Shown one piece after another: positions 1 to 36,718 of a stretch of DNA of 36,718 nt (the first letter of the stretch is position 1; every line of letters begins with the position of its first letter). Made by a program: the position numbers and the translations under genes. The notes beneath the pieces were generated by a model, which was not told the DNA's origin, did not search any database, and saw only the letters and a list, made by a program, of their open reading frames with translations. Where the stretch lies: positions 1 to 36,718 of the forward strand of contig JAAYWN010000015.1 in NCBI GenBank assembly GCA_012516665.1. Reading direction: 5' to 3'. This stretch comes from Erysipelotrichaceae bacterium. Lineage in GTDB: Bacteria; Bacillota_I; Bacilli_A; Erysipelotrichales; Erysipelotrichaceae.

Positions 1-1
1 C

Positions 2-283
2 ATCATTCCCCAGATCAAGGAAGGCATCGTTTCCGGTGCCCTGGTTGCGTTCACGATGTCCTTTGATGACTTTGTTATTTCACTGTTTACATCAGGTCCC
101 GGTGTTTCCAATATTTCCATGTATGTCTATGCCAATGTCAAACGGATCAACCCGACGATCAATGCGCTGTCTGCGCTGATTGTCTATATCATCACGGCAG
201 TGCTGATTCTGGTGAATGTCGTACCGATGGTGCGGGAGAGAAGGAGGAAGAAAGAACATGCTCAAAATGCGGAACTTGCCTGA
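2..283 (+). CDS. potC: Spermidine/putrescine ABC transporter permease, PotC type (3' end only)
   Basis: This is the C-terminal part of an inner-membrane permease; the gene starts left of the window, and the reading frame is open from base 2. The visible part holds the end of the cytoplasmic coupling region (IIPQIKEG...GALVAFTMSFDDFVIS), which contacts the ATPase in PotC/PotI-type proteins, and a last hydrophobic helix before a basic tail. It is about three quarters identical by eye to the matching part of the complete permease at 2840-3658. The binding-protein gene overlaps its last 26 bases. Role in polyamine import is inferred from the family and from that neighbour. Confidence 0.9.
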   Translation: MIPQIKEGIVSGALVAFTMSFDDFVISLFTSGPGVSNISMYVYANVKRINPTINALSALIVYIITAVLILVNVVPMVRERRRKKEHAQNAELA

Positions 284-1373
284 AAAGGCGCTGATTCTTG
301 CCCTGTCTTCTTCGCTTGCCGGCTGTGCAACTGCCACATTGAGTGATGATGCCGAAATTCAGGATGCCAAGGCACTCTATGGGTGCAATGTCATCAATGT
401 CTACAATGCCGGTGAATATATCGGTGAAGATGTTCTGGCAAACTTTGAAAAGCTGTATACGGCCAAGGTCAACTACGATACCTTTGAGTCCAATGAAATC
501 ATGTATACCAAGCTGCTTGGCGGCAGTGCCTATGACATCATTGTTCCATCAGACTATATGATTGAACGGATGATCTCAGAGGATATGCTGCAGCCGCTGG
601 ATAAGAGTGCGATTCCCAATCTTGCCAATCTTGATCCGGAAGTTGTGGAAATGCAGAAGAGCTATGATCCGGATCTTACCTACGCGGCCCCGTACTTCCA
701 TGGCTCTGTCGGACTGGTCTACAATACGCAGATCGTCAAGAAAGAGACCATTGAAAAAGAAGGATGGGATATCCTGCATGATACGGACTATAAAGGCCAG
801 GTATACATGTATGATTCCCAGCGCGATGCCTTCATGGTAGCCTTCAAGGCACTTGGGTTCTCCATGAATACCGATGACGAAGGAGAAATCCAGCAGGCAT
901 ATCAGTGGCTGATTGATATGAACAAGGCAGTCAAGCCGGCCTATGTTACGGATGAAGTGATTGATTCAATGGCCAATGGTGACATGGCAATTGCCCTGAT
1001 GTATTCCGGCGATGCTGCATATGTCATCTCGGAAAACTCAGACATGGCATACATTGAACCGAACCAGGGAACAAATATCTGGCAGGATTCCATGGTCATT
1101 CCGAAGAATGCCAAGTGTTCCGGCCTTGCCAATGCATTTATCAACTATATTGAAAGCTATGATGCGTCCTATGACAATTCATCCTATGTCGGCTATACAT
1201 CCCCGAACCTGCAGGTCTATGAGGATCTCAGCGGCGAAGACGGCGATTACTTTGAGAATTCCGCCTACACGCCAAGAGAGGGCTATGCAAAGGATGAAAC
1301 ATTCCACTACAACGAAAAACTGGTACAGAAACTCTCGGATCTCTGGAACAAGGTCAAGATCAACGGAGAATAG
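258..1373 (+). CDS. potD: Spermidine/putrescine-binding lipoprotein, PotD type (copy 1)
   Basis: Extracytoplasmic solute-binding protein that would deliver polyamines to the permease encoded just upstream. I chose the ATG at 258, not the in-frame ATG at 216, because GGAGGAAG lies just before it and because it gives a clean lipoprotein signal: a short basic start, a hydrophobic stretch and the lipobox LAGC with Cys at about residue 22. The mature 371-residue product has the PotD-like order: an N-terminal NVYNAGEYI strand, a central PSDYMIERM stretch and GDAAYV later on. It is roughly 60 percent identical by eye to the copy at 1747-2865, and both end in a nearly identical HYNEKL...LSDLWNKVK tail. 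Its start overlaps the permease by 26 bases, exactly as in the second copy. The ligand is inferred, not shown. Confidence 0.9.
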   Translation: MLKMRNLPEKALILALSSSLAGCATATLSDDAEIQDAKALYGCNVINVYNAGEYIGEDVLANFEKLYTAKVNYDTFESNEIMYTKLLGGSAYDIIVPSDYMIERMISEDMLQPLDKSAIPNLANLDPEVVEMQKSYDPDLTYAAPYFHGSVGLVYNTQIVKKETIEKEGWDILHDTDYKGQVYMYDSQRDAFMVAFKALGFSMNTDDEGEIQQAYQWLIDMNKAVKPAYVTDEVIDSMANGDMAIALMYSGDAAYVISENSDMAYIEPNQGTNIWQDSMVIPKNAKCSGLANAFINYIESYDASYDNSSYVGYTSPNLQVYEDLSGEDGDYFENSAYTPREGYAKDETFHYNEKLVQKLSDLWNKVKINGE

Positions 1374-1378
1374 TACTT

Positions 1379-1410
1379 CGGCTGTCTCTTCATAGGGGAC
1401 AGCTTTTTTG
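1379..1410 (+). terminator. Rho-independent terminator of the left-edge polyamine operon
   Basis: A GCTGTC/GACAGC stem with a loop of about 10 bases is followed by six T residues, starting 7 bases after the potD copy 1 stop codon. Confidence 0.8.
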
Positions 1411-1437
1411 GCTGCAGATACCGGGACAAGGAGAAAC

Positions 1438-1463
1438 AAAAAATCACGCAACAAGATGCGTGA
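1438..1463 (-). terminator. Terminator of the tRNA-Cys/tRNA-Leu transcript
   Basis: Read on the - strand, TCACGCA and TGCGTGA form a 7-bp stem around a 6-base loop, and six T residues follow. It begins 16 bases after the CCA end of tRNA-Leu. Confidence 0.8.
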
Positions 1464-1478
1464 CTGCTGAGTTCATCA

Positions 1479-1565
1479 TGGTGGGGACGATGGGACTTGA
1501 ACCCACACGGTATTGCTACCACCGGATTTTAAGTCCGATGCGTCTGCCGATTCCGCCACATCCCC
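1479..1565 (-). tRNA. tRNA-Leu (anticodon UAA)
   Basis: An 87-base class II tRNA with the CCA end encoded. The acceptor stem GGGGATG pairs with CGTCCCC, the anticodon loop is CTTAAAA giving UAA, there is a long variable arm, and the T loop TTCAAGT is standard. The discriminator is A, as expected for leucine. Confidence 0.97.
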
Positions 1566-1574
1566 ATAAATAGA

Positions 1575-1648
1575 TGGAGGTTCCTGCCGGAGTCGGACCG
1601 GCGCTCACAGAGTTGCAGTCTGTTGCCTTACCACTTGGCTAAGGAACC
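1575..1648 (-). tRNA. tRNA-Cys (anticodon GCA)
   Basis: A 74-base tRNA with encoded CCA. The acceptor stem GGTTCCT pairs with AGGAACC, the anticodon stem ACAGA/TCTGT holds loop CTGCAAC, and the discriminator is T, a cysteine identity element. The T loop reads TCCGACT, so position 55 (window base 1596) is C where almost all elongator tRNAs have U, later pseudouridine. It is transcribed first, 9 bases ahead of tRNA-Leu. Confidence 0.95.
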
Positions 1649-1672
1649 ACCTTGCATTTAACATGCTAAATT

Positions 1673-1701
1673 AGTATACCGAAAACAGGGCAAAAATGCA
1701 A
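1673..1701 (-). promoter_or_regulatory. Promoter of the tRNA-Cys/tRNA-Leu unit
   Basis: On the - strand TTGCAT (1696-1701) and TATACT (1673-1678) are separated by 17 bases. Transcription would start near 1666, about 18 bases before the mature 5' end of tRNA-Cys. Confidence 0.8.
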
Positions 1702-1738
1702 CAAAGAAAGCAAAGGAACGCCTCTTTCGGCGTTCCCT
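1702..1738 (-). terminator. Terminator of the second polyamine operon
   Basis: On the - strand GGAACGCC and GGCGTTCC form an 8-bp stem (1715-1736), followed by an interrupted T tract (TTTGCTTTCTTT). It lies 11 bases after the potD stop codon. The broken T tract may make it leaky towards the tRNAs. Confidence 0.7.
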
Positions 1739-1746
1739 GACTGCGG

Positions 1747-2865
1747 TTATTGTACCTTTACTTTGTTCCACAGATCTGACAGAGCCTTTGTCAGCTTTTC
1801 ATTATAGTGGAATACTTCATCTTTTGAACCGTCTTTTCTGACAGTATATGCATCATTTTCATAGTAATCACCATCTTTAGCGGTCATTTCTTCAGCTACA
1901 TCGCTTCTAACAGATGTATATCCTACTGCTTCTGTATTGGCCAGCTGCACATCGTAGCTTCCCATATAGTTGATGAATTCATTAGCCAGGCCGCTGCAGC
2001 TGGCATTGCTTGGAATGACCATGGAATCGCTCCAGATATTGGTTCCCTGATCTGGTTCGATCCAGCCCATATCTGCATTCTCATTGAGAACATATGCCGC
2101 ATCACCGGAATACATGATTGCAATGGCTTTCTGGGAATTGACCATACCGTCAATGACTTCATCCGTCACATAGGATGGTGCCATCGTATCATTCATATCT
2201 CTGAGCCATTTATAAGCAGACTGGATCTCTGTTTCATCTTCCGTATTCATGGAATAGCCTAAAGCTTTGAAAGCGACCATGAAACCATCTCGCTGTGAAT
2301 CGTAATAATAGATATTGCCCTTATACTTTGTATCCTTGAGAATATTCCATCCTTCCGTCTGAATATCCTCTTCACTGACCAGTTTCTTGTTATAGACAAG
2401 TCCTACAGAGCCCCAGAAGTAAGGTACTGAATACTTGCCGCCTTCATCATAAGAATCTCTCATTTTCAGAACAGCAGGATCATAGTCTTTGACATTCGTC
2501 TGCTGCGACTGATTCAAAGGCTGCAGCATATTCTCAGAGATCATCCTCTCAATCATATAGTCGGAAGGAATGATGACATCATAGCTGCTTCCGCCCAGCA
2601 GTTTTGTATACATTGTTTCATTGGAATCAAAAGTATCATAGTTGACTCTGGCATTGTACTGCTTTTCAAAGGCAGAAAGCACATCTGTATCAATATACTC
2701 TCCTGCGTTGTAGACATTGATGGCATTGCAGCCAAACTGCTCTTTCGCATCAACTGTTTCCGTTGATGCAGAGCTCTTAGCAGAGCTCGTGCTGGAACAT
2801 GCAGACAAAGATACGATCATGGCGGAACCAAGTGCTACTTTAACGATTTTCTGTAAGTGCTTCAT
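1747..2865 (-). CDS. potD: Spermidine/putrescine-binding lipoprotein, PotD type (copy 2)
   Basis: Solute-binding lipoprotein of the complete polyamine ABC operon, 372 residues. The start at 2865 is preferred over the ATG at 2889 because AAGGGG lies 9 bases upstream and the product then begins with a normal lipoprotein signal (MKHLQKIVKVALG, then LSAC with the lipid-bearing Cys near residue 23), followed by a Ser/Thr-rich linker. The core shares NVYNAGEYI, TMYTKLLGGSSYDVIIPSDY, GSVGLVYN, FMVAFKALG and SGDAAYV with copy 1 or with small changes. It is the last gene of the operon and overlaps potC by 26 bases. It would capture spermidine or putrescine outside the membrane; which of the two cannot be read from sequence alone. 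Confidence 0.93.
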   Translation of the reverse strand: MKHLQKIVKVALGSAMIVSLSACSSTSSAKSSASTETVDAKEQFGCNAINVYNAGEYIDTDVLSAFEKQYNARVNYDTFDSNETMYTKLLGGSSYDVIIPSDYMIERMISENMLQPLNQSQQTNVKDYDPAVLKMRDSYDEGGKYSVPYFWGSVGLVYNKKLVSEEDIQTEGWNILKDTKYKGNIYYYDSQRDGFMVAFKALGYSMNTEDETEIQSAYKWLRDMNDTMAPSYVTDEVIDGMVNSQKAIAIMYSGDAAYVLNENADMGWIEPDQGTNIWSDSMVIPSNASCSGLANEFINYMGSYDVQLANTEAVGYTSVRSDVAEEMTAKDGDYYENDAYTVRKDGSKDEVFHYNEKLTKALSDLWNKVKVQ

Positions 2866-3658
2866 AATTTTTTCCCCTTCTCTTATCACGGATCATTGGA
2901 ATCACATTCACAATGATCAGGATTGCTGTAACTACATAGACAATGATGGCCGATAATGCATTGATGGTCGGATTGACACGCTTGACGTTCGAATATACAT
3001 AGATCGAGATATTGGAAATACCAGGACCGGTCGTAAACAATGAGATGACAAAGTCATCAAATGACATGGAGAATGCGACCAAGGCACCGGCAACAATGCC
3101 GCCCTTGATCTGCGGGATAATGACTCGCCACATTGCCTGCCAAGGCGTACAGCCAAGATCCATCGCTGCTTCGGCCATGTTCGGATCCAATCTGCGCAGA
3201 CGAGGCATAATGCTCAGGATAACATAAGGAATGCAGAAGGCAATATGAGCTAACAGCATCGTAACAAATCCCGTTGAGATGCGCAGCGATGTAAAGAACA
3301 GCATGAACCCAATAGCGGTAACAATATCCGGATTCAGCATCGGCAGATTATTAGTCTGAGTGATCGCTTCTTTAACGATCTTCTTTGACTTTGACATTCC
3401 GATAGCTGTAATCGTACCAACGATAGTCGATACGGCCGTTGCAATGACGGCAATAGCGACCGTCACAAAGATGGCTTCCATAATGGAACGATTGGAGAAC
3501 ATTTCTTCATACCACTTCAGCGAAAAGCCCGTAAAATTTGAAAGTGACTTTGAACTGTTGAAAGAAAAGAAGACAACATAAACGATTGGAATATAGAAGA
3601 AGGCAAGCACCAGCCACATATAGATGCTGGAAAGGATCGGTTTTTTCTTTTTTATCAT
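2840..3658 (-). CDS. potC: Spermidine/putrescine ABC transporter permease PotC
   Basis: Second inner-membrane permease of the polyamine importer, 272 residues, close to the usual length. A first membrane helix is at about residues 10-30, further helices follow, and the cytoplasmic loop signature typical of binding-protein-dependent permeases (EAAMDLGCTPWQAMWRVIIPQ) is at about 165-185. The start has GGAGGTG 6 bases upstream. The gene overlaps the potB stop codon by 4 bases (ATGA) and potD by 26 bases, so translation is probably coupled along the operon. Confidence 0.95.
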   Translation of the reverse strand: MIKKKKPILSSIYMWLVLAFFYIPIVYVVFFSFNSSKSLSNFTGFSLKWYEEMFSNRSIMEAIFVTVAIAVIATAVSTIVGTITAIGMSKSKKIVKEAITQTNNLPMLNPDIVTAIGFMLFFTSLRISTGFVTMLLAHIAFCIPYVILSIMPRLRRLDPNMAEAAMDLGCTPWQAMWRVIIPQIKGGIVAGALVAFSMSFDDFVISLFTTGPGISNISIYVYSNVKRVNPTINALSAIIVYVVTAILIIVNVIPMIRDKRRGKNYEALTENR

Positions 3659-4440
3659 TCATTCACCTCCGCCGGTTCTTTATCCAGCTTTTTTGTGATG
3701 TACATGGAGATCAGAATAATGATTGCCATGATCAGAGAAATAGCTGAGCCGAAATTCCAGTCGCCCGTCGAAATAAAGTAATCTTCGATCAGGTTCCCAA
3801 TCAGGACATACTGTCCGCCCCCCAGCAGCTTTGGAATAAAGAAGGAGGATACGGCCGGCAGGAAGACTAACGTAATGCCCGAGATCACCCCGCTCAAAGA
3901 CAGCGGCAGGATCACTCTTAAGAATGTCTCACGATCATTGGCTCCTAGATCGTGAGAAGCAATGATCAGATTCTCATCGATCTTGGAAAGCGAGGTATAG
4001 ATCTGCAGGATCATGAACGGCAGGAAGTTATAGACCATGCCAACATAGACACTGAATTCTGATGAAACATTAAAGTTCGACAGGATGCCTTTCCATGCAT
4101 AAGTACGGACCAGCATGTTGATCCACATCGGCAGGGTGACTAACAGCACCATCACTGCCTGACTATGAGGTTTCAGCTTTGCCATGACATATGCCATTGG
4201 ATAGCCGACAGCAATGCATATCAATGTTGTAAAGAAGGCCATTTTCAATGATCGCCATAAGACAGTCGGAAAGATTGAATCCTGGAAAAAACGAATAAAG
4301 TTATCCAAGGTGAATTGAAATGTCAGAACATCATTTCCTTGTACGGTTACAGCATAGAGCACGATCATCAGCATCGGCACAATGATCATGACCGTCATCC
4401 ATATCAGATAAGGTATGGTCAGTTTTGCAAAAGATTTCAT
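3655..4440 (-). CDS. potB: Spermidine/putrescine ABC transporter permease PotB
   Basis: First permease subunit, 261 residues, with about six membrane helices beginning with IPYLIWMTVMIIVPMLMIVL near the N terminus. The EAA-type loop appears as ASHDLGANDRETFLRVILP at about residues 172-190, where the ATPase docks. A GGGGTGAGG site is immediately before the ATG at 4440. The start lies 4 bases beyond the potA stop and its own stop overlaps potC, so it is the middle gene of a tightly packed operon. PotB would pair with PotC to form the channel. Confidence 0.95.
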   Translation of the reverse strand: MKSFAKLTIPYLIWMTVMIIVPMLMIVLYAVTVQGNDVLTFQFTLDNFIRFFQDSIFPTVLWRSLKMAFFTTLICIAVGYPMAYVMAKLKPHSQAVMVLLVTLPMWINMLVRTYAWKGILSNFNVSSEFSVYVGMVYNFLPFMILQIYTSLSKIDENLIIASHDLGANDRETFLRVILPLSLSGVISGITLVFLPAVSSFFIPKLLGGGQYVLIGNLIEDYFISTGDWNFGSAISLIMAIIILISMYITKKLDKEPAEVNE

Positions 4441-4444
4441 ATCC

Positions 4445-6013
4445 TCACCCCATCTTCTTCATGACATGAATGTCTTCCGGATGCCACTGCAGACCAATCC
4501 TTTCGCCAACTTCATGCTTATCTGTTGTTTCGATCTTCAGCTCACGTCCCTGCGTGCTGAAGGTAATAGGATACAGTCCCTCGGTAATATTCTGATCATC
4601 AAAATCATATTTCACATCCCAGATCTCAACTCTGGAGTCATCTTCTGTTGACCATGCGTAAGCATCGGCCCAGCGGATCAGATCTGTATCTAAAGCCACT
4701 GATTCTTTGATCTCATCAACTGTGCGAAAGAAATCAAAGGCCTGGATCGATTCTTCATTATCAGTATCTTCTACTGCTCGAGGCTTGACGACATTGATCT
4801 TGATCGTGATCTTTGTGCCATTGGAAGTCCCAATCGTACAGTCATAAACACCGACTTCTTCTTTTACATCATATTCTATGTCGGTCAGCGAGACATCTTC
4901 GTTTTCATCTGTCCAAGCCTGAGCATTGGCTCTGGCAATGACTTCGCTGTCATTCAGATTGACAACATCTTCCAGATCCATCATGAAGGAAGAAGCACTA
5001 AGCCTTTCATGTGCCTCTTTATTGACAACGTCATGTTCGCCCGTCACATGCATCATGACCGTCTTTGATGTTCCTGAAGATGTTTCTGCCATGATCTCAT
5101 AGTGCATGCCTTTGAACAAAGAAGACTTGACTTCGCCATTCAGCAGGCCCCGGTTCCTTGCGACCAGATCAATGTCCTCCGGTCTGATCATAATATCGAC
5201 TGGTTCATCTTCGGCAAAACCATAATCCGTGCACTGATACTCTTCATCATCGAAAGAGACAAGATTATCTTTTTTCATAAAGCCATCAATGATATTGGAA
5301 TCACCGATGAAGCGGGCACAGTATTCATTCACTGGTTCATTGTAGACATCGGCTGGCGTTCCGACCTGTTCAATATCACCATCTTTCATAATGACGATCT
5401 TGTCTGACATGGTCAGGGCTTCTTCCTGATCGTGCGTCACAAAGATGAATGTAATGCCTACTTCACGCTGGATCTCTTTCAGCTCCAGCTGCATTTCTTT
5501 TCTTAAATTCTTATCCAGAGCGGAAAGTGATTCATCCAGCAGCAGTACTTTCGGTTCATTGACAAGTGCACGGGCAATGGCGACTCTCTGCTGCTGACCG
5601 CCGGAAAGCAGTGTCACATCCTTATGCTCAAATCCTTCCAAGCCTACCAATGCAATCATACGTGTTACTTTCTGATTAATGATATCTTTCGGCTCTTTCT
5701 TGATGTTCAGGCCAAAGGCAATATTGTCATAGACATCCAGATGCGGGAACAGTGCGTAATGCTGGAAGACTGTATTGACATCTCTTTTGTATGCTGGAAT
5801 AGATGCGATATCTTCGCCATCCATAATGACATGTCCTTCGGTAGCTTCCAAGAAGCCGGCAATGATCCGCAGCAATGTCGTTTTGCCGCATCCCGAGGGT
5901 CCCAGCAGGGTAACAAATTCATTCTCCATGATATCCAAAGAGATGCCCTTTAAAACGACCTGTTTGTCAAATGTCTTAACGATATTTTTGATCTCGATCA
6001 ATTTCTTTGCCAT
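4445..6013 (-). CDS. potA: Polyamine ABC transporter ATPase PotA with enlarged C-terminal region
   Basis: ATPase that powers polyamine import. The start at 6013 is chosen because GGGAG sits 7 bases upstream and it begins with the usual MAKKLIEIKN. The nucleotide-binding domain (residues 1-235) is complete: Walker A GPSGCGKTT at 38-46, Q-loop Gln84, signature LSGGQQQR at 136-143, Walker B LLLDE ending at Glu161 and H-loop His194. A TOBE domain starts at about 270 (MIRPEDIDLV). It ends at the very C terminus with GERIGLQWHPEDIHVMKK, but between about 335 and 498 lies an insertion holding two similar repeats of roughly 60 residues (about 353-408 and 438-498). That makes the protein 522 residues, against about 350-380 in common PotA. 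It follows the regulator gene by 22 bases. Confidence 0.95.
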   Translation of the reverse strand: MAKKLIEIKNIVKTFDKQVVLKGISLDIMENEFVTLLGPSGCGKTTLLRIIAGFLEATEGHVIMDGEDIASIPAYKRDVNTVFQHYALFPHLDVYDNIAFGLNIKKEPKDIINQKVTRMIALVGLEGFEHKDVTLLSGGQQQRVAIARALVNEPKVLLLDESLSALDKNLRKEMQLELKEIQREVGITFIFVTHDQEEALTMSDKIVIMKDGDIEQVGTPADVYNEPVNEYCARFIGDSNIIDGFMKKDNLVSFDDEEYQCTDYGFAEDEPVDIMIRPEDIDLVARNRGLLNGEVKSSLFKGMHYEIMAETSSGTSKTVMMHVTGEHDVVNKEAHERLSASSFMMDLEDVVNLNDSEVIARANAQAWTDENEDVSLTDIEYDVKEEVGVYDCTIGTSNGTKITIKINVVKPRAVEDTDNEESIQAFDFFRTVDEIKESVALDTDLIRWADAYAWSTEDDSRVEIWDVKYDFDDQNITEGLYPITFSTQGRELKIETTDKHEVGERIGLQWHPEDIHVMKKMG

Positions 6014-6035
6014 TTCATTTCTCCCTATTCCTGGT

Positions 6036-6578
6036 TCAGAACTCCGGCGGTGTGCTGATCCACAGCACAGCAGCACCTTTCTGTGAACGATTTTCTAAGT
6101 GATGCGATTCATTGCCCTTGATATAGAACGTATCTCCCTTTTTCAGAGGCAGTCCTTTGCGATTGGATTCACGGATCAGAACAATGCGTCCATTGAGGAC
6201 ATAGCCAAGTTCCTCTCCTTCATGCGGTGCAATCTCTTTCGAACTTGCACCTGGACTGAGTTCCAGAATGACTGGTTCCATCGAATTCTTCTGTGCATTC
6301 GGTACGATCCAATGCAGCGTATAGCCGTCCTGTTCATCATCAAAGGCATCATTCGGCGTAAAGACGACCTTCTCATCCGTATCTTCCGCAAAGAATTTTG
6401 ACATTGTAGTGCCTAAAGCCTCCGCAATATCTTCCAGTGTCTGCAGTGACGGCGCCGTCAGATTTCTTTCCAGCTGCGACAGAAAGCCCTTTGTCAATTC
6501 TGTTCGTGAAGCCAATTCTTCTAAAGTCAGATCATTCTTGATCCTGAGCTGATTGATCCGATGGCCAATATCGATCAT
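6036..6578 (-). CDS. XRE-family regulator with C-terminal cupin domain (PuuR-like)
   Basis: DNA-binding regulator, 180 residues from the ATG at 6578; GAGAGG precedes it, whereas the longer reading from 6665 would run through the promoter and repeat region. Residues 5-62 form a helix-turn-helix of the XRE type (LTLEELASRTELTKGFLSQLER). Residues about 105-178 form a single cupin barrel (SKEIAPHEGEELGYVLNG, then SHHLENRS), which in relatives such as PuuR is thought to sense a small ligand. It is the first gene of the polyamine operon, so polyamine-responsive autoregulation is the likely role. That role is inferred from position; the ligand is unknown. Confidence 0.88.
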   Translation of the reverse strand: MIDIGHRINQLRIKNDLTLEELASRTELTKGFLSQLERNLTAPSLQTLEDIAEALGTTMSKFFAEDTDEKVVFTPNDAFDDEQDGYTLHWIVPNAQKNSMEPVILELSPGASSKEIAPHEGEELGYVLNGRIVLIRESNRKGLPLKKGDTFYIKGNESHHLENRSQKGAAVLWISTPPEF

Positions 6579-6602
6579 CTGTGCCTCTCTCTCCTGTTTG
6601 GT

Positions 6603-6630
6603 AAAAGTAAACTTTTTATAACTTTTTATA
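6603..6630. promoter_or_regulatory. Candidate operator of the XRE-cupin regulator
   Basis: A near-palindrome AAAAGT-AA-ACTTTT (6603-6616) merges into an exact tandem repeat of ACTTTTTATA (6611-6620 and 6621-6630). The group lies between the predicted transcription start (about 6635) and the regulator's start codon, where a repressor would block the operon. Binding is inferred. Confidence 0.45.
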
Positions 6631-6641
6631 AAACCTAGAAC

Positions 6642-6670
6642 ATTATGCCAAAAAGAAGTTCGCATTGCAA
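6642..6670 (-). promoter_or_regulatory. Promoter of the regulator-potABCD operon
   Basis: On the - strand TTGCAA (6665-6670) and CATAAT (6642-6647) are spaced by 17 bases. It is the best match in the AT-rich stretch upstream of the regulator. Confidence 0.6.
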
Positions 6671-6714
6671 TACTTTTTTAAACATTTTGTTTACAGTCTC
6701 TAAACCATCAGGGC

Positions 6715-6748
6715 ATAAAAAAACCAAGACCTTATTTCAGGCCTTGGC
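6715..6748 (-). terminator. Terminator of trxA
   Basis: On the - strand CCAAGGCC pairs with GGTCTTGG around an 8-base loop, followed by eight T residues, directly after trxA. Confidence 0.85.
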
Positions 6749-6756
6749 TGCGCTGC

Positions 6757-7068
6757 TTATTCTGCTGCTTTGACGATCTGTTCCAATTCTTCTTTCGGCT
6801 TGAAGCCAAGCGAAGTCGCTGCCTGCTCGCCATTTTTGAAGGCAATCATCGTTGGAATCGACATAATGCCATAGCGGGATGCAATATCCGGACATTCATC
6901 AACGTTTACTTTGATGAATTTCACTCCTGTATGTATTTGAGATAATGCTTCAACGACCGGTCCTGCCATTTTGCATGGACCGCACCAATCTGCATAGAAA
7001 TCAACAAATACTGACTTGTTATCCTTTAATACTGCATCATAATCTGCTGCATTTTTAATAATATCCAT
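6757..7068 (-). CDS. trxA: Thioredoxin
   Basis: Small cytoplasmic disulfide reductase, 103 residues as annotated. The active site WCGPCK is at residues 28-33 and the cis-proline loop SIPTMI follows in the second half, as in all classical thioredoxins. The Shine-Dalgarno AGGAGG is 9 bases before the ATG at 7068 but only 3 bases before an in-frame ATG at 7074, so the shorter form is preferred; the longer adds Met-Lys. It has its own promoter and terminator, so it is a single-gene unit. No thioredoxin reductase is in the window. Confidence 0.97.
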   Translation of the reverse strand: MDIIKNAADYDAVLKDNKSVFVDFYADWCGPCKMAGPVVEALSQIHTGVKFIKVNVDECPDIASRYGIMSIPTMIAFKNGEQAATSLGFKPKEELEQIVKAAE

Positions 7069-7091
7069 TTTCATATACCTCCTGTGACCTC

Positions 7092-7120
7092 AGTATGTCA
7101 TAGGCCGATGTCCCTGGCAA
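7092..7120 (-). promoter_or_regulatory. Promoter of trxA
   Basis: TTGCCA (7115-7120) and CATACT (7092-7097) on the - strand are 17 bases apart. The predicted start near 7085 leaves only a very short leader containing the AGGAGG site. Confidence 0.6.
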
Positions 7121-7129
7121 TGATTATGC

Positions 7130-7858
7130 TCAGAGCTTAGAAGCTGCTGCTTCATCCAGGATCACTGTAACGTCTTTATGATCCTGCAGAATAGAAGCTG
7201 GGCAGGATTCTGTCTTTGGTCCATGGATCATATTGTAGACAGCCTCTGCTTTATTGGCACCGGTAGCAATCAGAACAATTTTGGAAGCTCTCATAATGGA
7301 AGCCAGTCCCTGTGTGATTGCTTTCGTAGGGACCTCATCAATATCGCCATCAAAGAATCTTGCATTGTCTTTTCTTGTCTGTTCCGTCAGATCCATCAGA
7401 TGTGTTTCTGATGTAAAAGGGCAACCTGGCTCATTGAAAGCAATATGACCGTCTGAGCCGATGCCTAAGATCTGAATATCTACTGTATGCTTCTTCAGCT
7501 CTGTCTCATAGTCAATGCATGCCTGTTTTTCATCTGCGGCACTGCCATCTGGAATATGAATATTCTCTTCCGGAACATCAATGCCGGAGAAAAGATTCTC
7601 ATGCATGAATGTGTAATAGCTCTGGTCATGAGATTTCGGCAGACCGACATACTCATCCAAGTTAAATGTCAGGCAGTCCTTATAAGAAGTGCCGTTCGAA
7701 TTATGATCAGCGATCATTTTCTTGTACATACCTACAGGAGATGATCCTGTAGCAAGGCCTAAAACTGCATTCTTCTTTCCGGTGACTACTTCCTTCATGA
7801 TTTTAAATGCTTCACTGCTTACTTCATCGTAATTCTGTTTGATAATTGTATTGAACAT
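7130..7858 (-). CDS. nagB: Glucosamine-6-phosphate deaminase
   Basis: Converts glucosamine-6-phosphate to fructose-6-phosphate and ammonia, the step that feeds amino sugars into glycolysis. At 242 residues it matches the short Gram-positive form of NagB. Family motifs are clear: the phosphate-binding LATGSSPVGMY at 35-45, FNLDEYVGL at 65-73 with the catalytic Asp-Glu pair, and GIGSDGHIAFNEPG at 132-145 with the catalytic Asp and His. The ATG at 7858 has AGGAG 7 bases upstream; the longer reading from 7903 would overlap the preceding gene. It lies 11 bases after the epimerase-like gene, so the two form an operon. No nagA is present here. Confidence 0.96.
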   Translation of the reverse strand: MFNTIIKQNYDEVSSEAFKIMKEVVTGKKNAVLGLATGSSPVGMYKKMIADHNSNGTSYKDCLTFNLDEYVGLPKSHDQSYYTFMHENLFSGIDVPEENIHIPDGSAADEKQACIDYETELKKHTVDIQILGIGSDGHIAFNEPGCPFTSETHLMDLTEQTRKDNARFFDGDIDEVPTKAITQGLASIMRASKIVLIATGANKAEAVYNMIHGPKTESCPASILQDHKDVTVILDEAAASKL

Positions 7859-7869
7859 TTTCCCTCTCC

Positions 7870-8697
7870 TTATTTGACACGGATTGCATAATCCGATGTC
7901 CACTTTGTATGCGGTGCCAAAATAACAGTTCCTTCTCTCTGTTCAAACGGAACTTCGACTTTGCTGAAATCGCCATGCCCATGCCATGGTTCCAAGCAGA
8001 CGAATGGTGCTTCCGGGCTCCAGAAAGCGATCCATTCATAGCCTTCGTAATGCAGCGTCACGCTGTGCTCTTCATCGCCCAAAGAAACTTCAGTGCTTTT
8101 TGGTGAAGCAATAATGATCGTTTTTTTCAGATCATCGCGATTCAGCGGGATGTCTTTTGTATCAGCCATCTGCCCATTGAGCAATGAAACATTCTCCGGT
8201 GCATTGAAAGAGATCTTGCAGTCTTCAAATTTCTTCTTTGGATCCAGCGGGCAATTGAAAGCTGGATGAAGGCCAAAGCTGAATGGCATATCTTCATCAT
8301 TGGTATTGGAGATCTCATACTGGATCTGCAGCTCTCTGCCTTTCAGCGTGTAATGAATATCCATCTGAAAAGCAAATGGATACTGCTTTCTTGTTTCTTC
8401 ATTATCAGTCAATTCCATAACAAGATGAGCATCATCATGTTCCATACATATAAAATCACTGTGCCGCGCAAAGCCATGATTTCCAATATCATATTCTTTG
8501 CCATGAATATGCAGTTTCTTGTCCCAAGTTGAGCCGACAATCGGGAACAATGTCGGGTTTCTCCCTGTCCAATACTTTGGATCTCCCTGCCACATATATT
8601 CAATACCGGTCTGATTGTCCCTGAAGCTGTGGATCTCTGATGCATGTTCATCGATCACCACGGTGACCAAATCATTTTTCAATGTATATTGAGCCAT
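7870..8697 (-). CDS. Aldose 1-epimerase family protein (LacX-like)
   Basis: A 275-residue protein of the galactose-mutarotase-like beta-sandwich family. The order of motifs fits LacX-type relatives: MWQGDPKYWTGRNPTLFPIVG near the N terminus, the His-containing GNHGFARHSDF at about 73-83, and FGLHPAFNCPL in the middle carrying the second conserved His. These enzymes interconvert alpha and beta anomers of sugars or sugar phosphates. Being in one operon with nagB suggests it acts on an amino sugar or hexose phosphate; the substrate is a guess. AGGAG stands 7 bases before the ATG. Confidence 0.85.
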   Translation of the reverse strand: MAQYTLKNDLVTVVIDEHASEIHSFRDNQTGIEYMWQGDPKYWTGRNPTLFPIVGSTWDKKLHIHGKEYDIGNHGFARHSDFICMEHDDAHLVMELTDNEETRKQYPFAFQMDIHYTLKGRELQIQYEISNTNDEDMPFSFGLHPAFNCPLDPKKKFEDCKISFNAPENVSLLNGQMADTKDIPLNRDDLKKTIIIASPKSTEVSLGDEEHSVTLHYEGYEWIAFWSPEAPFVCLEPWHGHGDFSKVEVPFEQREGTVILAPHTKWTSDYAIRVK

Positions 8698-8717
8698 ATT
8701 CTCTCCTAATATGAAAT

Positions 8718-8726
8718 ATTATAGCA
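8718..8726 (-). promoter_or_regulatory. Extended -10 promoter of the epimerase-nagB operon
   Basis: A perfect TATAAT preceded by TGC (TGn motif) on the - strand, 20 bases before the start codon. The -35 region is poor, as is usual for extended -10 promoters. Confidence 0.6.
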
Positions 8727-8735
8727 TTCATTCAG

Positions 8736-8782
8736 GTGCATTATTGATTCATTGTGAGTACTAAAAGTACAATAAAATGCAC
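8736..8782. repeat. Nested inverted repeat between the nagB operon and pta
   Basis: Outer arms GTGCATTATTG (8736-8746) and CAATAAAATGCAC (8770-8782) are imperfect complements. Between them GTACT-AAA-AGTAC (8758-8770) is an exact 5-bp dyad. The element lies between two divergent promoters, so a shared operator is possible; the protein that would bind is unknown. Confidence 0.35.
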
Positions 8783-8788
8783 GACTTC

Positions 8789-8817
8789 TTGTAAACCGGT
8801 ACACATTTCGTCATAAT
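8789..8817 (+). promoter_or_regulatory. Promoter of pta
   Basis: TTGTAA (8789-8794) and CATAAT (8812-8817) are separated by 17 bases, about 65 bases before the pta start. Confidence 0.6.
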
Positions 8818-8881
8818 CAATGGAATTTAGAACGGGAAAGGTGTAAAGTTTTGATGAAGATGATAGGAGGAGATTCATTTT

Positions 8882-9892
8882 ATGTCATTTATTGAAGGAA
8901 TCAAAGAAAAAGCAAAGCAGGATCTGAAGACGATCGTCCTGCCTGAAACAGAAGATGAGAGAACGATCCGTGCCGCTGCTAAGGTAGCTGAAGAAAAAAC
9001 AGCAAAGCTGATCCTGCTGGGAAATGCAGATACAGTCAAGGCGGATGCTGCAAAATACGGTGTATCTTTAGACGGTGTCACAGTTGTTGATCCGGAAAAA
9101 GCAGAAAAGCTTGATGCGTATGTTGCTCTGCTGACAGAGCTTCGTGCGAAAAAAGGCATGACACCTGAACTTGCGAGAGAAACTCTGCTCAAAGATAAGA
9201 CCATGTTCGGAGTGATCATGGTCAAGAACGGCGACGCTGACGGCTTAGTTTCCGGTGCCTGCCATTCTACCGCAAATACCTTAAGACCTGCTCTGCAGAT
9301 CCTGAAGACAGCGCCAGGCAAGAAACTGGCTTCCGGCTTCTTTGTCTTAGATGTACCGAATTGTCAATATGGTGAGAACGGAACCTTTGTTTTCGCTGAC
9401 TGTGCATTGAATCAGGATCCTGATTCTGAGCAGCTGGCTGCGATTGCTTCTGATTCAGCGGAATCCTTTGAAGCTTTGGTCGGCAAACATGCAAGAGTTG
9501 CTTTCCTTTCCCATTCTACAAAGGGATCTGCAAAACATGCTTTGGTTGATAAAGTTGTCGGTGCAGTGACCGCCGCAAAGAGTGAATATCCTTCTTTGGA
9601 CTGTGATGGCGAATTGCAGCTGGATGCTGCTTTGGATCCTACAGTCGCTGCTCTCAAGGCACCGGGTTCTACCGTTGCCGGCAAAGCAAATGTCCTGATC
9701 TTCCCGAACATCGATGCCGGAAATATCGGCTACAAGCTTGTTCAGAGACTTGGCAAAGCAGAAGCTTACGGCCCAATGCTGCAGGGACTTGCAGCCCCAG
9801 TCAATGATCTGTCCAGAGGATGCTTCTGGGAAGATATAGTCGGTGTTGTTGCTCTGACTGCGGTTCAGGCACAGCTTGCAGCAAAGAAATAA
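8882..9892 (+). CDS. pta: Phosphate acetyltransferase
   Basis: Transfers the acetyl group between CoA and phosphate (acetyl-CoA plus phosphate to acetyl phosphate plus CoA), the first step of acetate formation with ATP gain. The 336-residue length fits the short, single-domain Pta. Recognisable stretches are IVLPETEDERTIRAAAKV at about 19-36, MVKNGDADGLVSGACHST at about 114-131 with the substrate-site motif, and the C-terminal IFPNIDAGNIGYKLVQR. AGGAGGAG lies about 10 bases before the ATG. It stands alone between a promoter and a terminator; no acetate kinase gene is within the window. Confidence 0.97.
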   Translation: MSFIEGIKEKAKQDLKTIVLPETEDERTIRAAAKVAEEKTAKLILLGNADTVKADAAKYGVSLDGVTVVDPEKAEKLDAYVALLTELRAKKGMTPELARETLLKDKTMFGVIMVKNGDADGLVSGACHSTANTLRPALQILKTAPGKKLASGFFVLDVPNCQYGENGTFVFADCALNQDPDSEQLAAIASDSAESFEALVGKHARVAFLSHSTKGSAKHALVDKVVGAVTAAKSEYPSLDCDGELQLDAALDPTVAALKAPGSTVAGKANVLIFPNIDAGNIGYKLVQRLGKAEAYGPMLQGLAAPVNDLSRGCFWEDIVGVVALTAVQAQLAAKK

Positions 9893-9904
9893 TTATGATT
9901 CCAA

Positions 9905-9946
9905 CAAAAAAGCAGGTCTCTGCAAAAGCAGAAATCTGTTTTTTTT
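9905..9946. terminator. Bidirectional terminator between pta and the FAD oxidoreductase
   Basis: An 11-bp stem with one mismatch (9913-9938, loop AAAA) is flanked by six A residues on the left and eight T residues on the right, so it can stop transcripts from both converging genes. Confidence 0.8.
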
Positions 9947-9947
9947 G

Positions 9948-11324
9948 TTACTTCTTTGCAAGGATATCAGCTACGATCAGGCCATTGGCCGCGGCCTGCG
10001 CCAATGATCTGGTAAAGCCTGCCCCATCTCCCAAGGCATAGATGCCCTTAGCAGCTGTCAGTTCAAAGTCCTTAGCTTCCGGACGAGCACTGTAGTATTT
10101 GCATTCAATGCCATACAGAAGCGTATCTTCATTGGCGGTTCCTGGTGCGACCGCATCCAAGGCATGCAAGGTCTCAATAATGTTGTCCAGCTGCCGCTTC
10201 GGCATGCAGAGAGAAAGATCTCCTGGTACTGCACTGAGCGTCGGCCTGACAGAGGACTGGGCTAAACGGGATACCGTTGTCCGCTGTCCTTTTTCCAGAT
10301 CGCCTAAGCGCTGGATCAAAACAGAGCCTCCTGAGATCTTATTGGCCAAGGAAGCAATATATCTTGCATACTCGACTGGCTGATCAAATGGTTCCGTAAA
10401 GAAAGTAGAAGACAGCAATGCAAAGTTGCTGTTGTTGGACTGCTTGGCTTTATCTTTATAAGAGTGTCCGTTTACGGTAAGTACGCCATCAGAATTTTCG
10501 GTCACAACGTACCCTCGTTCATTAAAGCAGAACATTCTGGTACGATCGCCGTAATGGCCATTTTTGAAATAGATCTTCGGCTCATAGATCTTTTTGGAGA
10601 AGTTTTCCCAGATCTCGTATGGGAGCTCGACTCTGACACCGATATCTACCTGATTATTAGTGCGCTTGATCTGATACTTATTGCACCACTTTTCAAACAT
10701 GCCATTGCCGACACGGCCGACCGCAAAGATGATCGTATCGCCATGGACCGTTTTCTTCTCACCTTTCTGTGTAAAGAAGACCTCATGGCTGTCCTTATCC
10801 ACATCCTCTGCAATGGCTTCTGTTTCTATATCTACTTTGCCATCCAAAGAATGAATAAAGTTCAGCATGGTCGTATAGTTGGCATCCGTTCCCAGATGTT
10901 TGACTTCTGCCTGCTGCATATGCAGATCATGCTGCAGACACAGTGTCTTGAGTTCATCATTAGGATGATATATTTCTTTATCTGCCCCATACTTGACCAA
11001 GATGTCATCTGCCTGGTGAATATAGTTCAGCACTTCTTTGGCATCCATGACCGAAGGCAGCCAGCCGCCGTATTCGGTCGTAATATTATATTTTCCATCT
11101 GAGAAAGCCCCTGCCCCTGCCATGCCTTCCATAATGGCACATGGTTTGCACTTGATGCACTGCTTGACCTTTCCGCTCAGGATCGGACAGTTCCTCTCCT
11201 CCAGCTTCTTTCCTCTTTCCAGGATCAGCACATGAAGATCCTCTCTCTTTTCCATCAGACGATAAGCGCACATCAAGCCGCCGATCCCCCCGCCGATAAT
11301 TACTGCATCATAATTTTCATTCAT
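9948..11324 (-). CDS. FAD-dependent oxidoreductase (COG2509-like dehydrogenase)
   Basis: A 458-residue flavoprotein with an N-terminal dinucleotide fold (VIIGGGIGGLMCAYRL at residues 8-23 and LILERGKKLEER) and the matching C-terminal ALGDGAGFTRSLAQAAANG segment that closes over FAD. A cysteine cluster (Cys46, 56, 59 and 62, in a CxxCxxC run) follows the first fold and is typical of this uncharacterised dehydrogenase family. The substrate is not known. It is the last gene of a three-gene operon, 9 bases after the HAD gene. TGAGG precedes the start codon. Confidence 0.85.
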   Translation of the reverse strand: MNENYDAVIIGGGIGGLMCAYRLMEKREDLHVLILERGKKLEERNCPILSGKVKQCIKCKPCAIMEGMAGAGAFSDGKYNITTEYGGWLPSVMDAKEVLNYIHQADDILVKYGADKEIYHPNDELKTLCLQHDLHMQQAEVKHLGTDANYTTMLNFIHSLDGKVDIETEAIAEDVDKDSHEVFFTQKGEKKTVHGDTIIFAVGRVGNGMFEKWCNKYQIKRTNNQVDIGVRVELPYEIWENFSKKIYEPKIYFKNGHYGDRTRMFCFNERGYVVTENSDGVLTVNGHSYKDKAKQSNNSNFALLSSTFFTEPFDQPVEYARYIASLANKISGGSVLIQRLGDLEKGQRTTVSRLAQSSVRPTLSAVPGDLSLCMPKRQLDNIIETLHALDAVAPGTANEDTLLYGIECKYYSARPEAKDFELTAAKGIYALGDGAGFTRSLAQAAANGLIVADILAKK

Positions 11325-11333
11325 TTTACTGCC

Positions 11334-11897
11334 TCATTTCTGCGGCCATTCCCGCCGCTGGTCTCCTTTTACTAAATATGCTTTTTTGGCCAGTGCGGCC
11401 AAAGGAGCATCACTCATTGAATCACTGTAGAACTCATCAATATCTGCATTCTTCTCAATTTTCTGCAGTCTTCTGACTTTTTCTTTCCCATGACAGTTCA
11501 CGCCTGTATATCTTCCGGTCTTTGGATCGACCTGCGAAGCCAAGATATTGACTATGCCAAGCTTTGCACAGAACCGTCGAATCATAAACTCAGGTGAAGC
11601 AGAAATGACCATATCATCTTTTTTCTGCTGCTGCAGATACCAATCTTTTACATGATCCATATGACTGTCCACAAAATCATCTGCTGTTCTGTCTATGTCT
11701 TTTACATAGACGAACATATGATAAAGATTCTGTTTAAATGTCAGTTTTTCCATCAGATGCAGACCATACAAAATACCGCATCCTGCTGTTCGGAATATAG
11801 AAAGCATGGTCAGCGGCCGATGCACATACAGCCATAGGACAAAGTCTGCGGTACTGTCGCCTTGATAGATCGTATTGTCCCAATCATAGATATTCAT
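11334..11897 (-). CDS. HAD-family phosphatase, subclass IB-like
   Basis: A 187-residue haloacid-dehalogenase-type hydrolase. The nucleophile motif is YDWDNT at residues 4-9 (DxDxT form), motif II is the Ser in VISASPE at about 97-103, and the final acidic motif is SDSMSDAPL at about 158-166. A helical cap between motifs I and II fits subclass IB, the group of SerB-like phosphatases. The substrate cannot be read from the sequence. Its ATG overlaps the stop codon of the membrane protein by 4 bases, so it is translationally coupled; GAGGTC lies 7 bases upstream. Confidence 0.8.
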   Translation of the reverse strand: MNIYDWDNTIYQGDSTADFVLWLYVHRPLTMLSIFRTAGCGILYGLHLMEKLTFKQNLYHMFVYVKDIDRTADDFVDSHMDHVKDWYLQQQKKDDMVISASPEFMIRRFCAKLGIVNILASQVDPKTGRYTGVNCHGKEKVRRLQKIEKNADIDEFYSDSMSDAPLAALAKKAYLVKGDQRREWPQK

Positions 11898-13486
11898 TTC
11901 GTTTCGACCTCATTGACGGTCTCACCAGGATGAATGAGATCGCTGTACAGTCCCATCGGAAGATTCGTATAGCTGGCGATATGCCCGAACAAGGTTGCAA
12001 AGACGAGGCAGAGCTCCAGCACCCACTGTCCAATGACCGTCCATTCAAACAATTGATAAATAGCAATGAACACGAGAATATCTGTGAAAGGATTGAACAG
12101 GATCTCAAATGCACATGCATATGTCTCCAGTCCGGTGATCTGTGTCAGCATGCCCATGCATAATGGATTGACGAAGAAAACAAGCATACATATGGTAAGT
12201 TCCCGGATCATGCGGTCTTCTTTGGTGAATGCCTTGCAGGCAAACACAATGACCCCAGCCCATCTCCACACATCCATGATCATATCGATATAGTTGCCGC
12301 GCGGAAACAGAAAACCAGCGACCGTACGATGTGAAAAATAGCTGATATAATAGCCATACTCAATACCGTATCCGGCAATAAAGAAACGCAGAATAAAGGT
12401 ACCGACAAGAAAGATCACAGGGATGATCACATAGAAGATCTGCCGATCATACGCAATCATAAAATCTTCGATCTGGATCAATTTATGATACATTTTTCGT
12501 TTGCTGCGCTTCATATAATAGATGAGGCATACGATGCCGAAGACAACTGCGCCAAAGAAGCTCCGCGATACGATCCAGAAGAACAGATAGAAAACGACCG
12601 GCATCAGAAAGGTTGTCAGATCAAACAAGGCACGGATCTTTTCCTCATGGAACAGGAAAACAGCCAAGCAGTAGATGATCTCAATGGCAATCATCAGATA
12701 CCCCTGATCAACGAAGAGTCCAGCCCCAAGAACGATCGGCAGAAGATATTTGATGTTTTCTTTTCCCGTCTTCAGCCATCGATATGCCGTATAGATGGCC
12801 AAGGCAGTAAAATACAGGCGCCAGTTGTCACCATGAAATGCACCGACGATCTTCCATGAATAGAAAGTACAGTAGAACAGAGAAAAGAAAATCAGCGTAA
12901 AGCGGAACCAAGGATTCGGCAGCTGAAAGCTGTCAATGAAATTCAGCGACATCATCATGCCGATAGCAGAAGCATATAAGCTCAGGAACAATACAACATC
13001 CTGATGGTCCATGCCGGCAAACCAATAGATGACACTGCCAGCCAAAGGATATCCCTGCAATGGGGAAGAAGTCAGTGTCAGTGATTTCATGCCCACATAA
13101 GAAGCCATATTCAGCAGTTCACTGTCCTGCACCATATCATTCAGGCCATATTTCAGGAACATACCGCTGATCAGCAGGACGGCCAGAATAATATACAAAG
13201 TCCTGGCACGGAATAAAATATGCCATGTTTCTTTCAATGTCCGCATCAGCGGAATTACCGCCAATGCAACAATGATCATGGTAACGATCATGATCATGCC
13301 GAAAGAACCATGCAGAACAATAATGGGGATATAAAGTATCGACAGTGCACAGAAAAGCAAAGCAGCGCCATATGGTGCAGCATACATTGCATACTCAGGT
13401 TCATATTTTAAGAACTTCAGCAGCCATCGGCCAAGTCCTTCCGACAGAAAGATCATGGCAATAAAACCTAGAATCATGAATATCAT
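11894..13486 (-). CDS. Polytopic membrane protein of unknown function
   Basis: A 530-residue protein with a dozen or so hydrophobic segments spread over its length and short charged loops between them. I do not recognise a catalytic motif. The profile, with an extended loop after the third or fourth helix (about residues 118-160, QDSELLNMASYVG...SSPLQGYPLAG), recalls GT-C-like or DUF6077-type membrane proteins, but that is only a likeness in layout. It is the first gene of the operon with the HAD phosphatase and FAD oxidoreductase. AAAGGAG lies 5 bases before the ATG. A weak TAGAAT box about 25 bases upstream could serve as -10. Confidence 0.7.
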   Translation of the reverse strand: MIFMILGFIAMIFLSEGLGRWLLKFLKYEPEYAMYAAPYGAALLFCALSILYIPIIVLHGSFGMIMIVTMIIVALAVIPLMRTLKETWHILFRARTLYIILAVLLISGMFLKYGLNDMVQDSELLNMASYVGMKSLTLTSSPLQGYPLAGSVIYWFAGMDHQDVVLFLSLYASAIGMMMSLNFIDSFQLPNPWFRFTLIFFSLFYCTFYSWKIVGAFHGDNWRLYFTALAIYTAYRWLKTGKENIKYLLPIVLGAGLFVDQGYLMIAIEIIYCLAVFLFHEEKIRALFDLTTFLMPVVFYLFFWIVSRSFFGAVVFGIVCLIYYMKRSKRKMYHKLIQIEDFMIAYDRQIFYVIIPVIFLVGTFILRFFIAGYGIEYGYYISYFSHRTVAGFLFPRGNYIDMIMDVWRWAGVIVFACKAFTKEDRMIRELTICMLVFFVNPLCMGMLTQITGLETYACAFEILFNPFTDILVFIAIYQLFEWTVIGQWVLELCLVFATLFGHIASYTNLPMGLYSDLIHPGETVNEVETK

Positions 13487-13544
13487 GCAGACTCCTTTAA
13501 AGAAACATACCTATTCTACTTGAATTGCCTACTTTTTACTAGGC

Positions 13545-13575
13545 GCAAAAGAAAACTGCACCGCAAGGGTGCAGT
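13545..13575 (-). terminator. Terminator of groESL
   Basis: On the - strand ACTGCACC and GGTGCAGT form an 8-bp stem with a 5-base loop, followed by TTTCTTTT. It starts 17 bases after the groEL stop codon. Confidence 0.85.
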
Positions 13576-13592
13576 TATTCTGACCTTTCAGA

Positions 13593-15212
<1,620 letters not shown>

Positions 15213-15225
15213 TTATCCTTCTTTC

Positions 15226-15510
15226 TTATTCAACAACTGCAAGAATGTCTTCTGCCTTGATCAGCAGGTACTCCTTCTTGCCTTCTTTTACTTCAGTTCC
15301 AGAATACTTCTTATAAATTACTGTCTGTCCTTTTTTCAGATCGATCTTAACAAGAACACCATCTTCATTCTTGCCAGGTCCTACCGCAATGACGGTACCA
15401 TGACTAGGTTCATCCTTTGCCTCTTTGGTCGACAGAATGATTCCGCTCTGTGTCTTTTCTTCTTCTTTGATCTTTTCGAGTACTACATAATCATGTAATG
15501 GTCTTAACAT
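15226..15510 (-). CDS. groES: Co-chaperonin GroES
   Basis: The 94-residue lid of the GroEL chamber. The start at 15510 gives the standard MLRPLHDYVVLEKI opening and has AGGAGG 6 bases upstream; the longer reading from 15543 would run into the operator. The mobile loop is the EEKTQSGIILSTKE region (about residues 15-28), and VAVGPGKN appears here as IAVGPGKN. First gene of the groESL operon, controlled by the two CIRCE-like sites. Confidence 0.97.
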   Translation of the reverse strand: MLRPLHDYVVLEKIKEEEKTQSGIILSTKEAKDEPSHGTVIAVGPGKNEDGVLVKIDLKKGQTVIYKKYSGTEVKEGKKEYLLIKAEDILAVVE

Positions 15511-15532
15511 TTCATGCCTCCTATATTTGTTT

Positions 15533-15559
15533 TTAGCACTCACTTTTTTGGACTGCTAA
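15533..15559. promoter_or_regulatory. CIRCE operator 1 (HrcA-binding inverted repeat)
   Basis: TTAGCACTC, nine bases, then GACTGCTAA: the CIRCE consensus with one mismatch in the right arm. It lies just downstream of the groES -10, in the untranslated leader. Confidence 0.9.
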
Positions 15560-15567
15560 CAATAGTT

Positions 15568-15595
15568 ATTATATGCACTTCTATCACTCTGTCAA
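15568..15595 (-). promoter_or_regulatory. Promoter of groESL
   Basis: Perfect TTGACA (15590-15595) and perfect TATAAT (15568-15573) on the - strand with a 16-base spacer. The -35 box lies inside the second CIRCE-like site. Confidence 0.9.
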
Positions 15596-15607
15596 TAGGA
15601 GTGCTAA
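15581..15607. promoter_or_regulatory. CIRCE-like operator 2
   Basis: CTATCACTC, nine bases, then GAGTGCTAA: the right arm is perfect and the left arm has two mismatches. It covers the groESL -35 box and faces the divergent glycosyltransferase gene. Confidence 0.75.
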
Positions 15608-15646
15608 AACAATTTTATTTAGGTTTTTAATCCCTTCATTCTTATA

Positions 15647-15652
15647 TATAAT
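15647..15652 (+). promoter_or_regulatory. -10 box of the glycosyltransferase operon
   Basis: A perfect TATAAT about 20 bases before the start codon at 15673; only an A/T-rich stretch stands in the -35 position. Confidence 0.5.
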
Positions 15653-15672
15653 GGATACAAAGAGGTCATTCC

Positions 15673-17643
15673 ATGTCAGAACTAAGCTTGCATATTTTCC
15701 AGGACAGTGAACTGCTGATCATCTTATTGGTCAGCCTATCGGCCATTGCCATTCTCTGCCTCATCTTTCACTTTCTGCCCAAGCGCACAGAAAAAGAACC
15801 GCTGCAGAAAGAAAGTTCACTTTCTTTTGTAACACCTTCGCGTACATTTCAGAAATTGCACATCAAGGACTGGTTCCTGATCTGTCTGATTGCCGTCCCC
15901 TATGCTATTGTTTCCTTTTGGCAGCTGGGATCCACTGTCTTTCCTGTATCCACCTGGCAGCCAAGCAGTTCCAGCGGCACACAGGATGTGATCCTGGAGC
16001 TCACTGATGATACTGATTTCAGTGCGATCTATACCATCTACAGCGATGGCGATGACAGCATCAATCCAGACTATCTTTCTGGAACTTCCGGCATGAGCTT
16101 TGCCGGTTCCAATGATGGTGCCAATTGGGAAGATCTTGCGACTCTCTCTTCTGGATCGATCTATGAATACACCATCACGGAAGGAACATGGAACTTCCGC
16201 TATATCAAGATCCATGCTGTTTCAAAGACAAATACTCTGACCGAGATTGGTTTCCGCAATGCAGCTTCGGATGGCTTTCTGCCAGTCAAGGTCTATCAGG
16301 ACGACTATGCTGATTCTTCATATCCAGCTTCTATGCTGATCGATGAACAGGATACGCTGATCCTGCATCCGACATATTATGATCAAGCATACTTTGATGA
16401 GATCTATCACCCGCGCAACGCCAGTGAGATCAGCACCGGACATATTATGTATGCCACCGTGCATCCATTATTCGGCACCAATCTGATTGCCCTGTCCATT
16501 AAGCTGTTCGGCATGAATCCTCTTGCCTGGCGGCTGCCTGGGGCCATTACCGGTGTCCTGATCATCCCGCTGATCTACGCTATTGCTAAGCTCTTATTCA
16601 GAAAACGAAGCTTAGCAGCCATGGCTGCTCTGCTCTGCGCCTGTGACTTCATGCATCTTACGACTTCCCGCATTGGTACGTTAGAGCCCTTCAGCATCTT
16701 CTTCATTCTGCTGATGTTCTATTTTATGATCAAGTATTACTATACGAGCTTCTATGATACCTCACTGAAAAAGACACTGAAGACATTGCTGTTCTGCGGC
16801 ATCGCGATGGGCATTGCCATTTCCACCAAATGGACGGCCTGCTATTCTGCCGTCGGCTTAGCGATCCTGCTGTTTGCCAATCTGTTCCGCAGACTGTATG
16901 AATACATGCAAGCAAGGAAAGCGCTGCGGCATCTTGATGAGCTGACCGATGGCCAGGCACATGAAGCAATGATGATCCGTGATTTCTTCGGAAAAAAGTT
17001 CTGGATCACGATCGGTCTATGCTTACTCTTCTTTATCGCTGTACCGATTGTTATCTATTGGCTGACCTATCTGCCTGACCGTGTCTGGAAAACAGATACC
17101 TGGTCCATTGCCAATGTATGGTCGCAGAATATGTATATGTACAATTATCACATCAATCTGAAAGCGACCCATCCGTATTCTTCTGTCTGGTATCAATGGA
17201 TCGTCGACGCCAGACCGATCTGGTACAATTTTTCCACTGATGCGAACGGTCTTCTGCACAGCATCTCGTGCTATTCCAATCCATTGCTGACATGGGGCGG
17301 AATCATAGGTTTTATGGCCTGCGGAACAGAACTGATCAGCCATCGCAATCGCGAAGCTTGGGTCATCTTAGTCGGATACTTAACGGCCCTGATGCCTTGG
17401 CTCATCATTACCCGCTGTGTCTTTGCCTATCACTTCTATCCAGCCAGCTGTTTTCTGATTTTTGCAATCGTCTTTCTCTTCTCCCGGATCATGGATAAAA
17501 AATGGGGAAAGCGATTCATTCTTCTGTTCCTGCTGACCTATATCATTCTCTTTTTGGCCTTTCTGCCTTCTACTGCCGGCTTTGGTACGACCCTGCCTTA
17601 TATTAAATCCATGGAGTGGTTTGGAAGCTGGTACTTTGGATGA
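15673..17643 (+). CDS. GT39-type membrane mannosyltransferase (PMT family) with an inserted discoidin-like loop
   Basis: A 656-residue multi-spanning transferase that would move a sugar from a polyprenyl-phosphate carrier to an acceptor outside the membrane. The first membrane helix is at about residues 14-34 and another at 67-83. The hallmark acidic pair of the first outside loop is FDE at 241-243 in YYDQAYFDEIYHPRNASE, followed by VHPLFGTNLI (263-272), TSRIGTLEPF (331-340) and STKWTACYS (384-392), all PMT-like. Between the second helix and FDE lies about 140 residues containing FAGSNDGANWEDLATL and FRYIKIHA, a pattern like an F5/8 type C (discoidin) domain, often a sugar-binding fold. AGAGGTC precedes the ATG. 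The next gene overlaps it by 4 bases. Acceptor unknown. Confidence 0.88.
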   Translation: MSELSLHIFQDSELLIILLVSLSAIAILCLIFHFLPKRTEKEPLQKESSLSFVTPSRTFQKLHIKDWFLICLIAVPYAIVSFWQLGSTVFPVSTWQPSSSSGTQDVILELTDDTDFSAIYTIYSDGDDSINPDYLSGTSGMSFAGSNDGANWEDLATLSSGSIYEYTITEGTWNFRYIKIHAVSKTNTLTEIGFRNAASDGFLPVKVYQDDYADSSYPASMLIDEQDTLILHPTYYDQAYFDEIYHPRNASEISTGHIMYATVHPLFGTNLIALSIKLFGMNPLAWRLPGAITGVLIIPLIYAIAKLLFRKRSLAAMAALLCACDFMHLTTSRIGTLEPFSIFFILLMFYFMIKYYYTSFYDTSLKKTLKTLLFCGIAMGIAISTKWTACYSAVGLAILLFANLFRRLYEYMQARKALRHLDELTDGQAHEAMMIRDFFGKKFWITIGLCLLFFIAVPIVIYWLTYLPDRVWKTDTWSIANVWSQNMYMYNYHINLKATHPYSSVWYQWIVDARPIWYNFSTDANGLLHSISCYSNPLLTWGGIIGFMACGTELISHRNREAWVILVGYLTALMPWLIITRCVFAYHFYPASCFLIFAIVFLFSRIMDKKWGKRFILLFLLTYIILFLAFLPSTAGFGTTLPYIKSMEWFGSWYFG

Positions 17644-19349
17644 AAATATTTATAAAGGAACATTGGCTGGATCTTCTCTTTCTTCTGGGGATCACAGCTG
17701 TACTGATGATCCCGTATCTTGGCATGGATCTATTGCCGATCGAGCATGATACTTTCTTTCATGTCTCTCGCATTGAACAGCTGTCACGTTCCATCAGTGA
17801 AGGCAATTGGTTTCCTGCCATCTATCCCTATGAGAATTATGGCTTCGGCTACAGCAGTCCGCTGTTCTATTCCGATGTTCTGCTGATTCCTGCAGCTCTG
17901 CTGCACTTAACTGGGGTACCTTTGACCATCTGCTACAAAGCATCTGTTATGGCCGCTTCTTTTATCAGTGCCTATGCTATGTGGCATCTGTCCATGAAGA
18001 TCTCACAGAAACGGTCTCTTTCCTGGCTTGCTTCAGCAGCCTATATCTTTGCCAACTACCGCATTACCGACATCTATGTACGCGGCGCTCTCGGCGAAGT
18101 GTTTGCCATGATGTTCCTGCCGATGCTGCTGGAAGGGCTCTACGTCATTCTTTGGCAGAAAGATAAAAAATGGCACATGCTTGCCATCGGTCTTACCGGG
18201 CTTGCCCTGTCACATGATCTGACTTTCCTCATGGGTGTCCTTCTCTGCATCATTTTATTTGCTGTAAAGATCAAAGAACTAACAAAAGAAATCTTCCTGG
18301 CACTGTGCAAAGGAGTCGGTACAGCCTTTCTGCTGACTGCCTTCTTTACTCTTCCTATGATTGAACAGCTTCTATCGCAGAAATATGTATTGAACTATGG
18401 TACAGACCTTGGTGCCGGAGCCATGCATCTATGGCAGTTCTTTGTCAATAAAACAGTCTTTGGCATGAGCGGCTATAATCTGACACCGGAAAACACGATG
18501 ACCATGAATGTCGGATGGTTTCTGACTTTTGCACCGCTGCTGTTCCTCCTTTTGGACCACAAAAAAAAGGAGCATCCTTTTGTACTGACACTGTGCATCA
18601 TCGGCTATATCGCCATGCTGCTGCCCACCAATATCATTCCCTGGAGCAGTCTGACGTTTCTGCGCTTCATGCAGTTTCCTTGGCGCTTAAGCACGATCGC
18701 CATGCTGTGCTTAGCGGTTCCTTCAGCGTATGGCATCTTCGCTCTATGTTCAAAAAATTGGTTTGCACCGATTATTCTTGTATGTTTGATCGGCGAAGGC
18801 ATATATCACGTTGTACCTGTCTTCTCACGTACCTTCGGCATGACATCTGCCATGACGTGGAGCGATATTCTGAATGGTGCAATCATTGACCCTTGCTACA
18901 AAGCAACATATATCCGCGTTGAATTGGCCGGTGCTGACTATCTGCCGCAGAATGCTCCAGACTATCGTACCTATGGGACTACGATCAAAGATGATACCGA
19001 AACAGCCTTAGATATCAGCTATACAAAGACCGGCACTAAGATGGTCTTTGAAGTCAGCGATGAAACAACATCTTCTTTTGTTCTTCCGCTGACATACTAC
19101 AAGGGATATCAGGTCGCCCGCGTAAACGATGACGGAAGCACTGAATACATCAATACATATAAAACATATGACGGCATGGTCGCCTGTGACAATATCGGTT
19201 CAGGCACCTATGTATGCTGGTATGAAAACACATGGATCCGCAAGATCAGCATGAATGTTTCCTTGGCAACTGCTGTCATGCTTGCCTTGTCTGCTTTCTG
19301 GAAAAAGAAAAAGATCGATCGGCATGTATGCAGAAGGAGCTCTCATTGA
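17640..19349 (+). CDS. GT-C-like membrane protein (PTPS-related / YfhO-like), putative glycosyltransferase
   Basis: A 569-residue protein with ten or more hydrophobic helices in its first 400 residues and a soluble C-terminal region before one last helix and a basic tail. The first outside loop reads EHDTFFHVSRIEQL (about 37-50); an acidic residue near a DxxxHxxR pattern is common in GT-C enzymes. The overall look fits the family first called 6-pyruvoyl-tetrahydropterin-synthase-related membrane proteins. The start is the ATG at 17640, which overlaps the previous stop as ATGA; no strong ribosome site is needed if translation is coupled. It probably works with the PMT-type enzyme in glycosylation of a surface polymer or protein (inference). 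Confidence 0.8.
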   Translation: MKIFIKEHWLDLLFLLGITAVLMIPYLGMDLLPIEHDTFFHVSRIEQLSRSISEGNWFPAIYPYENYGFGYSSPLFYSDVLLIPAALLHLTGVPLTICYKASVMAASFISAYAMWHLSMKISQKRSLSWLASAAYIFANYRITDIYVRGALGEVFAMMFLPMLLEGLYVILWQKDKKWHMLAIGLTGLALSHDLTFLMGVLLCIILFAVKIKELTKEIFLALCKGVGTAFLLTAFFTLPMIEQLLSQKYVLNYGTDLGAGAMHLWQFFVNKTVFGMSGYNLTPENTMTMNVGWFLTFAPLLFLLLDHKKKEHPFVLTLCIIGYIAMLLPTNIIPWSSLTFLRFMQFPWRLSTIAMLCLAVPSAYGIFALCSKNWFAPIILVCLIGEGIYHVVPVFSRTFGMTSAMTWSDILNGAIIDPCYKATYIRVELAGADYLPQNAPDYRTYGTTIKDDTETALDISYTKTGTKMVFEVSDETTSSFVLPLTYYKGYQVARVNDDGSTEYINTYKTYDGMVACDNIGSGTYVCWYENTWIRKISMNVSLATAVMLALSAFWKKKKIDRHVCRRSSH

Positions 19350-19361
19350 GAGCTCCTTTTT
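19336..19361 (+). terminator. Terminator overlapping the end of the glycosyltransferase operon
   Basis: GGAGCTCTC and GAGAGCTCC form a perfect 9-bp stem with a 3-base loop, then five T residues. The TGA stop codon (19347-19349) falls across the loop and the 3' arm, so the hairpin is partly coding. Confidence 0.9.
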
Positions 19362-19362
19362 A

Positions 19363-20652
19363 TCACTCATTTTTCTGAATCGCTTGAGATTCTTCAATCA
19401 GACGGCGGTACATGATCTGATTCAAAAGACTGCCAAACAGCAGTGCAAGCAGAACTGTCAGGATCATCAGAACAGTCATATGCCACGTCAGAGATCCATG
19501 GATCGTATAGGAGATCAGGATATTTGAGATATAGAACAATGCAGCCAGCAGTACTGCACCGTACACCATCCTTACTTCTTGTTTCATGACCGTTCGGCAG
19601 TCATGCGATGTACAGCCATTGTACCGAAGGATCCGATAGTCTGTGCACCGCGTACTGATCTCACTGCCAAAGCGGAACATCAAGGCCATCGCCTGCATGA
19701 ATGTCATCAGCAGATAGGAAACAAATATTGTCATCATCGCAATCGGTTGATCCATCGCAGCTGCCAGCAGGGCTGCCAAGATCGTTGCACTGACAATGAA
19801 CAGAATAATATTGAAGCGCAGAATATAAAGATCTTTTCTGAACATACCTATTGACGCAAGTCGGAGCGGATGATCTGTTTCTCTTTTTCTGATCCAGGAA
19901 TTCAAGACTGGCTTCATTTTCTTTGTCAGAATGCCATAGATGCCCGCAGCCCCGACAAAGGCAGCCAAAGGAATGTATTCCTGCTTGATATAAAAGACCG
20001 CTGCCGGCACAAAGAACAGCAGGATCCAGAAGGTATGTTCGACCCATGACGGAATCTTGATCACCGACGGCATGCCGACAGAAGCACTGGTCTCATTCAT
20101 TGTGACTGTACTTGGATTCATCAATTGGCCGACACTGTTGCGATAGGCAAAGCTGAAGTTCAGCAGAACGATCCAGAAAACAACATACAGGATCACGACA
20201 GCAGACTGCAGGATCGCCTGAGCATTCATGGTGATCAGAAAGCCGGATGCCTGTGCCATCATGACTTGATTGGCCAAAGGCAGAAGCATGCATGCAAGCA
20301 GGATTCCGCAGGGAATTGCCAGCAGAAGAAGCATAACTGTCTGATACAGCAGAAACGCAGATGTCTGCGTAAATTTAGCACCGCATAATAAGCGCACTGC
20401 CAATTCTTTGGATTTCAGTTTCACATAGTATTCATTGGCAAACAGGATATCAATACTGCAGAGGACTAAGACAAGTGCCGTCACGATCGTGATCTTGTTA
20501 TCTGAGTTGTGCAGCGGATCCACCGAAGGATCGCTGGTCGAGATACTGAAGAACATACAGATAAATACAGTCGTCAGCACTAGGATCAGCCAATAGAAAA
20601 ATGCTTTGGTACGATCCTTTAATAATGAATGCATTGCATCGCGGAAGATCAT
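19363..20652 (-). CDS. FtsX-type ABC transporter permease without a nearby ATPase
   Basis: A 429-residue membrane protein with about ten helices arranged as two half-units. Cytoplasmic KSKELAVRLLCGAK (about 79-92) resembles the coupling motif of FtsX/MacB/BceB permeases, and SEISTRCTDYRILRYNG in the second half is its likely counterpart. It lacks the large extracellular domain of MacB or BceB proteins. No ATP-binding gene adjoins it. It lies 37 bases after the GH13 gene and has AGGAG 8 bases before its ATG, so it may be cotranscribed with that enzyme. Function unknown; peptide resistance or sensing would be a guess from the family. Confidence 0.75.
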   Translation of the reverse strand: MIFRDAMHSLLKDRTKAFFYWLILVLTTVFICMFFSISTSDPSVDPLHNSDNKITIVTALVLVLCSIDILFANEYYVKLKSKELAVRLLCGAKFTQTSAFLLYQTVMLLLLAIPCGILLACMLLPLANQVMMAQASGFLITMNAQAILQSAVVILYVVFWIVLLNFSFAYRNSVGQLMNPSTVTMNETSASVGMPSVIKIPSWVEHTFWILLFFVPAAVFYIKQEYIPLAAFVGAAGIYGILTKKMKPVLNSWIRKRETDHPLRLASIGMFRKDLYILRFNIILFIVSATILAALLAAAMDQPIAMMTIFVSYLLMTFMQAMALMFRFGSEISTRCTDYRILRYNGCTSHDCRTVMKQEVRMVYGAVLLAALFYISNILISYTIHGSLTWHMTVLMILTVLLALLFGSLLNQIMYRRLIEESQAIQKNE

Positions 20653-20689
20653 AGAGAATTCTCCTGGAAGATCAATTTTCTTATCATGC

Positions 20690-22525
20690 TTATTTTACCT
20701 TCTTCCAGATCCGAGCACCATAGGGACCTAACGATGTACCATAGAGCCTCTTTGGATAGATCAGTTCATAAGAAGCATCTGTATTATAAGGAGACATCTT
20801 CTTTTCGGTCAGACTGCAGTCAATGATAAAGTCTTCTTCCTCATTCTTTCGTTCATAGACAAAACGATCATGATGCCGATTCAGCACTTTGAATTCACCA
20901 TAGATAAGAGCTGGATGTTCTTTCCGCAGAGCAATCAGATCATGATAGATCTGGGCAATCTCAGGAAGCACCGTCTGACGCAGGTGTTCCGGTACGTCCG
21001 GCTCATTCCACGGCAGCATCGCCCGCACATGATCTCTCGTCCCGGCTTTGATCGTCTGCCATGCTTCAGCAGCGCTTTTTCCCTGTGCCCGCAGCTGTTT
21101 CTCATAATTGACAGATTCCACATCATGGATCTCTGACATATCATGAAAATCCAGATCCGTCAGGCCCATTTCATCTCCCTGGAAAATGAAAGGCGTTCCT
21201 CGCAGCGTAAACTGCATTACTGCCAGCAGTCCCTCGATCTCTTTTGTATACTTTCCTGCCGGATCAATCTTTGACACCATGCGCGGATTGTCATGATTGT
21301 TATAGAACAGGCTCATCCAGCACTGATTTCCATAATGCGAAAGCCAATCGATCATATAATCACGATAGAAATTCAGGTCATATTTATAATCATCCCAGCG
21401 GACATGTCCTGGTGTCTCCAGATGATCAAAGGAAAAGACCATATCCAATTCTTTTCTTTCTTCACCGGTGATCAATTGGCACATTTTCATGCCAAGACCA
21501 GGTGTTTCGCCAACCGAGAACGCCTGATGGGGAGCAAAACATTTTTCATTCAGTTCATGCAGGTATTCATGCAGATGCGGGCCATAGAAATAATGCTCAA
21601 TGCCGGTATATCCCATCAAAGCACCTATGGATTCATCGCCATGCGGCAGGCCTGGATCCTTTGATGTGTAATTGATCACATCTAAACGGAAGCCATCCAC
21701 GCCCTGGTCCAACCACCAATTGACCATCATCTCTGCTCCCTGTCTGACCATCGGTTCATCCCAATTCAGATCGATCTGTTTTTTAGAGAAAAGATGCAGG
21801 GCCCAGTCTTTGTTTTCGCCATATTGATCCCATGCTGACGGAGCAAAGAAAGAAGACCAGTTGTTCGGCGCATGCTCTGAATGAGGTGCAAAGAAATAAC
21901 AATTCCGATAAGGACTGTCCGGGGATTTCAAAGCTTCCTGGAACCAGCGATGTTCATCACTTGTATGATTGATGACCAGGTCCATGATCAGTCTCATGCC
22001 TCTTGCATGGATTTCCTTCAGCAGTATCTTAAAATCTTCCATTGTCCCGAATTCCGGATTGATCCGACGATAGTCGCGGATATCATAGCCATTATCATCC
22101 ATCGGACTGTCATAGATCGGTGAAAGCCACAGAGCATCGGCCCCAAGATCTTTTAAGTAATCCAACTTGCCTGCAATTCCTTTCAGATCACCGATGCCAT
22201 CATGATCTGCATCAAAAAAGGTTCGCGGATAGATCTGATAGAACACAGCTTCTTTCCACCATTTCTTTGCAATCTCTCCTTTGCCGGTCAGCGGTTCTTC
22301 TGTTTCTGAATTGATGAGATGCAGAAAAGCATGCCAGAATTCCTCATCCAATAATTTTTTCGTGAGCGGGGCAATCGTCTTCAATTTCTGGTGCGAAAGC
22401 AGCGGATTGGTGAGCATCCCTTCAGGCAGTCCCTTCTGCATTAAGATCTTCGCAAGAATATCATGACCGATAGCTGTCTTATATACATCACCGATCGTAC
22501 TCTCCATTGTCAATTGTTCTTTCAT
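20690..22525 (-). CDS. GH13 alpha-glucosidase with extra N-terminal helical module
   Basis: A 611-residue enzyme of the alpha-amylase clan, probably an oligo-1,6-glucosidase or related alpha-glucosidase in the cytoplasm (no signal peptide). The TIM barrel starts at about 88 (WWKEAVFYQIYPRTF). Conserved regions: DLVINHTS at 182-189, GFRLDVIN with nucleophile Asp282, VGE with acid/base Glu340, and NNHDNPR with Asp412. The C-terminal beta domain ends with YGARIWKKVK. Residues 1-87 form an additional module (STIGDVYKTAIGHDILAKIL, then NPLLSHQKLKTI) not needed for catalysis. AGGAG stands 6 bases before the ATG at 22525. Sequence alone does not settle the linkage cut. Confidence 0.92.
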   Translation of the reverse strand: MKEQLTMESTIGDVYKTAIGHDILAKILMQKGLPEGMLTNPLLSHQKLKTIAPLTKKLLDEEFWHAFLHLINSETEEPLTGKGEIAKKWWKEAVFYQIYPRTFFDADHDGIGDLKGIAGKLDYLKDLGADALWLSPIYDSPMDDNGYDIRDYRRINPEFGTMEDFKILLKEIHARGMRLIMDLVINHTSDEHRWFQEALKSPDSPYRNCYFFAPHSEHAPNNWSSFFAPSAWDQYGENKDWALHLFSKKQIDLNWDEPMVRQGAEMMVNWWLDQGVDGFRLDVINYTSKDPGLPHGDESIGALMGYTGIEHYFYGPHLHEYLHELNEKCFAPHQAFSVGETPGLGMKMCQLITGEERKELDMVFSFDHLETPGHVRWDDYKYDLNFYRDYMIDWLSHYGNQCWMSLFYNNHDNPRMVSKIDPAGKYTKEIEGLLAVMQFTLRGTPFIFQGDEMGLTDLDFHDMSEIHDVESVNYEKQLRAQGKSAAEAWQTIKAGTRDHVRAMLPWNEPDVPEHLRQTVLPEIAQIYHDLIALRKEHPALIYGEFKVLNRHHDRFVYERKNEEEDFIIDCSLTEKKMSPYNTDASYELIYPKRLYGTSLGPYGARIWKKVK

Positions 22526-22547
22526 ACGCAGCTCCTATTTATTCCAG

Positions 22548-22553
22548 TTTATA
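22548..22553 (-). promoter_or_regulatory. Possible -10 box of the GH13 gene
   Basis: TATAAA on the - strand, 22 bases before the start codon; the -35 match is poor. Confidence 0.35.
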
Positions 22554-22595
22554 CTTTTGTGCCGCGAAAAGAAATGAGCACAGTCACCGCATACC

Positions 22596-22628
22596 AAAAA
22601 AAGATCCCCCGCTATTTAGCAGAGGACC
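22596..22628 (-). terminator. Terminator of pheST
   Basis: On the - strand a 10-bp stem with wobble pairs (22603-22612 with 22619-22628, loop of 6) is followed by seven T residues, 7 bases after the pheT stop codon. Confidence 0.85.
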
Positions 22629-22635
22629 TATTGGA

Positions 22636-25023
22636 TCAAGCTCTTAATTCAGCTTTTACTTTTTCTTTCAGACTGTTCAGGATCTTTTTATGCGCCTCAT
22701 TGATCTCATCATCCTTCAGCGTATGATCTGCCTGATAGGTAATATGCAGGGCAACTGATTTCTGATCAGCAGCGACATGTTCCCCTTCATAGACATCAAA
22801 GATCTGCACATCAGATACGATCTTGGCACCGCTACGGCGGATAGCTTCCAGAATGCTCTGTGCCGGTACATCACGCTTAACGACCAAGGAAATATCTCTC
22901 GCTACTGACTGGAATTTATTGAGCTCTTCAAACTTGATGCGGGCACCTGTTCCATGCAGGACAGGATCGATATTCAATTCGGCATAGGCAATCCGACCAA
23001 GATCGAATTTCTTTGCATACTCAGGATGCACTTCACCGAAGATGCCCAAGAATTCTTTGCCAAGATAGATCTCAGCGCTGCGATATGGGTGGAAATGGAT
23101 CAGATCTTTCTGATTTTCTTTGATACGGATGCGGGTTCCCGTATAGCCGCACTGCTTCAGCCATGCCAAGAGGATCCCCTTCATCGCATAGAAATCACCA
23201 GGCTGAGCAAATTTGTGCAACGGATCATTCGTCAGCTGTCCATCCAGAACAACAGCGAGACGTTCTTCTTCCTTGTCATCCTGTGCATAGAGCTTCGAGA
23301 TTTCATAGAAAGCTAGATCCTGGTTGTCGTGCGCTTCATTGTACTGTACGCATTCCAAGACAGAATTGATCATTGAAGTACGAAGATATTTTCTGGCTTC
23401 ACTCATCGGCATCGCCAGTGCAACCGCTTTGCCGATTGGTTCCAATGCGCTGTCAATATAATCCTGACCAACAAGTGTATATGTCATGATCTCATTGAGC
23501 CCCATCGCCATCATTGCATCACGGCTCGTCCGGCGCAATGCCTGTACCGGCGTCAGCTGGCCTACGGTCGCGGCAATCTGCGGCAGTGTGCTGTTCAGAC
23601 TGTCAAAGCCGATCAAACGGATCACTTCTTCATCAATATCTGCTTTTCCTTCAATATCGATACGATAGGACGGAATGTGGCTGATGATCTCATCGCCATT
23701 GATCTCCGGCTTGAAATCCAGCCACTTCAGCGTATCGGCGACCTGTTCCATAGTAAAAGCGGTACCTAATAAGCCATTGCAGTGTGTCAGCGTTTCTTTT
23801 ACCGTCAAAGGCTGATCCTTTTCTGTGCCAGCCTTGACAGTCGCTTCAAAACCAGATGCATCGGCATACTTGCGCAGCAGCTGTACAGAACGATCCATTG
23901 CTTTTGCCATGGCACCTTCTTCAATGCCCTTGGTAAATCTCTGAGCAGCTTCTGTCACTAAATTCAGACGGATGGAAGTGTGACGGATGGAAGCATGGTC
24001 AAAGTGTGCTGCTTCAATAAAGATAGCATCTGTATCTTCATCGATCATCGATTCTTCACCGCCCATAATGCCGGCAATACCTGTAGCTTCGCCATTTTCA
24101 GTGATCAGAATATCACCCTTCTGGATGGCAAATTCATTGCCGTCCAAAGCTTTCATGGTCAGCTGCTGATCATCAACGACCGTGATGTCATGTCCTTTCA
24201 GCTTCTTCAGATCATAGTAATGAAGTGGCTGTCCTGTTTCCAGCATTACAAAGTTGGAAATATCAACAACATTATTTATCGCATTGATACCAGCAGCATT
24301 TAAGTACTGCTGCATCCATTTTGGCGAAGGTCCTATCTTGACATGATTGACAGCTTTGCCAAGATAGCAGGAGCATTTTTCCGTCTTGGTTTCAACTTTG
24401 AAATCTCCCTTTTCACCAATATCAGACTGGCCTTCAAATGCCGGCCATTTCACTTCACGATGCACGATAGCACCGACTTCCTTAGCCATATTCCACATTG
24501 CTGAGCAATCTGCTCTGTTCGGCGTCAGTGAAACATCCAGGATCGTATCATCCAAGCCTAAATATTTCAGGACATTTCTTTCGCCGACAGGTGCATCAGC
24601 AGGAAGTTCTTCAATGCCATTCACCTGATCTTCTCTTAAGCTCTTTCTGTCAACACCTAGTTCAAGCAAGGAGCACAGCATGCCATTGGAAGCAATGCCA
24701 TGCAATGGCTTGGCTTCGATCGTTCCGCCCGGAAGCACAGCTCCCGGCAATGCCGCAATCACTTTTAAGCCCTTGCGGCAGTTCGGTGCGCCGCATACGA
24801 TCTGATAGACCGCATTCCCGACGTTCGTCTGGGTCAGATGCAAATGAGTCCCTTCAATATCTTCACATGACATGACTTCGCCGACAGCCAAGCCAGATGC
24901 CTGTGCCATCGCTTCGATTCCCTCAACTTCCAATCCTGCTGTTGTCATGCGCTCCGCAAGATCTTCCGGCGCAATATCAGAGAGATCAACATATTCCTTG
25001 AGCCAGTTATAACTTAATTTCAT
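22636..25023 (-). CDS. pheT: Phenylalanine--tRNA ligase beta subunit
   Basis: Large subunit of the alpha2-beta2 enzyme that charges tRNA-Phe; it carries the editing site and binds the tRNA. At 795 residues it is full length. The N-terminal EMAP-like tRNA-binding domain (about 40-150) holds VGEVMSCEDIEGTHLHLTQ and the QIVCGAPNCRKGL stretch. The B3/B4 editing domain follows (NAINNVVDISNFVMLETGQPLHYYD), then the B5 domain and a C-terminal ferredoxin-fold anticodon-binding domain (KFQSVARDISLVVKRDV onward). It starts 17 bases after pheS, with GGAG upstream of the ATG. Confidence 0.98.
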   Translation of the reverse strand: MKLSYNWLKEYVDLSDIAPEDLAERMTTAGLEVEGIEAMAQASGLAVGEVMSCEDIEGTHLHLTQTNVGNAVYQIVCGAPNCRKGLKVIAALPGAVLPGGTIEAKPLHGIASNGMLCSLLELGVDRKSLREDQVNGIEELPADAPVGERNVLKYLGLDDTILDVSLTPNRADCSAMWNMAKEVGAIVHREVKWPAFEGQSDIGEKGDFKVETKTEKCSCYLGKAVNHVKIGPSPKWMQQYLNAAGINAINNVVDISNFVMLETGQPLHYYDLKKLKGHDITVVDDQQLTMKALDGNEFAIQKGDILITENGEATGIAGIMGGEESMIDEDTDAIFIEAAHFDHASIRHTSIRLNLVTEAAQRFTKGIEEGAMAKAMDRSVQLLRKYADASGFEATVKAGTEKDQPLTVKETLTHCNGLLGTAFTMEQVADTLKWLDFKPEINGDEIISHIPSYRIDIEGKADIDEEVIRLIGFDSLNSTLPQIAATVGQLTPVQALRRTSRDAMMAMGLNEIMTYTLVGQDYIDSALEPIGKAVALAMPMSEARKYLRTSMINSVLECVQYNEAHDNQDLAFYEISKLYAQDDKEEERLAVVLDGQLTNDPLHKFAQPGDFYAMKGILLAWLKQCGYTGTRIRIKENQKDLIHFHPYRSAEIYLGKEFLGIFGEVHPEYAKKFDLGRIAYAELNIDPVLHGTGARIKFEELNKFQSVARDISLVVKRDVPAQSILEAIRRSGAKIVSDVQIFDVYEGEHVAADQKSVALHITYQADHTLKDDEINEAHKKILNSLKEKVKAELRA

Positions 25024-25040
25024 TTTCTTTCTCTCCTTCT

Positions 25041-26078
25041 TCAGTCAAACCGATCGAACGTATTTAAGAAACGTTCATCATTGATATAGAAATTGCGGAT
25101 ATCATTAATACCATATTTCAGCATGGCAACTCTTTCCAGACCGACGCCAAAAGCAAAACCGGAACATTTATCCGGATCAAAGCCATTCATCTCAAGAACA
25201 TGCGGATGCACCATGCCGGCACCGAGGATCTCGATCCATCCAGAACCTTTGCATACACTGCATCCTTTGCCATTGCAGAATGGGCACGATACATCTACTT
25301 CAACAGATGGTTCCGTAAATGGGAAATAGCTTGGCCGAAAACGGATCTTTCTGCCTTCTCCAAACATCTTATTTGCCATGAATTCCAGCGTGCCCTTAAG
25401 ATCTGTCAAGGTAACATGCTCTCCGACAACAAGTCCTTCGCACTGCATGAACTGATGGCTGTGGGTCGCATCATCATCATCGCGGCGATAGACCTTGCCT
25501 GGACAGATCAGTTTGATCGGTGTCTGCCCATGTGCTTTTTCCAATTCTCTCATCTGCATAGCTGTTGTATGCGTGCGCAGCAGTGTTGTTGGATCAATGT
25601 AAAAAGTATCCTGCATATCGCGCGCGGGATGATCCGCCGGAATATTTGCCAGTTCAAAATTATAATGATCCTGTTCAAGCTCCGGTCCTTCGGCCACTTT
25701 GTATCCCATGCCCAAGAAAAGATCTTCGATCTCATTCTGGATCAGGATCAAAGGATGTGTTGTGCCAATGCGGATCGTATCGCCTGGCAATGTCACATCG
25801 ATCCTCTCGTGTTCCAGTTTGGCAGCGGTCGCCTGCACTTCCAGATCCTGCTGCTTTTTTTCCAGAGCTCCTGTCACGGTCTCCTTGCAGTCATTGACCA
25901 TCTGGCCAAAAGCAGGTTTTTCTTCTTTCGGCAGAGCCCGCATCTGGCTCATCAGTGCCTGGATCTCTCCCTTTTTGCCTAGATACTGTACTTTGACTTC
26001 ATTCAGTTCATTCAATGTCTGTGCATGTTCAATAGCCTGCAATGCGGCCTGCTGCACATCTGCGATCTGTTCGCTCAT
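25041..26078 (-). CDS. pheS: Phenylalanine--tRNA ligase alpha subunit
   Basis: Catalytic subunit of Phe-tRNA synthetase, 345 residues. The N-terminal coiled-coil arm spans about 1-90. Class II motifs follow: [12 protein letters not shown] at about 152-163, the motif 2 loop [20 protein letters not shown] at about 199-218, and motif 3 [17 protein letters not shown] near 310-326. A [12 protein letters not shown] pair of cysteines sits before motif 3. AGGAGGAG precedes the ATG. It is controlled by the T-box leader directly upstream and cotranscribed with pheT. Confidence 0.98.
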
Positions 26079-26090
26079 CAGTCTCCTCCT

Positions 26091-26323
26091 AAAATAAAAA
26101 CGTTCCTGTCATCACAGGAACGCTGATTGCGCGGTACCATCCTGATTCACATTCCGCAAAGAATATGCTCTTGATTGGATCTTCTAACGCTGATCAGGCG
26201 GAAGGGATTGGCCTCGCTGGAAAAGTGAATTCAGGACAATGCATCGCGGAGATCCTTTCAGCATACAGATCTCTCTCTTTCGCTTTGCGCTTTTCCTTAC
26301 TTGTCTTTTCTTTTTCGCTTTAT
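26091..26323 (-). promoter_or_regulatory. T-box riboswitch (Phe-specific) of pheST
   Basis: Leader RNA that reads the charging state of tRNA-Phe and allows transcription when it is uncharged. The T-box sequence AGGATGGTACCGCGC (26129-26143) pairs with the tRNA acceptor end. In Stem I, GAA-TTC-A (26226-26232) gives the specifier codon UUC (26227-26229), matching Phe. The terminator is CGTTCCTGT/ACAGGAACG (26101-26122) with TTTTT next to it; its 5' side would compete with the antiterminator. The 5' end is set from the predicted promoter. Confidence 0.93.
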
Positions 26324-26329
26324 GACAAG

Positions 26330-26358
26330 ATTATAGATTTAACTTTCCCGCTTTTCAA
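26330..26358 (-). promoter_or_regulatory. Promoter of the pheST leader
   Basis: TTGAAA (26353-26358) and TATAAT (26330-26335) on the - strand, 17 bases apart. It overlaps the predicted promoter of the divergent trmO gene. Confidence 0.8.
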
Positions 26359-26366
26359 GCTAAAAT
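26338..26366 (+). promoter_or_regulatory. Candidate promoter of trmO (leaderless)
   Basis: TAAAAT (26361-26366) with TTTAAC 17 bases upstream (26338-26343). The expected start point, 7 bases on, is the A of the trmO start codon. Confidence 0.4.
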
Positions 26367-26372
26367 GAAAAC

Positions 26373-27053
26373 ATGAAGAAGAATCTGACAATGCATCCGA
26401 TCGCCGTGATCCATACGGATTTTGCGACCAAGTTCGGCATTCCCCGCCAGGCAAGCTTGGCCGAAGAGCTGAAAGCAACCATTGTATTTGAAAAAGAATA
26501 TCGAAAGGATGGTATTTTAAAAGGCTTAGAGAACTTTTCTCATATCTGGCTGCTGTGGGGATTCAGTGCTTCCTTTGATGCGGATTGGACACCGACAGTC
26601 AGACCGCCGCGTCTTGGCGGCACAAAGAGAGTCGGCGTTTTTGCCTCACGCTCCCCTTTCCGGCCCAATCCAATCGGTCTCAGTGCTGTTAAGATCGATG
26701 CGATCCGCAAAACAAAAGAGTATGGAACAGTGATCGATGTCATCGGTGCAGATATGATGAATCTGTCCCCGATCTATGACATTAAGCCCTATATCCCGTA
26801 CTCTGATCGCATCCATGCTGCGCCTGGTTTTGCGGAACAGCCGGATCTGCGCAAACTGCAGGTAAGAATATCCCCCGTCGTTGCCGAGACCATTCCTGCC
26901 GGAAAACTGGCCGGTCTGATCGAAGTACTGGCTTTGGATCCGCGACCGCCATATCAAAATGATCCGAACCGCAAATATGGTTTTGTCTTTGCCGGCATGG
27001 AGATCAAATTCAAAGTGGAAGACAATGTACTGACCGTGCTGTCAGCGAAATGA
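26373..27053 (+). CDS. trmO: tRNA (N6-threonylcarbamoyladenosine-37-N6)-methyltransferase TrmO
   Basis: Methylates t6A at position 37 of certain tRNAs using S-adenosylmethionine. The 226-residue sequence has the TrmO/YaeB layout: HPIAVIHTDFATKFGIPRQ at 8-26, FSHIWLLWGF at 55-64, the signature RPPRLGGTKRVGVFASRSPFRPNPIG spread over 77-102, and the C-terminal DPRPPYQNDPNRKYG. No Shine-Dalgarno site precedes the ATG at 26373, and the only nearby -10-like box puts transcription at the start codon itself. Its TGA abuts the stop codon of the convergent gene without a spacer. Confidence 0.93.
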   Translation: MKKNLTMHPIAVIHTDFATKFGIPRQASLAEELKATIVFEKEYRKDGILKGLENFSHIWLLWGFSASFDADWTPTVRPPRLGGTKRVGVFASRSPFRPNPIGLSAVKIDAIRKTKEYGTVIDVIGADMMNLSPIYDIKPYIPYSDRIHAAPGFAEQPDLRKLQVRISPVVAETIPAGKLAGLIEVLALDPRPPYQNDPNRKYGFVFAGMEIKFKVEDNVLTVLSAK

Positions 27054-27785
27054 TCACCAGCCGCCATTGTCACCATAGTATTCCTGACGTGAACGGGCAT
27101 CTTCATAAGCCTGATACAGATGATCCAGATCTTCATCGCTGCAGATGAATGCATCGCCCATCAGATCATAATGGCCATCGCGGATCAGAATGCCTGCTTT
27201 ATCAGGACATCCGAAGACTGCTCTGCCTTTTTCTTCAATGGAGCGGATCATACGATGCAGGTGCTTCTCATCTTCTATGTACCCTGTTTCTAAAGAGAAT
27301 CCCTGCAGAATGCCAAGGCCTCTGCCGCTCTCTTGGTTCCATGCATGATCTGAAGCATATTCATCCATCATGATTTTTGAACCAGAGGCATTGCTCATAA
27401 AAATACCAGCATAGTTCCTGAGATCATCCTGTATTTCTTTATCTTCAATGCATTCCATCATATCATCAGGATCATTGCCAATCAGATAGATCAATGAACT
27501 GCTCTGCAGTCTGCTCTGCAGGGCATGGCGATCATCCAGATAGGGATTGAACCATTGGATCTGTTCATCTGTGATCTGATATGCATGAAATGGTCCTGCT
27601 ATCTTCTCATAAGTTCGGCTGCCGCGATGATACTTCTGCGCAAAAGCAGCGCTGTCATCTGCCCAGCCTTCATCCGCAAAAAGAGGCATGATCAAAACAT
27701 GCATATCTGCGGTCAGAATATCATGCAGATATTCATATGCCCACTCTTCATTAAAGTTCGTTCTGTTCAGTATAATATTGATCAT
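27054..27785 (-). CDS. Peptidase-E / class I glutamine-amidotransferase-like protein, nucleophile apparently replaced
   Basis: A 243-residue protein of the S51/class I amidotransferase-like fold. The ATG at 27785 is chosen because AAGGTG lies before it and the longer reading from 28073 would run antisense through the acylphosphatase gene. IYLIGNDPDDMMECI (99-113) matches the family's strand and turn before the nucleophile, and FMSNASGSKIMMDEY (129-143) matches the nucleophile elbow, normally G-x-S-A-G. Aligned that way the nucleophile Ser position holds Ala133, with Ser134 next to it, so the protein may be inactive or use a shifted residue. Function unknown. Confidence 0.7.
   Translation of the reverse strand: MINIILNRTNFNEEWAYEYLHDILTADMHVLIMPLFADEGWADDSAAFAQKYHRGSRTYEKIAGPFHAYQITDEQIQWFNPYLDDRHALQSRLQSSSLIYLIGNDPDDMMECIEDKEIQDDLRNYAGIFMSNASGSKIMMDEYASDHAWNQESGRGLGILQGFSLETGYIEDEKHLHRMIRSIEEKGRAVFGCPDKAGILIRDGHYDLMGDAFICSDEDLDHLYQAYEDARSRQEYYGDNGGW
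27771..27776 (+). promoter_or_regulatory. -10 box for acylphosphatase gene
   Basis: A perfect TATAAT inside the first codons of the divergent gene, 42 bases before the acylphosphatase start; TTCATT stands 18 bases upstream as a weak -35. Confidence 0.45.
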
Positions 27786-27818
27786 ATTCACCTTTTCTAG
27801 AAATGAGGAAACAAAAAA

Positions 27819-28094
27819 ATGAAACGCTATCACGCAATTTTTGACGGCCGTGTCCAGGGCGTCGGCATGCGAGGCTTCTGTATGATGGAAGCACAGTCCC
27901 GCGGTCTGACGGGCTCTGTTAAGAATTTGGAAAACGGCATGGTCGAGATCTATGTTCAGGGAGACGAGGACCTCATTGATGAATTTCTCGGGGCAGTCAA
28001 GCAGGGAAATCGTTTTATCCGTGTCGACGATTATACGATTCAAGAAGTTCCTGTGGTGAGTGGAGAAAAGCATTTCTCCTATGGCTGGGACTGA
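27819..28094 (+). CDS. acyP: Acylphosphatase
   Basis: Small enzyme that hydrolyses acyl phosphates such as acetyl phosphate or carbamoyl phosphate. Its 91 residues match the family's length. The phosphate loop GRVQGVGMRGF at 10-20 contains the catalytic Arg (Arg18), and VKNLENGMVEIYVQG at 34-48 contains the catalytic Asn36. GAGG lies about 10 bases before the ATG. Only 33 bases separate it from the divergent peptidase-E-like gene, and only 3 bases separate its stop from that of the convergent methyltransferase. Confidence 0.96.
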   Translation: MKRYHAIFDGRVQGVGMRGFCMMEAQSRGLTGSVKNLENGMVEIYVQGDEDLIDEFLGAVKQGNRFIRVDDYTIQEVPVVSGEKHFSYGWD

Positions 28095-28097
28095 TCT

Positions 28098-28823
28098 TCA
28101 CCCACGGTAGTTATGCATGACAATGCCGCCGGCCACAGCAACATTCAAAGATTCAAAGCCATGCATATCAATGCGCAGACGATCATCTGCCATTGTTTGG
28201 ATCTGCTTATGCACACCTTGACCTTCATTGCCGAAAATGAAGGCCATTTTATTTACGGTCGGGATCTCTGCCATCGTATGAGATTTTTCCAAAGAAGTCG
28301 CAATGACTGTGAAATCATCATTCTGCAGCTGAAGAATGATATCATTCAGATCAGCTCGGATCACTGGAATATGAAACAGAGCGCCCTGTGTAGAACGGAC
28401 AGCTTTTTCATTATAAAGATCGCATGTATCCAAGGAACAATAGACCGCATCAAAAGAAAAGGATACAGCTGTACGCACCAATGTACCTAAATTTCCAGGA
28501 TCCTGTACATCATCCAGCAGGATCACCCGCTTCAATTCATCAGTAGCTGCTTCTTTCTGTTTGCATACGGCAATCAGATGGACGGGCGATACATTCTCCG
28601 ATATTTTTTTCATGATGGCCGGTGTCACTTCATAGACAGGCACGCTCTCATAAGGACAGACTGTATCGGTAATGATCTCTTCGACACAGGCAGCAGCCAA
28701 TGCTTCGCCGATCAGATGTTCCCCTTCTGCTAAGAACAGATGAGATTGATCCCGGTCTTTTTTATGATGGAGCGATGTCCATTTTTTTACTTTTGCATTC
28801 TGCAGTGAAACAATCTTTTCCAT
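28098..28823 (-). CDS. SpoU/TrmH-family RNA 2'-O-methyltransferase
   Basis: A 241-residue SPOUT methyltransferase that would modify a ribose in rRNA or tRNA using S-adenosylmethionine. An N-terminal substrate-binding part (EGEHLIGEAL at about 33-42) is followed by the knotted catalytic domain: LLDDVQDPGNLGTLVRTA at 102-119, FIFGNEGQGV and the final ESLNVAVAGGIVMHNY. The exact target cannot be told from the sequence. No Shine-Dalgarno site precedes the ATG; an extended -10 box ends 7 bases upstream, so the mRNA probably begins about one base before the start codon. Confidence 0.88.
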   Translation of the reverse strand: MEKIVSLQNAKVKKWTSLHHKKDRDQSHLFLAEGEHLIGEALAAACVEEIITDTVCPYESVPVYEVTPAIMKKISENVSPVHLIAVCKQKEAATDELKRVILLDDVQDPGNLGTLVRTAVSFSFDAVYCSLDTCDLYNEKAVRSTQGALFHIPVIRADLNDIILQLQNDDFTVIATSLEKSHTMAEIPTVNKMAFIFGNEGQGVHKQIQTMADDRLRIDMHGFESLNVAVAGGIVMHNYRG

Positions 28824-28830
28824 GGCTAAA

Positions 28831-28839
28831 AGTATAGCA
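28831..28839 (-). promoter_or_regulatory. Extended -10 promoter of the SpoU methyltransferase (near-leaderless)
   Basis: TGC-TATACT on the - strand, with TATACT at 28831-28836. Start point predicted at 28824, the base just before the ATG. Confidence 0.55.
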
Positions 28840-28849
28840 TCGAATCAAC

Positions 28850-28878
28850 AAAAAAGGCATCCTATCTGAAAGATGCCT
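28850..28878 (-). terminator. Terminator of the HprK/PEPCK-like gene
   Basis: AGGCATC and GATGCCT on the - strand form a 7-bp stem around 10 bases, followed by five or more T residues. Confidence 0.85.
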
Positions 28879-28884
28879 CCAAGC

Positions 28885-30588
28885 TTATTTCTGCTTAACA
28901 AACTCGACCAGTGCTTCAGCCGCTTTTTCAATGCCGTGATCGCCCTTATTCGGCAATCCTAAGCAAGTATATACTTCACCGACCGGGATCTGTTCTTTGA
29001 ACAGTTCATCAAAGAGCTTATCAATCAGCACTTTTGTTTCTTTCTGTCTCTGCATCGGTCCGAATGGATTGGCAAAGAATGTTGTAGACAGGCCTTTCTC
29101 CTGCGTTGTGCCCAAGGCGAACCGCTTGCCCTCAACAAAGACCGGTTCGGCCTCATCACGATTTGTGAACAGATGCATGCCTCTCTTATCCGTATAATTA
29201 TTGGCATAGAGGAAGATATCGATCTTATGATCTTTGGTAATGACCTTATATGGTGCCGCTGGAATAACGACTCTGGCATTTGCTTTTTCTGGATTGAAGA
29301 AGATCGAACGATCCATATCTTTATAAGCAGTTCCTTTATCCAGATCATCCAGACGTACAAAGGCACCGACTTCTGTTCCCTGTGCACGCACTTCGCCATT
29401 TTCATCGATGTGGATCGTGCCCATATCATCAAAGACTGTTTCCTGATGATCAATCATATCTGAAGCCAATGTGCTTAAAGCTTCCAACGTTTCAGACTTT
29501 CCAGCGCCGGAATCGCCCATGAACATCAGCCCCTTCTTAGTGCCATCCTTCAGATAGACATTGACCATGGCCCCGTGGATCGGCAGCCAGCCTCTCTGGA
29601 TCATCACTAAATTATGCAGGGTAAGGATCGATTTCTTCGTATATCCAAAGTAATCGATGGCCGGATCATTAGAATCCTTCAGCAGCCAGATATCATTCTC
29701 GCTGTCATGCCAGAATTCTGTATCGGAACCGCCGTCCGGATTTCCGAACAGCATGATCGCATCTGGTTTTTTTGCAACGGCATCTTTTGCATCAGCCAAT
29801 TCAAATAGATTTGCGGTAGCAGCCGCTGAACCGATGAAGTCCCTATGGAAGTAGCAGTAGATCAATAAAGAGCCGACCTTGGCGGGATAGCATATCCACT
29901 CTTCATCGCCTTTGACAAAGTCAGACATCGGATTATGTTCCGCATCCTTAAAGACATTTGTACGCTTGTTATGCTGCGGGTGCAGGATCAATGGTGTACG
30001 GAGCAGGATCTGATTGATGAAAGGGATCCCTTCCAGCTTTTCATAACCGATGGGCGCTTTCCAATCATAATAGCCCAGCAGCATGCTTGCATTTGTTCCT
30101 GCCTGCAGCTGACGGAATACTTTGTTCTGCGAGCCCTGTACCTTCTGCTCGATCTCACGGTAGAAATCCAGCACCAGCTTATTTTCTTCACTGTCTGCCT
30201 TGATAAAATTCTGCAGCTGGAATCCTTCTTCATTGTGTGTATACAGGACCGAATATCTCTGCAGGGAACGCCAATAGTCATATCCCTTTTCAATGATCAT
30301 CAGCAGTTCATCTGGGATCTTCGTATATGCATCATTGATCTCCTTCGGATCAGATATCAGCAATGTCTTCAGAACGAACTTGATCTCTTTCTTGATCTGC
30401 GTGTTATCTTTGCCATTCTCTGCCAGATAGCTGTACAGATCAAAATGATGAGATTTCAGATTTGCTAAGAAATGATCAAGAAATTCATCAAATACTTCTG
30501 TGGAGACAATTTCATGCTTGCTGGTCAGATATTTCTTCGAATAATTCAGGATTACTGTGTCATCGTGAAAATAATAGGCTTCTTTCAT
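28885..30588 (-). CDS. Large P-loop protein of the HPr kinase / PEP carboxykinase superfamily, function unknown
   Basis: A 567-residue soluble protein. The C-terminal half carries HGAMVNVYLKDG (338-349) and the P-loop GDSGAGKSETLEAL (358-371), which matches the HprK form, followed by an acidic FDDMG (386-390) where HprK and PEPCK have their metal-binding acids. Later, GLSTTFFANPFGPMQ (499-513) resembles the C-terminal substrate loop of ATP-type PEPCK. The first 330 residues, with an alpha-helical start, are not familiar to me. It is neither a normal HprK (about 310 residues) nor a normal PEPCK (lacks GLSGTGKTT). It is a single-gene unit with GGAGGGG 5 bases before the ATG. It may phosphorylate a protein or metabolite; unproven. 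Confidence 0.75.
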   Translation of the reverse strand: MKEAYYFHDDTVILNYSKKYLTSKHEIVSTEVFDEFLDHFLANLKSHHFDLYSYLAENGKDNTQIKKEIKFVLKTLLISDPKEINDAYTKIPDELLMIIEKGYDYWRSLQRYSVLYTHNEEGFQLQNFIKADSEENKLVLDFYREIEQKVQGSQNKVFRQLQAGTNASMLLGYYDWKAPIGYEKLEGIPFINQILLRTPLILHPQHNKRTNVFKDAEHNPMSDFVKGDEEWICYPAKVGSLLIYCYFHRDFIGSAAATANLFELADAKDAVAKKPDAIMLFGNPDGGSDTEFWHDSENDIWLLKDSNDPAIDYFGYTKKSILTLHNLVMIQRGWLPIHGAMVNVYLKDGTKKGLMFMGDSGAGKSETLEALSTLASDMIDHQETVFDDMGTIHIDENGEVRAQGTEVGAFVRLDDLDKGTAYKDMDRSIFFNPEKANARVVIPAAPYKVITKDHKIDIFLYANNYTDKRGMHLFTNRDEAEPVFVEGKRFALGTTQEKGLSTTFFANPFGPMQRQKETKVLIDKLFDELFKEQIPVGEVYTCLGLPNKGDHGIEKAAEALVEFVKQK

Positions 30589-30613
30589 GTTTTCCCCTCC
30601 AAGTAACGCAGAT

Positions 30614-30622
30614 ATAATACCA
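30614..30622 (-). promoter_or_regulatory. Extended -10 promoter of the HprK/PEPCK-like gene
   Basis: TGG-TATTAT on the - strand, about 25 bases before the start codon, with an A/T-rich -35 region. Confidence 0.5.
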
Positions 30623-30644
30623 GTTATCGCGACTGAATAAAATA

Positions 30645-30668
30645 CAGAAAAGCGCTTAAAAGCGCTTT
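30645..30668 (-). terminator. Terminator of the RNA-modification operon
   Basis: AAAGCGC and GCGCTTT form a 7-bp stem around 6 bases, then TCTGTATTTT on the - strand. It lies 87 bases after the rlmB-like stop. The 86 bases between hold nothing I recognise. Confidence 0.6.
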
Positions 30669-30754
30669 CAGATGAAATTATTTTCAGTTATCAATGAAAC
30701 ATTCTTACAAAAACGTCTGTTTTCCATAGAATGACACTTGTTTCCAGAATGCGG

Positions 30755-31474
30755 TCAGATATTTCTCTGCCGGTAGACTTCAAAGCCGAGCACTGCCGCT
30801 GCTCCGGCAGCGTTCAGCGCACTGTGAAAATCATTGGCATACGGGATATAGATATTCTGCGGGATCTCTTTCAGCACACCGGAAGATAAGCCGCGCATTT
30901 CACCGCCAATAGCAATCAGGACAGGCCCGGTATACTTTGCCTCATAGCAGCTGATGGCATTCTTCCGCATTGCCGCAAAGCAGTTCACCTTTTTTTCCTG
31001 ATACCACTTTACTGTCTGCTGCATATCGTCACTGAGCACGATCGGCAGATATTCGCTTGCCCCGGCAGAGGATTTCAGGATCGTGCTTTCCGCATTTTCC
31101 CAATTGCGATCGCGCAGGATCAGTCCAGTGCATCCAGCACTGTAGAGCGTGCGCATGATATAGCCAAGATTAAAGGGATCTTCGACCCCTTCCAAAAGGA
31201 CAGCAAAAGTCTGTTCCTCTTTCCATGTATCTTCTAATTTTTGATATGTCCGCTTTTCTGCTTCGGCAATCAAGCCGCCATGGGTCCGGCCGCTGGCCAT
31301 TGCATCGATCTCTTCTCGGCTGCAGCGAATGATCTCCGCTTTGCGTTCCTCTGCCCGATGCAGGATCCAGTTCGTATCCTTATCGTGCTTGGTCTCATCT
31401 ACATACAGTTTATCAACGATGCGATTGCCGCCCATTAAGGCAGCTTTGACACTTACATTTCCTTCAATGATCAT
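30755..31474 (-). CDS. rlmB: RlmB-like 23S rRNA 2'-O-methyltransferase (SpoU family)
   Basis: A 239-residue SPOUT enzyme likely to methylate a guanosine ribose of 23S rRNA. An N-terminal L30e-like part opens with MIIEGNVSVKAAL (1-13), as RlmB proteins do. The knotted domain has LLEGVEDPFNLGYIMRTLYSAG at about 93-114, IGGEMRGLSSGV and ends NDFHSALNAAGAAAVLGFEV, where many relatives read SLNVS. This small change at the substrate loop makes the exact target less certain. It overlaps the upstream gene by 4 bases (ATGA) and has GGAGG 5 bases before its ATG. Confidence 0.85.
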   Translation of the reverse strand: MIIEGNVSVKAALMGGNRIVDKLYVDETKHDKDTNWILHRAEERKAEIIRCSREEIDAMASGRTHGGLIAEAEKRTYQKLEDTWKEEQTFAVLLEGVEDPFNLGYIMRTLYSAGCTGLILRDRNWENAESTILKSSAGASEYLPIVLSDDMQQTVKWYQEKKVNCFAAMRKNAISCYEAKYTGPVLIAIGGEMRGLSSGVLKEIPQNIYIPYANDFHSALNAAGAAAVLGFEVYRQRNI

Positions 31475-32676
31475 CTGTACCTCCGCAGGATGTCATTTTC
31501 CTGCACATCAAGATCAATTGGTATTTCCACAAGGCTCATCGGTGAACGGATCGTTTCGATCTGCTCCTGTGTCTTGGCATTTTTCATCGATGAAAGTTTA
31601 AATCTGCGATTTTCTTTTCCCGGCGTCAAAAATTCCAGCATCTCATTCACTGAGAATACATTTCTGGTCTCGATCAGACATATCCCATCGTGGACTTTTT
31701 TAACTGTACCGAGGAAGTCATGATTGACATCAGAATTGCTGTTAGCGTGATAGATCAAAGAATGAACATCGGCACTGCCGCTGTAGAATCCCGTGCAGGT
31801 CTCACGATTCTCACCGCGCTGGATCTCTTTGCGATGCACAGCCATTCTTTCTGAGGACAGCGGTGCTCCTGTCTCATAGATCTCATCAATGAAATGACGG
31901 TAGGAAGAGACAATGCTGGCAACATAATATTCTGTCTTCATGCGCCCTTCGATCTTCAAAGAAGAAACGCCTGCTTCCATCAGATCATACAGATACGATG
32001 CTGCGCAGAGATCTCTGCTTCCCATCGTGAATAAAGGATCCGAACTGATCTTTTTATCATGATCATACAGTTCATAGTTCCAGCGGCATGACTGCGCACA
32101 GCCGCCGCGATTGGCATCCCGCAGAGTCATGCGGTTGGACAGCGTGCATCGGCCGGAATAATTGACGCACATGCCGCCATGAATAAATGCTTCCGTCTCA
32201 ACTGGTGAATGTTTTGTAATATCCTTCACCTGCGCCATGGTACATTCCCGAGCCAATACCGCACGATCAATATCCAGAGCATTTTTCAAATATTGAATGG
32301 CGTTCGAATTCGTTACTGACAGCTGCGTACTGCAATGGATCTGCAGTTTTGGAGCAGTCATGCGTGCAATCTTCATTATGGCCGGACTGGCACAGATGAT
32401 GGCAGTAACACCATATTCCTCCAGTTTCTTCAAGTATTCTTCAATGCCCTCGAAATCTTCATCGTGCGGAATGATATTTACCGTCACATGGATATGTGCA
32501 GCGTATTCTTCAGCAAACCTGCATGCCTCCCGAATATCTTCCATAGTGAAATTCGAAGCACGCGAGCGCAGTGAAAAATACTGACCACCCAAATACACGG
32601 CATCAGCTCCATAGCGTATCGCAGTTTTTGCCCGATGCAGATCTCCTGCCGGGGCCAATAATTCCGGTTTTTTCAT
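31471..32676 (-). CDS. U32 family tRNA uridine-34 hydroxylation protein (YrrO/TrhP type)
   Basis: A 401-residue member of the U32 family; the relatives YrrO and TrhP are needed for prephenate-dependent hydroxylation of U34 in tRNA. The ATG at 32676 gives the standard MKKPELLAPAGDLHRAKTA start; a longer reading would overlap the preceding gene. ADAVYLGGQYFSLR follows, then IHCSTQLSVTN and the cysteine region GMCVNYSGRCTLSN with RGGCAQSCRW (about 219-258), whose four Cys probably hold an iron-sulfur cluster. It overlaps its partner upstream by 4 bases, matching the yrrN-yrrO order of other Bacillota. Confidence 0.9.
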   Translation of the reverse strand: MKKPELLAPAGDLHRAKTAIRYGADAVYLGGQYFSLRSRASNFTMEDIREACRFAEEYAAHIHVTVNIIPHDEDFEGIEEYLKKLEEYGVTAIICASPAIMKIARMTAPKLQIHCSTQLSVTNSNAIQYLKNALDIDRAVLARECTMAQVKDITKHSPVETEAFIHGGMCVNYSGRCTLSNRMTLRDANRGGCAQSCRWNYELYDHDKKISSDPLFTMGSRDLCAASYLYDLMEAGVSSLKIEGRMKTEYYVASIVSSYRHFIDEIYETGAPLSSERMAVHRKEIQRGENRETCTGFYSGSADVHSLIYHANSNSDVNHDFLGTVKKVHDGICLIETRNVFSVNEMLEFLTPGKENRRFKLSSMKNAKTQEQIETIRSPMSLVEIPIDLDVQENDILRRYR

Positions 32677-33533
32677 TTCACGGTCTTCTGTCTGTAATAG
32701 CCGCTGCTCAGCGGCAGATATTGATACTGATCCATATAGGAACTTCCATCTTCTTTCTGTCCATTCAGCTGCCGGCGATAGATCTTGATTGCATCGGCTG
32801 CTTCTTTCTCCTGCAATCCATTGGTATCTACTTCGTAGCGGCATATGCCTGCTTCCATAAAATCATTCATGCATGAAAATGATTCCTGCACATAATCGGT
32901 ATAGATCAAAGTCCCATACGCATTCTCATAGATCGGCATTCTGCCGTCCCTGCTCTCTTCTTTCAGAAAAAGATCTTTCTGATCGCGGAAAGATGGAAGC
33001 TCATGAATATCCGCATATGCCTGCAGCAGTTTTCTCTTAGATACGCTCATCAGCAGTCTGCCATGGATCTGCAGACTGGTCTGCGGGACATTTCTCGCAA
33101 TTTCAAGGATCTCTTCTTCCGTCAGCAGCGGCGAGATCTGCACCGACTGCAGTCCCTGCTCCATCCACCATGACGCATCTCCCGTATCCGTCAGGAGGGT
33201 CTCTGGGCGATAGATCATATGATCCTGTGCATGCAGGCGCTGGGCCGTCAGCATCAGTCCTGGATCTGAGAACAGAATGGCATCCGCATACGGCAGGATC
33301 TCAGCCAGTATGTTTTCTGCCCATTGTTCCTCCTCCTCACCAAACAGACGATTCATCAGAACGGCGGTACGTACCGGATTGGCTGCTGAAATCGTACGGA
33401 TCTCTGCGGCCGAAAAGCCATGCAGAGAAGAAAAGCATCCATCTTTCAGAGCCAGGATGAGCTCATCGGCACCTGCTTCCGTATATGCTTTTATCTGCTG
33501 CATTGATTCACATGTTGCTGTCAGTATTTTCAT
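32673..33533 (-). CDS. U32 family protein, smaller partner (YrrN type)
   Basis: A 286-residue U32-family protein without the cysteine cluster of its larger neighbour. The start MKILTATCES at 33533 lines up with the usual beginning of the family (ELLAPAGS...AGADAVYLGL); here AGADELILALKDGCFSSLHGFS follows at about residues 20-41. Longer readings start at 33560 and 33587. In Bacillota the two U32 genes lie together and act in the same U34 hydroxylation pathway. No ribosome-binding site precedes the chosen ATG; an extended -10 box lies 9 bases before it, so the mRNA may be almost leaderless. Confidence 0.82.
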   Translation of the reverse strand: MKILTATCESMQQIKAYTEAGADELILALKDGCFSSLHGFSAAEIRTISAANPVRTAVLMNRLFGEEEEQWAENILAEILPYADAILFSDPGLMLTAQRLHAQDHMIYRPETLLTDTGDASWWMEQGLQSVQISPLLTEEEILEIARNVPQTSLQIHGRLLMSVSKRKLLQAYADIHELPSFRDQKDLFLKEESRDGRMPIYENAYGTLIYTDYVQESFSCMNDFMEAGICRYEVDTNGLQEKEAADAIKIYRRQLNGQKEDGSSYMDQYQYLPLSSGYYRQKTVK

Positions 33534-33542
33534 TGCGGTACA

Positions 33543-33551
33543 ATCATACCA
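33543..33551 (-). promoter_or_regulatory. Extended -10 promoter of the U32/rlmB operon
   Basis: TGG-TATGAT on the - strand, with TATGAT at 33543-33548. Predicted start at about 33536, leaving a leader of about 3 bases. Confidence 0.45.
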
Positions 33552-33569
33552 TGATTTCATTTTCCTGAC

Positions 33570-33598
33570 TTGTATCTCTGATTTCATTATGCTATCTT
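33570..33598 (+). promoter_or_regulatory. Promoter of the folT riboswitch transcript
   Basis: TTGTAT (33570-33575) and TATCTT (33593-33598) with a 17-base spacer and a TGC extension. Start expected near 33605, just before the aptamer. Confidence 0.6.
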
Positions 33599-33605
33599 AG
33601 GTTCA

Positions 33606-33683
33606 ACAGGTGGCGTTAAGTGCTGTAAGCATGGGAACTTATGGACGAAAAGCAATGCTTGCGGTCATCTGCGATATCCCATT
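33606..33683 (+). promoter_or_regulatory. Tetrahydrofolate (THF) riboswitch upstream of folT
   Basis: The conserved core GCGTTAAGTG (33613-33622), ATGGGA (33631-33636), GGACGAAAAGC and GCGGT...CTGCGAT (to 33675) match the THF aptamer. CAGGTG (33607-33612) pairs with CATCTG (33666-33671), and the loop ATGGGA pairs perfectly with TCCCAT (33677-33682) to make the long-range pseudoknot. Downstream, CCTTTC (33697-33702) can pair with GAAAGG (33716-33721) over the folT ribosome-binding site, so control is probably at translation. Confidence 0.9.
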
Positions 33684-33734
33684 ATGTGAAATGTAACCTT
33701 TCTTTCACTGATGGCGAAAGGAGGGTTTTTCTTT

Positions 33735-34313
33735 ATGTTCAGTAAAGAATACTGGAGATCATCTGCATCAAAGCTTTCAAGCATCCACTATATCGCGCTC
33801 ATGGCCGCCTTTATTGCGATGAAGATCATTGTCGGAAATATCTACATTCCGGTAGCACAGAACCTCAGAATTGGCGTCAGTTTTGTTTTGGTTGCTGTAG
33901 AGGCTTCTATTTTAGGACCAGCGGCTGGTATTGTCAGTGCGGCGATCACTGATCTGCTTGGCTTTGCTTTATTTCCAAGCGGTCCTTTTTTTGCCGGCTA
34001 TACATTGACTGCCGTATGCGGTTCGCTGATCTATGCCCTGCTTTTCTATCGCCGCAGGATCACCGTACTGCGCATCACGATTGCTAAGATCCTGAACGAT
34101 TATCTGGTGAATGTACTGCTTGGCTCGCTGTGGAGCGCTATTCTGTATGACAAAGCTTTTATTGTCTATGCTGCGACCAGTGCCATCAAAAATACTGTCC
34201 TGCTGCCTTTTGAGATTGTCCTGCTGGTCGTTGTCTTCAATCTGCTGGCACCGATCCTTGTGCGCCGCCATCTCATTGAAGATCCCGGGAAACTGCCGCT
34301 TCATTGGAAATGA
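33735..34313 (+). CDS. folT: ECF transporter S component for folate, FolT
   Basis: Substrate-binding membrane subunit that captures folate and works with a shared ECF energising module encoded elsewhere. It has 192 residues and about six helices (the first hydrophobic stretch is HYIALMAAFIAMKIIVG). RIGVSFVLVAVEASILGPAAGIVSAAITDLLG is spread over about 45-77 and is typical of the FolT group. The ATG at 33735 has AAAGGAGGG about 9 bases upstream; the in-frame ATG at 33711 lies before that site and would not be used. The THF riboswitch upstream strongly supports folate as ligand. Confidence 0.93.
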   Translation: MFSKEYWRSSASKLSSIHYIALMAAFIAMKIIVGNIYIPVAQNLRIGVSFVLVAVEASILGPAAGIVSAAITDLLGFALFPSGPFFAGYTLTAVCGSLIYALLFYRRRITVLRITIAKILNDYLVNVLLGSLWSAILYDKAFIVYAATSAIKNTVLLPFEIVLLVVVFNLLAPILVRRHLIEDPGKLPLHWK

Positions 34314-34317
34314 AAGG

Positions 34318-34326
34318 TGATATAAT
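34318..34326 (+). promoter_or_regulatory. Extended -10 promoter of the aminotransferase operon
   Basis: TGA-TATAAT directly after the folT stop codon. An exact dyad TTGCA-TAT-TGCAA (34329-34341) covers the predicted start point and could be an operator. Confidence 0.6.
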
Positions 34327-34358
34327 TTTTGCATATTGCAACTTCAGGAGGAGATCTT

Positions 34359-35594
34359 ATGACATTTGTTCGTAAAAGTGCTGATGTAACACCGATTGTC
34401 GACACGGTATTCGCCATCGTAGACAAAGCTAAGAAGGATAAAGCAGAGATCGGTGCAGACAATGTGATCGATGCAACCATCGGATCACTGTATGGAGAAA
34501 ACGAAAAACTTGTCGCTTTTGATGAAGTCTTCAATCATTATGACGCCATTGACCATCGCACCAAAGCAGCTTATGCATCAAGCTTTACCGGCAACCCTGA
34601 CTTCCGGAAATGCGTTTACAGCTGGGTCACGCAGAATGCAGATATACAGCTGAAGCATTCGGTCATAGCGACACCAGGCGGTTCCGGAGCAGATTCCATG
34701 TCGATCACTACCTTTCTGGATGAAGGTGAAACACTGATCATTCCAGATATTGCATGGGGCTCTTATGCGCTGATGGCACATGAGAATAACATTCAGATTG
34801 CTAAGTATACGATGTTCAGCGGCAATGCCTTCAATCTGCAGAGTGTCCGAAATACGATCAATGAAGTACTGCAAAAGCAGGACCGCATTGTTATGGTCAT
34901 CAATGATCCTTGCCACAATCCGACCGGCTATTCCCTGACTGTCGATGAATGGAAGCAGCTTGTTGATCTGATGAATGAAGTCTCGCAGAAAGTTCCGTTC
35001 ATTCTGATCGATGATATTGCATATATTGATTATTCCAATCATTTGGCACAGAGCAGAAAGTACATGGAGACATGGAATTCACTTTCTGAGAAAGCCATGA
35101 TCGTTGTTGCTTTCAGCTGTTCCAAGACTTTGACTTCCTATGGTCTGAGATGCGGTGCTGCCGTGATCTTAGGACAGAAAGCAGAGGATGTCCGCGAAGC
35201 TGAGATCATCATGGAAAAGAAAGCCAGGGCGACCTGGTCCAATATTCCGAACGCTGCCATGGCCAACTTTGTCTGGCTGACAACGGAAGACCGTGAGAAA
35301 TTTTTGGCGGAAAAACAGAAATACATTGATCTTATGCAGCAAAGATCTTCAATCTTCTTAAAAGAAGCGAAAGATGCTGGTCTTGCTGTCTATCCATATA
35401 AAGAAGGATTCTTTGTGACCTTGGTCATGCAGGACAATCAGGCAAGATCAAAATATCATGAAGCTCTGATGAAGGAACATATTTATACTGTCGAAGTCAA
35501 TCATGGCATCCGTGTTGCAATATGTTCGCTGCCAATCAAAAAGATCTATGGCCTGGCTGGCAGAATGAAAAAGATCCAGCTGGAGACTGAATAA
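34359..35594 (+). CDS. Class I/II aminotransferase (aspartate/aromatic type)
   Basis: A 411-residue PLP enzyme that moves amino groups between amino acids and 2-oxo acids. The fold-type I landmarks are in order: ATPGGSGAD at 104-112, the WGSYALMAHEN stretch at 133-143, NDPCHNPTG at 182-190 with the cofactor-binding Asn187, Asp218 in ILIDDIAY, and FSCSKTLTSYGLRCG at 252-266 with Lys256 as the PLP Schiff-base lysine. The donor is likely aspartate or an aromatic amino acid but is not fixed by these motifs. The ATG at 34359 has AGGAGGAG upstream. It shares 1 base with the next gene (TAATG). Confidence 0.9.
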   Translation: MTFVRKSADVTPIVDTVFAIVDKAKKDKAEIGADNVIDATIGSLYGENEKLVAFDEVFNHYDAIDHRTKAAYASSFTGNPDFRKCVYSWVTQNADIQLKHSVIATPGGSGADSMSITTFLDEGETLIIPDIAWGSYALMAHENNIQIAKYTMFSGNAFNLQSVRNTINEVLQKQDRIVMVINDPCHNPTGYSLTVDEWKQLVDLMNEVSQKVPFILIDDIAYIDYSNHLAQSRKYMETWNSLSEKAMIVVAFSCSKTLTSYGLRCGAAVILGQKAEDVREAEIIMEKKARATWSNIPNAAMANFVWLTTEDREKFLAEKQKYIDLMQQRSSIFLKEAKDAGLAVYPYKEGFFVTLVMQDNQARSKYHEALMKEHIYTVEVNHGIRVAICSLPIKKIYGLAGRMKKIQLETE

Positions 35595-36454
35595 TGCCGG
35601 CAGCCACCACGCATGTAGAATTTGCCAAAGATCTGCTGCGCATCGATCCTGTACAGAAATCTCGTGTCTCAGATCTTCCCATGTATTATTTAGGCTCGCA
35701 GGGCCCGGATATGCTTTTCTTCTCTCATGCATCTGTCCTGCCTGGCTCTCTGCATAAGTACGGCAATCTGATGCATGCATCCCATGTCTATGAAGTGATC
35801 CGGTTCTTTGAGGACTATGCCGGGAATGATCCTGCTATGACCAGCTATATAAAAGGCTATCTGTGCCATTATGCATTGGATTCTGCCGCTCATCCTCTGA
35901 TCTTTGCGGCTGCTGATGACATCGTGCATCAGCATGGCGGTAATAACGGTGCTGTCCATGTCGGTCTGGAAGCGGAGATCGATGTATGGATGCTCCATCA
36001 AAGAGGAAGACAGATCCAGGACTATGATGTCTGTCAGTACCTGCAGGTCTCTGCGGCGGATCTGAAGAAATTAGCAAAAATGTATCATGCTATGTTCCAT
36101 GCCGTCTTCCATCTGGATATCAGCACGTCCCGTTTCATGGGGGCTATAAAAGAAGTTCATACCTGGACAGCCTTTCTGTATCCCAAAAAATCAACATATG
36201 ATCTGATCTTCAGCTTGGAAAATCTGGCTGGCGGATCACACGGCTTAAGTGCCATGATGCTCTATCAGAAGGAGCCAAAACAGATCATCAATACGGAGCA
36301 TCGCTCCTATGCCATTCCTTGGTCGTCGGATGAAACAGTCTCAGCATCCTTCCCTGCCCTGTATGGCCATGCATTATTTACTGCAAAGCATCTGCTGCAG
36401 CATCATGATCGTACTGATTTTATCAATAATTTCAATGGTGAGCGTATTCTTTAG
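35594..36454 (+). CDS. Zinc-dependent phospholipase C family protein
   Basis: A 286-residue protein of the clan of zinc-dependent phospholipase C. THVEFAKDLL (6-15) carries the first His, GSQGPDMLFFSHAS (34-47) the conserved Gln-Gly-Pro-Asp turn, and YLCHYALDSAAHPLIFAA (about 93-110) the His-rich zinc site. There is no signal peptide, unlike secreted toxins of this clan, so it is likely an intracellular hydrolase; the substrate is unknown. Its start codon overlaps the aminotransferase stop by 1 base (TAATG), so the two are coupled. Confidence 0.85.
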   Translation: MPAATTHVEFAKDLLRIDPVQKSRVSDLPMYYLGSQGPDMLFFSHASVLPGSLHKYGNLMHASHVYEVIRFFEDYAGNDPAMTSYIKGYLCHYALDSAAHPLIFAAADDIVHQHGGNNGAVHVGLEAEIDVWMLHQRGRQIQDYDVCQYLQVSAADLKKLAKMYHAMFHAVFHLDISTSRFMGAIKEVHTWTAFLYPKKSTYDLIFSLENLAGGSHGLSAMMLYQKEPKQIINTEHRSYAIPWSSDETVSASFPALYGHALFTAKHLLQHHDRTDFINNFNGERIL

Positions 36455-36466
36455 CGCTCACCTTTT
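36437..36466 (+). terminator. Terminator overlapping the end of the phospholipase-like gene
   Basis: GGTGAGCG and CGCTCACC form an 8-bp stem followed by four T residues. The TAG stop codon (36452-36454) lies in the loop, so the 5' arm is coding. Confidence 0.85.
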
Positions 36467-36471
36467 CATAT

Positions 36472-36492
36472 AAAAAGAAGCCTTTCAGCTTC
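36472..36492 (-). terminator. Terminator of the right-edge gene
   Basis: On the - strand GAAGC and GCTTC with 6 loop bases, followed by five T residues; it begins at the base after the stop codon. Confidence 0.75.
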
Positions 36493-36717
36493 TCAGTTAT
36501 CGGTAAAACCCCAGCTTGGCAGTTCATTTCCGCGATGGATCAGCACTGTCTTCTGATAATCCGTCTGATTCAGGAAACGAAGCACAGCATCCTCTTCATC
36601 CTCATTGCATCCCGCTAGGATCTTTACATCCAATTCTTTGGCAAGAATATCGGCCGCAATGACCAGAGCAGACACCTTGTTGCAGTCGCCGCTGCCAGCA
36701 TAGACAGATATCCCTTC
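36493..36717 (-). CDS. Unrecognised protein, C-terminal end only
   Basis: The frame is open to the right edge, so this is the end of a longer gene; the GTG at 36675 is an internal codon, not a start. About 74 residues are visible, including YAGSGDCNKVSALVIAADIL and a later GCNEDEEDAVLRFLNQ, ending in SWGFTDN. Two cysteines are present. I do not recognise a family. It is followed at once by a terminator, as expected for the last gene of a unit. Confidence 0.6.
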   Translation of the reverse strand, partial: EGISVYAGSGDCNKVSALVIAADILAKELDVKILAGCNEDEEDAVLRFLNQTDYQKTVLIHRGNELPSWGFTDN

Positions 36718-36718
36718 A

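Follow-up and report, generated by a model that had tools for sequence, protein, structure and literature searches.

A gene in the stretch of DNA analyzed here (the window: 36,718 nucleotides, contig JAAYWN010000015.1 of an Erysipelotrichaceae bacterium) likely encodes a phosphoenolpyruvate carboxykinase (PEPCK) that is divergent, forms a class of its own, carries an added N-terminal domain and, judged from its sequence and predicted structure, performs PEPCK chemistry. PEPCK is an enzyme of central metabolism that interconverts oxaloacetate and phosphoenolpyruvate (PEP). The open reading frame (ORF) is located at positions 28885 to 30588 of the minus strand, starts with ATG, and specifies 567 amino acids. 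A first-pass annotation had assigned the protein to the P-loop superfamily that comprises HPr kinase (HprK) and PEPCK, and this placement was right: the protein has the P-loop GDSGAGKSE and weak similarity to the Pfam families PEPCK_ATP and Hpr_kinase_C.

When the ORF was scanned against Pfam and NCBIfam, no model reached its cut-off. PEPCK_ATP (PF01293) matched residues 312 to 394 with an E value of 2e-5 and 23.9 bits against a cut-off of 26.5. DUF4914 (PF16260; residues 318 to 401, E 0.0017) and Hpr_kinase_C (E 0.04) also remained below their curated cut-offs, GTP-PEPCK (PF00821) scored 11.4 bits against 23.8, HprK (TIGR00679) scored 15.9 bits against 240, and the NCBIfam PckA models (TIGR00224) were far below theirs. 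A search of the PDB sequences gave nothing significant, the closest entry being an ATP-PEPCK at E 0.25, and the same search with the family profile gave nothing significant either. With PADLOC and PHROGs, nothing above chance was detected, and our literature search revealed no paper about DUF4914 and none about a new type of PEPCK. Filing the ORF as ATP-PEPCK, GTP-PEPCK or HprK was rejected, since neither the curated scores nor the motifs of any of them are matched. The ORF belongs to an unnamed family, conserved over its full length, that curated families do not cover. A full-length match to a characterized enzyme, which would have contradicted the first reading of the gene, was not found. 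At least one public record already names a family member "phosphoenolpyruvate carboxykinase."

The AlphaFold2 model of the 567-residue protein (59 aligned sequences) had a pLDDT of 90.5 and a pTM of 0.90. Foldseek analysis of the full model against the PDB revealed that the best 50 matches were all PEPCKs (top E 7.7e-16). In line with this, VIA-align superimposed the predicted structure on 2pc9_B with a Z score of 18.8 over 348 residues (rmsd 3.2), and the scores ranged from 16.0 to 18.8 across ATP- and GTP-PEPCKs, the latter at Z of about 16. PEPCKs filled the best 50 VIA-align entries, and HprK was absent from them. A search of viral folds gave only two matches at E <= 0.001, both to proteins of giant viruses labeled PEPCK. 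The alignment starts between residues ~170 and 188 of the ORF and pairs residues ~172 to 567 with ATP-PEPCK residues from ~1 to 16 up to 466, which is also the E. coli PckA residue where the structural match ends. Thus, in the predicted structure, residues ~172 to 567 form a complete two-lobed PEPCK fold, with the N lobe at residues ~172 to 312 (29653 to 30075, minus strand). Since the match begins at residue ~172, only residues 1 to ~165 are unmatched, and the "unfamiliar 330-residue N-terminal half" described earlier resolves into a domain of ~165 residues followed by the PEPCK N lobe.

The N-terminal domain (residues 1 to 165; 30094 to 30588, minus strand) is helical, and no solved structure matched it with confidence. 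Modeled alone with AlphaFold2, it reached a pLDDT of 90.6, and Foldseek returned no match at E <= 0.001. The top 26 VIA entries were almost all globins or phycobiliproteins, with Z scores of only 3.6 to 6.3, which is within the chance range for helical proteins. No His residue is conserved in residues 1 to 174 across 101 homologues, and a heme globin is therefore unlikely. No Pfam family was common to the N-terminal domains of the family members. AHSP, which appeared in a PDB sequence search with this domain at E 0.12 with nothing significant beside it, was judged a chance match and rejected as a relative. The domain is probably a regulatory or oligomerization module; possibly it is a heme-less globin-like sensor, which is no more than a lead. 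The most elaborate proposal, in which a further PEPCK class with undefined phosphate-donor specificity uses such a sensor to gate the oxaloacetate/PEP flux in gut Erysipelotrichaceae and Clostridia and has repeatedly replaced canonical PckA, seems to us improbable.

The catalytic residues of PEPCK can be traced through the ORF, all positions being given on the minus strand. The XKK motif, which is specific to PEPCKs (Table 2 of PMC2684135), reads YFGYTKK at residues 313 to 319 (29632 to 29652), and together with the His that follows it constitutes the strongest PEPCK signature of the protein, shortly before the P-loop (kinase-1a) at residues 358 to 366 (29491 to 29517). Earlier, the P-loop had been compared with that of HprK and a later loop with PEPCK; the former comparison holds, but the main PEPCK signature lies upstream of the P-loop. 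Profile alignment with hhalign matched the family to canonical PckA over residues 312 to 516 (E 2e-7) and, in the P-loop region and DD motif, to the third, lactic type of PEPCK (E 1.4e-9). It placed WLPIHGAM on VLPMHSSA, making H338 (29575 to 29577) the equivalent of the Mn2+ ligand H232 of E. coli, and NARVVIP on NSRVGYP, making R439 (29272 to 29274) the equivalent of R333. The kinase-2 aspartates D387 and D388 (29425 to 29430) were aligned on the lactic-type PEPCK, and GTTQEKG...FANPFGP (residues 493 to 511; 29056 to 29112) matched GTEIGVTEP...FGEPFMP of PckA. In E. coli PckA numbering, the pairs are Y207/Y313, K212-K213/K318-K319, H232/H338, S250/S360, K254/K364, D268-D269/D387-D388 and R333/R439. 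The substrate arginine R65 of E. coli has a candidate equivalent in R209 (29962 to 29964), a residue assigned without alignment. Neither the RX5TR nucleotide motif of ATP-PEPCKs nor the GTP nucleotide motif (both PMC2684135) was found when the ORF was read by eye; the stretch corresponding to RX5TR reads YTCLGLPNKGDHGIEKAAE.

These residues are nearly invariant. Y313, K318/K319, H338, S360/K364, D387/D388, R439 and R209 were all kept in 100 of 101 homologues. Counted singly, R439 was present in every homologue and H338, D387/D388 and R209 in 100 each. All 101 retain G358, D359, G363, K364 and E366, and the other P-loop positions are kept in 99 to 100; the loss of P-loop residues that had been named as a possible refutation was thus not seen, the lysine being present throughout. 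The exception (L043:3614-5260, genome G104) is a degenerate copy in which KK, His, DD, the GTTxExG loop and R209 were all lost together and which, by its sequence, is a natural pseudoenzyme. Since R209 disappeared there with the catalytic set and is kept elsewhere, we infer that it is a good R65 candidate.

The family is widespread. The genome of the window contains a 61% identical paralogue on another contig (C222:4292-5992; L036:4292-5992). Upstream of this paralogue and on the same strand are genes for an M32 carboxypeptidase and for a FAD_binding_2/FMN_bind lipoprotein; the latter resembles a fumarate-reductase-type flavoprotein, and a functional link is only suggestive. In a sample of the order Erysipelotrichales, where the family is common, 110 of 148 genomes and 55 of 67 genera had matches, a few of which were short or canonical PckA itself. 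Full-length conservation in about 55 of 67 genera puts the ORF far beyond chance, and relatives also occur outside the order: 67 of 295 genomes matched in a sample of the phylum (a few of them weakly), and at least 540 relatives were confirmed among GTDB species genomes. The GTDB matches listed include Holdemania, Holdemanella, Faecalicoccus, Allobaculum, Mogibacterium, Peptostreptococcus and Clostridium. In a tree, the proteins of the sister family f2 fall outside a well-supported clade of proteins from f1 (the family of the window), Mogibacterium and Peptostreptococcus. The plasmid search gave one match, on a mobilizable plasmid of Limosilactobacillus fermentum, annotated "phosphoenolpyruvate carboxykinase," and no relative was found on viral contigs. 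The contig of one family member (L128) was assigned in binning to the archaeon Candidatus Methanovirga meridionalis, which may reflect contamination or transfer. In four genomes of one genus (g94; G209, G227, G308 and G372), partial matches lie inside unusually long open frames of 1200 to 5775 amino acids, perhaps sequence running into masked N stretches. A family of ~470 residues adjoins a PyrR-like gene in four genomes (L049:4045-5496, L050:3792-5183, L051:3814-5232 and L054:3711-5144). It is a distant homologue of the window protein (hhalign E 1.5e-34) with a shorter N terminus and decayed P-loops, and the two members scanned had no Pfam or NCBIfam match.

We also analyzed the distribution of the gene relative to canonical pckA. 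In f1 (101 to 105 genomes sampled), 67 genomes had the gene, 16 had canonical PckA, and none had both (chance P 1e-9 to 7e-9, ignoring phylogeny). The same exclusion was observed inside genus g1 (9 of 18 genomes with the gene, 5 with PckA, none with both; P 0.015) and genus g4, and switches occur within both genera. Among named genomes with the gene, 26 of 30 were without canonical ATP-PEPCK; the four with both were M. kristiansenii, C. carboxidivorans, C. hydrogenum and C. tunisiense. In most Erysipelotrichaceae, the gene probably takes the place of canonical pckA. A plain substitution does not describe every case, since the gene usually co-occurs with canonical PckA in f2, is accompanied by ATP-PEPCK in the four named genomes, and co-exists with a lactic-type PEPCK in two others (G189 and G239). 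Across the order sample, GTP-PEPCK was matched in none of the genomes. In family searches of the genome of the window, a draft of ~95% completeness, no canonical PckA, GTP-PEPCK, PEPC or pyruvate carboxylase (PYC_OADA) domain was found, and at this completeness the absences are suggestive. PPDK is present. With PPDK there and neither PEPC nor a pyruvate carboxylase domain found, the family is the only candidate detected in this genome for a direct oxaloacetate/PEP link.

In the proposed mechanism, a two-lobed PEPCK active site would bind Mn2+ through K319, H338 and D388. K364 of the P-loop would hold the nucleotide phosphates, R439 and probably R209 the substrate carboxylates, and Y313 would lie near the CO2 site. 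The reaction that we infer, including activity, direction, metal and nucleotide, would be oxaloacetate + NTP (or another phosphate donor) <-> PEP + NDP + CO2, and it would link the oxaloacetate/aspartate pool to glycolysis.

The same fold could also serve a related reaction, the same decarboxylation and phosphoryl transfer with a different small acid or a different donor such as pyrophosphate. A different acid or donor would account for the co-existence with PckA in some lineages, and the co-occurrence in f2, some Clostridium and Mogibacterium, as well as that with lactic-type PEPCK, is in line with it. So are the missing nucleotide motifs and the HprK-like P-loop, and the near-invariant segment RQLQAGTNA and R144, which lie outside the PEPCK part of the protein, could shape a new pocket. 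However, every alignable catalytic PEPCK residue is kept, the gene and pckA are mutually exclusive in f1, and the other oxaloacetate/PEP enzymes were not found in the genome of the window. On balance, we regard a changed acid or donor as unlikely.

The first-pass annotation had favored a kinase or phosphatase with a new substrate, to which the PEPCK catalytic set, the two predicted lobes and the pckA replacement pattern now give less room. In its specific form, a stand-alone HprK-like protein or serine kinase/phosphorylase whose N-terminal half binds a protein or amino acid substrate, this proposal draws on the resemblance of GDSGAGKSE and the preceding HGAMVNVY to HprK, on the Hpr_kinase_C similarity, and on the match of TIGR00679 to 24 of 59 members of the family. 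It is very improbable, since a true hprK (335 bits) is encoded separately in the genome, as the suggested check for such a gene revealed, and the ORF resembles HprK in the P-loop stretch only: profile comparison aligned only ~17 residues with the HprK of the genome. Furthermore, the ORF does not contain the signature loop (LEIRGIGVI) that follows the P-loop in that protein, which in turn has no counterpart of the KK pair, and the PEPCK fold is matched over both lobes. Finally, the protein could be a relative of PEPCK that serves as a metabolite sensor, either noncatalytic or with a chiefly regulatory role. Degenerate relatives do exist, namely, the pseudoenzyme-like L043 and the ~470-residue family with its decayed P-loops, but since 100 of the 101 family members retain the full catalytic set, we give this reading hardly any weight. 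A divergent PEPCK remains our preferred interpretation.

The gene stands alone, and no neighbor was consistently adjacent to it across lineages; the first-pass description of a stand-alone gene outside the curated families was borne out. That description also gave the gene its own promoter and terminator. A terminator-like hairpin of the intrinsic type does follow the stop codon (28853 to 28880, minus strand), but a scan of the upstream region detected no promoter above threshold. Another hairpin, 5' of the gene (30648 to 30669, minus strand), is possibly the terminator of the upstream methyltransferase gene. It is overlapped by a cre-like sequence, TGAAAGCGCTTTTA (30657 to 30670, minus strand), which matches 10 of 11 fixed positions and is located 82 bases 5' of the ATG; near-copies are equally spaced in close relatives. 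When only genes preceded by 100 or more bases of intergenic DNA were counted and a site had to match 10 or more of the 11 positions, we found cre-like sites 5' of 12 of 67 homologues and of 8 of 337 control genes (P 7e-6, overstated because the homologues are related). According to PMC8637274, transcripts of the S. bovis PEPCK, an enzyme of another type, increase when glucose is low and when ccpA is mutated. As read from these upstream sequences, the PEPCK-like gene is probably under carbon catabolite (CcpA) control. Elsewhere in the window, a 339-residue ORF without a Pfam family (27054 to 28073, minus strand) overlaps an acylphosphatase-like ORF (27819 to 28094, plus strand); the real start codon of the 339-residue ORF probably lies further downstream.

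In metabolic reconstructions of common gut Firmicutes, genomes with this gene alone would be recorded as being without PEPCK or an anaplerotic enzyme. If the protein is a PEPCK, this gap would be filled for most Erysipelotrichaceae and several Clostridium species. Such a PEPCK would also represent another solution to nucleotide binding and another architecture, and the curated families could be extended by means of a defined residue set.

Compared with known systems, the ORF shares with canonical ATP-PEPCK (PckA) the two-lobed fold, the XKK motif, the position of the P-loop, the His, the DD pair, the Arg333 equivalent and the FxxPFxP segment. It differs from PckA in having no full-length sequence match, in its HprK-like P-loop GDSGAGKSE instead of GLSGTGKTT, and in the extra N-terminal domain of ~165 residues. 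The PCKs of S. bovis and L. casei, with the motifs YFGE-LKK, SGSGKST and VLHDD (PMC2684135, Table 2), represent the lactic type, which like the ORF has YFGxxKK, a SGxGKS P-loop, DD, and YANPFRL similar to FANPFGP; RX5TR is missing in both. Three members of this type scored 58 to 77 bits, above the PF01293 cut-off, and no match was made between the N-terminal part of this type and the extra domain of the ORF. Assigning the ORF family to the lactic type was rejected, since its motifs differ (YFGYTKK, SGAGKSE, FDD) and other proteins fit that type (L053 and L170 to L178). These were found in some Erysipelotrichaceae genera (g22 and g25) and in other Bacilli, so that three PEPCK types are patchily distributed in one order. 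DUF4914 covers, with its subthreshold match, the same core region of the ORF. HprK shares the P-loop GxSGxGKSE and a short stretch before it, whereas the ORF has no HPr_kinase_N match and carries the KK pair and both PEPCK lobes.
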